From: a virus
Reading direction: 5' to 3' (one strand)
Length of the DNA: 61,233 bases
IMG/VR virus record: IMGVR_UViG_3300047550_005071
Coordinates: 1 to 61,233 of that record
The notes below the pieces were generated by a model that saw nothing but the letters and a program-made list of their open reading frames with translations, made no database searches and was not told the DNA's origin. How positions within the stretch are numbered: the first letter of the stretch is position 1; the number at the start of each line of letters is the position of its first letter. The position numbers and the translations under genes are program-made. Positions 1 to 61,233 of the stretch are shown here, in pieces.

Positions 1-540
1 TATTAGTTGGAGTATCTGTTATTGTTGGTGTAGGCGTTTGTGATGGTGTCTCAGTTGGAGACGCAGTTATTGACGGTGTTGGTGTATTTGTCTGAGTTTG
101 AGATGGAGTTATTGATGGTGTTGGAGTATTTGTTTCTGTCGGTGTTTGAGTTATTGTTGGTGTTTGTGATGGTGTCTCAGTTGGAGACGCAGTTATTGAT
201 GGTGTTGGTGAGTCTGTAACAGTAGGTGTGTTAGTTGGTGTCTGTGTTGGTGTTTGTGTTGCCGTTACAGTTGGAGACGCAGTTATTGATGGTGTTGGTG
301 TATTTGTTTCAGTTGGAGTCGGTGTTGTTGTTGGCGTAGGTGTTGCTGCTGGTGGTGTTGATGTAGGTGTATTTGTTGGAGTCTGAGTAGGAGTCTCGGA
401 TGGTGAAGCCGTAATACTTGGAGTTATGGTTGATGTTGGTGTCTGTGAAGGAGTTTCGGTCGGCGATGAAGTTATTGATGGTGTAGGTGTAGGGGTTGGA
501 GCTGCAGGAGTAGGGGTTGGTGTAGGAGTTACACATTCTA
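1..540. repeat. Imperfect tandem coding repeats (Thr/Pro stalk)
   Basis: The DNA encoding the Thr/Pro stalk is repetitive at nucleotide level, not only at protein level. A block reading cagttggagacgcagttatt on the plus strand occurs near 52, 178 and 268, each followed by a ggtgttggtg tract. Shorter gttggtgt units fill the gaps. Such arrays can gain or lose units by slippage or recombination, which would change stalk length. The repeats are in frame with the protein. Confidence 0.75.
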
Positions 541-751
541 ATGTAACAACAACACCATTGAACATTTCTGTCCTTGTGTATCCTGAACCGAATAATGATG
601 CGTCAACATAGATACTGAATGGTCCTAAAGCATTCGAATTTTGTGCTAATCTGACTATATACGTTGTACAACCTGTAACGGTTAACTGTTGTTCTATCTC
701 TGTATTACAACCAGGAGCGTTGTTTTCGACTAAAATTGAATGAAGGGCCAT
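1..751 (-). CDS. Thr/Pro-repeat fibre-like protein, C-terminus cut by window edge
   Basis: The reading frame starts at ATG 751 and stays open to the left edge, so only about 250 residues are visible. Residues 1 to about 75 form a non-repetitive head ([15 protein letters not shown]...) with two Cys pairs and beta-rich character. From about residue 76 it becomes a low-complexity chain of Thr-Pro, Ser-Pro and Thr-Gln-Thr-Pro units, with longer units of the type [15 protein letters not shown]. Such chains act as extended, often glycosylatable stalks in surface and fibre proteins. It is last in a series of virion genes and has its own TATTTAT motif 15 nt upstream of the start. A role as distal tail fibre or virion adhesin is inference from position and composition. 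I recognise no family. Confidence 0.7.
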
Positions 752-766
752 CCGCAGTTTTTTTTA

Positions 767-773
767 ATAAATA
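767..773 (-). promoter_or_regulatory. TATTTAT motif upstream of the Thr/Pro fibre gene
   Basis: On the minus strand the sequence reads GTATTTATTAAAA, with 15 nt between the heptamer and the ATG at 751. It is one copy of a motif seen in the same orientation upstream of many genes in the window and is a candidate phage promoter. The 66-nt gap 752-817 otherwise shows only A/T runs. Confidence 0.5.
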
Positions 774-817
774 CCGCAATTCTTTATTTGATTTTATTTA
801 TTATTAAAAAACTTTTA

Positions 818-1213
818 CTAAGCAAGAACAACTCCGCAAGATGGGTCTGTAATATTGAGCGAAACACCACAAGATGGGTCTTGAATATCTAAAGATACCG
901 CACAGTTTGCCTCTTGAATATCGATATTTACAACACAAGATGCCAATTCGATTGTAATATAAAATGTACAACCAAACGTACAATCCAATATTTTTATAGC
1001 TTCGCAGTTATTTGCGTCAACCAATTTCAACATTATTTCAGGTGCGGTCTGAAAAACTGAAGGAATAACGGTGTTATAGTATATTATTGGAGGTACAGTA
1101 GTTCCTGTTGAGATAGTACCAAGCAGTGTTTGATTGTTTCCATATATGTCTGATATGTAAACACTAATAGGGTATGTTCCCCCCGTAATTTCTGTAAGTC
1201 TTACCTGTACCAT
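818..1213 (-). CDS. Small fibre/baseplate-associated protein with C-terminal 12-residue repeats
   Basis: A 131-residue protein. I chose ATG 1213 over the in-frame GTG at 1225 because the ATG overlaps the stop of the upstream gene as TAATG, a translational-coupling arrangement seen repeatedly in this cluster. The first 90 residues are beta-rich (TEITGGTYPISVYISDIYG...). The C-terminus carries about four copies of a short unit, NIDIQEANCAV / SLDIQDPSCGV / SLNITDPSCGV, each with one Cys. The unit spacing suggests a stacked beta structure, which is inference. It lies between a SprB-repeat protein and a Thr/Pro stalk protein, so it is probably part of the same fibre assembly. No family recognised. 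Confidence 0.65.
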   Translation of the reverse strand: MVQVRLTEITGGTYPISVYISDIYGNNQTLLGTISTGTTVPPIIYYNTVIPSVFQTAPEIMLKLVDANNCEAIKILDCTFGCTFYITIELASCVVNIDIQEANCAVSLDIQDPSCGVSLNITDPSCGVVLA

Positions 1214-3351
1214 TACGTCAAACACATTATATCGTACTCAATAACAAGTTCCACAACTATTTCTTGCCCGTCAAGTGAATTACTTGCAGGGTTTGTTGCA
1301 ATTGTTATCTGATTATTTATTTGGTCAATTGATACACTCAAGATTCCAGGTATGGAAAGCAATAACTGTTTTATTGTGTCGTACCATAAATTATCCGATG
1401 GAGGATTGTTGAGTGTAGTTGTTGTAAAGAACGTGCTCTGTGCATTTATACCTATTGGACGTGCTGAAACTTTAGCAATGAATTGAGCAGAAATTAAACT
1501 ACAATTTGTATTTCCTGAAGTTAAATCAACATATCCTTCATTCAACATTTGTAAAAGACCAAATTTAGAAGGTGACTGAATATTGAAAATTTCCTCACCC
1601 ATAACATAACATTGATACGAAGTATAATTTGTATTACATGTTATTGTTGTTGACCTATTCAAACTGCATCCAACACTATCAACCACTGAAAGTGAATATG
1701 TTCCCGCAGTCAACCCTGATACTTGAATCTGTTGAGGATTTGATGCAACATTATTTGACCAATTGAATGTAAAAGGTGGTGTACCCGAAGTTATAAAAGC
1801 GGTAATTTGTCCACTGTCTCCATTTCCACAACTAACACTATAAAGACTAAAATCAAGAAAATCACCCTTAGGTACAAAAATTGTTTGAGTTTGTTTACAT
1901 CCTGTAGCGTCTGTAACTGTAACAACATGGTTACCTGAAGCTAAATTATTGAATGTTACTGCAGTTAAGTTAGTATCAATAATATTTTGTATTCCATCGA
2001 CAGAATAATCCAAAGGGAGTGTATATCCTGTGGTAGTTGTTATATAAACACTACCGTTGTTTTGATTACAAGTTGTCCCTGTGATTGTTGTGTCTATTGT
2101 AAACTTATCTGTAGCTAAAATGATAATTTCTCTTGAAAAAACACATCCTGTTGAGTCTTCAACAAAAACAGAATAAGTTCCAGCCGATAAGTTTGGAAAA
2201 ACTTCAATCTGTTGGTTGCCCACCACAACATCTTGTTCCCCAAATTGATTCACCACTGTGTAAGTGTAAGGAGATTGACCTCCCAAAACTGTTACAGTTA
2301 TCTCACCGTCATTTGTTGAACAAAATGAATTTGTTCCAACGATGTTGACTGAACTCATTCCATTTGGTTGAGATAGAGTAGTACCTGTTATAATTTGGCA
2401 AAGTCCTGCGTCGGTAACTTGGAATTGGTAGTCACCTGCAGATAATCCCGATATTGTATATTGTTGAGCGTAAGAAATAAGAACCGCACCTGTTGAAGCG
2501 GAATAATAATATGGAGCGCTTCCACCTGTTAAAGTTAGAGTTATTGAACCATCACTTTGGAAACAAGTAGGATTTGTTATTCCTGTGAAGAATGCCCCCA
2601 TTGGGTCTACATTTATTACTGTCGCTTCTTTTGTTGTAATACATCCAAAACCATCCGTAACTTGTACGGAATAAGAAGCCGCAGTCAATCCTGTCGCTGT
2701 AGAACCTGTTTGTCCGTTTGACCACAAATATGTAAAAGGTTGTTGCCCCGTAAGACCTGTAATCATTATCTTACCAATCGGGGTTCCACCACAACTTGAG
2801 TTTGGTACTGAATATAATCCGTAGTTTGTTATTGTTGATTGTTCAACTATAAAAGTTTGACTAGTTCCCGAACAACCCCCCAAATCTTCGACAGTTAGAT
2901 AATAGGTTCCAGCCGACAAGTTTGTGAAAACAACGTTAGTTTGATTCGTGGTGGCAGAATTTATAAAAGTTCCATCACCTGAATAAATAAAAAAGTCTGC
3001 CGATGAATACACCGTGGTCGATGTTCCTGTTACTGACCCATTATCTAAACCACAGGTTGTATTATTGACGGAAACAACACTACAACAAGTACCACTTGAT
3101 ATTGGTATATTGAGATTGAAACTAAGGTTTGTAGGTAACGTACTATCATTAACTGTTAATTGAACTGTTTGTGAAAATAAGCCTGGTCTTGTGTAAGGTA
3201 CATTTTCGCCAACTGTTTCAGAGGCTTGAATTGGACTTACAAATTGAATTGTATATGGTGGTACCGCTCCCGAGAATGAAATTTGGTATGCACCAGTTCC
3301 TAATCCTTGGCAATCCCCACTAACCGATAAATTATATGCAAATGATGCCAT
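1213..3351 (-). CDS. SprB-repeat tail fibre/adhesin-like protein
   Basis: A 712-residue protein. Residues 1 to about 90 form a beta-rich head. Residues about 95-572 hold six copies of a roughly 75-80-residue unit with the SprB-repeat pattern: an early Cys (NSSCGG, NPTCFQ, NSFCST), a G-S/I-V/T strand, a Y-T/L-W-S strand, then L-S-A-G-T-Y-S/V-V-T-D-x-x-G-C. SprB repeats are typical of Bacteroidetes cell-surface adhesins such as the gliding adhesin SprB. The last 140 residues are a different, non-repeat domain ending in DIMCLT. The gene is coupled by TAATG to the small gene downstream and follows the 992-aa gene after 6 nt. Use as a host-binding fibre is inference. The repeat identification is from visible pattern only. 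Confidence 0.75.
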   Translation of the reverse strand: MASFAYNLSVSGDCQGLGTGAYQISFSGAVPPYTIQFVSPIQASETVGENVPYTRPGLFSQTVQLTVNDSTLPTNLSFNLNIPISSGTCCSVVSVNNTTCGLDNGSVTGTSTTVYSSADFFIYSGDGTFINSATTNQTNVVFTNLSAGTYYLTVEDLGGCSGTSQTFIVEQSTITNYGLYSVPNSSCGGTPIGKIMITGLTGQQPFTYLWSNGQTGSTATGLTAASYSVQVTDGFGCITTKEATVINVDPMGAFFTGITNPTCFQSDGSITLTLTGGSAPYYYSASTGAVLISYAQQYTISGLSAGDYQFQVTDAGLCQIITGTTLSQPNGMSSVNIVGTNSFCSTNDGEITVTVLGGQSPYTYTVVNQFGEQDVVVGNQQIEVFPNLSAGTYSVFVEDSTGCVFSREIIILATDKFTIDTTITGTTCNQNNGSVYITTTTGYTLPLDYSVDGIQNIIDTNLTAVTFNNLASGNHVVTVTDATGCKQTQTIFVPKGDFLDFSLYSVSCGNGDSGQITAFITSGTPPFTFNWSNNVASNPQQIQVSGLTAGTYSLSVVDSVGCSLNRSTTITCNTNYTSYQCYVMGEEIFNIQSPSKFGLLQMLNEGYVDLTSGNTNCSLISAQFIAKVSARPIGINAQSTFFTTTTLNNPPSDNLWYDTIKQLLLSIPGILSVSIDQINNQITIATNPASNSLDGQEIVVELVIEYDIMCLT

Positions 3352-3357
3352 ATTTTA

Positions 3358-6336
3358 TTAACAATTTATACTAATATCCATACAGACATTAAGTTTCACA
3401 GATTTATTCAAGTTTGTTGGCGTACAAGTCATGTTTGTAATAGTCAAGTTATTACCATTAAGAAAATATGTAAATCCAAATGGGTAAAGTGCGGGTAAAT
3501 TTTGTATAAGAGCGTTTCTCCAATTTGAATTTGTAGGAACGTCAGTAAAACCATAACCAGTATAGAACGGTTTTTTGATGATTTGGTTATTTCCTATAAT
3601 CAAATCAACATACCATACGGTTTGAACAGAGCTTTGAATACAATTATTTAATGTTAACCCTTGTTCTGCTAACATTATATTGAGTCTGTTTGCCAGAATT
3701 GATTGGAAGTTTGAAACACTTCTATCTCCATTCAACCAAGCGTATATATTGAAGTCCGTGTATTCTGTTTGGCATGTATAATCGAATATATTTGTGATAA
3801 TAAAACACGGTTCAACTGGAACTGGTATAAATTGGCATCCTCTTTGTCTTCTATATACAAATTTTTGTTTTTGAAGCACTGAGTTTTCAAGTCTTGTACC
3901 TGTATTCCATATTGTTGTGGCTGGAATCATTTGTTCAACAAGTTTCATCCAATATGGTCCCATTCCATTTATATAATCAATCAATTTTTGATATGTATAT
4001 TTGTTATTTGGGATACCAACCGTCTGTTCGGATTCGATATACTTCCACCATATAGATTGTAGTGTTGGATACCCTCCTGTTTTACCATCAGTTATGTATT
4101 GTCTGTTCCTCACATTAATCATATTCTCCCAAAATGTCTGATAGAATTCAAAAAAAGTTTTCTTTTTTGGTTCGGGATTAACAAAAGTAGAGTCAACACC
4201 TCCAGGTACGGGATAACCAATTGTTAAACCCGATTCAGGTATAGGGTAATCATATCTAACCGAAGAGTCCCAAACATCATACACAAGACCTTGGGCAGGA
4301 TTCAAAAACAAATCAATATTTTTAACATTCAGAACTAATTTTTCATTATCTGCATAGTAATAAGCATTGAAATTTGCATCTTTGGACACTCTTATTTTGT
4401 CGTCTTCCTCAAGCCATGATTTGTTATTATCAACTACTTTCTTCAACTTGAATCCTTCAGTCATATATGGAAAACTTCTAAACCTGTTAAGGTATTGTTG
4501 TCCGTATGTGAATGGTTGGAGTTGGGTTTGTATATCGTAGTTTTGCCCAGTGTAAACTTGTCCTGTTAATTGTACTTCGTCAGGGCTCCTATGTGAAGGT
4601 GTGGTTTCATACCACCCCGCCCCTAATTGGAAAAAGTAATCTTCAGTATTTCTAGGGGCTTTTGGATAACCTTCAAAGTCAATCGGATAATCATCAAGCT
4701 CAATTTGAACATCTTCATAAGTGTCCTCAGTTGTAAATGCACTAAATGTTTTCCCTTTTATTTTATACGTCGAATTGGGTAAAAAGGCTGGAGTAGATTG
4801 AACATACGTACCTCCCGATATTTTAGCATATTGTGCTTCAAATTGGTCAATGTTAATTTTTTGGTCAGCTAAATAAATGTGTTCGTTGAATTCTATCAAA
4901 GATTCAGGAGCCCCAATTAACCTCATCATGAATTCAACAGACCTCCTAGTCCCTTTAGATTTGAATAGATATGCCGAATTCAAAATTAAATTTCTATAAA
5001 AAGCATAATTCAATTCAGTAGGGGTAAGGGCTCTCGCATATCCTGGATAAGTTGGGGTTTGAGTATTACCAAATACCGAGTCTAAAAAATCTATATCCGT
5101 AATTGGAGAAAAGTTTGCAGTCCATCCAAGAGTTTGTGCTAAGTTTACAAGTAGTTGTGATGGTATATCATTTCCAACATTATAGTTTACAGAATTCATA
5201 AACGCCAAAGAGTCGATGAATTGTTTTACTTCATCAAAACTTCTTCCGTAGATTTGAAAAATTTTCTCAACTTTTCTATCCAAGGTATCAAACTCCTTTA
5301 GAGACGCTGAAATTAAAAATCTCGAGATTAGATTTGTCTTATACGAATCCAAATCTTCGGCTATCGCACCTAATTGTGTTAAGTAGTCTTCAAATAAGAA
5401 AGAACGTATGTCTAAGTTCCAAGGACCGTCCTTTGGCCAAGTTACGGACTGATTATCTGTATAGTATTGACCATCAGCATTTTGTCTTGGTATTTGAAAC
5501 ACTGAGGTATATTCAGGCTGAATTAACCTGTTCATCAAAAACTTCTCAACCTCATCTAAAGACTCCGCAAATATCTTATCAACAACGAAATCATTCGGTC
5601 TTATTTGGTATTCCGCCAAGAATGTTGTTGCCGATTTACCAAAAGGTGCACCTGAAACAGTAAAAGACACATTACCTGAAGATAGTGTCTGAGACGGGGT
5701 GAAAGAAACCACTTTGAAAATATCATCGTTATATGCAATACAATAATCCAAATAGGTGTTATATAAATTTCTATAAGGTGAAACCGCAATTTCTCTCAAA
5801 TTCAAATTTGTTGCCGCACTTACAGAATAATCTATATCGAAAGGGTTTTTAATCCTATCTACATTTATATCAAAACTTGTTTCATCATACACTGGGTCAT
5901 AAACAATGTTTTCCGCTGTATATCCAGTATAGAATTCTGAGTTCAAAAATTGAACGTCCAATGATGCTGGAAAAACATTTATAATATGAGAAATCGATAC
6001 TTGGAATCTTTTTGATAATGAACCATATAATGAAAAATTCATTACTTGAGAAACGTCGAAGTTTGGATATACTCTAAATTGAGTTGCCATTATTCTACGG
6101 CTCTCAAATACATTATCAATATCCAATTGACTTAAATCTATTGGTTCTGAAAATGCTCCGACATTAAATCTTCTATTAACTTTTTCAACAACTGCGGTAG
6201 TAAATTCGAAGTTTCCTTGCGTAAGACCTCCCCCCTCTACTGTTTGTAATCCTACGATGTTATCAGAGAAGGTTGCCGCTCCACTACCTGGTCTCGGTGG
6301 ATAGAAATACTTCGTTTTTCTTATTGTTGTTGCCAT
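3358..6336 (-). CDS. Large baseplate or fibre-attachment protein, family not recognised
   Basis: A 992-residue protein starting MATTIRKTKYFYPPRPG. It is rich in aromatic residues and Asn, without a signal peptide or membrane segments. A middle section contains PGYARALTPTELNYAFYRNLILNSAYLFKSKGTRRS..., reminiscent of baseplate-to-fibre connector proteins, where a helical region joins beta domains. The C-terminal 150 residues contain several Cys and look like a separate small domain. The start codon overlaps the stop of the 302-aa gene as TAATG, so the two are translationally coupled. The gene sits in the distal part of the baseplate/fibre cluster. I can only support 'virion structural, probably baseplate periphery'. 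Confidence 0.6.
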   Translation of the reverse strand: MATTIRKTKYFYPPRPGSGAATFSDNIVGLQTVEGGGLTQGNFEFTTAVVEKVNRRFNVGAFSEPIDLSQLDIDNVFESRRIMATQFRVYPNFDVSQVMNFSLYGSLSKRFQVSISHIINVFPASLDVQFLNSEFYTGYTAENIVYDPVYDETSFDINVDRIKNPFDIDYSVSAATNLNLREIAVSPYRNLYNTYLDYCIAYNDDIFKVVSFTPSQTLSSGNVSFTVSGAPFGKSATTFLAEYQIRPNDFVVDKIFAESLDEVEKFLMNRLIQPEYTSVFQIPRQNADGQYYTDNQSVTWPKDGPWNLDIRSFLFEDYLTQLGAIAEDLDSYKTNLISRFLISASLKEFDTLDRKVEKIFQIYGRSFDEVKQFIDSLAFMNSVNYNVGNDIPSQLLVNLAQTLGWTANFSPITDIDFLDSVFGNTQTPTYPGYARALTPTELNYAFYRNLILNSAYLFKSKGTRRSVEFMMRLIGAPESLIEFNEHIYLADQKINIDQFEAQYAKISGGTYVQSTPAFLPNSTYKIKGKTFSAFTTEDTYEDVQIELDDYPIDFEGYPKAPRNTEDYFFQLGAGWYETTPSHRSPDEVQLTGQVYTGQNYDIQTQLQPFTYGQQYLNRFRSFPYMTEGFKLKKVVDNNKSWLEEDDKIRVSKDANFNAYYYADNEKLVLNVKNIDLFLNPAQGLVYDVWDSSVRYDYPIPESGLTIGYPVPGGVDSTFVNPEPKKKTFFEFYQTFWENMINVRNRQYITDGKTGGYPTLQSIWWKYIESEQTVGIPNNKYTYQKLIDYINGMGPYWMKLVEQMIPATTIWNTGTRLENSVLQKQKFVYRRQRGCQFIPVPVEPCFIITNIFDYTCQTEYTDFNIYAWLNGDRSVSNFQSILANRLNIMLAEQGLTLNNCIQSSVQTVWYVDLIIGNNQIIKKPFYTGYGFTDVPTNSNWRNALIQNLPALYPFGFTYFLNGNNLTITNMTCTPTNLNKSVKLNVCMDISINC

Positions 6337-7244
6337 TAACTAGTAATTGATGTAAAGTTTTTACTGAAATCGATATTATCACCTCTGTTCTGTCTAACCT
6401 CATACAATAAAGCATTAAATTGGTCTCTAACCTCATACAAGTTGTATTGTCTGAATATATTGTTTTGACTATCGTAGATAGTGTAGATACCATCATCAAT
6501 AGACTTAGTCTGATTACCATAAAGAGCAATTGCAAGTGTTGATATATCGTATTCGACCATTTCGATTTCCAATGTTACAGGATTGAAATAGGTGTTAGAT
6601 ATAAGAATATCTTGGTCAGGTTGTCCGATAAATGGTGTTGCGTTTGGTTTATTAGTTGGAGAAGAAGAAGGTGATACAGTTAGAAATAACAAGTTAGAAT
6701 CCCCTTCAACATATCTATATCTAATAGCTTTTTGTGTGGTATTAACCTCATTAGTTGTTACTGGCTCACAAAAAAAACAAGATGTTACAACTCTAAAAAA
6801 GTTTGGTATTTTGGAACCGTCAGAATTTAAGTATTCAATTCTAAATCCTACTAACCCCTGTGGAACAAATTTATTTTGAAATTGTGGGTCAACATTACTC
6901 AAATCAATAACAATTCCTTTTACGTTTGGGAGAGCAGCTAACACACCACAATCTGTTATCACAGTACGAATTTGCGCAGGTCTTAAATAAAGAGTATAAA
7001 TTCCCAAGGCGTTAAATTGGTTTGCAGGTAAAGTCAAATTATATAACCCTCCGATGACCTCAACGCCAGCGTTTCCACCCGTTTCAGTATTTTCAAAATA
7101 CGGTCTCAAAAGACTTTGAGCATCAAGTTTAGTTAACACAAAAGAATCTGTTGCATCTCTTGTGGGTGTGTAATTCATGATTATCTCAACATCTGCTGGT
7201 GAAACATCACTCGGTCTTATTGTTCCATATGAACCTATTGCCAT
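6336..7244 (-). CDS. Baseplate/fibre cluster structural protein, family not recognised
   Basis: A 302-residue protein beginning MAIGSYGTIRPSDVSPADVE. Its middle section (LPANQFNALGIYTLYLRPAQIRTVITDCG...) has the alternating strands of a beta-sandwich, and a CFFC pair occurs in the middle third. It is first in a group that runs through the 992-aa, 712-aa and 131-aa genes. A TATTTAT motif lies 16 nt upstream of its ATG, and its stop overlaps the next start as TAATG. This suggests co-expression as a structural unit. Function beyond 'virion component' is not visible. Confidence 0.6.
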   Translation of the reverse strand: MAIGSYGTIRPSDVSPADVEIIMNYTPTRDATDSFVLTKLDAQSLLRPYFENTETGGNAGVEVIGGLYNLTLPANQFNALGIYTLYLRPAQIRTVITDCGVLAALPNVKGIVIDLSNVDPQFQNKFVPQGLVGFRIEYLNSDGSKIPNFFRVVTSCFFCEPVTTNEVNTTQKAIRYRYVEGDSNLLFLTVSPSSSPTNKPNATPFIGQPDQDILISNTYFNPVTLEIEMVEYDISTLAIALYGNQTKSIDDGIYTIYDSQNNIFRQYNLYEVRDQFNALLYEVRQNRGDNIDFSKNFTSITS

Positions 7245-7260
7245 ACAAGTTTAATTTTCT

Positions 7261-7267
7261 ATAAATA
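7261..7267 (-). promoter_or_regulatory. TATTTAT motif upstream of the 302-aa structural gene
   Basis: The minus strand reads AACTATTTATAGAAAA, ending 16 nt before the ATG at 7244. It lies in the 25-nt gap between two structural genes and is the proposed start of the unit that runs through the SprB-repeat protein. Confidence 0.5.
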
Positions 7268-7269
7268 GT

Positions 7270-8376
7270 TTATGAGCCTTTTTCTACGACATTAAAAAAT
7301 CCGTAACCATAGTTTATCATGTCTCCCAAATTGTCCACTTCACCCAACCTTTGAACTCTTTCATAAGCACTGTTTTTTCCTCTCTCCACAAAGACGTTGG
7401 TTAATATCTTCGGTTGGTCCATAACCTTTAATAAGGTTTCATTTTTGGTGATTGGTTCTGCAGTTAGATTGTTTGGTGTAAAACCTGATGATGGTTGATA
7501 AAAAATTGTTATTCCATCTTTATAATCAATATAGTTAGAATCTTGAATAGTGTATGCTGTAAATCCATTACCTATGTTTGTAATTGAACCCCACAATACT
7601 CCATTATTAATAATTGGTAAATTTATTCTTTGAGCTGGTGTGAGCGTCCCATAAGGTTTAAGTTCGGTTAATCTTGACCTTGTGAGACCTGTAACAGTGA
7701 ATGGTACAGTAACATAATCTGAAGAAATTTGTGCAGAGACTTCGTTCACTGCATCCCCTGAAAATATATAATCATAAGACACAGGGGTTCCAATCCACTT
7801 ACCAAAAGATGGTGCAAAAAAACACTCTCCTTTCGGATTAGGTGGATTCACAATTTTATAAGGAACTGTGATTGTTTTAACAACAGTATTAACACCCCAT
7901 GGATTGATTTGTTCCAAAGTTATTTTATAACTTTTCGATGTTCCAATTGGTGGTGTTGGGTAAGTGTGGTTGATTGAGTTTGGAGTATAAGTAGTAATTG
8001 TTTGTTTTGGTGAGTTGTCTCCCCAATCTACTCTATACGATGATAGGGCCAAGTAATTAGCAAATTGTTCGGATGTGTTATAAACATAATAAGTCATCGG
8101 GCTTCCTGTAGTCGCAGAAAAAAGAAAACTCGTCACAGTATCCTTTTGATGTATTGCCCCATCAAATGGTGAATAATACCCCGCGTCTACCGCACTTTGT
8201 CTAAGTAGGATTGGTATTGAAACTTTTTTCAATAGTGAAGACCCGCCAGGTCCTGAACTAACCACCTTAGTCATAGCAGAATACACACCCACAGATAATC
8301 CACTATAGTTTACAACCGCCAAATCACCTCTTACATTCTCGGGCGATATAATATATTTGTAGTAATCTTGTATCAT
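7270..8376 (-). CDS. Structural protein with a PKD-like domain
   Basis: A 368-residue protein. Around residues 110-180 it shows the PKD (Ig-like) signature: YRVDWGDNSP, then NHTYP, then YKITLEQINPWG and a closing VKTITVPY strand. PKD domains are beta-sandwich spacers in extracellular and virion proteins. Flanking regions are beta-rich and end in a short helical tail (ENTLLKVMDQPKIL..., VQRLGEVDNLGDMINYGYG). The ATG overlaps the TGA of the 313-aa gene as ATGA, indicating coupling. It is probably a baseplate or fibre component. The PKD call is from motif only. Confidence 0.6.
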   Translation of the reverse strand: MIQDYYKYIISPENVRGDLAVVNYSGLSVGVYSAMTKVVSSGPGGSSLLKKVSIPILLRQSAVDAGYYSPFDGAIHQKDTVTSFLFSATTGSPMTYYVYNTSEQFANYLALSSYRVDWGDNSPKQTITTYTPNSINHTYPTPPIGTSKSYKITLEQINPWGVNTVVKTITVPYKIVNPPNPKGECFFAPSFGKWIGTPVSYDYIFSGDAVNEVSAQISSDYVTVPFTVTGLTRSRLTELKPYGTLTPAQRINLPIINNGVLWGSITNIGNGFTAYTIQDSNYIDYKDGITIFYQPSSGFTPNNLTAEPITKNETLLKVMDQPKILTNVFVERGKNSAYERVQRLGEVDNLGDMINYGYGFFNVVEKGS

Positions 8377-9314
8377 GGATTAATATATTCAAACCATTTT
8401 ATAGGTATATTTGTACCTAACCTTTGACCAAAAGTATTGTAAACTTGATATGTCTGAGTTGGGTAATCAAGTTGTACGGTGTAATAAAAATATTGTGTAT
8501 TATCAAAGGTTGTTCTCTCTCCCGTAGACATACAAGCTTGGGGACCTAAAGTCTTGTCGGGATTAAGATATGTTGGCCATTGTTGTTGGCAGGGAGCAGT
8601 AGCACTTGTTGGGTCCCAACCTCTACCAGTCATCATCTTTGTAAATTTGCCCGTCCTTGCATTGTAGAACTTAGCAGACATATAAAATGTAGATATGTTG
8701 AGAAAGTTCCTTTTTTTCAACCAATAAATAAAAAATCCTTCTTTGTCTCCATTGAAATCTAATACAAACTCTGGTTTATGAACTGAAACCAATGTTCTTT
8801 GCATTTGGGCATCCATCTTTAGTCCCTGTTGTGTTGGGATTATTATTGTAACATAGTTTGTTTGTCTTTTCTCATCAGGAGTATCATACAAATCCAACTT
8901 GAAAAAAGAATTGGTGAATGAATTTGTGTAGTAATATAAATCTTGTGGTGAAAACCCTTCTCCCAAATAATTTATTTGCCAATTATTTATATCGTTAATT
9001 GACCCTCCCGAATAAAAATAAAACTCGTAGTTTACAAATGTTGCTTCCGATTGTCCTGGCACCGACTGAGAATTACCGTTACCAATCTGACCTGTAGTTG
9101 TATTAATATAAATTGAAGGGCTATTATGGGGAGCGTGCGAAAATCTTGAAACTTCGAAGTCTCTACCTTTTCCAATTACTTCTTCAATAATTTTTGTTTC
9201 ATATTCGTCTATTGCATCGTCCAATCCAAGATAATCCCACGTAAGTTCTATGGGAATATTAATTTGTTTTGAAACTCCTCCTTGTCGTAATATTTGAAAT
9301 TTATTCACATCCAT
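8373..9314 (-). CDS. Baseplate/fibre cluster structural protein, family not recognised
   Basis: A 313-residue protein beginning MDVNKFQILRQGGVSKQINIPIELTWD. It is beta-rich with many Tyr and Asn. The second half (GRGWDPTSATAPCQQQWPTYL..., then TRTDF-like aromatic strands) suggests a compact virion domain. Its start lies inside the end of the 565-aa gene (14-nt overlap), and its TGA overlaps the following ATG. This gives a tightly packed series of four coupled genes from the 1624-aa gene onward. No recognised domain. Confidence 0.6.
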   Translation of the reverse strand: MDVNKFQILRQGGVSKQINIPIELTWDYLGLDDAIDEYETKIIEEVIGKGRDFEVSRFSHAPHNSPSIYINTTTGQIGNGNSQSVPGQSEATFVNYEFYFYSGGSINDINNWQINYLGEGFSPQDLYYYTNSFTNSFFKLDLYDTPDEKRQTNYVTIIIPTQQGLKMDAQMQRTLVSVHKPEFVLDFNGDKEGFFIYWLKKRNFLNISTFYMSAKFYNARTGKFTKMMTGRGWDPTSATAPCQQQWPTYLNPDKTLGPQACMSTGERTTFDNTQYFYYTVQLDYPTQTYQVYNTFGQRLGTNIPIKWFEYINP

Positions 9315-10998
9315 CTATCAAAGGTTTAAATGTTACATCAGTCTCTCCAAGTAGAGCTTCGTTATAATTAACACCTTCAGGTATTAATCTAAATACCGCA
9401 TCTGTAAATGGGTATTGGGCTGTGTTGAAAAATGGATAGTCTACACCTCTATTCTGCTCATCTATGAATCCATAAGTATACAAATCTCTCCATCTAAATT
9501 CTTGGTCTTGCGTTGAGTAATAAGCCCAACTTGGTACCCCATCAACTGTTCCAACGTCTCCAGTTTCAACATAATCTGAAAAGACTCTGATAATCATCTG
9601 TGTATGAGGTTTGTAGTAGAAACCAGGTGAATTTGTGTCCGTTGTATTTGTAGTTTGAAAAACGTTTTGATTATATTTTATCTTGTGGTAAAAAGGGGAA
9701 ACTACTCTTTCGACTTGTGTATAATCATTCCATTCACAAAAATCTCCATCTATTAAATCTCCTTTTTTCAGGTCATCATTATAATAAAAAGTTTTAGTGA
9801 CCCCACTCGTTTTTGTATATGCCGATGTTCGTATATTGGTATTAGAATTTATATTATTTAAATCCCACCAAGGATTTACCTTTTTGGATAAATTAAACTC
9901 CCATCCTTGTTTAAGACCAATATTGTTATTTGGTTGGTTGAAATAACCCGAATAACCTTTATTGATAATTGAAAGATTAAGTTGACTTAATGGTCTGTTG
10001 TGGTTGTCTCTTATTCCTGCCAAATCCAAATCATATGCAACTGAAAATGAATACGCATTACTACTTGTCTTTTGTGTAACTCGAGATAGGTTGTTTGGTG
10101 TTAAAGAACTGAATTGATATTTTTTTTCTTCGTTGAAAACATTCTTTTCGAATCCTGCCTTAGTTACAATGATGTCTTCTATATTTGTTAATACTTTTAA
10201 CTTTTTTACATAATATTTCGACGTTGTTTCTAGTATGTTATCAGGATTTATTATACGTTTGAAAGTTCCTCTTGTTCCATTGTTAAATGTATTTCCAGTA
10301 TATCCAACATTGAGAACATTGAAAACATATTCATCACTGTTTACAAGTCCATTACCTAGAGAATAAACCTGGAATATATTATTATTTCTATAACTAAAAG
10401 ATAATTGTACATATTCGTTAGGTATAACTCCGTGTGGCGCAATACAATTAAAAGTGATAAGATTATTACCGTTAGTTTCAGTGTTTGTAATTTCGAAAGG
10501 TATTCCATCTCCAGCGACCCAATTTATGGGTGTAGTATTTGAATAATACGTTAATTGTTTGTTGAATTGGTTTTCATAATCATATGTAATATAATACATC
10601 CAATTATAAGTCATCGCACTTTTGGCTTTATATGAAAAGTGTTGGTCTTGTACATCGGGTCTAAAAAAATCAAACTCATAGAATTGCGGATAACCTTTCC
10701 ATAAACCTGATACTACTGAATTTTCATTATCTATCAAATAAAGATTATTTCTGAAAGGAATGTAACCTGTAGTTCCTGTATAGGTATTAGCATATAGATA
10801 ACTTATTTTGAATGTTGGTCTAAATACCGTACAACTTTGTCTTTCGTCATCATAAACTTGAGCAAGACTCAAGGTTTGACTTCTATCGTACTCGGTAAGT
10901 TCTTGTTGTTTTGAATTTAAACTCAAGGAGATTTGCTCATCCAAAAATGGTGCACTCTTGTATCTGAGATTACTCGGAACTATCGTGTAATTATTCAT
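9301..10998 (-). CDS. Baseplate/fibre cluster structural protein, family not recognised
   Basis: A 565-residue protein starting MNNYTIVPSNLRYKSAPFLDEQISLSL. Its composition is dominated by Asn, Tyr, Thr and Phe with long alternating strands, typical of trimeric virion proteins. No signal peptide, membrane segment or catalytic motif is visible. It overlaps both neighbours by 8-14 nt and immediately follows the giant gene in the position where T4 has genes 8-10. Homology to those is not evident from the sequence. Confidence 0.6.
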   Translation of the reverse strand: MNNYTIVPSNLRYKSAPFLDEQISLSLNSKQQELTEYDRSQTLSLAQVYDDERQSCTVFRPTFKISYLYANTYTGTTGYIPFRNNLYLIDNENSVVSGLWKGYPQFYEFDFFRPDVQDQHFSYKAKSAMTYNWMYYITYDYENQFNKQLTYYSNTTPINWVAGDGIPFEITNTETNGNNLITFNCIAPHGVIPNEYVQLSFSYRNNNIFQVYSLGNGLVNSDEYVFNVLNVGYTGNTFNNGTRGTFKRIINPDNILETTSKYYVKKLKVLTNIEDIIVTKAGFEKNVFNEEKKYQFSSLTPNNLSRVTQKTSSNAYSFSVAYDLDLAGIRDNHNRPLSQLNLSIINKGYSGYFNQPNNNIGLKQGWEFNLSKKVNPWWDLNNINSNTNIRTSAYTKTSGVTKTFYYNDDLKKGDLIDGDFCEWNDYTQVERVVSPFYHKIKYNQNVFQTTNTTDTNSPGFYYKPHTQMIIRVFSDYVETGDVGTVDGVPSWAYYSTQDQEFRWRDLYTYGFIDEQNRGVDYPFFNTAQYPFTDAVFRLIPEGVNYNEALLGETDVTFKPLIDGCE

Positions 10999-13900
10999 CT
11001 ATCGAATACTTTGTTTTGAATTTATCGAGTGCTGTCTCTCCCTTTATAACACCAAAATAAAACTGATAAGGGGCTCCCACCATGAACATAGTTGAAAAAG
11101 TCCCTGCCTGTGCTTGATAAACAGCATAGTTTTGATTTTGGTCAACTGCAAATATGTATCCTCTTTGGTATATGTCTCCAACGTTGTTATATCCACTATT
11201 AAAATATGCTGGTGAAGCTGTAAATCTTCTACTTAGAGCTTGGTATCTGTATGATATAATTCCATTTCCAATATCTGTTTTCCAATCGTTACCCTCTGAA
11301 CCGAAGACTCCTCCTGTTGAACCACTAAGTCCCCATTGGTAGAAAGGAACCTTTTGAGATTTCAACTCAAATGGATAGGTTATTGCATTTATATTATTTG
11401 TTGGTCTGAAATCTATTAATCCTGGTGAAACAAAATCTTTATTTTGTAGGTCTTCAGTTGTAGAAGAAAAGAAAACACCTATTGCTGGATTTCCAGCGGT
11501 ACCTGCCACAACAACTGGTTGTCCAACCTGTCCTGTTATTGCATAATATTCGGGTGAAAATGGTATAACACCATACTCTGAATTAATCGACATTGCTTGA
11601 GCCAAGTCACCATCTATTCTCTTTTGAGGTCTTGAAAAAAGTTGATTTAGATTATTGTTTGGGTTAAATCCAGCAAACAATCTTCTCAAAAAGGTTTCAT
11701 CTGTAATCCTTGAAATCACAAATAAGTTAACCAAATCAGAAGTATCTGAATATGTTGTAGGATTCAGTGACTTCATAATATATGCTCTTGCGGATGGGTC
11801 AAATATAATTTCTTGATAAAATGAATCTTTATACCCCAAGTTGATAATGGTTGTAGGAAACAAAAGATTCCTTTTATTTACTGGTTCTCTAAGAAAATAA
11901 GGTACGTTTGGTGTAAGAGGTCTTGATTGACCTGTAAGTGGTCTACCGATAAATTGTCCATTTAAAACTGTGCCTTCCCACGGGGAGCTTCTGTAATAGA
12001 AATTATTTGTTTTTGAATCAAAATAAACAAGCTCTTTTGCAAATATTGGCGGCTTGGGTTTATTTTGTTTATCATAAAAGGTATCTACTTGAATTGGGAA
12101 CGCATAAAGAGTTCCATTAATCCAATTATTTGTAAATGTTTGAGCTAAAACTCCTCTACATAATCCGTAAAAAAATCTAAATCTGAAACCCCACTCGGAC
12201 CATGTTTTCAAGTCTCTACCCAAGTCTAATAAAGGTCTTACCATCATTACATAACATCCGTTTTCTACAGGGTCAGTTTCTTTACAAGTAACATTAATTC
12301 CAAATGTTGACCCGAAACCTGAATAGCACCCTAGTCCAACCATGTTTGAGCAGGTATTCAAACTTGTTAATACCTCATTTTCATAAAGTTGTCCTTCGAT
12401 ATCAGGGCTTACCATGTCCGCACCTGTATCATATCTTGCGGATGTGAAGTCCTCATAATCGGTATTCAAAATATAAGTTGCGAAACCCAAGTTTTTTTGT
12501 AACACTGCCGCGTTTTCATTTAAGTTCCACCCATTTCCGTCAAGTACATCTGAGGTTGGAAGACGGTCAGTCCTCATCACATTGTTGACCTTTGAAGACA
12601 CGCTCAATGGGCTTGCCGTGAATGAACCATAAAGACTTGGCGAAAATACCCTATTATCAATTTGTGATGGTTTTTTAGCCCCTCCGCTAGTTCCAATCCA
12701 AAGTAAACCAACACCTGATAAATCTTCGGAATCATCATATTTATCTCCCGATTTTATGAAACTATAGGTTGAGCTTATAGAGTTACACACTAGCCCCTGT
12801 AATCCATCGAAGTTTTTATATGTTACAAAAAATCCATTATTAATAAAATTCCTATCAAATGCGCTATAGTATCCAACTTTTGATGTTGTATAGGCTGAAA
12901 ATTGATTTCCTGCTTCCCAAAAATACGAAGGGTAAAAAATGTTATTTTGTATTCTATGGTTTTGTACAGATAAACCAGAAGAAATAGGTTGTATTGGAAT
13001 ATTAATTCTTGTTGAAGCGGTGATTACTAAATCATTTTCATTTGATAATCCGAAGATTTTTCCAATACCATATTTGTTATTGTATTTCGGTGAATAAGGG
13101 TCTACTCCTCTTTGAAATATAGTAATATATTGGTTTTCGAATCCTTCGAAATATTGAGGTAAACATCCGTAAGGTGATAACGATTCTTGACCCCAAGCCA
13201 ACATATCTTTAATATTATAATATGTGGTCGTACATCCACTCAGTATTCCAACAAAAGTATTTGGGTTGGAAGTATTCCAAATTTTTATTGCATCGGAAAC
13301 TGTTATAGCGGTAAGGACTTGAAAATATTCAACATCCATTGGATACTTGTAATTGTCTTCTGTGGTTCCCGTGTTCAAAAAATATTGAAGAGTTAAACCT
13401 TGGGTTTGTAAAGATGGATTACAATAAGTTACATTTATTGTTGAAGATGATGTAAATTTTGGAGTTCCACTTATCCCTGTAATGAAATTATCTCCAGTCT
13501 GCGCGGTATATGTATAGTTTACGTCTTGGGAAGACAGAGGATTTACAAAAGTAAAAAGTGTTCCAGATTCGATTTTATCTACTGTTAAAACAGTCAGTGT
13601 ATTATCTAAATGACTTTTTCCGATATTACCAAGATGGTTGAAACTTACAGAAATTCTATTCAATCCTTCAAAGTATTTTGACCTTGCATTGAAAGTGTTA
13701 ATCCTGTCTCCATAAGTCATGTCGGTGCTGTATGAAAAGACTTTCTTTGGAGTACCCAAAACTGTTGTTGTATCAGGTAGTCTGAGTTCTTGCGACTCTG
13801 GTGCTTTGTAGATGAAATTATCATTTTTAGGTTCAGCTCTTCCTGCTAAACTTTGACTGAATACTGTCGCTAAAACAGCTGCATCATCCTCCGAAGCGCC

Positions 13901-15862
13901 CACTATTGTCTTTGCCACCAATTTTTCATAATACAATCCAGGATTTGTTACTTGTGTTAATAAACTTGACCCATCGACTCCACCAGCTTCACTAGTGTTT
14001 TCTTCATCACAATCACAAGCTTGGCAATCAGGGTATTGAATCATCGGTATTTTAAACTTACCGAATCTATACTTGGTAATTTTTCTGAAGTTCCTGATAC
14101 ATACTATCGCCAAAACTAAATAAACAATACCTTTGAAAATGAATTGTGGTATCAATCCAATAGCAGGAAACGCGGTCGCCGCTGAAATAAATTCATATAT
14201 CGATTGTCTGAATAAAAAGGCAATAATAAGGGCCAAGAAGGGTACCGCGAAATTATTCCAAAGGAATGCAATAAAGTGAAATACTACTAAAAGAGGTATA
14301 CCAACAAGTTGTAAAACTTGTATTATAAGAGCGAACAAAAAATATAATAAATCGAAATTTCTAAATCCTTCATTTACAGGAAACTTATTCACAGTGCTCT
14401 CACACTCTTGGCTATCTATTTCTTTAATACCAATAAATCTTCCTTTAGCCCCATTCTTAAACTCATCAATAAAACTTGAAACAGTATACACTTTATTGAA
14501 TATAAATTCATAAAATGAGTCCTCACAATTTATAACCTCATTCAATCTGTCTATTTGTTCTTGTCCACTAAAACCTTGTGTGTAACCTGACCAATCAAGA
14601 CCAAAATAATAAGTACTATTTAATTTATCCTTCTGTGTTTGTGAAGCTTGTGATGCAATATTTGGGTCTTGGTTTTGATTATTCCATCCATATTCTTTAA
14701 TATTCGGAATCAAATAGTATGGTCTTCTTGTTTGCTCGCTAAGTGTTGGTGGTTGTTGCCATTTTATTTTAAATCTATACCTACCTTTTGTTGGAATTCC
14801 AATTGTAGGGTCATTGGATAAAACTCTTTCTCCAAACTCGTTTGTTATAATATAATCCAAGTTCATGGGTAGTTCGGTCAACCACACTCCATTTCCATCT
14901 ATTACATTTCCAGCTTGTTCGAGTTCATATTGTTCAAGTATAGGATTACCGTCTTTATCTTGTTGAATTGTTTGTCTTAATGCGAGAATTTGTCCAGGCC
15001 CTGTTGTTAGTTGGCACAAATTACCCATATTGTCTTTGGGTTTTGCGTTTCTTCTAACTCTCATTTGGTCTGTAGTTGATGCAAGAGACCCCATGAAAAC
15101 TGCGGTGGGCTGAATATCTATATTTGCGTCGTCTCTCAAATCAAAGTCGACACGATTGATTGCAATTTGGCAGGTGTCGGGGTCGCCCCATAATGGAGAA
15201 ACTTCAACGCTTTTTGTGAGGTTAACTATTTGAGGTAAAGAATTTAAATCAGTCGAGGTTCTAAATCTGTTACCAGCCACTTGTCCTTCTGTTGCTCTTC
15301 CTACTCTTATCAAATCTTGAGGTGTTAAAGAAAATTCACCAATATCTGATAAATCAACATCCATAACTAATTGTTGGGTACCAACAGGAACACCCATAAT
15401 CATGTAGTCACCACTTTCGTTTGTCTTGGATGTGAATTTGTAGTATTTGTCGTAGATTTCTACTGCAGTAGCTCCAGTAAGCGCGTCAGTCCTAGTAGGT
15501 AATGTCCCCGAGGCTGCGTGTCCTGTATATGATGGCTCGTATGGTAATAGATTATATCTATATCCATCTTCATTCTTATCTGTTGGGGACTTGTACGGAT
15601 AAATGCTTGAGATTACAGGATTTGATTCATCTACTTGGTCAACAGAAATGAAAACAGAAACTCTGGCGTTTGGTAATCCCAATCCATTATTTGCTGTAAC
15701 TCTTCCTACAATTACCCCATAATCAGCACAAGCTCTTGTATAAACATCCGTTTGTTGGATGGTCAAAGACAAGATTTCTAAAAACTCAAAATCTTGGTCT
15801 AACTGGAGATTTAATGTTTTGTTTACACCTAATTCGGTTCTAATTCTGTAGGACTGACCCAT
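10991..15862 (-). CDS. Giant baseplate-cluster protein with carboxypeptidase-regulatory-like domain and membrane-spanning segments
   Basis: About 1623 residues. I use ATG 15862 (MGQSYRIRTELG) because the in-frame upstream codon at 15865 is TTG. Residues about 48-175 resemble a carboxypeptidase regulatory-like Ig domain (GVIVGRVTANNGLGLPNARV...TNESGDYMIMGVPVGTQQLVMDV). A strongly hydrophobic region at residues about 502-590 can form three or four membrane helices (LLYFLFALIIQVLQLVGIPL, FLALIIAFLF, FIFKGIVYLVLAIVCI). A basic stretch and a Cys cluster (PDCQACDCDEE, about 611-620) follow. The remaining 1000 residues are beta-rich. It follows gp6 directly, the place of T4 gene 7, so it may be a baseplate wedge protein. 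The membrane region suggests contact with the cell envelope. Both roles are inference. Confidence 0.65.
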   Translation of the reverse strand: MGQSYRIRTELGVNKTLNLQLDQDFEFLEILSLTIQQTDVYTRACADYGVIVGRVTANNGLGLPNARVSVFISVDQVDESNPVISSIYPYKSPTDKNEDGYRYNLLPYEPSYTGHAASGTLPTRTDALTGATAVEIYDKYYKFTSKTNESGDYMIMGVPVGTQQLVMDVDLSDIGEFSLTPQDLIRVGRATEGQVAGNRFRTSTDLNSLPQIVNLTKSVEVSPLWGDPDTCQIAINRVDFDLRDDANIDIQPTAVFMGSLASTTDQMRVRRNAKPKDNMGNLCQLTTGPGQILALRQTIQQDKDGNPILEQYELEQAGNVIDGNGVWLTELPMNLDYIITNEFGERVLSNDPTIGIPTKGRYRFKIKWQQPPTLSEQTRRPYYLIPNIKEYGWNNQNQDPNIASQASQTQKDKLNSTYYFGLDWSGYTQGFSGQEQIDRLNEVINCEDSFYEFIFNKVYTVSSFIDEFKNGAKGRFIGIKEIDSQECESTVNKFPVNEGFRNFDLLYFLFALIIQVLQLVGIPLLVVFHFIAFLWNNFAVPFLALIIAFLFRQSIYEFISAATAFPAIGLIPQFIFKGIVYLVLAIVCIRNFRKITKYRFGKFKIPMIQYPDCQACDCDEENTSEAGGVDGSSLLTQVTNPGLYYEKLVAKTIVGASEDDAAVLATVFSQSLAGRAEPKNDNFIYKAPESQELRLPDTTTVLGTPKKVFSYSTDMTYGDRINTFNARSKYFEGLNRISVSFNHLGNIGKSHLDNTLTVLTVDKIESGTLFTFVNPLSSQDVNYTYTAQTGDNFITGISGTPKFTSSSTINVTYCNPSLQTQGLTLQYFLNTGTTEDNYKYPMDVEYFQVLTAITVSDAIKIWNTSNPNTFVGILSGCTTTYYNIKDMLAWGQESLSPYGCLPQYFEGFENQYITIFQRGVDPYSPKYNNKYGIGKIFGLSNENDLVITASTRINIPIQPISSGLSVQNHRIQNNIFYPSYFWEAGNQFSAYTTSKVGYYSAFDRNFINNGFFVTYKNFDGLQGLVCNSISSTYSFIKSGDKYDDSEDLSGVGLLWIGTSGGAKKPSQIDNRVFSPSLYGSFTASPLSVSSKVNNVMRTDRLPTSDVLDGNGWNLNENAAVLQKNLGFATYILNTDYEDFTSARYDTGADMVSPDIEGQLYENEVLTSLNTCSNMVGLGCYSGFGSTFGINVTCKETDPVENGCYVMMVRPLLDLGRDLKTWSEWGFRFRFFYGLCRGVLAQTFTNNWINGTLYAFPIQVDTFYDKQNKPKPPIFAKELVYFDSKTNNFYYRSSPWEGTVLNGQFIGRPLTGQSRPLTPNVPYFLREPVNKRNLLFPTTIINLGYKDSFYQEIIFDPSARAYIMKSLNPTTYSDTSDLVNLFVISRITDETFLRRLFAGFNPNNNLNQLFSRPQKRIDGDLAQAMSINSEYGVIPFSPEYYAITGQVGQPVVVAGTAGNPAIGVFFSSTTEDLQNKDFVSPGLIDFRPTNNINAITYPFELKSQKVPFYQWGLSGSTGGVFGSEGNDWKTDIGNGIISYRYQALSRRFTASPAYFNSGYNNVGDIYQRGYIFAVDQNQNYAVYQAQAGTFSTMFMVGAPYQFYFGVIKGETALDKFKTKYSIDE

Positions 15863-15877
15863 CAAATTCTTTAATCA

Positions 15878-15884
15878 ATAAATA
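15878..15884 (-). promoter_or_regulatory. TATTTAT motif upstream of the giant baseplate-cluster gene
   Basis: The minus strand reads AAACTATTTATTGATTAA, with 15 nt to the ATG at 15862. It lies in the 94-nt gap between gp6 and the giant gene. The rest of that gap (15885-15956) shows no ORF and only a weak GTCA/TGAC inverted repeat. Confidence 0.5.
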
Positions 15885-15956
15885 GTTTAAGTGTAATTTT
15901 CCAAGGACATAATTACACATCATAAAAATAGGTCAAACTGACTTTAAATAAACTAA

Positions 15957-17795
15957 TTAAGAAAAAGTAGTAGATTGAAAATTCTTTACAGTAACTCGTA
16001 CATCTTTTGCAGGATATCTAATCTGGTAAACTTGTGAGGGTTGTGCAAAAATTGTATTATCAACAGGTTGAATTTGTTTTGTTTCAGGGTCTTCATACAA
16101 CATAGATGTTTCAGCAGATGAATATTGACCTCCTACCTTATTAAAAACTTTAATTTCGGTTACAGATAAAACACCATTTTCATTCTGTACTAAACTACTC
16201 AATTCGGAGATGTTTACGTTCTGTCCAAGTTGTCTCACTTGTGGGTCCATGTAGGCAGAGATTCTATCAACAACGGAAGCAATAACCTGACCTGAATTTT
16301 GTGCGGAATCCAAGACAATAGAAATATCAAAACCTAAGTCAATTACCTCGGCTGAGAATATTGAAATATAATCATTCATCATTCTGTAGTTAGATAAATA
16401 AGTTGCAACATTTTGTCTCAACGTATTTGAGACCATATTGGTTAGTTTACCTGATGAGTCGTAGGAAAGAAGTTGAATCAATATCTTGTTGTCGTTTTCA
16501 GTTATTGAAACTTTCGCGGGTGCTCCATATTCAGAAGGCATCGTTCTAATTAAAGATTCATAGTCTCTTATGGTAACCGCTCTTTTTTGGGCTGCAAAAT
16601 TATAAGTCACATAGTTTCTAACTTCCTCTACTGATGGTACACCCGCTCCACCCACTGCTGCGGTTACGTTTGTACATCTTAGAGAATTAACTACAGCTGA
16701 GTTAGTTGACTCAGAAGGACCATTTACATAAAATGAGACTGTTCCAATTTGATTTATAACATTAGTTCCAAGGTTTGTGGCTAACCCTCCTCCAACTCTA
16801 TATTGAATGAATAAAGTTGAATTTGGAACCAAAGTAGAACCAAGTGAAATATTGTTTGAATATCTTTGTATATCGGCAGTAACCCCCAAAGTTGTAAACT
16901 CATTAAGTGCGTCTTGAGCAGTATTAGTTCCCCCACCAAAAGTCAATTTTTTGAAACCTTCGGCTGTAAATTCACTTATAAATCTATTTGCTGTTTGTAT
17001 ATATTTTCCAACTTTGATACCTGGTTGGTCTGAAACTTTTGTAGGGTCTTCAACAAATATTCTGTCTTCGGCTAATGTATCAACTTCATACCATCTGTTT
17101 TGTGCACCCAAGAATTCAGCAACTGAAGGTACATTTGTATATTCTGTTCCGTTTTTTAATAACACACTTGTAATACCTAAAACATTTTTTTCAGGTAAGA
17201 ATAGTTCAAAAAATGGTTTTACGTCATTTGGCGTGATAACTCTTTTGAATACTTTTGTTATACCGTTAACAACAAGTTCTCTTTTGGTTATAGTATAATT
17301 AATTAAGACGTTGTTTGCGTTGAAGTTTGGTATTTTCAATCTATTTGGAAAACCTTGTGAATTGTATGGTGATGCGAAATCAATATCGTTTATGTTCTCG
17401 AACACTATTCCAGCACCTACAACCTGTGAGCCTCTTGTTAAAACTCCCAAATATCTTTCATCTTCTTTATCCCCAAAAGCAGGAACTGTTATTGAAAAAT
17501 CAACTAACGACACAGATGGTCTTTGACCAGGGACTTTCAGTCCGTAGGTTCTTGCTATATTATAAACTGATGACCTTTGCTGTGCATATTGAAGTACAGT
17601 TTCTTGGATACTTCTATCAATATTGTAGTTCAAGTTGTCTGCAACAGCCGCATTCAAATCCAAGAAAACAGAAAAGACAGACGCGTCATTGAAATCTTGA
17701 ATAAGTTCAGGATAATATGTTCTTACATAGTTGAGTAACTCAGTTCTTATTGCCTGATAATCTCTTGTTGCGTATGATATTTTTCTGTTTGCCAT
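15957..17795 (-). CDS. 6: Baseplate wedge protein, gp6/J-like
   Basis: A 612-residue protein, close to T4 gp6 (660). The N-terminal part (YATRDYQAIRTELLNYVRTY, then DFNDASVFSVFLDLNAAVADNLNYNIDR) is the standard opening of T4-type gp6/baseplate J proteins. A later segment, EEVRNYVTYNFAAQKRAVTI followed by RDYESLIRTMPSEYG, matches the J-like core where the chain re-enters the baseplate. Gp6 dimers form the inner ring of the baseplate around the hub. The gene starts 5 nt after gp25, the same 25-6 order as in T4, and precedes the giant gene. Identification is by motif and synteny. Confidence 0.85.
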   Translation of the reverse strand: MANRKISYATRDYQAIRTELLNYVRTYYPELIQDFNDASVFSVFLDLNAAVADNLNYNIDRSIQETVLQYAQQRSSVYNIARTYGLKVPGQRPSVSLVDFSITVPAFGDKEDERYLGVLTRGSQVVGAGIVFENINDIDFASPYNSQGFPNRLKIPNFNANNVLINYTITKRELVVNGITKVFKRVITPNDVKPFFELFLPEKNVLGITSVLLKNGTEYTNVPSVAEFLGAQNRWYEVDTLAEDRIFVEDPTKVSDQPGIKVGKYIQTANRFISEFTAEGFKKLTFGGGTNTAQDALNEFTTLGVTADIQRYSNNISLGSTLVPNSTLFIQYRVGGGLATNLGTNVINQIGTVSFYVNGPSESTNSAVVNSLRCTNVTAAVGGAGVPSVEEVRNYVTYNFAAQKRAVTIRDYESLIRTMPSEYGAPAKVSITENDNKILIQLLSYDSSGKLTNMVSNTLRQNVATYLSNYRMMNDYISIFSAEVIDLGFDISIVLDSAQNSGQVIASVVDRISAYMDPQVRQLGQNVNISELSSLVQNENGVLSVTEIKVFNKVGGQYSSAETSMLYEDPETKQIQPVDNTIFAQPSQVYQIRYPAKDVRVTVKNFQSTTFS

Positions 17796-17800
17796 CTATG

Positions 17801-18271
17801 TTAAATATTGATAATAACGAAATCACTTTGTCCAAACGCATTTCGTTCCGTTGAATAATCTATTCTCACTTTAGCTGTATATTCAGACGTACCCTTTCCT
17901 GGCACTCTATATATGTCGTACATTCTTGGGTCTGCATTTGTTCTACTTGTTGTTGACGGTACTTCATCGTCTATGTTGGCTGGTTCTATAGTAATACTAT
18001 TCAACAAAAGTTGTGGCATAAATTGAGATACAGCGTCTCTAATGTCTGATTCTATCGCATCGAAAGTCAAACCATCATAAGGTTCGAATATAAATTCGTA
18101 AAGTCTCGTACCAAATTCAGGTAGATAATACCTTGAACCCTTTCTAGTTAGAAGTAAATGTATGAGGTCGGCTTTAATTTGTTGAGTTTCAAATTCTGTA
18201 AGCGCTAGATAGTCTCCTTTCCTCGAATCTCTAAAGGGGAAATTTATACCATATGTAATACCATCTGCCAT
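17801..18271 (-). CDS. 25: Baseplate wedge protein, gp25/GPW-like
   Basis: A 156-residue protein. It shows the gp25/GPW lysozyme-like fold pattern: an early GINFPFRDS strand, then IKADLIHLLLTRKGSRYYLPEFGTRLYEFIFEP, then a helix DAIESDIRDAVSQFMPQL and the strand LNSITIEP. The 'RKGSRYYLPEFGTRL' segment corresponds to the conserved R-G-E/S...P-x-x-G-T/S-x-L of this family. Gp25 is a core wedge protein that links gp6 and the sheath. It has a TATTTAT motif 6 nt upstream and is followed at once by gp6. Confidence 0.9.
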   Translation of the reverse strand: MADGITYGINFPFRDSRKGDYLALTEFETQQIKADLIHLLLTRKGSRYYLPEFGTRLYEFIFEPYDGLTFDAIESDIRDAVSQFMPQLLLNSITIEPANIDDEVPSTTSRTNADPRMYDIYRVPGKGTSEYTAKVRIDYSTERNAFGQSDFVIINI

Positions 18272-18277
18272 ATAGTG

Positions 18278-18284
18278 ATAAATA
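18278..18284 (-). promoter_or_regulatory. TATTTAT motif upstream of gp25
   Basis: The minus strand reads AGTATATTTATCACTATATGG, so only 6 nt separate the heptamer from the ATG at 18271. If this is a promoter the transcript would be nearly leaderless. It may alternatively be part of an A/T-rich translation-initiation region. Confidence 0.4.
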
Positions 18285-18292
18285 TACTTTGA

Positions 18293-18478
18293 TTATTTTT
18301 TTATTGTAGTATTACCTTTTTCTGCTCTTGGTTCGTAAGGGCAATGTCTACATCCGTTACCGCAACAATATCCTCGATTTAAATGATATTCTTCAGTCAT
18401 TACTTTTCTACCATTTTCCAAGTAGAAATAAGAAGGGAGAAGTTTTGGCTTCTCCCTTTTATTTTTTTTGTTTTCCAT
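18293..18478 (-). CDS. Small Cys-rich protein, DUF5522-like
   Basis: A 61-residue protein. Residues about 28-50 read TEEYHLNRGYCCGNGCRHCPYEP, the Cys-rich signature of the DUF5522 group of small bacterial proteins (R-G-Y-C-C-x-x-x-C-R-H-C-P-Y). Four Cys and one His suggest a bound metal, probably Zn or an Fe-S species, which is inference. The N-terminus is Lys-rich. The gene begins 3 nt after the stop of the ribonucleotide reductase gene and ends 21 nt before gp25. A 10-bp hairpin lies within its first 16 codons. Function is unknown, and this gene is cellular-like rather than typical phage. Confidence 0.75.
   Translation of the reverse strand: MENKKNKREKPKLLPSYFYLENGRKVMTEEYHLNRGYCCGNGCRHCPYEPRAEKGNTTIKK
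18433..18458. other. 10-bp stem-loop inside the start of the Cys-rich gene
   Basis: AAGGGAGAAG at 18433-18442 pairs perfectly with CTTCTCCCTT at 18449-18458 around a 6-nt loop. On the plus strand it is followed by a T-rich run (TTATTTTTTTT), the form of an intrinsic terminator for antisense transcription. On the minus strand it falls in codons about 7-16 of the 61-aa gene and could limit its translation or protect the upstream ribonucleotide reductase mRNA end. Confidence 0.5.
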
Positions 18479-18481
18479 AGG

Positions 18482-20344
18482 TTATACCAATGTAATCTCA
18501 CATGCTCCACCAGCACATGCTAATTCACCACTCAAATCTGTTTCGTCATTATTCTCAACAATTTTGGATAAATCAACATCTTTAAGTGCGAGCATCAATT
18601 CTTCATATTTTTCTTTAGTACAATCTTCGAAAGGTGCTTGTACATATGTTCCACCGTTGTAAGGTAAACATGATAAACCATTATAATGTTCTTTGTTTTC
18701 CCACATCCACTCTCCAACCGCTGGCCATTCGTGCTCGCGAATGGAAATTGTCGCAGATACGTTGTGAGCGTTGGAACCACTTCTATGACCAGGTCTAATC
18801 CATTCTTGTTGAACTTTCTTTACTCTTTCAAGTAATTGAATCGGTGATTCATTTCTAAGAATAGACCCTTCAGGTGCTTTTTGTGGGATACTGATTACCG
18901 CTGTGTCGTGAGGTCTGAAATATTCATCTTCAACTAGCTCAGGATGATTTTCCTTGAGGTAAGAATAGATAGATTCGTTCTTTCCAACTCTAACTCTTCT
19001 GATGTAGTAATCGTTATGCCAAGCGTGAATTCCTGATGATGTACCTAATGTTAGTGATGTGGTACCAGCTGGTTTAACAGTTGTTGTTCTTGCTGCTTTG
19101 TTGATACCGATTAGATTAGCCACTCTTTCATTCTCTTCTTTAACCACTCTTGATGCAGATTTCATGTTAAGACCTAAAACCGCACCTGAACCGATACCAG
19201 TCATTGAGATACCTACAAGAGCGTCTTTTTCGGTTGTTCTCTGCCAAATTGGTCTGAGATAATGAAAATCAGTATATCCTGCTTGTAATGTTCCAATGAA
19301 TGAAGCTGCTCTTACTCTATCCTCATAGTCTTCTTGTGATACCACGTTAGATACATTAACCTCAGTTAAATTACAGAATTGGAATGGTCTGAGTGCGATT
19401 TCACAACAAGGGTTAGTTCCCCAATCTTTGTCGTTACTCAAATAGATTCCTGGTTCGCCAGCACCACTAGCTTCAATTCTTTTCCACAACTCCATGAAAT
19501 ACTCTTTGGTGATTTTGTGTCTCATAAGAACTGCTGAGTTATTTGCTCTACCTCTTTGAGGGTTTGTTTCCCACCAAGCTCCACTTTTACTACCAATCAT
19601 ATCTTCGTCGGTTGCAGAGAACAAACATATTAGTGCCGCTCTTCTAATACCACCAGCAAGAACAGCGTCAGCTATGTGGCAAACCATATCGTGAACTTCA
19701 ATTGGAGTTAATTTATCTCCATCCTCTTTGGAGTCTAGAATCCCTTCAAGTTTAATGATACATTCTTTCAATGGTTGAGGACCAGGTGCTTTACCTCCTG
19801 ATGTTACAAGTCTTGCTCCCTTTGGTCTGATATCGCTATAATCAAAGATTATATGTGAACCTCCGAAGAAATAAGATTTAACTAATACTTTAACAGCGTC
19901 AGCCCATCCTTCAATTGAATCGGCAACTAACCATCTTCTACCTCTCTCTTTGTTTGGTTTTCTAATTTCAGGTAAGACATCTACATGATGTTTTTGTACT
20001 GAGTACCCAACACCCGTTCCTCCTAAAAGTAGAAACATAATTTCTGAAAATACTCTCCAATCATCAATTGGTGCAAACGCACAGTTGTAGATACGGTTTG
20101 GTGAGATTTCAATTGGTTTACCAGCAAACTGCATAGACCTCATTGAGGGTAATACTTGTTTCTTGTAAACGTACTTGTAATTTTCTCTGATTTCTTGTTC
20201 TAATTTTGGATATGACTTTATATGCATCTCCATGTTTCTTGTGACTAACTCTTGCCACGTTTCTCTTCTCTTAAGTTCAGGCATGTACTTAGCGTATTTC
20301 ATATACACTGTAATGTCCGATAAAATCCTGTTCGAAATGTCCAT
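18482..20344 (-). CDS. nrdJ: Class II (adenosylcobalamin-dependent) ribonucleotide reductase
   Basis: A 620-residue protein that reduces ribonucleotides to deoxyribonucleotides for phage DNA synthesis. The active-site string TNPCCEIALRPFQFCNL gives the catalytic N311-P-C313-C-E315 triad and the redox Cys C324. The partner Cys is C88 in YNCAFAP. The C-terminus CAGGACEITLV carries the re-reducing pair C610/C615. This is the arrangement of monomeric class II enzymes such as the Lactobacillus leichmannii one, and no small-subunit gene lies nearby. Residues 88-190 contain the loop region GGTGVGYSVQKHHV and SGGKAPGPQPL. It is shorter than the L. leichmannii enzyme (about 740). It depends on cobalamin from the host or environment. 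It follows the helicase gene and a 133-nt leader with hairpins. Confidence 0.9.
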   Translation of the reverse strand: MDISNRILSDITVYMKYAKYMPELKRRETWQELVTRNMEMHIKSYPKLEQEIRENYKYVYKKQVLPSMRSMQFAGKPIEISPNRIYNCAFAPIDDWRVFSEIMFLLLGGTGVGYSVQKHHVDVLPEIRKPNKERGRRWLVADSIEGWADAVKVLVKSYFFGGSHIIFDYSDIRPKGARLVTSGGKAPGPQPLKECIIKLEGILDSKEDGDKLTPIEVHDMVCHIADAVLAGGIRRAALICLFSATDEDMIGSKSGAWWETNPQRGRANNSAVLMRHKITKEYFMELWKRIEASGAGEPGIYLSNDKDWGTNPCCEIALRPFQFCNLTEVNVSNVVSQEDYEDRVRAASFIGTLQAGYTDFHYLRPIWQRTTEKDALVGISMTGIGSGAVLGLNMKSASRVVKEENERVANLIGINKAARTTTVKPAGTTSLTLGTSSGIHAWHNDYYIRRVRVGKNESIYSYLKENHPELVEDEYFRPHDTAVISIPQKAPEGSILRNESPIQLLERVKKVQQEWIRPGHRSGSNAHNVSATISIREHEWPAVGEWMWENKEHYNGLSCLPYNGGTYVQAPFEDCTKEKYEELMLALKDVDLSKIVENNDETDLSGELACAGGACEITLV

Positions 20345-20396
20345 TTTTTAAATTTTTAGATATAACTTTTTTATCAAAAAATCGGTGATTTTTATG

Positions 20397-20403
20397 ATAA
20401 ATA
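20397..20403 (-). promoter_or_regulatory. TATTTAT motif in the ribonucleotide reductase leader
   Basis: The minus strand reads ACATATTTATCATAAAAATC, 52 nt before the ATG at 20344. This spacing is longer than for most virion genes. The motif sits just downstream of a 7-bp hairpin. Confidence 0.45.
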
Positions 20404-20404
20404 T

Positions 20405-20458
20405 GTAGTCGGCAATGAAGCGACCACAAATTTGATTAAAAAAAAATAAGTTTTTTTT
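20405..20458. promoter_or_regulatory. Hairpins in the 133-nt gap between helicase and ribonucleotide reductase
   Basis: The gap 20345-20477 has no ORF. A 7-bp stem pairs GTAGTCG at 20405-20411 with CGACCAC at 20421-20427 (one G-T pair, 9-nt loop). An A/T-only stem joins an A-run at 20438-20446 to a T-run at 20451-20458. The A/T stem could be a weak terminator for the helicase transcript. I looked for a cobalamin riboswitch here because the downstream enzyme needs B12. The space is too small and no B12-box-like GC-rich core is visible. Confidence 0.4.
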
Positions 20459-20477
20459 ACAAAAAGTAGATATTTAA

Positions 20478-21860
20478 TTAAGTCCTATTTTGGGTTTGTT
20501 CCCTTTCTTTTCTCTTTTCGAGAAGCTCCTTAACTCTATCTCTTTTTCTTTCTTCTTGTTGTTCTTCGAAACCAAGGAATGTTACTGAAGATTCAGTATC
20601 AATCTCCAACAATTCATTGTTAAATTTACAATTCTCGAATACAACACCGTCTTTACCTAAACGGGATTTTGTGATGGCAATTGTTGCTAAATTCATTTCT
20701 TTCTGTTGTAATGTCTTTGCAACGGTAATAATTACGTGTCCAACCTGTGCTTTTTTGATTGAACCCCCCATCTGGTCTGTGGTTACAACTTCAGAGGAAA
20801 TTGAACTTCTGTTTCCTTGGGTTGCTGTCCATCCTGCAATGTCTAACTCATGGCACATTGCTTCAAATGCTCTCATTACAGAACCTTCTGCTTTCCACTC
20901 ATCTTTTGCACTTGATTCAGGTAGAACACAATCGATGTAATCTAAAAGAATCATATCAATCTTTGTCCCATCAGCAATTAATTTTCTAACCTGGTTTTTT
21001 ATTTGATTCATAGTCATGGTATCAGAAGCAAGTTTTTTCAGAATCAATCGATTTTGCATTGTTTCTCTAATCTCTGTAATCTTATCCATAACTTTTTCCT
21101 TATGGAATACCAAGTTATCAGGCTCAATACCTGTCCAAATTGTGAAGTGTTTTCTTTGTACAATTTTTGGGTTGTCTTCAAAAAAAATTTGAAGAACATT
21201 GTATCCCATGTTGAATGCTGTGTTAGCTATTTTGGTGAGGACTGTTGTTTTACCAACACCAGTAGGTGCTAATATAACTCCTATTTCCCCTTTGGCAAGT
21301 CCACCTTTTAATAACTTATCAATTCCAGCAATACCCATTGGAATTGGGTGACGATAATCTTCCTCAAGAACTGTATCCAAATCAGTGAATACATCGGATT
21401 GTCCCTTTTCTATTTCACCAACTTGAAGAGCTTCTCTAACAAGACCTTCTACCTTATCATATGACTCGAAGTCACCTTCTGTGATTATTTTTTGGGCTCT
21501 ATCCATCGCTTTCTGTAACTCTTGTTGTTTACAGAACTTCAATGCTTTTTCTTGAACAAACTGAGTTCCTTCAAATGGTGCCTCTTTAATTTGTTTGAGA
21601 GTATCCAAAACAATCTTAGCCACTAGTTCTTGAGAAACTTCCGATTTAACAATCTGCTCTATTGTATCAAAGTTTGGAGTAGACTCATACTTCTTGTGAT
21701 ATTCCTTAATCATTTGTACAATGATTTTGAAATATTTGTTATCAAAATAAGAGCTTTCTAAAACATCGATAATTGAAGTGGAGAAGTCCTTATCAACCAC
21801 AACTTGGTTGATTAATTGTATCTGAAATGTATTCCCTAAATAATCAAAATTTTTATTCAT
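20478..21860 (-). CDS. 41: Replicative DNA helicase, DnaB/gp41-like
   Basis: A 460-residue protein. The RecA-like motor starts near residue 175 (PIPMGIAGIDKLLKGGLAKG) with Walker A APTGVGKTT at 198-206 (Lys204). Walker B is KIDMILLDYID near residue 305. A later segment (WTATQGNRSS...QMGGSIKKAQVGHVIITVAKT) carries the expected Gln sensor and arginine-finger region. The N-terminal 150 residues are helical, as in DnaB-family N-domains. T4 gp41 is 475 residues. It unwinds the fork ahead of the family B polymerase. The start is ATG 21860. Its position in a group with the 5' nuclease, UvsX and SSB genes supports the call. Confidence 0.88.
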   Translation of the reverse strand: MNKNFDYLGNTFQIQLINQVVVDKDFSTSIIDVLESSYFDNKYFKIIVQMIKEYHKKYESTPNFDTIEQIVKSEVSQELVAKIVLDTLKQIKEAPFEGTQFVQEKALKFCKQQELQKAMDRAQKIITEGDFESYDKVEGLVREALQVGEIEKGQSDVFTDLDTVLEEDYRHPIPMGIAGIDKLLKGGLAKGEIGVILAPTGVGKTTVLTKIANTAFNMGYNVLQIFFEDNPKIVQRKHFTIWTGIEPDNLVFHKEKVMDKITEIRETMQNRLILKKLASDTMTMNQIKNQVRKLIADGTKIDMILLDYIDCVLPESSAKDEWKAEGSVMRAFEAMCHELDIAGWTATQGNRSSISSEVVTTDQMGGSIKKAQVGHVIITVAKTLQQKEMNLATIAITKSRLGKDGVVFENCKFNNELLEIDTESSVTFLGFEEQQEERKRDRVKELLEKRKEREQTQNRT

Positions 21861-21898
21861 ATTCGTTCCGCGGACCCCCTTGTTATTTTAAATATTTG

Positions 21899-22348
21899 TT
21901 AGGCGAGGTCAAGTTCCAAATATTTGTAAGTTAATTTTTTGTCTGAAAAAATGTCGGTCAGTTCTTTCAAAACCTCTTTCAAAAATGGTCTTACATCAAC
22001 TGTGTAACGCACCTTTGGTGGGTAAAGCTTTCCATTGAACTGTCTGTGTGTTAACACAGTATCACCAACTTTTACATAGATGTTGAAGTTTTCAGGTCCT
22101 TCAGTGAATGATGTTTCCATGATTGTAGGGTCGTGAACAATCGCGTCTTTGTTGTCCATCATATAAACAACAGTTTTCATTTTAAGATAGTAGTGAAGTT
22201 CATCACTCAAAGCTTTAATGAAGTCATGCAACTCCAAAGAATTTTTTGCCTTTGGTACATATCCTCTGACGTTGAAAAATCTTTGAACAACAATGTTCTC
22301 ATTGAGAGTTAGTAAAAACTCCATTTTCGTGCTTTCTTGCTCTTTCAT
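21899..22348 (-). CDS. Unknown protein in the replication cluster
   Basis: A 149-residue protein (MKEQESTKMEFLLTLNENIVVQRFFNVRGYVP...). An internal Met at residue 9 is an alternative start. It is mixed alpha/beta with strands RYTVDVRPFLKEVLKELTDIFSDKKL near the C-terminus and an acidic tail (KYLELDLA). It lies between the 5' nuclease (4-nt gap upstream) and the helicase, so a replication accessory role such as helicase loading is conceivable. I see no motif that supports one. No membrane segment or nucleotide-binding motif. Confidence 0.6.
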   Translation of the reverse strand: MKEQESTKMEFLLTLNENIVVQRFFNVRGYVPKAKNSLELHDFIKALSDELHYYLKMKTVVYMMDNKDAIVHDPTIMETSFTEGPENFNIYVKVGDTVLTHRQFNGKLYPPKVRYTVDVRPFLKEVLKELTDIFSDKKLTYKYLELDLA

Positions 22349-22352
22349 AGTT

Positions 22353-23354
22353 TTAATTTTTGTTTGTGTTTCGTTTTTCTTTTCTTGATAATTTCATAAA
22401 TGGTTTAAGAAAATTTACCCAAGCCTCGTCGTTTTTTGGTAGGTACTTGAATAACCCATCTTCCATCATAAGTCTCATTAAATTTTTATATCCTCTGTCG
22501 GTGGGGTCAATTGTGTCGGTGTGGATTTGTTCTACCAATTGTTTCCCTTCATCTGTTATAAGAGGATTTTTAAGGTCAACAATTTTAGAATTTACTCTGT
22601 AGAACTCTTCACCAAGTATACCACTTTTGGTACGTCCAGTCAAAATATTAGATAAACTTTTGATAGGTTTTTTGTGTGGGATATTTTGTGCATTAGAAAG
22701 GATTTCTTCTATGGTGCATGGTTTTTCCTGCAACTCAGGGAAATATTTGACCAAAGTTTTTTCTCCTAATCCCTCTATCCCGTCTATATTATCAGACTTA
22801 TCTCCTGTGAAGATTTTGGTTATAGTAACGTTGTAGTGAGGTATATCAACTTTGTTGATTGATATCTTATCCCCGTTCTTGTAATAGGTTTTACTTACGG
22901 GCGAAAAAATAGTTACTCTTTCTGAGATTAGTTGGGTTAGGTCTTTGTCTCCTGAAAAAATTATGATTTGTTCATCAATAGCCACTTGAGTGTAGTAAGC
23001 TATCAAATCATCAGCTTCATTGTTTACCATTTCAACCTGTCGCACGAAGACCTCCTCCAAATACGTCTTAACTCTTGCCTTTTGTTGCAAGTAAGATTCG
23101 TATTTGTACTCATTCATGTCTTGTCGACGATTACCTTTGTATTGTGGGTAAATTGATTTGCGTATTGAAGAGTTGGAATCCCCGTCCCAAAATACAACCA
23201 CTTTATCGTGATTGTGCTCCTCCAAAAATCGTCTAAGTGTATTAATGAAGTGATACACCCCACCTATGTGGGAACCGTCACTATAGAGTTCCTTTACCCC
23301 GTGAAATCCAATTTTGAATAGGTTATCCCCATCCACCAACAATGTCTTCGTCAC
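22353..23354 (-). CDS. rnh: 5'-3' exonuclease / RNase H, flap-nuclease family
   Basis: A 333-residue protein that starts at GTG 23354 (no in-frame ATG nearby). It has the metal-binding acids of the FEN/PIN superfamily in order: LLVDGDNLFK (D8, D10), KVVVFWDGDSNSSIR, EADDLIAYY, IIFSGDKDLTQLI, and the helix-hairpin-helix region FTGDKSDNIDGIEGLGEKTL that binds DNA behind the active site. T4 RNase H (305 residues) removes RNA primers from Okazaki fragments, and this protein most likely does the same here. It lies between UvsX and the 149-aa gene. Confidence 0.88.
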   Translation of the reverse strand: MTKTLLVDGDNLFKIGFHGVKELYSDGSHIGGVYHFINTLRRFLEEHNHDKVVVFWDGDSNSSIRKSIYPQYKGNRRQDMNEYKYESYLQQKARVKTYLEEVFVRQVEMVNNEADDLIAYYTQVAIDEQIIIFSGDKDLTQLISERVTIFSPVSKTYYKNGDKISINKVDIPHYNVTITKIFTGDKSDNIDGIEGLGEKTLVKYFPELQEKPCTIEEILSNAQNIPHKKPIKSLSNILTGRTKSGILGEEFYRVNSKIVDLKNPLITDEGKQLVEQIHTDTIDPTDRGYKNLMRLMMEDGLFKYLPKNDEAWVNFLKPFMKLSRKEKRNTNKN

Positions 23355-23377
23355 ATATTCAATTTAAGGGTGAACAA

Positions 23378-24379
23378 TCAATCTTCTTTTTCTTCTGTTA
23401 GTGTAAAATCTCCTTCCGCACCGATTATATCTTTCCAATAATCTGCGTGCTCTTTCTTGTATTTTTCAATAGAAGCTTTTTCTTCTGTTGAGTCTTTTCC
23501 TGCCAAGAATCCATGCGGGGTAACAATAATTTTTCCGTCATCAAAACCAAGTCCATTGATGTGGTTTTTCATAACCGAAACCTTACTCCTAACTGCAAAC
23601 TTAACTGAACGTTTGTCCTTGGTTGCTGTAATCTTAGTTGTACCCGCTCCTTTTTGATTTCCGAATAGGAACACAAGAGATGAGTTTAACCATACTGATT
23701 CACCGCCTTTAGCTTTAATTTTTGGTTGTCCAAATGGATTATCAGGTAGTTCAACCCAAGGTTGGTTAATAATGATAAGTGTATTTTCGTATTCGTTATC
23801 TGATTTTCTTGAACCTGAAATTCTTTGATTGATTCCCATGCCAATCTTATCAGATAAAACTGATGCGTTGTGTTGTTTACCACCTTTACCTTCAAAGGTC
23901 ATCTTACATGGTACTGAGCCCACTGAGTCCCAAATGAAACAAAGACTATAGTTCAACTCGCCTTTTTCTTGAGCGTCAAGTAATTCGTTGATATAGTCTG
24001 TGATTTGTTCAATATAACTGAAATTGTTGTTGAATAAGAAAAAACCGTCCCAATCAAGTTCACCCGTTTCTTTGTCTACAACTTCCTCGCATTGAAAACC
24101 CATAAGTTTGGCATGGTCAAAACTCCACTTTTGTTCTGTAATGATGAATACAGGAAGTATTTCTTTTTTTTGAGCGTCCACAGCAGCTTTGATTGCGGCA
24201 GTGGTCTTACCTGTATCAGAGTGACCTAAGAACATATTAATATGTCCAACTGCAGGACCAGGAAGTCCAACTGCATCTAAGAAATCGCCACCCAAATCCA
24301 AAAACCTTTGTGGTTTATATTTTGCAGAAGTTGAAAACTTCTTTTTTAAGTTTGAAAAATCGTTTTTTTTGATTGCCAT
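23378..24379 (-). CDS. uvsX: UvsX/RecA-like recombinase
   Basis: A 333-residue protein. Walker A is GHSDTGKTT at residues 52-60. A Walker B-like strand SLCFIWDSVGSVP follows around residue 150, and the L1/L2 DNA-binding region follows with NTLIIINQPWVELPDNPFG. The C-terminal tail is acidic (LTEEKED), as in RecA-type proteins. UvsX forms filaments on ssDNA for recombination-dependent replication and repair, and works with the gp32 protein encoded just upstream. A strong terminator separates the two genes, so it is either read-through or started separately. T4 UvsX is 391 residues, so this is a short form. Confidence 0.85.
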   Translation of the reverse strand: MAIKKNDFSNLKKKFSTSAKYKPQRFLDLGGDFLDAVGLPGPAVGHINMFLGHSDTGKTTAAIKAAVDAQKKEILPVFIITEQKWSFDHAKLMGFQCEEVVDKETGELDWDGFFLFNNNFSYIEQITDYINELLDAQEKGELNYSLCFIWDSVGSVPCKMTFEGKGGKQHNASVLSDKIGMGINQRISGSRKSDNEYENTLIIINQPWVELPDNPFGQPKIKAKGGESVWLNSSLVFLFGNQKGAGTTKITATKDKRSVKFAVRSKVSVMKNHINGLGFDDGKIIVTPHGFLAGKDSTEEKASIEKYKKEHADYWKDIIGAEGDFTLTEEKED

Positions 24380-24394
24380 ATTGTTCTTATAAAA

Positions 24395-24424
24395 GATGTT
24401 CCCGACACGGATGTCGGGAACATC
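24395..24424 (-). terminator. Intrinsic terminator after the SSB gene
   Basis: A perfect 13-bp stem pairs GATGTTCCCGACA at 24395-24407 with TGTCGGGAACATC at 24412-24424 around a 4-nt loop. On the minus strand it is followed by TTTTATAAG. It starts 11 nt after the SSB stop codon and ends 15 nt before the uvsX start, which could give much higher SSB than UvsX expression. Confidence 0.88.
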
Positions 24425-24435
24425 ATATTAATTAA

Positions 24436-25293
24436 TTAGAATGGTAAGTCACCGTCCACATCAGCATCCGCTTGTGGGTCTACCATCTTCTTTGAAGATG
24501 TTTTTGGACTTCCACCGTAAGACTCTTCTGATACAGATGAGTCACCATAAACGTAGCCACCTTTTTCGTTATCCCACTTTGGTGTTTCACCTCTTGCGAT
24601 AGCCTCAAGGTATTCTACAGGTTTTTTACTATACACATCAGTCCAACTCAACTCGTCATTAACCCACTCTTTAGCTTGGTCTTTGTCTGTATGAACAGGA
24701 GCTGGGTCATCATACATGATTGCCGAAACAGTTGTATATTCTTTACCCTTTGGAGTCTTTGACTTTGCCAATTCGATGATTAAGTCACGACCTATTTCTG
24801 CGTCGGTGATATCACCTTTGTTTCTCCAAATTGGAATAATCTTGTCGAGAATTCCTTCGTTTTTGTAATTGTGTTTGAATCTCCAAAACTTTGGTCCATC
24901 AGCTTCATTATCTCTATCGATAACTTTTACGATGTAAAACTTACGAGATTTGTACTGCTTAGCAAGTTCCTTGTCGGACTCTTTGCCTGTGCTCATCAAT
25001 TCTTCGTAAACTTCGTTTAATGGAGAACGTTCATTGTCGTTTTTTCCTGGGTCGTAGAACTTTTGCCACTGACCACCTACTTGGATTTCGTGATACCAAG
25101 CCTCTTTGAATGGTGAGGAGCCATCTGTGGTAGGAAGAATTCTAACTCTTCTCTGACCTGATTTTTCTTTGTCTCCCAAGATTAAAGCGAAATACTTTTT
25201 CATTCTTTCGTCCTGAGACATTTTGGATTGGGCCCCGCCCCCGATTTGGTTTTTTTCATACTGCGCCAATACGGCATCTAATACATTACTCAT
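24436..25293 (-). CDS. 32: Single-stranded DNA-binding protein, gp32-like
   Basis: A 285-residue protein. I chose ATG 25293 (MSNVLDAVLAQYEKNQ) instead of the ATG 54 nt earlier because the extra 18 residues are not SSB-like. The OB-fold core resembles T4 gp32: RRVRILPTTDG, PFKEAWYHEI, QWQKFYDPG, KFYIVKVIDRDNEADGPKFWRFKH. The C-terminus is acidic and ends DADVDGDLPF, the type of tail used to recruit partners. T4 gp32 binds zinc through one His and three Cys. Here the corresponding stretch (NDNERSPLNEVYEEL) has no Cys, so the zinc site appears to be missing. It coats ssDNA at the fork and serves UvsX. A terminator follows directly. Confidence 0.85.
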   Translation of the reverse strand: MSNVLDAVLAQYEKNQIGGGAQSKMSQDERMKKYFALILGDKEKSGQRRVRILPTTDGSSPFKEAWYHEIQVGGQWQKFYDPGKNDNERSPLNEVYEELMSTGKESDKELAKQYKSRKFYIVKVIDRDNEADGPKFWRFKHNYKNEGILDKIIPIWRNKGDITDAEIGRDLIIELAKSKTPKGKEYTTVSAIMYDDPAPVHTDKDQAKEWVNDELSWTDVYSKKPVEYLEAIARGETPKWDNEKGGYVYGDSSVSEESYGGSPKTSSKKMVDPQADADVDGDLPF

Positions 25294-25352
25294 TTTAAAG
25301 TGTTTTAATTGTTTATTAATTATAATTGGGAAATCCCTATTAGTCAAATTAA

Positions 25353-25374
25353 AAAGGGACCTTTCAGTCCCTTT
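25353..25374. terminator. Bidirectional-type terminator after the 227-aa gene
   Basis: AAAGGGAC at 25353-25360 pairs with GTCCCTTT at 25367-25374 (8 bp, 6-nt loop). U-rich runs lie on both sides, giving CCCTTTTTAATTT on the minus strand. It lies 5 nt beyond the stop of the 227-aa gene and 59 nt upstream of the SSB start. The 25294-25352 stretch that remains is A/T-rich and must hold any SSB-specific promoter. Confidence 0.8.
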
Positions 25375-25379
25375 CTTTT

Positions 25380-26063
25380 TTATCTTTTGAATTCGTTGTC
25401 GTAACTATCAACCTTTCCTGGTTGGAACGAGTTTTTAATGTCGTTAACATTAATATCGGTCACCTCATCGGTCGTTAAAACATAATCATTTTTTCCTGTC
25501 TTTTCCATCTCATCTTTTTTGTCTTCGAAGAAGTCTGAAAGTTTTTGATTGAAAGGATATGAATCATATGTTCTAAGCTCAAGTTTCTCTTGTGGGGTTT
25601 TGTCTCTGTATTTTTCAATCTTCATTTCAAGCGAATTCAATTTATTCATGATTGAATCCATTTCTTTTAACCTTGATTCCAAGTTGTTCAATTGTCCGAA
25701 AAGATTGTTGAAATACTCTTCTTGTTTAGTCTCAATATTTTTTTGAGAATCTACAAGTTCTGTAACATCCAATTCCTCTTTTCCTTCGTCACCGCTTTCA
25801 GCTTCCTCTGATTTACCCTCATCATCTATTTTTTCAACATCAGGGTCGTTTTCAACATCTATTGGTGTTGGTGGTACGTCTCCTCCTGGTGGTAATGCCC
25901 CACCTGCTGGTGGAGGAACCGCTCCTGCCGCTGGCGGAGGTGGTGGAACAGCTCCAGCCTCAGCTCCTGGTGGAGGTGGAGGTGGCACTGCTTGTTCAGT
26001 TATATACTTGTTAATTTGTCTATAACGGTCAATTTCGCTTAAAATTTTCTTATCCAAACTCAT
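25380..26063 (-). CDS. Pro-rich, acidic, coiled-coil protein of unknown role
   Basis: A 227-residue protein with four visible parts: a helical N-terminus (MSLDKKILSEIDRYRQINKYITEQ); a Pro/Ala/Gly-rich linker at residues about 27-65 with runs of five or six prolines; an acidic stretch (EKIDDEGKSEEAESGDEGKEELDV); and a coiled coil near 108-155 (QKNIETKQEEYFNNLFGQLN..., SRLKEMDSIMNKLNSLEMKI). The layout suits a scaffold or an internal virion/assembly protein, but this is inference. It follows the 74-aa gene by 5 nt and shares that gene's TATTTAT start. A terminator follows it. Confidence 0.6.
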   Translation of the reverse strand: MSLDKKILSEIDRYRQINKYITEQAVPPPPPPGAEAGAVPPPPPAAGAVPPPAGGALPPGGDVPPTPIDVENDPDVEKIDDEGKSEEAESGDEGKEELDVTELVDSQKNIETKQEEYFNNLFGQLNNLESRLKEMDSIMNKLNSLEMKIEKYRDKTPQEKLELRTYDSYPFNQKLSDFFEDKKDEMEKTGKNDYVLTTDEVTDINVNDIKNSFQPGKVDSYDNEFKR

Positions 26064-26068
26064 GTCTA

Positions 26069-26293
26069 TTAGTCGTTTAGTAATTGTTTTATACCTCTGG
26101 CGGTTTCAACTCTTACTTTTCTGTTTGCTGTTTGCATGTGACCTGCTCTTTCAATAAGACCATCTCTTTCTCTTACTACATAACAGTCACCTGTTTCCAA
26201 ATCGCAAACTTGCTTGGTACCATCTCCCAAGTCTTCTTCTGAAAACTTAACAGACTTTCCAAGGTAGTTGTTCAATGTTGATTTTAAATCCAT
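26069..26293 (-). CDS. Small protein of unknown function
   Basis: A 74-residue protein (MDLKSTLNNYLGKSVKFSEEDLGDGTKQVCDLETGDCYVVRERDGLIER...). The middle has two Cys eight residues apart in a short beta meander. The C-terminus is basic and helical (ANRKVRVETARGIKQLLND). It opens a two-gene unit with the Pro-rich protein and has a TATTTAT motif 14 nt upstream. No family recognised. Confidence 0.6.
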   Translation of the reverse strand: MDLKSTLNNYLGKSVKFSEEDLGDGTKQVCDLETGDCYVVRERDGLIERAGHMQTANRKVRVETARGIKQLLND

Positions 26294-26307
26294 AAAATTC
26301 TTTTTAT

Positions 26308-26314
26308 ATAAATA
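26308..26314 (-). promoter_or_regulatory. TATTTAT motif upstream of the 74-aa gene
   Basis: The minus strand reads CCAATATATTTATATAAAAA, 14 nt before the ATG at 26293, within the 28-nt gap after the giant hub gene. Confidence 0.5.
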
Positions 26315-26321
26315 TATTGGT

Positions 26322-29300
26322 TTAAGATAAAGTGATTATTGGGCTTGTTGCAGCAGTATTAACCAATGTTGGTGAACTTGAATTTGGTAACGTAACTGTT
26401 AGGTCATTAGATTTGTAATCAACACTTGCTTGGAATCTCCCAATCGAATTGGTTTGGATTACGTTTGTATACTTTGTATCAGAGTCTTTAGTGATTGTTA
26501 TTTGTTGGTCAACGAGGTCTGGTATTGAAACAAGTTTAAATGCACCCTTTTGAACTAAATTAGTACAACTGAATTTCAAAGTAATATATCCACCTGGTCC
26601 TTTCTTAATGTTATAGTAGTCATCACCAGCAAAATTAGGTAATTCGCCACTGTTCGTTTCTTGAACAATTACCAACGAACCAGGTTCTGTTGTATTGTTA
26701 GTAACCTGAACAGGATACACAAAATTATAGTTAAATGAGAGTGTTTGATTTTGCGGATTTTTAACTCTATCGGCTGGAATTGCTGTAATTTGAATTTGGC
26801 AATTGATTTCTGCATTTACCCTATCAACTTGCGGTATAACTCCATTAAATAAAAGTTCTGCGGCATTTTTAGTAAATTGGAATGTCTGTCCATTATTTGA
26901 AACAAATCCAGTCAATGACTGAGTTCCTGTATACTTTTCTGTTTTGGTTACTGAGTTATTAGGTCCTCTTGAAATTTTCTTATATGAATAAGTTAAGGTT
27001 TGTGTGGAAGCTATTGTCCATACACCAACGTTTGGTGCCACGTCAACTTTTATTAGGTCGGTTGTTTGATTTGTAGATGTTACTCTTTGTGTCTCAACTA
27101 AAGCAGGTATTGTTGGGTTTGTGTTTGATATATTTTGATTTTGTGTTCCTGAGGCTCCATTAACAAACGAACCTGGTGAGGATGCTTCACTTGCAGGTAT
27201 TGAAGGGTCGTATTTGAATTGTGCAACCGTTGTGAAGGAACCATATGATGTTTGTACTCTTATGTTAGTATTTTTAAGTACTTTTCCATCACCAATTTCA
27301 GGTACTACAATTCGTAAAGTCTGTTTATCAATTACAGTAATATATCTTTGTTCAACAGCCGTTTCTGTGTTTCCATCTTTGAAGAATACCTTTGTTTCTG
27401 TATCTAAATTTCTACCGTTGATAACCATTTGTGTTCCTGTATATCCAACAGCGGGTGCAAATGTGTTTATGTAAGGTGGTGGACAAACTTGGCCAGCATT
27501 TGGATTCAGTGGCGTCGGTGTTGGAGTTACTCCTGGTGTTTTAGAATTTTTTGATTGAGCGTTGTTGGTCGCATTTAATGCGTCGGATGTAGCTTCGGTA
27601 ATCAATTTGACGGCAACCGCAGACTTAATTGCCTCCTCCATTGTTTTTCTTACTGTCTCAAACTCACCATAGTTTGTATCATAGTATGTTTCAGAAACGT
27701 TGTCTTTAGGGAAGTGGCAAACATAAAACTTATCCAAACCATTTCTTTGGATTTGTGGTAGTCTTTCAGATAAACCACTAGCTATAAATTTTATATATTC
27801 CTGTAAACTTGCAAAAGCAACAATTGGCATTGATTTAGTTGTTCCTCCCGTCTTAACATTTACACAACAAAATTGTTTCTTCGAAAAATATTCGCCAGCC
27901 CTTGGTTGGAAATTTCTATCCAAGGATATAAGTCCGAGGTTGTTGTTATAAGCGACAAAGTTGCCAGCACCAGAGTTTGAGCTTTTAACAAAACTTGTTA
28001 CATAAGAAATACAATAAATGTAGGTTCTCAACAACTCGTTTGATTGACCTGGATATTCGGCGAGAAGTGCGTTTTTGAATGTTTCAGGAGTTATAGAGTT
28101 AGGAACTCCAGCTAACACTGTATACCCTTGGTAAGCAGTTAAGTCAACCTTACTTGTACAACTATTTTGAGCATCAAGAGTATTGTCTGCTTTTTGAACT
28201 GTCTGATTAGCTTTTTGTTCTTCAGTAATTTTTATTGATGGTGGTTCATCTTTCTTAATTTTTAATACCTCTTCAAGTTTAGTCAGTAAGTTTTGATTCA
28301 TACTCTGTAAGAAAGAATCAATCGATGGTAAATCGTAAATACCTTGTCTAATTCCTGTAAATGAGGTTTGGAAATTACCTGGCTGGATTGTGTGTTGAAT
28401 GCTTTGAATCATGTATGGTCCATTGAACATTGGCACATGTCTCAAGTTGAAATACATACTCGGCTGTAATAGTGCATTACCCAAGCAAACAACAGTGCAC
28501 TTATAACTTCTATTTTTATAAAGGTTATAAAGCGAAACGTTTTGTGTGGCAACATTTCTACCAGAAGCTTGGTCGACCATATTCAATTGAGTATTAATAG
28601 ATTCTGATGTTGCAACCCCAGCGCTTTGGTCAACTTGGAATGAATAGAAAATATTTTGATTCCTTATTCCAATATCAACATTGAATCCAACACATTTGTT
28701 AGATAAAGACCAGTCCTTTTTGTTTGTTTGATTTTCTATAAGAGGGTTTTCAGAAGCTCTTCTCATTTCAAAACCGTCATCTCTAAATCTGAAATTACCT
28801 TTTGGTAAGTCCAAATATTGAGAGGGTTTACCAACATAAAAGCAAACCATTTTTGATGTCGCATTCCTGTAATCAACATTAAGAAATGTACCCCATAAAT
28901 TATTGGCAAAATCTAATGTTCCTTCGGGTTTTGGAATTGTTGTTCCATCGACATCTTGAACATTATAGAAATTAACATAAGCAGGTAAATTCATTACAGT
29001 GAAATTATTTTTAATCAAAATCCCACTCATAAGTGTAAAGACGCTCATAGCATTATTGAGCGAACTTTTACCCAACATACTTTTCAAATCAAATATATCA
29101 ATCAATATTGTTTGACCTATGTTCCTTGAAGCCCTGTCCAAAAACATGATGTCTTCAAATAGGGTTTTAGATTTGTAATCACCACCTGCAATCCACTTGT
29201 CGTTAAGGGCTTTGAATACTTCCCAGTTTTCAATCTTACTTTGTTCTCCCGTTATAACACTATTAACCGTGCCTTGTGGTACCTGATACTGGCTTGGTAA

Positions 29301-32300
29301 TGCTTTGTTCAACCCCTTTAAAACTTCATTGAGAAAATTACCTTGTAGTATGTCCTCAGAATTAAACAAATATTGAATTTGGTTTTTGAACTGTGAGACC
29401 GCAGAACTTGGTGACTTGAGTTTGAATGTTGAATACATCTTTATCAACTGGCTCAATAAGACAACATTATCTGTTGTAAATTCGATATCATTGTCTATAA
29501 AGAAATCTGTAATATAGGAACCTGTTGCGGAATACCTCAAATTAGGAATTGTTGAAAAACCAACTTCTGTTTCTAAAGCAAACCAAGCAGCGGGATTTTG
29601 AGCTTTTGATTGTGCGAGAGAAATAGTACCTCCTCTACTCGGAAGTGTTCCTTTAACGTACGGTTTGAATTTTATTGGGTCTGTTATTGTTGGTGCTCCG
29701 TTATGTGATAGATAAGAATCCCAAATTCTTCTTTTGTAATTTGAAGGATTTCCAAATTTGAACAATACATCGTATTCCAAAAATGCTCTAAGTGTGTTTT
29801 GAAGATTATCATATTGTGTATTGATAATACCTGTAAAATATTCTTGTTCGTTGGTTGTTGAAGTTTTTGGAAGAACTGTTAAAATACTTTTGAATAGAGC
29901 TTGGAAATTTTTGAAGTCAGCGTTTACCGAAACTGATGATGCCCCAATCTGTTGACTTACAGGTAAATCTATATCATTCATAGATTTTGAAAAGTTCAAA
30001 AATTCTTGTTCGAATGAATCCAATATTGATTTTTCAAATACTGAAAATATCTCTTCAATTTTGGAATAATTGTCCTCCATCATCAAATTGAATGATGATT
30101 GTTTTGTTTCACCTGATAAGATTTGTTTGATATAACTTTCAGGTGATGGCTTAATAATTGTTTGGTTATCGAAATACCCATAGTTTGGAGCTGCCCAAAA
30201 AAGTCTTACCGAACCATTATACATCGATGGGTTATTGGTAAGGTTTACTAAGGTTGAAGAAACTTGAGTGGGGTTGTTAAGACACTCATAAGCCGTTTGG
30301 TTTACTGATGAACCAAAAGACGGAACCACTGTATAGGCGGTTGTCTGTGTGTTATCATTAGGGTTACACTCAATTCCGTTTTTAACTACACTCGGAATTA
30401 AAACTGACCATGTTGTTAACCTTAAATCCTTATCTCCTTGTTTGGTTTGAATATTGGATTCAGAAAAATTAAAAACTTTCATACCACCATTTATGGTGTT
30501 TTGAATTTCTTTATCAGTATAATCTTTATAAACCTCATACCCTGTAAGGAAGGCATAAAAATCATTGATAACTTTCGGATAAAACCCAACCTGAATATTA
30601 ATGTTTCCAGTTGTCTCTGTTTGTAGTGTTATAGGTTTAGTTTCTCCACCAATTTTCACGTTGTAGGTTTGAGTTGTTGAACCGCTTATTGGCGAAAAGT
30701 TATTGACGTAGTTGAAGTTACTCCAAGCACTGTTTATAATATCAACATTTGTTTCTTTGAATACTTTATATCTATGATAAACCGACCCCATTTTCAAAAT
30801 CCAAGCATACGGTAATTTGTGAACAGCCCCAAACTTTTTCAGGCAGGACGCAATATAATCAAGGTCTGATGTTTGGTCATTTGATAAGGATTTATATTTT
30901 TCCTTCAGTGTTGCAATAGGTAAAGAGTTCAAAAACAAATAAGATGCTTGAACATAAGGATATTTAACTTTGTTCCTATAGTTTTGAACTCCGTTTTGAA
31001 TTGCATTTACCATGAATGGTGTATTCATCATGGATGTTGTTGATACAATCGGTACTGGTGATAAGGCAGGTATAAATGTATTAACTGATGGTGGTATGTG
31101 AGTATATAAACCTTCAGTTGCAACCAATGAATCGTTATTTATTCTATCGTAATAAAATGATGTTAAACCTATTTGGTTTAGATTCACATCTTTAACTTTT
31201 GTGTAGGGATTATTACCCGTGGTCTTTTTATATGAAAAACTTGTTACAGGTCTTTTGATATCAAAATTATAAATGTCGTTGAAGTTGGATATAACCTTCC
31301 TTGGCTCAAAAACCGTTAAAACTTTATTTGTATTATACACGTTTGTTCCCTCAGACCCTTTTCCGTTCGCCATGTTTTGAGTGACCCAAAAAGAATCCGT
31401 AAAAGGAACCGTATCTGTTATATTTGGTTCGTTTGTTGAATTACTTACCAATTTTGCAAGAGCCGATGATTTAGTCGATAACAAAGGTATTTTTCCGTAC
31501 TCATCAATATTCAAAATACCGAATGAATTCTCAGTCAAATTTTTTATATAAGGGGTAACATAAAAGTCTCTTATAAAATCTTGCCAAGCCCTACCTGTTC
31601 CATTATTTGAAATATTCTTCAAGAAGTCCTCATAATTTGTTGAATTCAAATCATAGTTTTTCAACTTCATTGTTATATATGGTGCGTTTAACCCCAAACT
31701 TGAAACAATGTTACTTACTTCAGCTTCGGTGTTAAGTTTTACCAACTCGTCAACTTGATTCGAATTTGCTCTCACATAGTTCGAATATCTTGAGGTCAGT
31801 AGTTGTCTCTCCCAAATTTCATAAAAGAATTTAATTTCTTCTTTGTTAACGTAAGCAATTCCCTGAGATGGGAACTCGATAGCATTGATGTTAATGATGT
31901 TTGTATTCAGTTCATTCTCTAAAGGTTCTGGTTTAAGTGGAGGGTTAAACTTTTGAGTTATACCTCTCATGTATTCTTCAACAAACTCTACCTCAGGCCA
32001 TTTTGAATAATCCCAACCTTGAGTCAAGTCTACTACCGAAGGGTCGGCTGGATATTTCAATTGAAATCTTCCTTTCTTATCTTCGGGTGTCTCAATGAAA
32101 AATTGTGGCCAAGGGTATACAGGAATCTCAGCATATTTAAGACCTGTACTTTGTTCAATCGCGGTTTGGGTTAGTTTTAAATCATCAACGGTGTCTGAAC
32201 CAGGAGCTGAAGATGGGTTGTTCAAAATTGCTTTTTTTCTTACAGGGTCATACTTCACGTTCCAAGCATTTCCATGAACATCGTCTAATAATCTTATGAA

Positions 32301-34061
32301 CGCTTCTGCAGAAGCCATCAAAACCGCCATTATATTTCTCACGGTTGGCTTGAATCCGATACCGTCGGTACCACTTTCAATTTTTTCCAATAGTTTTTTC
32401 GTGAGGATTTCTTCGAATTGTGAAAGTTTTTTATTGGCTTGGGCTTCCAAAAGTTGAATTTGTTTATCGAATCTTCCATCACCTTCAAATACGAAAAAAG
32501 AAATCTTTATTTCTTCAATTATTGTTTTTCCGTTAACTATTTCACTTTTCAAAACAGGAGGTTGGTCCAAGAATCTTTTGAACTCATTTTGTATTTTAAT
32601 CATGTCCTGTTCTGTTGGTTTCACAATACCTGTTTGAGCACTTGTTGTCGCCGCCCAATCAATCTCGGATGTCGGAGGGGCAGAAATTGCAATAGTTTGG
32701 TATTTGATTGGATTCGGTATTGGTGCCGCTCCACCAGCCCCAAGGGTTGGGTTACTGGCTAATAACTTATTATAATCGGCAACAATACTTTGTAGTTGTT
32801 TTTGTGCTGCAAGTTTAGTATCGAAATCAAGTTCTTTGAAAATATATGTTCTAGTTCCGTTTTTTAGAATCAAAGGAGCTGGATTCAAATACCTTGTGAA
32901 CCAAGAACTTTCTCCCGCTCTAACTCCGTTAGATGCGGAAGTCCCAAAATAATTTGTAAGAACACCTTTATAATTCCTTATGTTTGTTAGAGGTTCAACA
33001 TCGGCTTTTGCAAATTTATCCGCAACATTCTGTTCAAATAAATCGAGTTTGTTAATAAATTGAACTAAAGTGTACTCTGGAAAATCTGGCGGAATTAACG
33101 CTTTTGATTTGTATTCACTATAAACTTCTTTGATTTTTTGATACCCTCTCTCAGAAGTAATCTGAACGGTAGCTTGTGTCTGTCTTCCGTCGTTCACTTG
33201 TTGCGCCGCCTTTGTTTGAGTGCTTACTGAAGTTTGTTGTTCACGATTTGTTTGTTGAGGTCCTATTGGTTGTGCTGAAACGTTATATTGTTGAGAATAC
33301 ATGTGAGGTGTTGCAATTAGATGTCCTACTGCAATCTCATTCAAAATGTTAAACTTATAACCCTTGAAATCTAAATCAATCTGATAGTTTCCGCTGAAAG
33401 TATTGAACCTTGCATTAAACTTTTCTAAGTTCAATTGGTATCTTATCGCTTGTCCATAATATCCCTTAAGGGTTAGATAGAATGGAGGATATGGTAAATT
33501 AAAAAAAGCTGCGTAAGGTGAGTTATTACCCAATTGGAATAAGGCTTTTCCTTGAACATCTTCCAAAGAAATTCTAACTGTTGGGACAAAAGATAAGTTT
33601 GTATCAACACTTATACTTGTAATACCCAATAATCCATTGTCTAAAACATTTGTTAAGTCCGATGGTTTTTCAACAACGTACGGTTTTGAACCATCTTTGG
33701 GAACAACCGTCTCGGTCATCATTTGGTTGACCCCTTTGAATCTTGTTGTGTTGTCTCCAGTAAGTTCATCGTAATAACCTGTGCCCAACGCAGAATCTTT
33801 TGTTGGTTTCAAAAAATCCATCTTAGCAATCGACACAATTCTTATCCTATCTTCAGGTGATGCTCCAATAGCAAGTTTTGTTCTTGGCAGCAACTCGGCT
33901 TCCAAGTTTGCATACATAACAAGATTTTCGTGGTCGACCAATCTTTCTCTAATCTTACCAAGAGCATCAATTGTTTTGTTAGGGTCAACTACGATGATGT
34001 TGTTATAATCAAACTCAACATATATGTTTCCACTGTTATCTGCTTGTACATTACCTGCCAT
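26322..34061 (-). CDS. Giant baseplate hub protein with IPT/TIG domain
   Basis: A 2579-residue protein, the largest in the window. The N-terminal 260 residues (VPTVRISLEDVQGKALFQLG... followed by PPFYLTLKGYYGQAIRYQLN) look like the opening beta domain of tail hub proteins. Residues about 1780-1925 (NIFYSFQVDQSAG..., SYKCTVVCLGNALLQPSMYF, NGPYMIQSIQHTIQPGNFQ) resemble the gp27/gpD-type barrel. Near 1990-2130 a region with NNNLGLISLDRNFQP and VAFASLQEYIKFIASGL recalls glucosaminidase folds, but no catalytic Glu is certain. Residues about 2190-2290 form an IPT/TIG Ig-like domain (PYINTFAPAVGYTGTQMVI...). The gene overlaps gp53 by 11 nt. Hub identity is supported by position after the tape measure and junction genes. 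Domain calls are by eye. Confidence 0.65.
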   Translation of the reverse strand: MAGNVQADNSGNIYVEFDYNNIIVVDPNKTIDALGKIRERLVDHENLVMYANLEAELLPRTKLAIGASPEDRIRIVSIAKMDFLKPTKDSALGTGYYDELTGDNTTRFKGVNQMMTETVVPKDGSKPYVVEKPSDLTNVLDNGLLGITSISVDTNLSFVPTVRISLEDVQGKALFQLGNNSPYAAFFNLPYPPFYLTLKGYYGQAIRYQLNLEKFNARFNTFSGNYQIDLDFKGYKFNILNEIAVGHLIATPHMYSQQYNVSAQPIGPQQTNREQQTSVSTQTKAAQQVNDGRQTQATVQITSERGYQKIKEVYSEYKSKALIPPDFPEYTLVQFINKLDLFEQNVADKFAKADVEPLTNIRNYKGVLTNYFGTSASNGVRAGESSWFTRYLNPAPLILKNGTRTYIFKELDFDTKLAAQKQLQSIVADYNKLLASNPTLGAGGAAPIPNPIKYQTIAISAPPTSEIDWAATTSAQTGIVKPTEQDMIKIQNEFKRFLDQPPVLKSEIVNGKTIIEEIKISFFVFEGDGRFDKQIQLLEAQANKKLSQFEEILTKKLLEKIESGTDGIGFKPTVRNIMAVLMASAEAFIRLLDDVHGNAWNVKYDPVRKKAILNNPSSAPGSDTVDDLKLTQTAIEQSTGLKYAEIPVYPWPQFFIETPEDKKGRFQLKYPADPSVVDLTQGWDYSKWPEVEFVEEYMRGITQKFNPPLKPEPLENELNTNIININAIEFPSQGIAYVNKEEIKFFYEIWERQLLTSRYSNYVRANSNQVDELVKLNTEAEVSNIVSSLGLNAPYITMKLKNYDLNSTNYEDFLKNISNNGTGRAWQDFIRDFYVTPYIKNLTENSFGILNIDEYGKIPLLSTKSSALAKLVSNSTNEPNITDTVPFTDSFWVTQNMANGKGSEGTNVYNTNKVLTVFEPRKVISNFNDIYNFDIKRPVTSFSYKKTTGNNPYTKVKDVNLNQIGLTSFYYDRINNDSLVATEGLYTHIPPSVNTFIPALSPVPIVSTTSMMNTPFMVNAIQNGVQNYRNKVKYPYVQASYLFLNSLPIATLKEKYKSLSNDQTSDLDYIASCLKKFGAVHKLPYAWILKMGSVYHRYKVFKETNVDIINSAWSNFNYVNNFSPISGSTTQTYNVKIGGETKPITLQTETTGNINIQVGFYPKVINDFYAFLTGYEVYKDYTDKEIQNTINGGMKVFNFSESNIQTKQGDKDLRLTTWSVLIPSVVKNGIECNPNDNTQTTAYTVVPSFGSSVNQTAYECLNNPTQVSSTLVNLTNNPSMYNGSVRLFWAAPNYGYFDNQTIIKPSPESYIKQILSGETKQSSFNLMMEDNYSKIEEIFSVFEKSILDSFEQEFLNFSKSMNDIDLPVSQQIGASSVSVNADFKNFQALFKSILTVLPKTSTTNEQEYFTGIINTQYDNLQNTLRAFLEYDVLFKFGNPSNYKRRIWDSYLSHNGAPTITDPIKFKPYVKGTLPSRGGTISLAQSKAQNPAAWFALETEVGFSTIPNLRYSATGSYITDFFIDNDIEFTTDNVVLLSQLIKMYSTFKLKSPSSAVSQFKNQIQYLFNSEDILQGNFLNEVLKGLNKALPSQYQVPQGTVNSVITGEQSKIENWEVFKALNDKWIAGGDYKSKTLFEDIMFLDRASRNIGQTILIDIFDLKSMLGKSSLNNAMSVFTLMSGILIKNNFTVMNLPAYVNFYNVQDVDGTTIPKPEGTLDFANNLWGTFLNVDYRNATSKMVCFYVGKPSQYLDLPKGNFRFRDDGFEMRRASENPLIENQTNKKDWSLSNKCVGFNVDIGIRNQNIFYSFQVDQSAGVATSESINTQLNMVDQASGRNVATQNVSLYNLYKNRSYKCTVVCLGNALLQPSMYFNLRHVPMFNGPYMIQSIQHTIQPGNFQTSFTGIRQGIYDLPSIDSFLQSMNQNLLTKLEEVLKIKKDEPPSIKITEEQKANQTVQKADNTLDAQNSCTSKVDLTAYQGYTVLAGVPNSITPETFKNALLAEYPGQSNELLRTYIYCISYVTSFVKSSNSGAGNFVAYNNNLGLISLDRNFQPRAGEYFSKKQFCCVNVKTGGTTKSMPIVAFASLQEYIKFIASGLSERLPQIQRNGLDKFYVCHFPKDNVSETYYDTNYGEFETVRKTMEEAIKSAVAVKLITEATSDALNATNNAQSKNSKTPGVTPTPTPLNPNAGQVCPPPYINTFAPAVGYTGTQMVINGRNLDTETKVFFKDGNTETAVEQRYITVIDKQTLRIVVPEIGDGKVLKNTNIRVQTSYGSFTTVAQFKYDPSIPASEASSPGSFVNGASGTQNQNISNTNPTIPALVETQRVTSTNQTTDLIKVDVAPNVGVWTIASTQTLTYSYKKISRGPNNSVTKTEKYTGTQSLTGFVSNNGQTFQFTKNAAELLFNGVIPQVDRVNAEINCQIQITAIPADRVKNPQNQTLSFNYNFVYPVQVTNNTTEPGSLVIVQETNSGELPNFAGDDYYNIKKGPGGYITLKFSCTNLVQKGAFKLVSIPDLVDQQITITKDSDTKYTNVIQTNSIGRFQASVDYKSNDLTVTLPNSSSPTLVNTAATSPIITLS

Positions 34062-34374
34062 AATAAAAGAAATGGTTTTCTATCGCCGCCTTATAATCCT
34101 GTAAGGAGGGTAATAATGGGAAGGGGATGATTAGAATTGCACCATCAAAAATATTATTTTCCATACCCACAAATTGTGGGTTAGCTTGGAGTATCAACCA
34201 ACCAAAAGTTGGGGAGTTGTAATACTCTTGGGAAACTCTATCTAATCTACTCCTACCTACTTTATAAATGTAAGTCTTATCTGTTGGTTTTGAAGGCAAT
34301 TGAACATAAGGCACAACAGTTTGTTCTCCGTTGATGATAAATTGACTGTATCGATTCCAATATGGGTATGCCAT
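34051..34374 (-). CDS. 53: Baseplate wedge protein, gp53/LysM-like
   Basis: A 107-residue protein. The central string KVGRSRLDRVSQEYYNSPTF followed by GWLILQANPQ and ending in IFDGAILIIPFPL fits the LysM-like pattern of T4 gp53 and related baseplate proteins (R-x-D-x-I/V-S-x-x-x-Y...W-x-I-L-x-x-N...G-x-x-L-x-I-P). Gp53 clamps neighbouring wedges together. Its length is shorter than T4 gp53 (196). It overlaps both the 1681-aa gene (one base) and the hub gene (11 nt), so these three are co-expressed. Confidence 0.7.
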   Translation of the reverse strand: MAYPYWNRYSQFIINGEQTVVPYVQLPSKPTDKTYIYKVGRSRLDRVSQEYYNSPTFGWLILQANPQFVGMENNIFDGAILIIPFPLLPSLQDYKAAIENHFFYYGR

Positions 34375-37300
34375 TAGTTAAGTTTTGCTTTTGATATATA
34401 GGCTCCGCCTGTGTCGTTATTCCATGTATTCACATCATTATTAGAATTTGTTTGTGCCGCCAAATTTTTAACCATACTTTTCTGGTTCTCTTCCTCAGCA
34501 GGATTATCAGCAACACTTTCAGTTGTGAATGTTAAAATTCTTTTCTTAGAAGGGAATGGTGTATATTTAATAAAATTTTTCAAATCATTTTTTTCTAAAT
34601 TTTCTATAAAATTCTTAGTCAAATTGTTTTCCTCAGTAAAGAGCGGTTTGGCTCTTGTTAACCAATATGCATCAAATACTTCTTCAATGTTTGTTTTACC
34701 ATCTCCAATGATTGCTTGATTACCTATTGTATTTCCGATGATTGCTTGTTTGAAAGAAGTATATTTTTTATCGTCCAAAACATCGTCGGAAACAATCATG
34801 TATTGTTTTCTGAACTCCAAATTAGTTTCAAAAAGTCGATTCTTGGAGAATGGCGTGAAAATTGTAGTTGAATCAACTGTTTTACTTACAGGTAATCCGT
34901 TGGCAGTTTCAAACACTAAATAACCATTATAGGTCTTACCATCCTGAGTATTAACGTATGTGTTTGATTTCCAAATAATGCTGTTGAAGGTTTTAATGTC
35001 GTTTTGAATTTTTTGATAATCCTGAACCATTTCAACCCAAGTATTAGCAGGTTTTGGTTGTGATGATGTGTCTACTTCAGAGGTTCCTATAGTTCTATAA
35101 ATTGTAACGTTTCCATTACTTGCTTGAAATCCATCGGTACCATTACCAGCTTTACTTTCAAATGTAACAATATTTGCTCTTGATAGTTGTTGTATGTATT
35201 GTGTTTGTATTGTAGTAAAATCTTGTGAAATTTTTGTAGCAGCGTTTTGAAATGTACCCCTCTTGTTTTTAACAAAATTAGCGAAGTTCGTTCTGATTGT
35301 CTGTTTTAGTCTTGGGGAAAACCCTCTGTTTGCTTCATCAATCCATTGTATGAATGGGTCTGTCCCTTGGCTAATATTTTTTTCATATTCAGTAAAAATT
35401 TTATTGAATCTATTTTCAACGTTGTTTGGTTTACCAAACAAAACAAGTTTGTCTGTACTTGGCTTAACAGGAGTAATTCCAGATGTATAATTTCTTTCTA
35501 ACATCCACTGTTGTCTCACCGCATTATTATATTGAGCATTTATTTCTTTTTGTTTGTTCACAACATTTTGAAAGTAAGTTTGTGTTTGGTTTACAAGATT
35601 GACCATAAAAGTCTCATAAGAAGTCTTACCTGTTTCGAAACTTGAAAGAACTTCTTTACTGATAATAGTACCGATTGTTTGGTTATTGTTTTGTCCATTA
35701 TTAGTATCGGCCTGATTTACTGCAGGTGGTGCTGGAGGATTAGCCATAGCTAAAAACTCAGCATCTAATACTTTCAAAAACTCTTCGTTAGCCGTTACAT
35801 CCGCTCTGTCGTCATATATTTCAGTATTTGCATAATAGTTGAATGTGAGAGCGTTTTGTAATTTATCAACAGACTCTTTCAGTCCGCTACCACCAACAAA
35901 CTTGAATCCTAAAGTGACTGTTGCAATCATAGGTTGAACACCTATACCCTCAGGATTTATGTCCAAATCTTCGTAAGTTAATCCCAAACTTTCAGGAATT
36001 ATTTTCGTGTTATAAAAGTCTCCGATTCTTAGGACGAGTACTGGAGGTGCACCGAATGCTGTGTTAACAGCATTATTGTATTGGAGGGTTTCTGAACCAT
36101 TAACATTCTTTATTGTTGGTATGGTATCTCCAGGTCTCATACACTGTTGTAAAAATGTTAGTCTTGAATTCAATCCCTCAGGGGTTATAGAGTGGAATGC
36201 TGGTTGAAAAAACTTCAACTTATCTCTAAGGTTATCATATACCATAGGAGAATCTTGTTTGATAGTTTCAAAATAATCACACTCAGATAATAACGACCTC
36301 AAAACTCTTTTAGTTATGTTGTCTCTAGGTTTCCATTCCCTTACAAGTTCTTGAGTGTCTTCAGTGGTAACAACAGTATTTGCTTGGAATACGTCAGTGT
36401 ATTGAGCCGTCGGTGTAGATGATGGAACGTTTCCACTTGTCTTATCCTCTATTGAAGAAATGTAAGACCTCCTACACGCCATTGCGTTTGTGGTATACAC
36501 ATCCTTAGCACCTACTTGGGTATCGCCACCAACTACCCCAGTCCCTCCTTGGCAATTTACTGTAGTGTTTGGTTCAAACTTATTTGTGGTGGCATTAAAT
36601 TTTTTAACTTGAGCAACTTCGCCTTTAGCCGCACCGTCTTTGATTATAAGTCTTTTAGGACTACCTTCTAAAAATGGTTTCAACTCTGGTGCTTTTTCAA
36701 AATATTCTCTTGTTGATTTAATTCTTCTTTTAGATAACTCGACATTGTATTCTTCGGTTGCTGGGGCAGAACAACTTGCATCTATTGTAATAGTAATTGA
36801 ACCTGTTGTTCCACATAATTTTGTAGCCAAATCAGTAATCAACTTTTTTGATGAGTCATAATTTGGTGTTACAACACTATCAAAGAAATTTTTTGTTTGT
36901 GGGTTTTCCTTAGTATATGTTGTCGTCTGCGCAGTGTATATTGAATATTGCGAGGAATAAGGGGTGACTGTTTCATTTTTTTTCGGATAGTCGTTTGCAA
37001 AATAAAAACCTATTTGTTCATAATCTTTTAAAGAAATGGTTGTACTCGTACCCTGTGCAACAGGTTGTCCTTGTCCTCCATCAACACCTGTTTGAATGGT
37101 TGATTTGCTCCATTCGATTTGTTCTCTTGATAATTTTTTTGAAGTAATAGCTTCTTGTAATTGATACAAATCATTTGGATTAACCTTCCAATATTTTTTT
37201 GCTAATTCGTATAAATCGTATTTTCTACATCCCGCAAAAAAAGAATCCAAAATACTATTAACTCTGGTCGCATTTGTTTCATTTTCCAATACCTTGTTTA

Positions 37301-39419
37301 CAATAACATTCAATACTGATGGGTGGTCAACAACAATTTTCCATGTTAAAGTTCCCCCACGAGCGGTTGATTTGTAAGTATAAATTGGCTCAGGTCTTCC
37401 CAAGAAGTCGCTTGAATTCCAGTTTGCGTTAACACTTTCACTGAAAGTCAAACCATATGGTGGGAACCACATAACCCTTCCTCCGTTTGGTCCTCTTTCA
37501 CAAACAGGTAGGTCGGAGACAGAATAACCTGGTGTCGATGAAGTTCTCCAAGCTAAGTTTTCAAGTGAGAACATATATTTTTTTGCAAATGCTGTATTCT
37601 CTGTTCCTATTAAGTTTGTTGAGCTTTGTCCTCCCTCTTGTTTGTTTGGTGCAATATTAAGATTATATGTGTTATCTAATACTGAATCTGCAAATCTTCT
37701 TCCGCTAGTCGTGATACCATCCACTTTTTGTAAATCATTGTATTGTAGATATGGTATGTCTTTAGCAAAAACCCTACAATACTCAGTACCCACTTCTTGG
37801 CCTGGTGCACCTACAAATCGATAAACTCTAGAACCTTTGGTCATCTCTTTATATCCGTCATTGAAAACTTTCGATACTTGGTCAATTGCATTTCCTACGT
37901 GTTGCAGTCTTTTACCTCCTGCTGGTTGACTGTTGATAAGTCTTTGGGTATCGTCTAAAATAGAACCCTCCCTGAATGTTCTTTCTGTAGACTCAGTAGA
38001 ATTGTATGAAGACGGCCTGAAGTCTTCATCTTCATTTGTTACTTCACCTCCTAACCCAACTTTTTTACCCGCATTACCTTTATATTTAGGTGAAACCCAA
38101 GTGAATCCTCCTTCGATACCTCCTCCATTACTATATGTTGGTCCGTTAGCTCCAAGTTTAACTTCCTTACTTGGTCCTTCATACAACTGTGCCAACTCGG
38201 TCGGTCCAAAGACGGGAGATTGTTGAACTACACCAAACTCGTTTACAGGTAAAGCACCTGGTGGTGAAAATACTTGCGAAGGTTCAGCGGTTCTTGAACC
38301 AACATAATAGTTAGCGTTATTCGAAACTCCACCTACTAAAGCTCCTCCTCCTCTGTTGAAGAATCCTCTGTCGTAGCTTGGCTTGTATTTGTTAAAGTTA
38401 ATGTTTTGGAATAATCTTGACCTTTGTCCTGCACCTGTATTATTCAAGAACAACTGTGAGCCTGTTTGAGGTGCTCCTAAAAGTCTGTTGAAGAAATTAC
38501 CCACAGTGCTTCTTCTGAATGCATTTTGTAGTTGTTGTATTGTTGTTGGTTGTCCCGAATTGATTGATGTGTCCCAATATGAACCTGGTATTGTTGATAC
38601 AGGTAAAATACTTCCAGCCAATCTTAAAGCAAAATCAGTAGCAGCCAAAACTGGGTTTGTTGGTACTGTAATTGTCCAATTTGGTTCAATAAGAGGGACT
38701 CTTCCTGTTACCAAGTTTAGTACATCAGTTGCACTATCAACACTGAATAAATTTGCTCTTGCGGCTGTGTTTTGATATATTTGTTGAGCAATTCTTTCTT
38801 CAAAAGCCTTTCTCAAGGTTTGAGCTCCGAGTTTCGCAATAAAAGAATCTTGACTCAGAAGTCCGTTACTACCTTGTGGGTCTCTTGATAATAAAATACC
38901 AACAGGCCCATATGATGATGGATTAAAGGTTGTTGGATATGGTTGATTATTATATAAATTTGTACCTCCCCTAATGTAATCGGGTTGTGTAATATACTCA
39001 CCACTATCTAAAGATGTTTGAGTACCGTTGGCATAAGCGTTGAGCGGTTTCCATGCGGGAGATATGCTACCAAATCCTGATTGAGATGCCACCTGTGATT
39101 GGTCAACAATATGTGCGTCTTGTTGACCTGGTCCATATTCTCCTCTATTTGATTTGTTATTCAATAGACCTGTGGGGTCAGGAACTTGCTTGTATCCCCC
39201 CTCAGCACCCCATTCATTTAAAGGATAGAGTCTGTTTGCAAAACTTGGAACGTCAATTAATTGGTCTGGACTGTCTTGAACTGAACTATCCGTCTGAACG
39301 TATGTTGTATCAATAGGAAGTGTTGGTCTATTTGGGGCTTTGGCATACGGTGTTAAGTTTCTTGTTAGAAGCTTCTTTCTAAAACCGTTTGACGCAGAAA
39401 AATCTAATAAACTTGCCAT
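34374..39419 (-). CDS. Large tube-baseplate junction protein with OmpA-like segment
   Basis: A 1681-residue protein. Residues about 640-720 contain RVMWFPPYGLTFSESVNANW, then DFLGRPEPIYTYKSTARGGT and LTWKIVVDHPSVLN. This is the 'F-x-G-R-x-E-P-x-Y-x-Y...R-x-x-x-F/W' pattern of proteins at the tail tube-baseplate junction (T4 gp48/gp54 class). Residues about 850-950 carry ITIDASCSAPATEEYNVEL followed by SKRRIKSTREYFEK, the pattern of the OmpA C-terminal peptidoglycan-binding fold (N-x-x-L-S-x-x-R-A-x-S-V-x-x-Y-L). A helical and coiled region follows (1300-1450). It lies between the tape measure and gp53, and a TATTTAT motif precedes it. Junction role and OmpA-like fold are inference from motifs. 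Confidence 0.6.
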   Translation of the reverse strand: MASLLDFSASNGFRKKLLTRNLTPYAKAPNRPTLPIDTTYVQTDSSVQDSPDQLIDVPSFANRLYPLNEWGAEGGYKQVPDPTGLLNNKSNRGEYGPGQQDAHIVDQSQVASQSGFGSISPAWKPLNAYANGTQTSLDSGEYITQPDYIRGGTNLYNNQPYPTTFNPSSYGPVGILLSRDPQGSNGLLSQDSFIAKLGAQTLRKAFEERIAQQIYQNTAARANLFSVDSATDVLNLVTGRVPLIEPNWTITVPTNPVLAATDFALRLAGSILPVSTIPGSYWDTSINSGQPTTIQQLQNAFRRSTVGNFFNRLLGAPQTGSQLFLNNTGAGQRSRLFQNINFNKYKPSYDRGFFNRGGGALVGGVSNNANYYVGSRTAEPSQVFSPPGALPVNEFGVVQQSPVFGPTELAQLYEGPSKEVKLGANGPTYSNGGGIEGGFTWVSPKYKGNAGKKVGLGGEVTNEDEDFRPSSYNSTESTERTFREGSILDDTQRLINSQPAGGKRLQHVGNAIDQVSKVFNDGYKEMTKGSRVYRFVGAPGQEVGTEYCRVFAKDIPYLQYNDLQKVDGITTSGRRFADSVLDNTYNLNIAPNKQEGGQSSTNLIGTENTAFAKKYMFSLENLAWRTSSTPGYSVSDLPVCERGPNGGRVMWFPPYGLTFSESVNANWNSSDFLGRPEPIYTYKSTARGGTLTWKIVVDHPSVLNVIVNKVLENETNATRVNSILDSFFAGCRKYDLYELAKKYWKVNPNDLYQLQEAITSKKLSREQIEWSKSTIQTGVDGGQGQPVAQGTSTTISLKDYEQIGFYFANDYPKKNETVTPYSSQYSIYTAQTTTYTKENPQTKNFFDSVVTPNYDSSKKLITDLATKLCGTTGSITITIDASCSAPATEEYNVELSKRRIKSTREYFEKAPELKPFLEGSPKRLIIKDGAAKGEVAQVKKFNATTNKFEPNTTVNCQGGTGVVGGDTQVGAKDVYTTNAMACRRSYISSIEDKTSGNVPSSTPTAQYTDVFQANTVVTTEDTQELVREWKPRDNITKRVLRSLLSECDYFETIKQDSPMVYDNLRDKLKFFQPAFHSITPEGLNSRLTFLQQCMRPGDTIPTIKNVNGSETLQYNNAVNTAFGAPPVLVLRIGDFYNTKIIPESLGLTYEDLDINPEGIGVQPMIATVTLGFKFVGGSGLKESVDKLQNALTFNYYANTEIYDDRADVTANEEFLKVLDAEFLAMANPPAPPAVNQADTNNGQNNNQTIGTIISKEVLSSFETGKTSYETFMVNLVNQTQTYFQNVVNKQKEINAQYNNAVRQQWMLERNYTSGITPVKPSTDKLVLFGKPNNVENRFNKIFTEYEKNISQGTDPFIQWIDEANRGFSPRLKQTIRTNFANFVKNKRGTFQNAATKISQDFTTIQTQYIQQLSRANIVTFESKAGNGTDGFQASNGNVTIYRTIGTSEVDTSSQPKPANTWVEMVQDYQKIQNDIKTFNSIIWKSNTYVNTQDGKTYNGYLVFETANGLPVSKTVDSTTIFTPFSKNRLFETNLEFRKQYMIVSDDVLDDKKYTSFKQAIIGNTIGNQAIIGDGKTNIEEVFDAYWLTRAKPLFTEENNLTKNFIENLEKNDLKNFIKYTPFPSKKRILTFTTESVADNPAEEENQKSMVKNLAAQTNSNNDVNTWNNDTGGAYISKAKLN

Positions 39420-39433
39420 TAACCCTTTTTTCT

Positions 39434-39440
39434 ATAAATA
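39434..39440 (-). promoter_or_regulatory. TATTTAT motif upstream of the junction protein gene
   Basis: The minus strand reads ATCTATTTATAGAAAAAAGG, 14 nt before the ATG at 39419. It would drive the unit junction protein, gp53, hub. Confidence 0.5.
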
Positions 39441-39456
39441 GATTACTTGATATTTT

Positions 39457-41316
39457 TTATCTATTGAACCCTGTTGAGTTTTGTGCTTTGGTTGGGCTTT
39501 GAGGTGTTGCGTTGTTGATAACCATTTGTTGGAATTGAGGACTATTGAAAATTTGGTCAAGTGTTTTTTGTTGTTGTTCAACGCTCATTTGTGCAAAGTT
39601 AGCTGGTAGAATTAACTCTGTTACTATCTTCCCGTTAATAACAATTTCTTGTTTTGAGATTGTTGAAGAACCATAACTTTGTGCAACACTTTTAACCTCT
39701 TGTTGGATTTGTTGCGAACGGGAGCTGTTTGTTGTACTCGGTTCAACTGATGAACTCAATGTAGGATTTGAGCTCAAAAGTCCTTTTGTTGTACGTGATA
39801 TTAAATCATCCCCTTTGATTCCTTTCGCGGCTTCCTCTTTGGCGATTTTTAATTTTTCCATTATGTTTCCACCCAAACTTTTGAGTGTGTCCCCAAACTC
39901 CTTACCGTACTCCGTCAATACAGACAACTTACTTTTACTAGGGTCTAAAAGGTCTTTCAGAAAAGCTTCTGACTTATATATGAAATTCTCAGTTCCACCC
40001 CTTACATCACCAACTGTACCAGAAACTTTAGCTTTATTTATCGCATTACCTATAGCATCCTGTATACCTCTAAGTCCCTCGAATCCTCGGGCTATAGGAG
40101 CTGCGGAAGCTACTCCACCAACTATTTTATTTCTGATTGCAGATACATCGGCCTCCATCAACTGAGTGATGTTCATTTGACTTCTAGCTAATTCTTCTAA
40201 AGTTTGTGGTCCCTCTTTTTGTTCTTTTATTAATTTATCAAATTCTTGTTGTGTAATCTCAGACAATTTTCTTGTCTGCATTTGGCCTCTCTCATCTTTT
40301 ATTTGGACTTCATATTCCCCTCCCTCACCCATCTTAGCAATATTGGCCAAAAATTGTTTGTCTTCTTCGTTTGCAACTTTCAATCCTGCCCTACTAACCG
40401 CAGATAACCTTTTGTCCAACTCAGCCGCGGCAAGTCCCATCTTACTTAATTCTTTGGCACTAACGCCAGTTTGGGCTTCCATCTCTTTCAAAATCATTAC
40501 ACCTTGTGGGTTTATTTTAAATGATTTTGATTTTTCATCAAAATAAGTAAATTGTTTCGATACCTGGGCCAAACTTGTTTGAAGTCCTGATGGGTCATTG
40601 ATTGATTGATTCATCAGTTGGAATGGGTCGACCAAATTTCCTGCTGAAACCCCAAGTCTTTGGAATGCGGATGCAACTTCAATGGCATTTTCTGGAGACA
40701 TAACTTTATCCGCCAAACGGAAAGTCTCGTTCATATCGAATCTTAACATTGATGCTTGAGCCGCCATCTTTGTTAAACCCTGTACCCCACCTTCAAATTG
40801 GTAACGGTTAAGTTGGTCCATGTTGGTTCTCATGGTCTTAACCACTTCCGATGCATTACCACCTATACTTTGTACGTATTTTATTGAATCCTCTAAACTT
40901 GTACCGATTTGACTTACGCTCATCCCAACGTCCATAAAAGCGTTAGTCAGGACTTCAGCATCTTCACCTAATACTTTGTTTGCAGCAACAAGTTTTTCTA
41001 CGTCTTGGGTGTTTGCCACCACGTTTCTTCTTGATGCTTCTGCAATTTTTGATATTGTGGTTGTTACATCTGAAAGACTTCCACCAATTCTATTAACGCC
41101 AGGTACCGCGTCGGCAACCGCTTGTTGAAGCTCAACAACTCTTTGTCTACCTTGAGTGAATGTTTTGTTAATTGCTACAGCGCTTTGGGTAAGTCTTGTT
41201 ACTGCATCAGCAAAATCGGAAACATTAATCTTAAGTAAGTTTTCAAGATTTTTACCAAAACTTCCAATATCATCACTGCTTGTTGGTGTGCCGTAATTTA
41301 CATTATCTGGTGCCAT
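39457..41316 (-). CDS. Tail tape-measure protein
   Basis: A 619-residue, almost wholly helical protein without Cys. The N-terminal half is a long coiled-coil region (LLKINVSDFADAVTRLTQSA, then VVELQQAVADAVPGVNRIGG, then SLSDVTTTISKIAEASRR), followed by segments typical of tape measures: LQASMLRFDMNETF-type amphipathic helices, VASAFQRLGVSAGNLVDPF and GVSAKELSKMGLAAAELDKR. It lies between the tail chaperone and the junction protein, the usual place for a tape measure. At about 0.15 nm per residue it predicts a tail near 90-95 nm, similar to T4, whose gp29 has 590 residues. A TATTTAT motif and a terminator lie just upstream. Confidence 0.8.
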   Translation of the reverse strand: MAPDNVNYGTPTSSDDIGSFGKNLENLLKINVSDFADAVTRLTQSAVAINKTFTQGRQRVVELQQAVADAVPGVNRIGGSLSDVTTTISKIAEASRRNVVANTQDVEKLVAANKVLGEDAEVLTNAFMDVGMSVSQIGTSLEDSIKYVQSIGGNASEVVKTMRTNMDQLNRYQFEGGVQGLTKMAAQASMLRFDMNETFRLADKVMSPENAIEVASAFQRLGVSAGNLVDPFQLMNQSINDPSGLQTSLAQVSKQFTYFDEKSKSFKINPQGVMILKEMEAQTGVSAKELSKMGLAAAELDKRLSAVSRAGLKVANEEDKQFLANIAKMGEGGEYEVQIKDERGQMQTRKLSEITQQEFDKLIKEQKEGPQTLEELARSQMNITQLMEADVSAIRNKIVGGVASAAPIARGFEGLRGIQDAIGNAINKAKVSGTVGDVRGGTENFIYKSEAFLKDLLDPSKSKLSVLTEYGKEFGDTLKSLGGNIMEKLKIAKEEAAKGIKGDDLISRTTKGLLSSNPTLSSSVEPSTTNSSRSQQIQQEVKSVAQSYGSSTISKQEIVINGKIVTELILPANFAQMSVEQQQKTLDQIFNSPQFQQMVINNATPQSPTKAQNSTGFNR

Positions 41317-41323
41317 ATGTTAT

Positions 41324-41330
41324 ATAAATA
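41324..41330 (-). promoter_or_regulatory. TATTTAT motif upstream of the tape measure
   Basis: The minus strand reads TTTTGTATTTATATAACATATGG, 7 nt before the ATG at 41316. It begins just after the chaperone terminator, so a unit boundary falls here. Confidence 0.5.
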
Positions 41331-41333
41331 CAA

Positions 41334-41355
41334 AAGGACTGATTTTTCAGTCCTT
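41334..41355 (-). terminator. Intrinsic terminator on the chaperone-extension stop codon
   Basis: AAGGACTGA at 41334-41342 pairs perfectly with TCAGTCCTT at 41347-41355 around a 4-nt loop. The minus strand then reads CCTTTTG. The stem contains the TGA at 41349-41347 that ends the frameshifted chaperone ORF. This marks the real 3' end of the chaperone gene, about 140 nt beyond its zero-frame stop. Confidence 0.75.
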
Positions 41356-41502
41356 CTTATTATCTTCCATCCATTTATCCAACAAATATTTTCTGACGAA
41401 CAAAGGCATTTTTTCAAAGTCCGTCCATGTTATTCCCATTAATCTGTTTAAATAATAGAATTCATCAATTTGGCCTTTCCTATAATCAGAAGAAAGGACG
41501 AA
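41347..41502 (-). CDS. Frameshift extension ORF of the tail-assembly chaperone
   Basis: An open frame without its own ATG overlaps the end of the 247-aa gene in the +1 frame (equivalent to -2). It encodes FVLSSDYRKGQIDEFYYLNR, then LMGITWTDFEKMPLFVRKYL and LDKWMEDNKKD. Stretches like E-F-Y-Y-L...W...F...M-P...R...L form the usual C-terminal extension of long tail-assembly chaperones in many phages. The frame is closed upstream by a TAG only three codons before the overlap, so it can be reached only by frameshift from the zero frame. The fusion would be about 291 residues. It lies between tube and tape measure, where such chaperones are encoded. Confidence 0.7.
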   Translation of the reverse strand, partial: FVLSSDYRKGQIDEFYYLNRLMGITWTDFEKMPLFVRKYLLDKWMEDNKKD

Positions 41503-42229
41503 AAAATTCTACCCCGAAACCAACATTAACTGTTAGTTTGTCTCCTGACGGGGTCATTACTTCTCTGGTCATATCCAGCCTTGGTTCATTTTGATTCATA
41601 AATTGTCTAATAAATTTTGAATCTCCGATTGGTAATTGTTCAATAAACTTAACAATTTCACCCTTGTCTGTATTTCCGTTGACCTCAACAATTTCTTTTG
41701 AAAGTCTCCAAGTAACTCTTGGTGCTGTTCTTCCTGCAGGATACGATTCAATCATCTTTTGGATTTCATTGATTTCCCCATAAGTCATCGGTTTTAATTT
41801 CACCGTTGCCTCGGATTTTGGTAATGTAACGACAAATGTTCCATCTTCACCAGGACTTTGACCTTTGATTATTGATAGTTGGTCTAACACGACTGTGGTT
41901 TTGAATGATTTTCTTGTTTGAGGGTCCACAAGATTCATATCAACTTCAGGACCGAATCCTGTGTTTCTTAAGAAAACAAGAATAGCTTCAACGTCTCCCT
42001 CCAATAGGTCATCAATTTTCATATCAGGTTCGTACAATTTACTTCTAAGTAAGTTGTAAGTAAGATTGTCCCCACCTCCCATCAATATATTTTCATCAGC
42101 AGCCGTGAGATATCCCACCTTAACTGATTTCTTTTTGTTTTTATAAAATAATCCTTCTGAGGGAAGTTGTACTATGTCGTGTGGTAACGTTAGATTTTGT
42201 TGACCATACTGTCTTGATTGTTCGTCCAT
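41486..42229 (-). CDS. 26: Tail/baseplate assembly chaperone, gp26-like (short form)
   Basis: A 247-residue protein. The opening (LPHDIVQLPSEGLFYKNKKK, then VKVGYLTAADENILMGGGDN) follows the pattern of T4 gp26-type baseplate-assembly proteins and of tail-chaperone N-domains: L-P-S-x-G-x-x-Y...E-x-x-L. The C-terminal domain (LKPMTYGEINEIQKMIESYP, then RVTWRLSKEIVEVNG) is the helical part that contacts the tape measure in related systems. It lies between the tube gene and the tape measure. A run of six T and a C, 15-20 nt before the stop, allows slippage into a 51-residue extension. T4 gene 26 is followed by gene 51, so the extension may correspond to the gp51 function. That equivalence is inference. 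Confidence 0.7.
   Translation of the reverse strand: MDEQSRQYGQQNLTLPHDIVQLPSEGLFYKNKKKSVKVGYLTAADENILMGGGDNLTYNLLRSKLYEPDMKIDDLLEGDVEAILVFLRNTGFGPEVDMNLVDPQTRKSFKTTVVLDQLSIIKGQSPGEDGTFVVTLPKSEATVKLKPMTYGEINEIQKMIESYPAGRTAPRVTWRLSKEIVEVNGNTDKGEIVKFIEQLPIGDSKFIRQFMNQNEPRLDMTREVMTPSGDKLTVNVGFGVEFFRPFF
41500..41506 (-). other. Candidate programmed frameshift site UUUUUUC
   Basis: The mRNA reads GAA UUU UUU CGU CCU in the chaperone frame. A Phe-tRNA on the second UUU can move +1 onto UUC, which it reads equally well, or -2 along the U-run. Either shift continues into the 51-residue extension. The zero-frame stop UGA lies 12 nt beyond the C. No other homopolymer run occurs in the overlap, so this is the only good slip site I see. 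Confidence 0.55.
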
Positions 42230-42240
42230 ATAAAAAAAAT

Positions 42241-42267
42241 AACCGTAAAGTTTATGTCTTTACGGTT
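42241..42267 (-). terminator. Intrinsic terminator after the tail tube gene
   Basis: AACCGTAAAG at 42241-42250 pairs perfectly with CTTTACGGTT at 42258-42267 (10 bp, 7-nt loop). The minus strand then runs ATTTTTTTTAT into the start of the chaperone gene. It follows the tube stop by 34 nt. The short distance to the next ATG (12 nt) means the chaperone gene is either read-through or controlled by this hairpin. Confidence 0.85.
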
Positions 42268-42301
42268 AAATATAAAATAGTTTAAATTTTTGTATATAGT
42301 A

Positions 42302-42790
42302 TTAGTACACTAACACACATCTATCCATTCTTAAACTTGCTGTGATATCTGCAAGTGCATCTGTTGCGTAGCTCAATGAACCAAAGTTAACATCTGTTAA
42401 GAATGTTCCATAAAGAATCCACTTTTCCACCACAACTCCCGTTGGGTCAAGCATCTCGAGGTCAATGTCTTTTTTATAACCCGCAGCGTATCCCATACGT
42501 CCTGTTACAGATTCTGCATGTAAACGAACCCATTCCATTAGAGCTTGTGCTGCTGATGGACCGATTGGGTCTCTAAATTTTACAGAGATTGGGTCCCAAT
42601 TGAATCTACCCGCAACGAAAGTTGATGTATTCAAGAACTGAATTTCAGTTGCTGCGATTTTGATAGAAGGTCTTGCCGCGGTCTCTACAAACCACTCATT
42701 AATCCCCAAACTTGAAGGAAACCTTAAGATGAATCGATTCTGACGTTTCGGTTCGTAAGGTATCGGCATTTTCATCAGTAAATCAGCCAT
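42302..42790 (-). CDS. 19: Tail tube protein, gp19-like
   Basis: A 162-residue protein, matching T4 gp19 (163). It has the tube pattern: PYEPKRQNRFILRFPSSLGI at the start, then SIKIAATEIQFLNTSTFVAG, then WDPISVKFRDPIGPSAAQAL and MEWVRLHAES, and finally the VVEKWILYGTFLTDVNFGSL and TASLRMDRCVL strands. Hexamers of this protein stack to form the inner tube. Its place next to the sheath gene (with only the HAD gene between) and its own TATTTAT motif and terminator suit a highly expressed single-gene unit. Confidence 0.9.
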   Translation of the reverse strand: MADLLMKMPIPYEPKRQNRFILRFPSSLGINEWFVETAARPSIKIAATEIQFLNTSTFVAGRFNWDPISVKFRDPIGPSAAQALMEWVRLHAESVTGRMGYAAGYKKDIDLEMLDPTGVVVEKWILYGTFLTDVNFGSLSYATDALADITASLRMDRCVLVY

Positions 42791-42824
42791 ATTATTAAAT
42801 TTTTGTTTTCAGTGTTTATATGAT

Positions 42825-42831
42825 ATAAATA
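42825..42831 (-). promoter_or_regulatory. TATTTAT motif upstream of the tail tube gene
   Basis: The minus strand reads TTACCTATATTTATATCATATAA, 34 nt before the ATG at 42790, in the 92-nt gap after the HAD gene. The rest of that gap is A/T-rich without an ORF. Confidence 0.5.
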
Positions 42832-42882
42832 TAGGTAAGTGTAAAATTTTTCTATTTACTTCAATTTTTAAAAAAAGTACCT

Positions 42883-43713
42883 TTATTGCACTTCCTTCTT
42901 AAATCCTCCAGCAGTAGAATAAGTCTTAACTAAATTATCTGGTTTATCTTTAAAAGCTTTTCTCATTACTTCTACGTTTTTAGGGTCGTCGTCAGAAAAG
43001 CCAATCATTGGTTTAGTAGGTGTGAATTTGTGTCCCAAATCATTTTTTAACCAGGCTTTTTTATTAAGTATCGCAGCCATCCCCTTAATGTAGTCCACAA
43101 AATCATTCATCGCCCTGACTTTAGCCTCCTCGGGATTTGTTGCCCCACCCTCATTTCCGAAAGAAACTGGGTGGTATTTGTTCATAGCCAAATAAGAATC
43201 TATAAGTTCCTTATCAGACATTTCGTCCTCACCTATAAAAGACCTGTATTTTTTTAAATTCTTCAGTAACTCGTCTTTGGAAATTCCTTCGAAGTCATTT
43301 ACTATGTAATTATATACGGCTTGTTTTAAGGTTTCAGGATTATGACCACGAGCAGTAATTATGGAAAAAATTGAACCGTTGTTGATAGCTTCTCTAAAGT
43401 CATCAAACGCTGGCCCCTTTTTGGCTTTCATTGAATCAATTAAAAAGTCTTTGTCCCCTTCCGTTCTAAAGTTTCTAAATGGATTTTCTGCATAACCTAC
43501 AATTGTGTGACCGTTGTATTCAAAGTCTCCCTTACCTACTTGATGTCTGTACTCAGCAAAGTCCTCTGTAGACATTCCAACTTCCTCCCCCTTATCATCT
43601 TGAAGAACAATTTTAGTAGGCATGTGCACAATGTTATCATCCCAGTCAAAAGCGTAATATTTTAAGTCTGGGGTTTTTTCATCTCTAAAACCTTCTGTTA
43701 TTTTTTTTCTCAT
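42883..43713 (-). CDS. HAD-superfamily phosphatase-like protein
   Basis: A 276-residue protein with the HAD motifs in order: motif I YYAFDWDDNIVH (D23 nucleophile, D25 acid/base), motif II IFSIITARGH (T120), and motif IV IGFSDDDPKNVEVM (D241-D243). A Lys-rich stretch near 215-235 may supply motif III. The long section between motifs I and II suits a cap. T4-like phages encode HAD enzymes such as polynucleotide 3'-phosphatase, but the substrate cannot be read from this sequence. It stands between sheath and tube, which is not a usual place for an enzyme. A terminator lies just upstream of its start. Confidence 0.7.
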   Translation of the reverse strand: MRKKITEGFRDEKTPDLKYYAFDWDDNIVHMPTKIVLQDDKGEEVGMSTEDFAEYRHQVGKGDFEYNGHTIVGYAENPFRNFRTEGDKDFLIDSMKAKKGPAFDDFREAINNGSIFSIITARGHNPETLKQAVYNYIVNDFEGISKDELLKNLKKYRSFIGEDEMSDKELIDSYLAMNKYHPVSFGNEGGATNPEEAKVRAMNDFVDYIKGMAAILNKKAWLKNDLGHKFTPTKPMIGFSDDDPKNVEVMRKAFKDKPDNLVKTYSTAGGFKKEVQ

Positions 43714-43731
43714 CCTACTTGGCTAAAAAAT

Positions 43732-43750
43732 GGGGGGATTTTGTCCCCCC
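43732..43750 (-). terminator. Intrinsic terminator after the tail sheath gene
   Basis: GGGGGGA at 43732-43738 pairs with TCCCCCC at 43744-43750 (7 bp, 5-nt loop), followed on the minus strand by ATTTTTTAG. It starts 7 nt after the sheath stop codon and 18 nt before the HAD start. The G/C-only stem is conspicuous in an AT-rich genome. Confidence 0.85.
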
Positions 43751-43757
43751 GTTTTTA

Positions 43758-46700
43758 TTAGATATTTTCGAACGAAGCACCTGTTGGTGTGATGAAGAAT
43801 TCAATATCAATAAATTCTAACGCCTTCGTTGGTTTTAAGTAAATCTTTCCTGTTAAAGTGTTTCTATCCAAATCTTCAGGTGAAGATGATACAGTCACAC
43901 GGAAATCGTAAAGACCTCTATCTCTTCTGATTGAATCAAGAATTGGGTTAACACTATCCAAGAACTGTTGTCTTACTACTTGGTCGTTTTGTTCAAACAA
44001 CAATCTTACCGCTACAGCTGAAATCAACTTACGAGCTTGAAGTAAAAGTCTTCTTACATTCAATCTGTTCAGTGCCGAATCAGCAATTTGTAGAGTTTTG
44101 TTACCCCAAATTACAGTTCCTACATCAGCAAAAGTAGCAATTGGGTTGATTCTTCCTTGATAAAGTGTGTCTCTATCTTCTTGAGTCAACTTAACTCTTG
44201 CCTTAATTGAGTTCACAAGACCTCTTGTGTAACCCGCTGATGCGAACCATGGGAATGAAATGTTATCTGTTAGAGCCAAGTTTCTACAAACCTCACCTGT
44301 TGGTGGTAAGTAGATTTGTGTATTGTTAACAGTATCTCTTACAAGAATCCATGGGTAGTATGTTGCTGTATAGTTAGAATCAATTCCTGTGTTGTCTAAG
44401 TTATCAACCGCCTCTTGTGGGTAGATGATATCGAGTGAGTTAGTTCCATCTGGTGTGAACATCTGATAGTCAGGTGTTGTTGCGATGTAAACTGAGTCAG
44501 CTCTTTGGAATTGAATCATATCGATTGCTTCTTCAACAAGATTAGAGTTGTTCACATAATCAATTGATGAAGTAGCAAAAACGTTAATGTTTGTTGCTTC
44601 AGGATTTCTGAAAGTTAGTATACCTAAAAGGTAAGCGTAGTAGTCAGTGTTTGCAAAATCTTGAGTGTTGTTTTCAACAACGATTCTCTTGAACAAGCCT
44701 TCACCTGTTGCTGTAGGGTATCTTGTAGATGCCGCAGCACCTGCTAAGTAACCTGACGCTCCGAGTTGGAATCTATCAGCGTTTGTTCTATATTCTCTGT
44801 AGATATCCCAACCATCAAAACCTCCAGCGAAACAAACTGTGTATTTTCTTGAGTAGATAAAATAATAGGGGTTCTCCTGTGTTTCAGGGTCGAATCTAAA
44901 GTCAGCAACACCACACTCAAATGCTGGTGAACCACTTGTCTGATAAGAGTTAGCAATCGTAACTACAGTTGCACCTGAGTCCATATGGAAACCTTTACTT
45001 AAGTAATTCCAACTTGAACCTTCAACTGGTACAGGTGAAGTTATCCAATTCAATGGACACTGCTTTCCTTTGTAAGTTAACAATGATTCATCTGTTCCGA
45101 TAGTGGTTGAGAATCCTAAATAACTTCTTCTAACAATATCACCTGAAGACTCAACCGAGTTATCACCGTTTGTTGTACCAAATGGTGGGTTGTAGATTGT
45201 TTCGCCAGGGAAATAATATTTTGTTTTGAATTGAGGTACAGGTGAAGGGTTTAACACAGAACCATATTCTCTTTGGATATATCCGTAGAAACCACAAGGT
45301 AACGCATCAATTGGAGCTTCATCAGACATTTCAACCATAATATATTTTGAAATCAAAGCGTACTCACCATTTGACGAACCAATTTTCTTTGCAACAAAGT
45401 TGTTAGAAGCTGGGTCCATATTACAATTTGTGAACTTTTCAATTACAATTGGGTTAGCATCTGAATCAAAGAAGTTTCTAACTAAAACATCAAAAGTCAT
45501 ATTATTGAATGATAAGTTAGCGATTGAAACTTTAACCTCAACGTTAGCAGCATCACCATCAGATATTGATATAAATCTAAATAATTTATAAACCTTATTA
45601 CCTCTCAACTCTGAAACTAAGAATGGAGTCATTGGTGATTGGTATTTTTCCAAGTTGTACGCAATTGAAGATGAGTCTTCTGTTCTTGCACCTGGTAAAC
45701 CAATCAATTCACAATCTAATCCACGAATATAACTTTGATTATAAGCATACGCTAATGAAGCGGGATAAGCTTCCTCTACGAATACAGGAACCTCTTGTCT
45801 TGATTTTCCAAAATTATCAGTACCTAAAACTTTAGTAATAAATTTAGAAGAAGCCGCAGATAATGAAACTTCAAAGCTGAACGTATCGTTATCTTTAGTT
45901 ATACCTGATAACAAGAAAGTTTCATAAGGGTTCTTTGTAACACCTGAGTATTGACCTGAACAAACCATAGTCAATGCGCTCAATCCTGAAACAGTACCAC
46001 CTGAATTAACTTCATAAATTGGACCGTGGGAATTACTTGAAGCACTATTTTCGAAAAGTGAAATACCTCTTGAACGTAGGGTTGCAACAACCATATTATT
46101 ATAATCAGAATAAGCAGTACCCGACCAAGTATACACATTACCTGAAAGAGTACCTGTGTAAGTTGAACTTGCTCCTGAAGCAATCGCAGTTACTCCATAA
46201 TCCATTGAATAACCTGAATAACTGTTACCACTGAAATTATCGAAGTTAGCATAAAACCATGCATCGTTATCAGAGTCAGTTAAGTCATTACCTGCTACGT
46301 TCATACTATTAGTTCCGTATACGTTGTTAAGATTTGGATACTGAGCTAGATATGCATAAAAATCACCTTCAGGAAGAGTACCATATACGTTTCCTGTATT
46401 ACCTGAAATTGAATTATTTCCAATAATGTCGTTGATGAATCCTACAATATCTGCTTGAATATTGGAAGTACTTCCATCGAACATTCTATATTGTTCAGTA
46501 AGATTACTTTGAATAGGGTAAGGGAATGTACCACCAAATGTTATTGTATTAGCTGATGATACAAATTGGAAGTTAACTGACCAAGGGGTTGGTGTTATTG
46601 GATTGAAACCAACTGTCGTTGGGTCAACGTTAGCTTTAACCTTAATGCTCCATGATGGACCCGCATCATAACCAGACAACCCCAAAATTCTCGTTACGAA

Positions 46701-46979
46701 TAATTGGTTAGATTGTTGTAGGTAAGATTTAGCGATGTACGCAGCTTCATACTTTGGGATTTGAGTGTTCACAAACTTTGTAGGTTCAGTACCCCCGAAG
46801 TAGGCTTGGAACTCGTCATAATTCGTGATGAAAATTGGTTCGAATGCAGGACCTTTGATAGTCTCTCCAACCAAACCTAATGTAGTTACACCGACACTTT
46901 GTGCCACGAAGGACAAATCTGTCTCGGAGGTATAAACTCCAGGTGATACATATACTTTTTGATTTACTTGTGTTGCCAT
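43758..46979 (-). CDS. 18: Tail sheath protein, gp18-like, enlarged
   Basis: A 1073-residue protein. The N-terminus (KVYVSPGVYTSETDLSFVAQ, then GVTTLGLVGETIKGPAFEPI and YDEFQAYFGG) is the standard opening of contractile sheath proteins. The C-terminal 300 residues hold the conserved sheath domain: NISFPWFASAGYTRGLVNSI, RDTLYQGRINPIATFADVGT, VIWGNKTLQI, LNRLNVRRLLLQARKLISAV and the closing GKIYLKPTKALEFIDIEFFI. T4 gp18 has 659 residues, so about 400 extra residues lie in the middle (roughly 130-420), beta-rich and Ser/Thr/Gly/Asn-rich, probably surface decoration domains. It has a TATTTAT motif 33 nt upstream and a terminator downstream. Confidence 0.92.
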   Translation of the reverse strand: MATQVNQKVYVSPGVYTSETDLSFVAQSVGVTTLGLVGETIKGPAFEPIFITNYDEFQAYFGGTEPTKFVNTQIPKYEAAYIAKSYLQQSNQLFVTRILGLSGYDAGPSWSIKVKANVDPTTVGFNPITPTPWSVNFQFVSSANTITFGGTFPYPIQSNLTEQYRMFDGSTSNIQADIVGFINDIIGNNSISGNTGNVYGTLPEGDFYAYLAQYPNLNNVYGTNSMNVAGNDLTDSDNDAWFYANFDNFSGNSYSGYSMDYGVTAIASGASSTYTGTLSGNVYTWSGTAYSDYNNMVVATLRSRGISLFENSASSNSHGPIYEVNSGGTVSGLSALTMVCSGQYSGVTKNPYETFLLSGITKDNDTFSFEVSLSAASSKFITKVLGTDNFGKSRQEVPVFVEEAYPASLAYAYNQSYIRGLDCELIGLPGARTEDSSSIAYNLEKYQSPMTPFLVSELRGNKVYKLFRFISISDGDAANVEVKVSIANLSFNNMTFDVLVRNFFDSDANPIVIEKFTNCNMDPASNNFVAKKIGSSNGEYALISKYIMVEMSDEAPIDALPCGFYGYIQREYGSVLNPSPVPQFKTKYYFPGETIYNPPFGTTNGDNSVESSGDIVRRSYLGFSTTIGTDESLLTYKGKQCPLNWITSPVPVEGSSWNYLSKGFHMDSGATVVTIANSYQTSGSPAFECGVADFRFDPETQENPYYFIYSRKYTVCFAGGFDGWDIYREYRTNADRFQLGASGYLAGAAASTRYPTATGEGLFKRIVVENNTQDFANTDYYAYLLGILTFRNPEATNINVFATSSIDYVNNSNLVEEAIDMIQFQRADSVYIATTPDYQMFTPDGTNSLDIIYPQEAVDNLDNTGIDSNYTATYYPWILVRDTVNNTQIYLPPTGEVCRNLALTDNISFPWFASAGYTRGLVNSIKARVKLTQEDRDTLYQGRINPIATFADVGTVIWGNKTLQIADSALNRLNVRRLLLQARKLISAVAVRLLFEQNDQVVRQQFLDSVNPILDSIRRDRGLYDFRVTVSSSPEDLDRNTLTGKIYLKPTKALEFIDIEFFITPTGASFENI

Positions 46980-47012
46980 TATAAAATTGTTCTTTGCAGA
47001 TTTATTTTATTG

Positions 47013-47019
47013 ATAAATA
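47013..47019 (-). promoter_or_regulatory. TATTTAT motif upstream of the tail sheath gene
   Basis: The minus strand reads ATGAATATTTATCAATAAAAT, 33 nt before the ATG at 46979. The same CAATAA follow-on occurs at the gp14-like gene (48838-48844). Confidence 0.5.
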
Positions 47020-47079
47020 TTCATATCTGATTGAAAAAACTTGACTTTTAGATATCTATTTGTAAACAGGGAGAATAAA

Positions 47080-47098
47080 TTCTGCCTTTTTTCTGCCT
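47080..47098. repeat. Direct repeat TTCTGCCT at the start of the small RHH-like gene
   Basis: TTCTGCCT occurs at 47080-47087 and 47091-47098, 11 nt apart (one helical turn), and the second copy abuts the ATG of the ribbon-helix-helix-like gene. RHH repressors commonly bind pairs of short repeats spaced by a helical turn, so this could be its own operator. A GGGAG at 47069-47073 and a TTGACT at 47041-47046 lie upstream and could be part of a promoter. Confidence 0.45.
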
Positions 47099-47260
47099 AT
47101 GAAAACAAAGAAGGAAATAAAGAACATAAAGATATCACCTGAAGCTCACGATACATTAAAAAAATATTGTGATAAAAGGGGTATCAAAATATATAAGTTT
47201 TTAGAAAATTTAATTTTGGAAAAGTGTAAAGAGAAGAAAGATGTATACGGTGAGAATTAA
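47099..47260 (+). CDS. Small ribbon-helix-helix-like DNA-binding protein
   Basis: A 53-residue protein on the opposite strand to its neighbours (MKTKKEIKNIKISPEAHDTL, then KKYCDKRGIKIYKFLENLIL, then a Lys/Glu-rich tail). The strand I-K-N-I-K-I-S followed by two helices (PEAHDTLKKYCDKRG and IYKFLENLILEKCK) is the pattern of MetJ/Arc-type RHH repressors and of phage-borne small regulators. The start is an ATG directly after a direct repeat. Its TAA overlaps the TAA of the gp15-like gene on the other strand, so the two are convergent. It is probably a transcription regulator, which is inference. Confidence 0.7.
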   Translation: MKTKKEIKNIKISPEAHDTLKKYCDKRGIKIYKFLENLILEKCKEKKDVYGEN

Positions 47261-48297
47261 ACCAAAATGCAGTCAAACTTGATAAGACCTTCTTGGGTGT
47301 TGTCGTTCTTAGTTACAGAAATTGTAAGAGTGTCGTTTGTTGTGATTTGTATCTTATTTACATTCGAACCAAAATAATCCCCATTAATATAAACATCGAA
47401 ATTTGAAATATTCTCTGACCCTATCCAAGTCATGTCCGCAGTGAAATCAATTGAATCCGACAAACTTGTAACACCAGACACATATAAAAAATTAGATAAA
47501 AACTCTGCAGGATTCTCAGGATATTTTTTTCTTTTCGATTTGAACAACGAAGTATCCACCTCAACTACTTGTGCTAATCTAGCAATTGCTGGCTTAACCT
47601 GAAACTCTTCTTCGTCTATAAGATAACCAAGCATTGTAAAGTCATAACTTTGTACATAATATTTTCTTGAATCCATAGTCATTTGTGATTCATCAGAAAT
47701 ATTATTCATTATGATGGGTACGTATTGACCTTTTATAAAAGTATAAGCTTGTCTCGATGAAAATTTTTGAAGAGTAATTTTATTAAGTTGATTCAATTCC
47801 CTCATTCTATTACAAACAATTTTAACACTATAATTAATATCTACAGGTACTGGTTGTGGTATTGTATAAATGTCCATTCCTTGTTCATTACCATTCCAAG
47901 TAGGAACTGAAGCATAATAAAATTGTTTTCTATTTGGTATTGTATATTGTAATGAAGGGTTTGTTCCATACTTAACCTCGGGTTGTCTAACAACTGTAAT
48001 AAATGGAGGCTCCACATTATAATCCAAGTTAACAAACGTCGCCGATTCAACATACTGTGACCAGTTTTGTGTTGTTAATATAATATCAATCATGGGAACT
48101 ATCTTACCACCAGTCACAACTTGTAAGTCTCCCTTAACGAAATCCAGCATTCCTCTGTCCAAGTCAGCATGTAGTACGGACTTTGGAAGATAGGTTCCAT
48201 CCTTTTTAATATATTCAAGGAGCTGTTCTCTTCTTTCAGATAAAGTTTTCTTTGGAACTAAAGGTAAAGTTGGAATAACTTGTTTGGGTAAAGGCAT
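47257..48297 (-). CDS. 15: Tail completion / sheath terminator protein, gp15-like
   Basis: A 346-residue protein. I use ATG 48297 (MPLPKQVIPTLPLVPKK), which lies 1 nt after the upstream stop. The longer frame starts inside the neighbouring gene. The core (NYSVKIVCNRMRELNQLNKI, then TLQKFSSRQAYTFIKGQYVP, then RKYYVQSYDFTMLGYLIDEE) matches T4 gp15 in the order of a V-K-I-x-C/T-x-x-x-x-E/D helix and the closing L-x-G-x-L strand. Gp15 caps the tail tube and sheath and joins the head connector. The C-terminal 90 residues are an added Ig-like domain (SDSIDFTADMTWIG...SNFDVYINGDYFGSNVNKIQ). It precedes the sheath gene, as in T4. Confidence 0.65.
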   Translation of the reverse strand: MPLPKQVIPTLPLVPKKTLSERREQLLEYIKKDGTYLPKSVLHADLDRGMLDFVKGDLQVVTGGKIVPMIDIILTTQNWSQYVESATFVNLDYNVEPPFITVVRQPEVKYGTNPSLQYTIPNRKQFYYASVPTWNGNEQGMDIYTIPQPVPVDINYSVKIVCNRMRELNQLNKITLQKFSSRQAYTFIKGQYVPIIMNNISDESQMTMDSRKYYVQSYDFTMLGYLIDEEEFQVKPAIARLAQVVEVDTSLFKSKRKKYPENPAEFLSNFLYVSGVTSLSDSIDFTADMTWIGSENISNFDVYINGDYFGSNVNKIQITTNDTLTISVTKNDNTQEGLIKFDCILV

Positions 48298-48298
48298 A

Positions 48299-48814
48299 TT
48301 AAATTCCGTTAAATTCGTTCTCACTTACCCATGTGGCAACAATAGTTCTATAAAAAGGTTTGTACCCACCATAAGTGTGTTTATTATCTGACTTTACATA
48401 TCCATCATCACTTACAACATAATATCTTACTCTATCTTCACTTTCATAATATCCAAAGTAATCACCCATGAATATATCAACCCCCAAGTCATCTAAAGTT
48501 TTTTGGTAAATACTAAATCTCATATTACCAGGCTCTTGTAATTCAACTCTTGAGTTACCAACGGTTTTGTTTGCGGGGGCCAAAACTTGAACATATCCTT
48601 TAAGTTCTACAGGTGCCAAAAATTGAATCCCGTCCTCCAATACCTCACCGTATACATCATCAGTTTTTGTTTTATATCTATCTATTCTGTAAAGGATAAC
48701 TGTGAAATTCATATCACCAATTAACCACTCTTCACCCATTCCAATGTCCAAAGCATAGTCCTCACCCCCAAAAAATTTACCGAGTCTTGTTATTGGAACT
48801 AACTTTTCTGCCAT
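48299..48814 (-). CDS. 14: Neck protein, gp14-like
   Basis: A 171-residue protein. The section ILYRIDRYKTKTDDVYGEVL, then FLAPVELKGYVQVLAPANKT, and IFMGDYFGYYESEDRVRYYV has the order seen in T4-like gp14 neck proteins (Y-D/x-R-x-x-T-D-x-x-Y/L-G-E... G-D-x-x...). It is shorter than T4 gp14 (256). Gp13 and gp14 together form the neck between head and tail. It begins the minus-strand tail unit, is followed 1 nt later by the gp15-like gene, and has a TATTTAT motif 23 nt upstream. A divergent plus-strand unit starts 58 nt away. Confidence 0.6.
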   Translation of the reverse strand: MAEKLVPITRLGKFFGGEDYALDIGMGEEWLIGDMNFTVILYRIDRYKTKTDDVYGEVLEDGIQFLAPVELKGYVQVLAPANKTVGNSRVELQEPGNMRFSIYQKTLDDLGVDIFMGDYFGYYESEDRVRYYVVSDDGYVKSDNKHTYGGYKPFYRTIVATWVSENEFNGI

Positions 48815-48837
48815 TTGATTTAATTTGATTCTTATTG

Positions 48838-48844
48838 ATAAATA
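48838..48844 (-). promoter_or_regulatory. TATTTAT motif in the divergent region upstream of gp14
   Basis: The minus strand reads AAGGTATTTATCAATAAGAATC, 23 nt before the ATG at 48814. The same 58-nt region (48815-48872) must also hold the start signal for the plus-strand SET gene, for which only an A/T-rich stretch is seen. Confidence 0.5.
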
Positions 48845-48872
48845 CCTTATTAATAATTATATTTTATTCTAT

Positions 48873-49268
48873 ATGGAAACAAAAAAACAACAAAAGATAG
48901 AATTCAAAGAAAGCCCAATCCACGGACTTGGTGTATTTGCAACTACAGACATAGAAAAAAATGAAGTCATTGAAGTGTGTCCCATATTATTTTTACCTGC
49001 AAAAAGAGGAGATACCAACTATACTTTAGTTGATTACGCATTTGAGTGGCCAAGGTCTGAACATTGGACAAACTTTGTTATTGCTTTAGGGTACGGCTCA
49101 TTGTATAACCACTCCAACAACCCGAACGCAAATTGGACAAATGACGTTGAAAATAACACATTCATATTTTTTTCGACCCGAGAAATTAAAAAAGGGGAAG
49201 AAATATTCATCTGCTACGGTGACGACAGTTATTGGGCGGACGGAAGAACCCATGTTGAGGTAAAATGA
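48873..49268 (+). CDS. SET-domain protein (putative lysine methyltransferase)
   Basis: A 131-residue protein. I use ATG 48873 (METKKQQKIEFKES), which gives the usual SET start. The extra upstream frame is A/T-rich and unlikely. It has the SET motifs: HGLGVFATTDIEKNEVIEV near residues 17-35, GYGSLYNHSNNPNANW (N79-H80-S, N83-P-N) and REIKKGEEIFICYGDDSYW (Tyr115). These form the S-adenosylmethionine pocket and the knot of SET methyltransferases. SET proteins in bacteria and viruses methylate lysines on varied proteins, and the target here is not known. The stop overlaps the start of the helicase gene as ATGA, so the two are made together. Confidence 0.85.
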   Translation: METKKQQKIEFKESPIHGLGVFATTDIEKNEVIEVCPILFLPAKRGDTNYTLVDYAFEWPRSEHWTNFVIALGYGSLYNHSNNPNANWTNDVENNTFIFFSTREIKKGEEIFICYGDDSYWADGRTHVEVK

Positions 49269-51025
49269 GTTTAACTGAAATATCATTAGAATCAAAAGCA
49301 CTATCGATACTCGAACAATATGAAGGTGCGAACAATTATATATTGGAGTTAAAAAGAAAATCTCTAATAAATAAAAAATTCTATCCAACAAGAAGTCAGT
49401 CAGAATATATAATTAATAACCACGACAAACAACCAAAGGTAGCAAAGAAGTGGGTAATCCTTGATGCTTATTTTGCACAAAAATTGGCTGACGACAAACT
49501 TTACACTAACGTTCCTGAAAAAGTTTGGGTAGAAAAACTTTTAGCTGAAAAAGACAAAGCTTATCACATTTGGGGGAAAGTTTGGGAGACAGAACAATTT
49601 TACGATTTTTGGTTACCAAAAGCATCGATTATAAAAGACAACACGGTTAAAGACGTTGTTATCGATTTCACCAAATACACAAAAAGACCTCCGCTATCAC
49701 ATCAAAAAGAAGCAATACAGAAGTTAGTTGAAAACAAAAAGTATATTCTTGCAGATGATATGGGATTGGGTAAGACAACATCTACAATCATAGCCGCATT
49801 AGAAACGGGGGCAAAAAAGGTTTTGATAATTTGTCCAGCGACTTTAAAAATAAACTGGAAAAGAGAAATTGAAAACTACTCCCAAAAATCAATATACATC
49901 GCAGAAGGAAAACATTTTAGTACTGAACACGACTTTGTAATAATAAACTACGACATATTAAAAAACTTCCATGACTCCAAGAAGAAAGATGACTCTCAAA
50001 TTCTTGCTGCCAATTTTGATTTGGTGGTCGTTGATGAGGCACACTATATCAAAAATGCTCAAGCGCAAAGAACTAAGTTAATTAACGATATTGTAAAAAA
50101 GGTTGATAGACTTTGGTTATTAACAGGCACTCCAATGACCTCAAGACCAATAGACTACTATAATCTATTAAGTTTAGTTGACTCCCCTGTTGCCAAAAAT
50201 TGGATGGCGTATGTTATCAGATATTGTAGTGGATACCAATTTAAGGTGGGTGCTCGTAAAGTTTGGAACGTAATGGGTTCTTCGAACTTGGAAGAGTTAA
50301 GAGAAAGAACATCTAACACAATTACAAGAAGACTAAAAGAAGATGTTTTAGATTTACCCGATAAGATTATAACACCAGTTTATTTGAGACTCAAATCAAA
50401 AGACTATGAAGAGTTGATGGGAGAATATTATAATTGGTATGAGAAAAACCCCGACGAGTCAAAATCCCTAACAGTTCAGTTTACCAAGTTAACAAAAGTA
50501 AGACAAGTAATAGCCAACGAGAAAATTTCTCAAACAATTGAATTAGCCGAAAACATTTTAGAGCAAGGTAAAAAAGTTATCATTTTTTGTAATTTTACTG
50601 ATTCATTAAATCAGATAGTGGAACACTTTGGGAAATCTGCGGTAAAGGTTGACGGGTCAATGACCAAACAAGACAGACAATTCAGCGTTGACCAATTCCA
50701 AGAAAACGAAAAAATCAAAGTTTTTGTCGGTAACATAAAAGCGGCTGGTGTAGGTTTGACTTTAACCGCAGCTGAAGCTGTTATTATGAACGACTTATCA
50801 TTTTTACCATCGGACCATTCACAAGCAGAAGACAGAGCATATAGGTTTGGTCAAAAAAATAATGTACTTGTTTATTACCCAATTTTTGAAAACACTATAG
50901 AAGCTGTTATATATGATATACTTAATAGTAAGAAACAAGTAATTGCAACCGTAATGGGAGACAACCTCGGCGGAGGGGATGTTGCAGAAGAAATTCTGAA
51001 AAGAATCAATGAACTTAGACCATAA
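49265..51025 (+). CDS. SNF2-family helicase / UvsW-like ATPase
   Basis: A 586-residue protein with the SNF2 motifs in order: motif I ILADDMGLGKTTST (about 160-172), motif Ia KVLIICPATLKINW, motif II VVVDEAHYIKN (about 255), motif III LWLLTGTPMTSRP, motif IV IIFCNFTDSL, motif V VGNIKAAGVGLTLTAA and motif VI SQAEDRAYRFGQ. The N-terminal 150 residues are a separate domain resembling the HARP-like part of fork-remodelling SNF2 proteins (annealing helicases such as SMARCAL1). It probably remodels replication or recombination forks, as UvsW does in T4. It forms a coupled pair with the SET gene. Confidence 0.88.
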   Translation: MSLTEISLESKALSILEQYEGANNYILELKRKSLINKKFYPTRSQSEYIINNHDKQPKVAKKWVILDAYFAQKLADDKLYTNVPEKVWVEKLLAEKDKAYHIWGKVWETEQFYDFWLPKASIIKDNTVKDVVIDFTKYTKRPPLSHQKEAIQKLVENKKYILADDMGLGKTTSTIIAALETGAKKVLIICPATLKINWKREIENYSQKSIYIAEGKHFSTEHDFVIINYDILKNFHDSKKKDDSQILAANFDLVVVDEAHYIKNAQAQRTKLINDIVKKVDRLWLLTGTPMTSRPIDYYNLLSLVDSPVAKNWMAYVIRYCSGYQFKVGARKVWNVMGSSNLEELRERTSNTITRRLKEDVLDLPDKIITPVYLRLKSKDYEELMGEYYNWYEKNPDESKSLTVQFTKLTKVRQVIANEKISQTIELAENILEQGKKVIIFCNFTDSLNQIVEHFGKSAVKVDGSMTKQDRQFSVDQFQENEKIKVFVGNIKAAGVGLTLTAAEAVIMNDLSFLPSDHSQAEDRAYRFGQKNNVLVYYPIFENTIEAVIYDILNSKKQVIATVMGDNLGGGDVAEEILKRINELRP

Positions 51026-51033
51026 AATTTTTA

Positions 51034-51249
51034 ATGGATAGAATAATCAATCACCATAATGTTGAGTTGAAAATTGGTGATGAGATAAAAATTATTTCAG
51101 ACAGAATATCAAACAAATTATTAGCAAACGTATCCGAAGGGGATATAATTACAATCACAAGTTTTTCAGAAGACGGAAAAATAATATATCATCACAGCAC
51201 ATTAGCACTACCAACTTTTAGTGATGTCTATGAAAAAATCCAAAATTGA
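51034..51249 (+). CDS. Small protein of unknown function
   Basis: A 71-residue protein (MDRIINHHNVELKIGDEIKI, then ISDRISNKLLANVSEGDIIT, then ITSFSEDGKIIYHHS). It has the look of a small beta-barrel with a hairpin. It starts 8 nt after the helicase gene and probably belongs to the same unit. No family recognised. Confidence 0.55.
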   Translation: MDRIINHHNVELKIGDEIKIISDRISNKLLANVSEGDIITITSFSEDGKIIYHHSTLALPTFSDVYEKIQN

Positions 51250-51272
51250 GAAACATTAAAACACTTACGAGT

Positions 51273-51279
51273 TATTTAT
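51273..51279 (+). promoter_or_regulatory. TATTTAT motif upstream of the superoxide dismutase fusion
   Basis: The plus strand reads CGAGTTATTTATATAAAACAAA, 22 nt before the ATG at 51302. This is a plus-strand copy of the motif, so the orientation follows the gene and not the genome strand. Confidence 0.5.
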
Positions 51280-51301
51280 ATAAAACAAATAACTCCAATA
51301 C

Positions 51302-52840
51302 ATGAAGAAAATTGAAGAAAGGATTCAACAAATTGAAAAACAAATTACCGAAAACCATATCGAAACAGAAAAACAATTGTTGATTACCGAAATGAAAAAA
51401 ATTGGAATAGAAAAATTACCATATTCCTATTCAGCCCTCAAAGGATTTATCGATGCAGAAACGATGAATTTCCACTACAACAAACACTATAAGGGATATG
51501 TAGATAAATTAAATGCGGCACTCTCAAAGAAAAAACACGGAGACTTAGACTTAGAAAAAATTGTTAAAAACATTAGTCGATACGACCAAGTAGTTAGAAA
51601 CAACGCAGGAGGAGCTTTCAATCACGCACTTTTTTGGAACATGTTAACCCCAACACCAAAAAAATTAACAGGGGAACTCTACAACAAAATAACCAAACAA
51701 TACGGAACGTTTAATAGTTTCAAGAAAAAATTTGAAACAATCGCCAAAGAAAGATTCGGTTCGGGTTGGGTGTGGTTAGTTTTAACATCTAAGAACACGT
51801 TAAAAATTATGTCTACTCCAAACCAAGACAATCCACTGATGAATATAATTGAAGGTGGAGGTTTTCCGCTTTTAGGTTTGGATTTGTGGGAACACGCATA
51901 TTATTTAAAATACAGAAACAAAAGGGACGAATATATTGCAAATTTTTGGAAAGTAGTTAATTGGGATTTTGTACAAAAATTGTATGAAATGAAAACCGAA
52001 ACCAAACTATTGGAATCTGAAAATTTTCAAAAATTGTTGGTTGAATCAAAAGAACCTCAATTTTGTAATCCAAAAGAGGTATTATATTATAGGGATTTAA
52101 TTAACAATTCAAAAATCAAAAAGATTTATCAAGACGGTGTAACCTACGTTCTCAAAAAGAAATTTAATCAATGGTGGGTTGAAGGTACAACAGATGAAAT
52201 GTCTGGTTTCTACGGTGTAGAATCACCTGAAGGCAGGTCAATTCTGAACAATTTGAATACCAACTTTAACGCATTTTGTTTGTTAGTTAAGGCAGTTAAT
52301 AAACAAATTGAAAATATTGGTAAACCTGAAAAGATGTTTCATTTTTGGAAACAAGAAAAAAGAAATCCAAAAGAAACAGCTAGATTTATAGTAGCGTTAG
52401 ACCACTTCAAAGATGAAATATTCACTAAAAATAATGAAGACTTTATAAACATCATCAAGGTATTAAAAAAACTTTGGGACAGAGGTCAAAAATCTGAAAA
52501 CAACGCTAATAAAAAAATTGAGGATTACTTTGAAGGTCGTGCGAAAGTCGAAAAAGTTGGGTCGCATGGCGCAAAAATGGACGCTTTCAAAGGAATTGAT
52601 TTGAAAATCAATTTGGAAGGGACTGAATATTCTGCTCAAGTTAAGCCATTTTCAAATGTTGTTGTCGTTGACGATAAGATAAAATTGATGGACACAGGGA
52701 ATGTAAAACATTATGATGTGGATTGGTTGATTTTTTCTAACCCAAAATCAAACAAAATACTTATATTCAAAAATGACCCAATCAGTGATAAAGACCAGTA
52801 CGTTTTCAATATTGATTCGTTATTACACGAAATAGAATAA
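51302..52840 (+). CDS. Mn/Fe superoxide dismutase fused to a PD-(D/E)XK nuclease-like domain
   Basis: A 512-residue protein in three parts. Residues about 38-230 form a complete Mn/Fe superoxide dismutase. All metal ligands are present: H58 (FHYNKHYKGY), H108 (FNHALFW), D194 and H198 (GLDLWEHAYY). The gateway residues H62 and Y66 are also present, and the Gln at 175 (TPNQDNPL) sits where Mn-type enzymes have theirs. Residues about 235-400 are a helical linker domain of unknown fold. Residues about 405-512 match a PD-(D/E)XK nuclease core with Q in place of D/E: GAKMDAFKGIDLKI then EYSAQVK (D433, Q446-x-K448), with E407 or E411 as the helix acid. Superoxide dismutation is well supported. Nuclease action is inference. 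It has its own TATTTAT motif and lies between helicase and neck genes. Confidence 0.82.
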   Translation: MKKIEERIQQIEKQITENHIETEKQLLITEMKKIGIEKLPYSYSALKGFIDAETMNFHYNKHYKGYVDKLNAALSKKKHGDLDLEKIVKNISRYDQVVRNNAGGAFNHALFWNMLTPTPKKLTGELYNKITKQYGTFNSFKKKFETIAKERFGSGWVWLVLTSKNTLKIMSTPNQDNPLMNIIEGGGFPLLGLDLWEHAYYLKYRNKRDEYIANFWKVVNWDFVQKLYEMKTETKLLESENFQKLLVESKEPQFCNPKEVLYYRDLINNSKIKKIYQDGVTYVLKKKFNQWWVEGTTDEMSGFYGVESPEGRSILNNLNTNFNAFCLLVKAVNKQIENIGKPEKMFHFWKQEKRNPKETARFIVALDHFKDEIFTKNNEDFINIIKVLKKLWDRGQKSENNANKKIEDYFEGRAKVEKVGSHGAKMDAFKGIDLKINLEGTEYSAQVKPFSNVVVVDDKIKLMDTGNVKHYDVDWLIFSNPKSNKILIFKNDPISDKDQYVFNIDSLLHEIE

Positions 52841-52846
52841 ATTGAA

Positions 52847-52853
52847 TATTTAT
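52847..52853 (+). promoter_or_regulatory. TATTTAT motif upstream of the gp13-like gene
   Basis: The plus strand reads ATTGAATATTTATTAAGATATGG, so 6 nt separate the heptamer from the ATG at 52860. It lies in the 19-nt gap after the superoxide dismutase fusion. Confidence 0.45.
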
Positions 52854-52859
52854 TAAGAT

Positions 52860-53987
52860 ATGGCAGCATTACCAGAACCAGAAAGAAGTAGGATATACAC
52901 GAGAATCAAACATCTCTTGGGGGCTCCACTTAGAAGTGTAGAGCTTGAGGATGAAATGATGGACTCACTTATGGAATTGTCCATTGGAGATTATGAAGAA
53001 TACGTTCTTCAATGGTTGATTGATTCTCAGTGGGTTAACCTTGTAAATTTGAACATGAACGAAAAATCTGTTGCTCGTGCATTGGTTACAAGAACGATGG
53101 ATTTTGAACAACAATTTTCATACGCATATTCTAAAATTGTTGGTTTACAAACCGTAGGACCATGGGTTTTGAAGAAGGATTATTTCATATTGGAGAAAAA
53201 CAAACAAGATTATGAAATCCCAGCTGGTCGTGAAGTTAATGAACTTTTATGGTTTAGTAACCAACCTTGGACCGCATTTGGATTAGGTGGGGTTGGCGGA
53301 TTTGGATTTGGCGGTATTGGTTTGGGAGCAAATGAAGCAGGATACGCTCAAATGGGATACCAAGGCTCTTATTTTATGATGTCTGGTTTCGATTATCTTA
53401 TTAGAATGCAAGAAGCCAATATTCTGAATAGAATCTTAGGTGGTTCACTTACTTATAGAATTACAGGTTTACCTGATGGTAAAAAATTAATTCACCTGTA
53501 CAATACTCCAGGAGGCAGATTCAATTGGAGTAACTACAGCCTTTATGTTGGTAAAGCGGTATGGTATTGGTATTACGATGTGGAACCTGATAGTAGAGCC
53601 GATTGTTTGAAAAACAATCCCGATATTATAAAATTACCAACTGATGTACCTATAGAAAGTTTAAGTTGGGAAGATTTGAATGTTCCTGGACAACAATGGG
53701 TAAGAAGATGGTTCACTGCTTATTGTAAAGAAACATTAGCAAGAGTCAGAGGTAAGTATAGTGGTAATTTGAAAACTCCTGATTCTGAAATTACAATGGA
53801 CTATCAAAGTCTTTTGACTGAAGCTAAAGATGAAAAAACAAAATTGTTAGAAGAATTAGTTGGTGAAAACGGATGGTTATCAAGATTGAGACCTGAAAAG
53901 GTGATGGAAAGGGAAGCCTTGATTGCTGAAAACTTGAATAAACAAATGAAATTCAGAGCAATGCCTCGTCAAATTTATGTAATCTAA
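52860..53987 (+). CDS. 13: Neck / head-completion protein, gp13-like
   Basis: A 375-residue protein. The N-terminal half is helical and acidic (RIYTRIKHLLGAPLRSVELE, then MDSLMELSIGDYEEYVLQWL), the form of T4-like gp13 neck proteins that sit on the portal. The second half has the aromatic beta strands seen in that family (KAVWYWYYDVEPDSRADCLK, then WVRRWFTAYCKETLARVRGK). A Gly-rich loop at residues about 141-158 (GLGGVGGFGFGGIGLG) is unusual and may be disordered until assembly. T4 gp13 has 309 residues. It lies on the plus strand, although the gp14-, gp15- and sheath-like genes are on the minus strand, so the neck genes are split between strands. Identification is tentative. Confidence 0.55.
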   Translation: MAALPEPERSRIYTRIKHLLGAPLRSVELEDEMMDSLMELSIGDYEEYVLQWLIDSQWVNLVNLNMNEKSVARALVTRTMDFEQQFSYAYSKIVGLQTVGPWVLKKDYFILEKNKQDYEIPAGREVNELLWFSNQPWTAFGLGGVGGFGFGGIGLGANEAGYAQMGYQGSYFMMSGFDYLIRMQEANILNRILGGSLTYRITGLPDGKKLIHLYNTPGGRFNWSNYSLYVGKAVWYWYYDVEPDSRADCLKNNPDIIKLPTDVPIESLSWEDLNVPGQQWVRRWFTAYCKETLARVRGKYSGNLKTPDSEITMDYQSLLTEAKDEKTKLLEELVGENGWLSRLRPEKVMEREALIAENLNKQMKFRAMPRQIYVI

Positions 53988-53988
53988 T

Positions 53989-54324
53989 ATGGCAATTATA
54001 AAATCTATACCATCAAAAAAGGTCATCAGTGGACACGTAATACAAACTTCAGAATTATCGGTTGTTTCTGAATTAGATTACCGTACCAATGGTGAATTTT
54101 GTATTATTGTAAAAGGGATTCCCGAGTCTTATCTAGTTTTAGATTCAAGAACCACCGACCATGTTGTTGTTAAAGCCTTAACCAAAGTCACTGTGAGACC
54201 AGATAATGGTAGAATTGATGAAGAATGGGACGAAATTGTTTTAGACAAATTTGCATGTGTTGAGTTCCAATACGTTAGCGGTAACTGGTATATACTTTCA
54301 TCAGACGGTCTCAAGCAATCCTAA
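53989..54324 (+). CDS. Small beta-rich protein of unknown function
   Basis: A 111-residue protein that starts 1 nt after the stop of the gp13-like gene (TAATATG). Strands (KVISGHVIQTSELSVVSELD, then CIIVKGIPESYLVLDSRTTD, then ACVEFQYVSGNWYILSSDG) suggest a compact beta-sandwich such as a decoration or fibre-base protein. This is inference. Its 3' end overlaps the end of the DNA polymerase gene by 24 nt, tail to tail, and no terminator hairpin is visible between the converging genes. Confidence 0.6.
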   Translation: MAIIKSIPSKKVISGHVIQTSELSVVSELDYRTNGEFCIIVKGIPESYLVLDSRTTDHVVVKALTKVTVRPDNGRIDEEWDEIVLDKFACVEFQYVSGNWYILSSDGLKQS

Positions 54325-57024
54325 TTTTTTCTCCCAACCTTGTTCGGCAAAGTCATAAATATAATCAGGCTTTACCCCTCTTTTTTCCCAATATTTCAAT
54401 TCAGCATCTGTAATTTGTAGTACATCTTCTTCCAATTTATCCTGGTCACCATCTTCAAAGGGCATTCCGTTGATTAATTCACATTGTTCAGATGTAAATA
54501 TTCCCCTATCAGCAGGGTCTGTAACTAATAATTGGTCTCTTACATCTTGTTTGAAACATACAAGAAGAGGTTCAATTCTTTTATTGAATGTAACAATTGC
54601 TCTTGGCACGTTATATTCACCAGTCATGTCTGGATTATTCTCCAATATATTTGCATCCAACATATAGCAATTTATTTGTACACCGTCACCTTTTTTCTGA
54701 ACATCCCCGTGTGACGCTTTTATACCATTATTTACGTACATGATAACATCTCCCAAATTAACACCGATGCCAGCCTGTAGCGCTAACTCCATATGAGCCA
54801 TACGAGACATTTGATTACCCGCTTTTGTTTTTTGAGTAAGCCTTTTTACGTAATCATCCATGGTCAACTTTACCTTTGCTCTTTGTGCAATTTTAGATAA
54901 AGCAATTTTTTGGTCAAAAATCTTTTGAACATATTCATAATAATATTCAATGAATTCTTTACCCTGACCATTCAATAACAATTTTACTCCCTTATCCAAA
55001 AATTCTTCAATATATAATGGAAGTTTTTTTGACTTGATGGAATTGCCAGTCAACTTTATCTTTCCTTTGGCATCCATCACTGCGTAATTTTTTCTGGCAA
55101 GGTTGATACATGAAGGCCAAACACCATCTGTGTCCAAAGCCATCTCTCCTCTCATGAATATATCATTATACTCGGCCACATCGGCTTCAGGTCCTTTGTA
55201 AACTTTACCCGCTTTTACTTTCCAATTCAAACCACGACCAACATAATAATGACTTTCCGCGTCATCGGGACTTGAAAAGTTTACACCATCCGTATCCATT
55301 ACAAGTGGAACGTAACCCTTGGACATGAAAAACTTAATCATCTGACGGAGATATTGTCTTCCCGTACAAGTAATCTGTTCTCCCATGTACATATCCCCCC
55401 ACGCAAATACTTGAGGTGCCGATAAGGCACCAAACATTGAGTTGATGAATATCTTGATTGGTAATTGTTTGTTAGAGTATGAAGCAGATTTTTGAGGGTC
55501 TGACTTTTCAAATTCTTCCGCAAGTTGTTTGTATCTAATACGAGTATCACGGAAATACTTTAACATACCTTTCATTGCACCAGTAACATCACAATCAGGG
55601 AAAACATCATGTACAAGTTGAATAGAGGGGTATAGAGACGAGAAGTCAAGCTTGAGTACGTTCTTACTATAACCAACCTTAAGTAGTCGAGAAAGACCTC
55701 CTACGAAGTCTGTCTTTGATTGTTTTGCAGGTATCGCGAGATTGTGTTTGTAGGACCACGCAAGCATAAGCATTTTCCAAAGTGTTGCTGTACCCATAGT
55801 TGATACCCTTTCATAAGTTGTTGGAATCATTGAAGCCAACAAGAAAGAAGCTTGGTTAAATTCTTTATCAACGGCCAAAGTTTCTTCTAAGTCATCGTCA
55901 AGGTACCTTTCAACTAAATTGTCCCCCGTAGTTTTGATATATACACCAGGAAATTTTAAATCCAAATTTTGGTACTCAGATGCTTTTTTGTATTTACCGT
56001 TCTGTGTATTCAACCAATACTCATCCTTAGCCGCATATAATTTACCAATATCCGTATGTTCAATGTAAACACGGTCAGGTGCCTCTTTACCAATATATTT
56101 TGTAATATACTTAAGACCCGCCGCTTTGATGTTTGAATTAATTGCCTGTGCTCTACGGACGGCATGGATGATATCAATAACATTGTATCCCCAAATTGAT
56201 GTTTGAAGAAAATCCTCAACTTCATTAGCTAGTTTTAATATCGTATCTTTTCTCGTGTATGAATGTTGGGGGTGAAGGGACTTTACCGCTTTACGCATAT
56301 CAATCCCAAGCCTTTGTGCTCTCTCAAACAACCAATGCCAATCAAAGTTTGCCGAATTATACCCTCCTATTATTGATGGTTTTAATTGGTCGATTACATT
56401 GAAAAACTCTAGTATGGCACCTTTTTCTTGGTCTTCGTCTAAACATTCAATCACCCTATGATATCCTTTATTGGTTTTGATTCCAATCATGAATATTCTA
56501 CCGTCTTTGGGGTCAAGAGCATTTGTTTCCAAGTCAAATACAAGACGAGTCACGTCGTCATAATCAGTGAAACCTTTGAATAACCTTTTTTCTTTGGAAA
56601 CCAAATATTGTTCGACGGGAGGTAGAATTTGGATTTTATCTTTAGCTTTATCTCCCCAAGGGTCGCACCCACCATCTCTAAAAAATTGGATGAGCTCACG
56701 ATATCCTTTCAAAGACTTGACTATATAAGTCAGTCCATTTTTTAATCTTTCATTATCCATAGTCTCCAACTTTTCGATAACAATTCCATATTTGTTCATG
56801 GCTTCTTTTTGAGCCATCTTGGAATCATTATAAAAGTTTAGACCTCTTAAGTCACCAACCCATGCAAATGGTATGAATGTGTCTTTTCGGATTTCTTTTC
56901 CTTTACCAGGAATTTCTTTGATTTTGAAAATTGAGTTCGATACGTAGTCGAACTCGATTGCAACTATAAATTCTTCGGGGTCGTTTCCAAGTAGGAACGA
57001 CTCAATTTCATCGTAACTGTACAT
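54301..57024 (-). CDS. 43: Family B DNA polymerase, gp43-like
   Basis: A 907-residue replicative polymerase (T4 gp43 has 898). The 3'-5' exonuclease motifs are Exo I RLVFDLETNALD (about 163-174), Exo II IIGGYNSANFDWHW (about 223-236) and Exo III YLDDDLEETLAVDKEF. Polymerase motif A is LKLDFSSLYPSIQ near 458, motif B is the helix KIFINSMFGALS, and motif C is VMDTDGVNF near 580. In motif C the usual D-T-D-S is D-T-D-G. The thumb and C-terminus follow, ending WEKKLGLLETV. It copies the phage genome with the SSB, helicase and clamp; no clamp gene is in the window. A TATTTAT motif lies 62 nt upstream. Confidence 0.93.
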   Translation of the reverse strand: MYSYDEIESFLLGNDPEEFIVAIEFDYVSNSIFKIKEIPGKGKEIRKDTFIPFAWVGDLRGLNFYNDSKMAQKEAMNKYGIVIEKLETMDNERLKNGLTYIVKSLKGYRELIQFFRDGGCDPWGDKAKDKIQILPPVEQYLVSKEKRLFKGFTDYDDVTRLVFDLETNALDPKDGRIFMIGIKTNKGYHRVIECLDEDQEKGAILEFFNVIDQLKPSIIGGYNSANFDWHWLFERAQRLGIDMRKAVKSLHPQHSYTRKDTILKLANEVEDFLQTSIWGYNVIDIIHAVRRAQAINSNIKAAGLKYITKYIGKEAPDRVYIEHTDIGKLYAAKDEYWLNTQNGKYKKASEYQNLDLKFPGVYIKTTGDNLVERYLDDDLEETLAVDKEFNQASFLLASMIPTTYERVSTMGTATLWKMLMLAWSYKHNLAIPAKQSKTDFVGGLSRLLKVGYSKNVLKLDFSSLYPSIQLVHDVFPDCDVTGAMKGMLKYFRDTRIRYKQLAEEFEKSDPQKSASYSNKQLPIKIFINSMFGALSAPQVFAWGDMYMGEQITCTGRQYLRQMIKFFMSKGYVPLVMDTDGVNFSSPDDAESHYYVGRGLNWKVKAGKVYKGPEADVAEYNDIFMRGEMALDTDGVWPSCINLARKNYAVMDAKGKIKLTGNSIKSKKLPLYIEEFLDKGVKLLLNGQGKEFIEYYYEYVQKIFDQKIALSKIAQRAKVKLTMDDYVKRLTQKTKAGNQMSRMAHMELALQAGIGVNLGDVIMYVNNGIKASHGDVQKKGDGVQINCYMLDANILENNPDMTGEYNVPRAIVTFNKRIEPLLVCFKQDVRDQLLVTDPADRGIFTSEQCELINGMPFEDGDQDKLEEDVLQITDAELKYWEKRGVKPDYIYDFAEQGWEKKLGLLETV

Positions 57025-57086
57025 ATTTTTAGACGAGTGGTTTATTGGCTTTCACACTATCGTGAAGTTTACCTTCTCATTCATCT

Positions 57087-57093
57087 ATAAATA
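57087..57093 (-). promoter_or_regulatory. TATTTAT motif upstream of DNA polymerase
   Basis: The minus strand reads TTTTATATTTATAGATGAATG, 62 nt before the ATG at 57024. It follows a U-tract that ends the 125-aa gene's terminator, so the intergenic region 57025-57118 holds a terminator and then this motif. Confidence 0.45.
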
Positions 57094-57104
57094 TAAAAAA
57101 AACT

Positions 57105-57119
57105 ATTTGATGGTCAAAT
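57105..57119 (-). terminator. Short hairpin terminator at the end of the 125-aa gene
   Basis: ATTTGA at 57105-57110 pairs with TCAAAT at 57114-57119 (6 bp, 3-nt loop), and the minus strand continues AGTTTTTTTTAT. The stem reaches the stop codon of the 125-aa gene. The stem is A/T-rich and weak, so the U-tract is the better sign. Confidence 0.55.
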
Positions 57120-57496
57120 TAACAACACGCAGTTTCAGAAATAAAACTGTCTTGAATATTGATATAAAGTTCTTCTCTGATAGGGAGAATTAAGTTCCCT
57201 TCGTCATTTTTGATTAAAAACTGGCCTTGATACCTCCCAACAGAATCGGTATCTCTCGAAGTAAATTTAAAATATATGTAATACTCTGCAGGTGCACCTG
57301 GGTCCAAAATCAAATTCACAATTTCACAAGGAGCCGAAACAATTTTAGGTATGCCTGTTTCGACCTCTACCATTGTAAAAAAAATGGTTGAAACTTCTAA
57401 GGCTTCCATAAATTGGATGTAACCTGCTCTACCATCTTTTACAACTTGCATTTTGAGAACAGGAAGAGTGGCGTTTTTTTTGATGTAAAATTCCAT
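57119..57496 (-). CDS. Small beta-sandwich protein, possibly BppU-like
   Basis: A 125-residue protein. I use ATG 57496 (MEFYIKKNATLPVLKMQVVK). The longer frame extends over a TATTTAT motif and an inverted repeat and is unlikely. The layout, an N-terminal strand LPVLKMQVVKDGR, then IFFTMVEVETG and EYYIYFKFTSRDTD, closing with GRYQGQFLIK and LILPIREELYINI, recalls the N-terminal Ig-like domain of phage baseplate upper proteins (BppU_N), in which 'G-x-Y-x-x-x-F' and a final I-x-I strand are typical. It ends SETACC. A role in the virion is possible, but this gene lies between glycosyltransferases and DNA polymerase, so the call is weak. Confidence 0.6.
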   Translation of the reverse strand: MEFYIKKNATLPVLKMQVVKDGRAGYIQFMEALEVSTIFFTMVEVETGIPKIVSAPCEIVNLILDPGAPAEYYIYFKFTSRDTDSVGRYQGQFLIKNDEGNLILPIREELYINIQDSFISETACC

Positions 57497-57517
57497 AACA
57501 ATAAATATATTGTTATG
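57494..57517. repeat. Inverted repeat over the start codon of the 125-aa gene
   Basis: CATAACAATA at 57494-57503 is perfectly repeated inverted as TATTGTTATG at 57508-57517, with a 4-nt centre. It covers the ATG at 57496-57494 and a TATTTAT motif at 57507-57501. It could be an operator for a dimeric regulator, or an mRNA hairpin that hides the start codon. It also lies inside the last codons of the upstream 559-aa gene. Confidence 0.55.
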
Positions 57518-59192
57518 ACTCTTTACGAAGTTTACCATCATAATGCTCAAATCTGTCGTGTTCAGTTGGAGTCATCAATAATAAACCTGGATGTAATTCC
57601 CCTTTTTTAACAAGTTGGTACATGTGACTCATCCAAGTTTGTTCGAAAGGATGTGCCCAAGTAACGTCTAAAAACATTTTCTTGTTTCCTGGTTTTGAGA
57701 CAATTTGTGGCCAATTACAATAGTAAACTTCACCCGTTGCATATGGAACACCTCTGTGTGCTAAAATTTTATCGAAAGTGGTTTTGGGTGCATTTGGGTC
57801 TAACCCAATTTGAGGTAGTCTAGGTTTTCCTGGCCAAAATTCATCTCTGATGTTTTGGGGTACATTATACCACGACCATTGAGTACCGTTATCACCATAA
57901 AATTCAGAATAATTCATTTTAAGAAAATCAAAATTTTCTTTTTGCATTATTTCCAAAGACTTAACATATAAATTTTCTACGTATCTCATGAAACCATTTC
58001 TACACGTTGTTCCCTCGTTGGGATAGAAGAACATATCATCCTCGAAGAATAGGTAGAAATCTAAATCAGTTTTTTCGAAATGTTCCGCGATAAATTGTCT
58101 ACCACCACAAATCCCCAAGTTACCCTCCACAGGAACTATGTGTTCAAAGTCAAACTCCTCACACAAATCTTTATATTGATTATATGTTGAAATATCTGTA
58201 GAGTTATCTAACAAAAACTTTTTTGTTTTGTTAATATAATCTTTATCGTAAGCTATCATAGAATCAATTAGAGTTCTGAATTGATTGGGGCTATTGAATG
58301 TTATCACATACAAACCCACCTTGCTAGAGTCTAAATTATGTGAAACCTTTACTGTGTTTTCATTTTTTACTTGTAATCTATCTTCCTTTAAATCCTCAAA
58401 AAATTTACCAAGCAAACCATTACCCTCAATTTCAAAATAATTAATAATGTCGGAGTGTTTATAGGTCATTATACTAAAAATGGACTCTTCTGTACCCATA
58501 TAACCTTCTGATAAAGAAGTGTTCATCAACCCATAATAAATTGAATTTATTTCAGAGATTGTGTGTTTCGGACCTCCAAAAAACCCTCCTCTTGCTACTT
58601 TGGTTACTTTAGCACCTGATAATTCGTTCAACCTGTTATATTCAAATCCATGAATTTCTGTGTTAGCATCATAGGGAAAACATACAAATGTAAATTTGGA
58701 AATGTATTTGTCTAACTTATCTAAGACTTTATCATGAGTGAAATATCCAGGATGAACTGTATTAGTTAAACCCCCATCTATCCAAAACAAATATTCTGAA
58801 TTGAACTTGTCCATAATTTTGGCATCATGTAACAAGTATACTTTGGACATAACCAATGGATTATAATTTTCCAATCGAGCTTGGGTTGATTCTTTCAACC
58901 AACCAACTTGATTATACCACTCAGGGTTAGTCCTAATTTTTTGTATCATGTTGAAAAATTCGGAACCTGTAAACCAAGATAAATCCCTTCTTATAAATTG
59001 GGTGTTGGATATATCTCTCCTTGCATAAACAAACTTTTCCAGTTCTTCGTCACCGTATATAATTAGATTTGTATCAACCTCTAATAAACTTTCAAATTTG
59101 TCTAAGTAATGTTGATAGCTTCTTGACCAACCTTCGGTCAAATCAGACCTTCCAATATCCCAAATTCCTGTTACTAATGTAATCTTACTCAT
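57513..59192 (-). CDS. Two-domain glycosyltransferase-like protein (HtrL/YibB-type plus GT-A-type)
   Basis: A 559-residue protein. Residues 1 to about 270 (SKITLVTGIWDIGRSDLTEG, then LIIYGDEELEKFV, then MSKVYLLHDAKIMDKFNSEYLFWIDGG with D-G-G) match the HtrL/YibB-type fold, a glycosyltransferase-related group seen in LPS-type loci. Residues about 300-500 are a second GT-A-like domain: VGLYVITFNSPNQFRTLIDS, the NLGICGGRQFIAEHF stretch, and YLFFEDDMFFYP with an E-D-D metal motif near 388. Two domains in one chain suggest a bifunctional enzyme. It overlaps the 294-aa gene by 8 nt. Substrates cannot be read from the sequence. Confidence 0.7.
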   Translation of the reverse strand: MSKITLVTGIWDIGRSDLTEGWSRSYQHYLDKFESLLEVDTNLIIYGDEELEKFVYARRDISNTQFIRRDLSWFTGSEFFNMIQKIRTNPEWYNQVGWLKESTQARLENYNPLVMSKVYLLHDAKIMDKFNSEYLFWIDGGLTNTVHPGYFTHDKVLDKLDKYISKFTFVCFPYDANTEIHGFEYNRLNELSGAKVTKVARGGFFGGPKHTISEINSIYYGLMNTSLSEGYMGTEESIFSIMTYKHSDIINYFEIEGNGLLGKFFEDLKEDRLQVKNENTVKVSHNLDSSKVGLYVITFNSPNQFRTLIDSMIAYDKDYINKTKKFLLDNSTDISTYNQYKDLCEEFDFEHIVPVEGNLGICGGRQFIAEHFEKTDLDFYLFFEDDMFFYPNEGTTCRNGFMRYVENLYVKSLEIMQKENFDFLKMNYSEFYGDNGTQWSWYNVPQNIRDEFWPGKPRLPQIGLDPNAPKTTFDKILAHRGVPYATGEVYYCNWPQIVSKPGNKKMFLDVTWAHPFEQTWMSHMYQLVKKGELHPGLLLMTPTEHDRFEHYDGKLRKES

Positions 59193-60069
59193 AAATGTTA
59201 TTTAATTCTTCAAGTATTCTATAAAAACTTTTATTTTGTTCAAATAATTGTGGAGAAACTCCCTGTGGGGCATTATCGGGACACCACCAAATATCAAAAT
59301 GTTTCCTTGCAAAAAGTTCATTATGATTTACATGCATCAAACTCATAATCAATTCTTCGTGAGGAAGACCCTCGTCTTCTGTAAGGATATTGCTCATATA
59401 AGTTTCAAAAAGGTTAACAATCTCACCCCACTTCTCTTTCTTACCCCCAAACATTCCACCAATGATGTGAATTGACCTATCGTAATTTGTATACCATTTT
59501 GGATTAACGGTTTGAGACCAAAAATTCCTTTCATTTTCTTTTCCAATCAAGAAAAATTTGTCCCCCGTAAAATTTATAAGATTTTGTAAAAAATTGTTAT
59601 TGAATAGGTTACTTTCATAAAAACTTTTCATGTAACTACTTTGGTCTAAGTATTTCACAGGTATCAGGCCGCAATGGGATAAACCCGCATCAATCCAATA
59701 ATAATTTTCATAAGAACCGTCTTCATTATACCACCAAGCAAATTTTGAATATTGGATTTCAATACATCTGTCCCCTTTTTTTATAAAATCAACATCTTTA
59801 CGAGAATTTATCAAGTCTTTATATTTGCAATTCCAAATATCATAAACAACAAACTTTAGTTGAGATTCAGAAACTTGATTGTCCCTGTAGAAAAATTCTT
59901 CCAATGATTGTAATTCTGTTTCAGAAGTATAACAAACAAAATCAGCATCAGTAATTTTCAATAAAGAAAGAAGGCTTAATCTATAATGATTATATCTTCC
60001 AGGTCTACCCCCAAGTTCAGTACCGTATAAGTCTGTATAAATACAAGTTATAAATTTAGTTTTTTTCAT
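59185..60069 (-). CDS. HtrL/YibB-type glycosyltransferase-like protein
   Basis: A 294-residue protein resembling the N-terminal domain of the 559-aa protein: KFITCIYTDLYGTELGGRPG, DADFVCYTSETELQSLEEFF, EIQYSKFAWWYNEDGSYENY and YWIDAGLSHCGLIP with a D-x-G metal-binding type motif. The shared pattern suggests that the two are paralogues. It follows the 212-aa gene with a 14-nt overlap and precedes the 559-aa gene with an 8-nt overlap, so the whole group is one unit. A role in glycan synthesis is inference. There is no membrane segment, so it is cytoplasmic. Confidence 0.7.
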   Translation of the reverse strand: MKKTKFITCIYTDLYGTELGGRPGRYNHYRLSLLSLLKITDADFVCYTSETELQSLEEFFYRDNQVSESQLKFVVYDIWNCKYKDLINSRKDVDFIKKGDRCIEIQYSKFAWWYNEDGSYENYYWIDAGLSHCGLIPVKYLDQSSYMKSFYESNLFNNNFLQNLINFTGDKFFLIGKENERNFWSQTVNPKWYTNYDRSIHIIGGMFGGKKEKWGEIVNLFETYMSNILTEDEGLPHEELIMSLMHVNHNELFARKHFDIWWCPDNAPQGVSPQLFEQNKSFYRILEELNNIYE

Positions 60070-60694
60070 CTAAAAATTCTTTTACATAATTAATAAAAAT
60101 AGATTGCGCTTCGGGTAGCCTTATTTGAAAACAATGAAAAGTTTTATTATCAAATGAGGTACCATTACCATATTCAAAAGCTTTGTAACGGTCATTACCT
60201 GCATATTTCCATTTTGGTTCTATTACACTAATAGGATAACTTAAGATTTGTTTATTACCTATTCTCAAATTTTCTTTAACGAAAACTTCACCGCAGTCAG
60301 CCTCTTTATGGTTCCCATTTTCGTCTGGATAATACATCCCTTCGAAATTTTTATGTGGAGATTTATCATAAAGTTTTCTTGTAAAAGAAACAAAGCTTGG
60401 TGCTGCATAAGGGTACGCGTTAGATACTTGAGCATTTCCGTATATTGTGGTATCATCAACTAAATCTATTACAGTTTGAAAAACTTTCCTATCTGTTGGG
60501 ATACAGTCTACATCAAATAACGTGACTATGTCCCAATCATTGTTGTCCAAAAATGATTTAATTGCGGCGCCATGAGTCCCTTCAAATTCGTGTTGAATTA
60601 ATTCTACTTCAATTTTATCAAACACTTTCTTCTGTAGTAATTTGATTTCGGGATTCAAATTTTTGTGGTAAAATGAAACTATTTGGTGATTCAT
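60056..60694 (-). CDS. GT-A-type glycosyltransferase-like protein
   Basis: A 212-residue protein. A central WDIVTLFDVDCIPTDRKVFQ carries the D-x-D motif of GT-A-type glycosyltransferases that bind a nucleotide sugar through a metal ion. Upstream EFEGTHGAAIKSFLDNNDWD provides the preceding helix, and later YPDENGNHKEADCGEVFVKE contains the acceptor-side residues. It is short for a full enzyme. The ATG overlaps the TAA of the next gene upstream as TAATG, so it is coupled to the GT11-like gene. Confidence 0.7.
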   Translation of the reverse strand: MNHQIVSFYHKNLNPEIKLLQKKVFDKIEVELIQHEFEGTHGAAIKSFLDNNDWDIVTLFDVDCIPTDRKVFQTVIDLVDDTTIYGNAQVSNAYPYAAPSFVSFTRKLYDKSPHKNFEGMYYPDENGNHKEADCGEVFVKENLRIGNKQILSYPISVIEPKWKYAGNDRYKAFEYGNGTSFDNKTFHCFQIRLPEAQSIFINYVKEFLDEKN

Positions 60695-61233
60695 TAATAT
60701 TCAGTTTGTATCCAAGTTTCAGGTATCAAATCTTTCGTATCTAAATTTGAATATGAGAGACCGAACCATTGTTTATAGCTTGGTGAGTAAACCTTCTTGT
60801 TTTTATTTTTGTTTAACCAAGCGGCCCACCAACTGTATGTTGAATTACCAATCACATTATCTTTAGCTAAAGACATGAGAACAAAGGAATTCAAATCGTC
60901 ATTAAAATTAAATTGTGGAAATATAAATTTATCTCCTACAAAGTTTTGTTTAACCCATTCTACATCATCACTAAAAACATAAATGTTATTATAATCTTGT
61001 GAAATTCCTTCTAATATTTTCATATAATATGATATTGGAACTACAGGGTGATGGTTTGGTTGTCCTACATAATCCCCCCTTCTGATATGAATAGTCAAGG
61101 AATCCTTGATAGTTGGATATTTTTCAAAACACAGATTTATAACATCCTTTTTGAATTTAAATTGATTTCTGATTAAGTCTTCGCAATGTTTAAAAAAATT
61201 TTCAGATTGAAAATAACCAACAAGCTCTACGTC
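60694..61233 (-). CDS. GT11-type (alpha-1,2-fucosyltransferase-like) protein, N-terminus cut by window edge
   Basis: The frame is open to the right edge, so 179 C-terminal codons are visible. It has the GT11 motifs: GYFQSENFFKHCEDLI near the visible start, TIHIRRGDYVGQPNH (the H-x-R-R-G-D nucleotide-sugar motif), IYVFSDDVEWVKQNFVGD, and VIGNSTYSWWAAWLN. GT11 enzymes transfer L-fucose from GDP-fucose to a galactose 2-OH, though related members act on other acceptors. The methionine often assigned at 61098 is a TTG inside the domain. It is the first gene of the four-gene glycosyl cluster in the window. Confidence 0.82.
   Translation of the reverse strand, partial: DVELVGYFQSENFFKHCEDLIRNQFKFKKDVINLCFEKYPTIKDSLTIHIRRGDYVGQPNHHPVVPISYYMKILEGISQDYNNIYVFSDDVEWVKQNFVGDKFIFPQFNFNDDLNSFVLMSLAKDNVIGNSTYSWWAAWLNKNKNKKVYSPSYKQWFGLSYSNLDTKDLIPETWIQTEY

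Follow-up and report, generated by a model that had tools for sequence, protein, structure and literature searches.

A phage gene that encodes a superoxide dismutase (SOD) joined to a nuclease-like domain raises the question of whether the two halves truly form one protein, and what such a protein would do for the phage that carries it. The gene lies in a 61,233-nt stretch of viral DNA (IMG/VR record IMGVR_UViG_3300047550_005071, positions 1 to 61,233), referred to here as the window. The gene and its chain are laid out as follows.

51302..52840, + strand: SOD-nuclease gene, 512 amino acids, one uninterrupted frame of 512 codons
51302..51391, + strand: helical N-terminal extension, residues 1-30, a possible propeptide judged from motif and conservation
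51407..51991, + strand: SOD domain (Mn/Fe superoxide dismutase, SodFM1-like), residues 36-230, placed by Pfam, relatives and residues
52019..52435, + strand: helical part, residues 240-378, without known family, placed by an AF2 model and family searches
52436..52837, + strand: predicted PD-(D/E)XK nuclease-like core, residues 379-512, with E399, D433, Q446 and K448

The original prediction had placed the SOD and the nuclease-like domain in one chain, and the single 512-residue frame agreed with this. A pattern scan found relatives encoded in at least 599 IMG/VR stretches, and in 147 loci the SOD and nuclease shared one frame (these are loci and not phages, some being different cuts of one contig, and they comprise 70 distinct proteins). 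The architecture, sought in other phages, is common. The probability that an assembly or frameshift artefact joined two genes is negligible. Two loci (L282 and L283) would fit an artefact, as they carry the SOD and a window-type nuclease in separate overlapping frames, which points to a split gene or to a frameshift in sequencing; the same chain, however, was open in all 147 loci, which refutes this explanation for the window type. In codon comparisons the median dN/dS rose from 0.04 in the SOD through 0.13 in the helical part to 0.20 in the nuclease, all rough values because synonymous sites were partly saturated. These values show, at the level of codons, purifying selection on the chain.

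The surroundings of the gene were fixed as well. The order SNF2 helicase, SOD-nuclease, neck gene was found in 147/147 loci, and 15-36 nt separated the SOD-nuclease from the neck gene in nearly all of them.

49265..51025, + strand: SNF2-type helicase gene, upstream in 147/147 loci
52860..53987, + strand: neck gene (head-tail adaptor, phrog_211), downstream in 147/147 loci

The gene had been proposed not to be a passenger, and its retention as a whole chain at a fixed position under purifying selection supports this. Contigs with relatives reach 317-326 kb. In about half of the loci a SET-domain gene (in the window at 48870-49268, Pfam E 5e-19) is found in the neighbourhood of the SOD-nuclease, and another SET-domain gene (L082:2491-2928, Pfam E 2e-14) adjoins the standalone nuclease of a 735-kb phage that is described below.

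It had also been claimed that no protein of this architecture was described. This stood for the open literature that was searched, which gave no report combining an SOD, a PD-(D/E)XK nuclease and a gp21-processed internal protein; each of these is already known, and the combination is unreported in that literature. A review of jumbo phages covers SNF2 helicases, gp4 and REase-fold proteins and does not mention SOD (PMC7824862). The claim did not stand for sequence databases, given the IMG/VR stretches and the UniProt entry A0A6J5L953 (501 aa, uncultured Caudovirales phage). This entry came out of a structure search of viral proteins, its model matching all of the C-terminal half (TM 0.79, 29% identity). 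It is divergent and annotated as superoxide dismutase only, and judging from the model it probably has the same SOD-nuclease architecture. The same search showed a similar domain in a 1113-aa marine-phage protein (TM 0.76). INPHARED held no full-length relative. A bacterial origin of the fusion was considered and set aside: no fusion was seen in 395 Bacteroidia genomes, and among the matches listed in them none extended into the nuclease half.

Pfam recognised both halves of the SOD (Sod_Fe_N at residues 36-115, E 1.6e-22; Sod_Fe_C at residues 123-226, E 9e-40), and the best solved relative of this part was a Sphingobacterium MnSOD (E 4e-60), the others being Bacteroidota and other MnSODs. The metal ligands H58, H108, D194 and H198 were invariant in 70/70 distinct full-length homologues, as were the gateway residues H62 and Y66 and Q175. 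Gly192, at position X(D-2), was present in 70/70 homologues and in 57/57 more distant phage SODs, and the catalytic residues, Q175 included, were also intact in 57/57 of the latter. The predicted integrity of the ligands, gateway pair and Gln175 was therefore upheld. Judged by these residues the enzyme is apparently active and of the Mn-type SodFM1, a class that, with SodFM5, is defined by a water-coordinating C-terminal Gln and in which Gly at X(D-2) is frequent; this Gly is common in Mn-preferring enzymes, and metal use is unreadable from sequence alone (PMC10172142). SodFM1 MnSODs such as the Sphingobacterium enzyme (6gsc) have the same four ligands, gateway His/Tyr, C-terminal Gln and Gly two residues before the Asp. 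Unlike bacterial SodFM1 enzymes, the phage chain has one more helix at the N-terminus and carries a partner fused behind the SOD, and its SOD is at most about 54% identical to the sampled bacterial SODs. Other phages (PA5oct-like Pseudomonas jumbo phages and Vibrio phage 2.275.O) also encode an Fe/Mn SOD, but these are 26-29% identical and the match is confined to the SOD part. Ordinary bacterial-type SODs were seen in a further set of INPHARED 'phage' records (H1-H9, e.g. OR844989 and AFYI01000005), some of which are titled as Salmonella genomes and may be bacterial contigs.

The C-terminal half was recognised by structure. Residues 231-512 had no significant match in Pfam, PHROGs or PADLOC, and comparison with the PDB by sequence gave chance matches only. 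An AF2 model of these residues built with 25 homologues (pLDDT 83.8, pTM 0.75) placed E399 on a long helix, followed by strands with D433 and Q446-x-K448; in the model of the full chain the SOD was badly placed (shallow alignment). Foldseek against the PDB put PD-(D/E)XK enzymes on top, I-Ssp6803I first (prob 1.00, E 2e-3, TM to target 0.44-0.48), with further matches to SPARDA nuclease subunits, Hjc, NhoI and RecU. The predicted fold and the order E, D, QxK are shared with I-Ssp6803I (itself an enzyme with the QxK motif), the SPARDA subunit and Hjc. All four residues were conserved in every homologue having the stretch, standalone versions at about 25% identity included, and were invariant in fusions with only 28-35% identity. 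On this model, the assignment of the C-terminal half as a PD-(D/E)XK nuclease-like domain holds. The original prediction had confined the core to residues 405-512; the fold and the E, D and QxK residues bear out the family, but the core begins before residue 405, because E399 lies in helix 379-409. Compared with the named PD-(D/E)XK families, there is no sequence-level match and a helical region of about 140 residues precedes the core. A relative also encodes a second PD-(D/E)XK-like protein (L171:4195-5466, minus strand, 423 aa), which showed weak similarity (E 4.9e-8) to the nuclease profile.

Both modules also occur apart. The 735-kb phage LR756501.1 (L082) encodes a standalone C-terminal half of 290 aa (46 bits against the profile, where the highest score among 2000 shuffles was 7.8), and a standalone nuclease half of 288 aa is encoded in L097 (IMG/VR 3300042261_000981). 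A search for further standalone nucleases of the 735-kb-phage type gave one contig only. LR756501.1 (735 kb) encodes the short peptide motif D-P-Y-G-E-E-x-W 103 times and the 54-kb contig L097 encodes it 23 times, in many otherwise unrelated ORFs and with varied codons; the reversed-pattern control gave 0 and 0. A standalone phage SOD of 241 aa was found in L084 and L234 and branches next to the fusion SODs, on a long branch that is to be read with care. The L084 contig (JAJTEO010000009.1, binned into a Fluviicola MAG) had given the best seemingly bacterial relative of the SOD, and a bacterial source was rejected: the contig is viral, its SOD being 100% identical to one on a 222-kb IMG/VR contig.

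A scan with the standalone SOD gave 80 more phage SOD loci with 57 distinct chains, the more distant phage SODs mentioned above, and the SOD residues were intact in all. Most of these are at the same locus, where the order is SNF2 - SOD - neck - small gene - DNA polymerase. In 46 of the 57 chains (L234-L313) the SOD is preceded by an N-terminal HEW[VI]H domain that fits no clear Pfam family and is metallopeptidase-like, by motif only. At the other end, 21 of the 57 chains have no C-terminal partner and 6 have the window-type nuclease. A second partner type, found in 5 chains counting mixed ones, has a core that hhalign matched with the nuclease (prob 86, E 4.6e-6). The third type (15 chains, counting one mixed) was unrelated to the nuclease by hhalign, and its PD-(D/E)XK look (RGxDFE..PYD..KISCK) is only a guess. 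Another, repeat-bearing type was found in 10 chains, again counting one mixed. Because the same locus keeps the SOD while the partner varies, the SOD is the constant part and the nuclease an exchangeable cargo, which argues against the nuclease as an essential packaging enzyme of the group. The predicted picture of a redox enzyme tethered to a DNase was put in doubt by this swapping and loss of the partner, and also by a tether that looks cuttable.

T4 gp21 cleaves on the C-terminal side of L/I-X-E, and foreign proteins, staphylococcal nuclease included, can be directed into T4 heads by short N-terminal targeting sequences (PMC9026906). Candidate sites of this type stand on both sides of the SOD.

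51383..51394, + strand: pre-SOD candidate site I28-x-E30 / M31, L/I-x-E type in 70/70 fusions and 54/57 of the wider set
52007..52018, + strand: candidate linker site L236-L-E238 / S239, L in 70/70, E in 70/70 and S in 67/70, x varies
52037..52048, + strand: candidate linker site L246-V-E248 / S249, L/I in 70/70, E in 67/70 and S in 55/70

The middle residue of the pre-SOD site was T, N or Q in the fusions and, over both sets, one of eight (T, M, N, L, S, K, Q or F). The N-terminal extension has I15-x-E17 in 68/70 and ends at I28-T-E30. The second linker site reads ITES in many homologues. The site pattern is tested most strongly by whether a partner follows: within 25 residues after the SOD, [LIV]xE[ST] was found in 31 of the 35 wider-set chains with a partner of at least 40 aa and in 0 of the 21 that lack one. 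A double linker site was seen in 49/70 homologues as against 0.15% of shuffled linkers, and in a 321-kb relative (G002) the SOD-nuclease was the sole ORF of 322 with two [LI]xES at most 15 aa apart, N-termini aside (P about 8e-5 for two in one linker at the proteome rate); the pattern had already been noticed when these site statistics were calculated, and the homologues are not independent.

The same motif marks the beginnings of other proteins of this relative. [LI]xES was enriched 5.3-fold in the first 20 residues of the G002 proteome, as tags such as MSKKIVRLTESD, and about 20 of its proteins (L214-L230) start with sequences like KK[IV][VI][RK]LTESDLxRLVxxVxKEQ or with MKY[IL]ITES/ILTES; tags were also found in L171. 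They resemble T4 capsid targeting sequences with an LTE/S cleavage site. The linker of the fusion, KxKLxES...LLxE, resembles these tags in turn, and from its residues it looks like an N-terminal tag left inside the fusion. The G002 capsid protein has only two [LI]xE[SAG], one of which (INE/A, 58-61) is near the gp23 propeptide border. An S77 prohead protease was found in 4/4 relatives searched (E about 1e-22); the 61-kb window itself is a fragment.

At the level of sequence, the domain joins resemble places where the phage's head-maturation protease would cut. Against cleavage and packaging counts that L/I-x-E is a short motif, that the second linker site is at the end of a predicted helix, and that the divergent fusions L300 and L303 have IDE/E and L[TS]E/D, not LxES. 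The N-terminus of the SOD-nuclease is also without a clear KK[IV]xRLTES tag. Moreover the nuclease can work unpackaged, because the standalone nucleases of L082 and L097 have no such tag.

The gene had further been predicted to have its own promoter-like motif. As a generic sigma-70 promoter this was rejected, since 13 sites near the gene against 9.1 in shuffles is no excess. A candidate motif of the phage group gives the prediction firmer ground: TTATTTAT, 22 nt upstream of the start, was invariant in 22 diverse homologues.

51272..51280, + strand: TTATTTATA, candidate phage late-promoter element common to tail genes
51269..51295, + strand: weak inverted repeat around the upstream motif, two pairs changed on both sides

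TATTTATA was found in sense within 80 nt upstream of 6 of the 39 window genes (0.42 expected, 0 antisense), at window positions 7260, 39433, 41323, 42824, 57086 and 51272. Four of these genes are in the tail/baseplate region, and the others are the DNA polymerase and the SOD-nuclease. TATTTATA is a candidate late promoter of the phage group, and its distribution supports the view that the SOD-nuclease may be co-expressed with structural genes.

Our leading model, to which we give a little less than an even chance, is that the SOD-nuclease is a late, head-packaged polyprotein that is cut by protease and delivers both parts to the host. The protein would be made together with the structural genes and enter the prohead, where the S77 (gp21-type) protease would cut the chain into free SOD and free nuclease. 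Both would then travel with the DNA into the next host cell, like T4 internal proteins. Superoxide near incoming or packaged DNA would be cleared by the SOD. The targets of the nuclease, soon after entry, would be the DNA of the host, of plasmids or of rivals, or it would process branched DNA of the phage itself. A virion protein was among the roles originally proposed, and it has the best, if indirect, support, because of the border sites, the prohead protease, the motif common to tail genes and the pairing with a neck gene. The T4 internal proteins (IPI-III, Alt), which carry a capsid targeting sequence and are cleaved by gp21, likewise have L/I-x-E at their borders, an S77 protease gene, exchangeable cargo and a late context. 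They differ in that the cargo here consists of enzymes of known superfamilies and the sites are internal and not only N-terminal, and here we infer packaging. The wider proposal, that the SOD is the constant core of head-packaged polyproteins whose swapped metallopeptidase-like, PD-(D/E)XK and other parts are released by the prohead protease and delivered, so that the virus would arrive with an antioxidant enzyme and a DNase of its own, is put forward more tentatively.

An uncut bifunctional cytoplasmic enzyme would explain the neighbours differently, although we consider it unlikely. It would act with the SNF2 helicase on branched phage DNA, as a resolvase or packaging nuclease replacing Endo VII or gp4, and its SOD would keep superoxide off the DNA or off the metal site. 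The SNF2 gene adjacent in 147/147 loci and the fold matches to Hjc and RecU fit this, as does a search of four near-complete relatives of 317-326 kb in which the families Endo VII, RuvC and gp4 gave no match (for Endo VII and gp4, T4 served as positive control). In T4, gp49 is located at the portal (PMC3012670), and the head-completion nuclease gp4 (TnsA-like) is likewise a restriction-fold nuclease among head and neck genes; the SOD-nuclease, however, has no match to phrog_218 or PF08722. Many relatives at the same locus have no nuclease attached, so the nuclease cannot be the group's essential one unless another gene fills in, and one relative has another PD-(D/E)XK-like gene (L171). LR756501 moreover has both a true gp4 and the standalone nuclease. 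An essential substitute for gp4 or Endo VII is disfavoured on these grounds. An unpackaged cytoplasmic DNase directed at host or rivals (genome degradation, superinfection exclusion or plasmid clearance), with an SOD that protects the infected cell, seems to us quite unlikely. Exchangeable nuclease partners would fit an arms race and the fold matches include SPARDA nucleases. The SNF2 neighbour is similar to the Zorya defence protein ZorD, but ZorD has the SNF2 helicase and nuclease in one chain and here they are separate genes. Against it, the gene downstream is structural and the candidate promoter motif is that of structural genes, and the flanking L/I-x-E sites are left unexplained. The SOD-nuclease itself has no defence-family match in PADLOC; a defence system was rejected for the same reason, and the proposed defence-sensing role found no evidence.

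The SOD might also be merely a dimerising scaffold for the nuclease, its dismutase activity being irrelevant. Many PD-(D/E)XK nucleases act as dimers, which counts for this reading. SodFM1 enzymes are homodimers (PMC10172142). The scaffold is nevertheless very improbable: the ligands and second-sphere residues are all invariant, the SOD has the lowest dN/dS of the chain (0.04 against 0.13-0.20), and it persists in relatives without any nuclease.

An SOD in a phage is commonly classed as a metabolic helper gene. The SOD of this locus belongs to the core genes of a widespread group of jumbo phages; it is tied to nucleases, lies beside neck and tail genes and is flanked by sites of the head-protease type. 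The exchangeable-cargo locus is a place to look for new nucleases and counter-defence proteins, and the L/I-x-E sites offer a way to read the internal head proteins of uncultured giant phages. If the SOD-nuclease is packaged, it would be the first case known to us of a tailed phage that delivers an SOD with its genome, and whether phages face an oxidative burst at entry would become a directly testable question.
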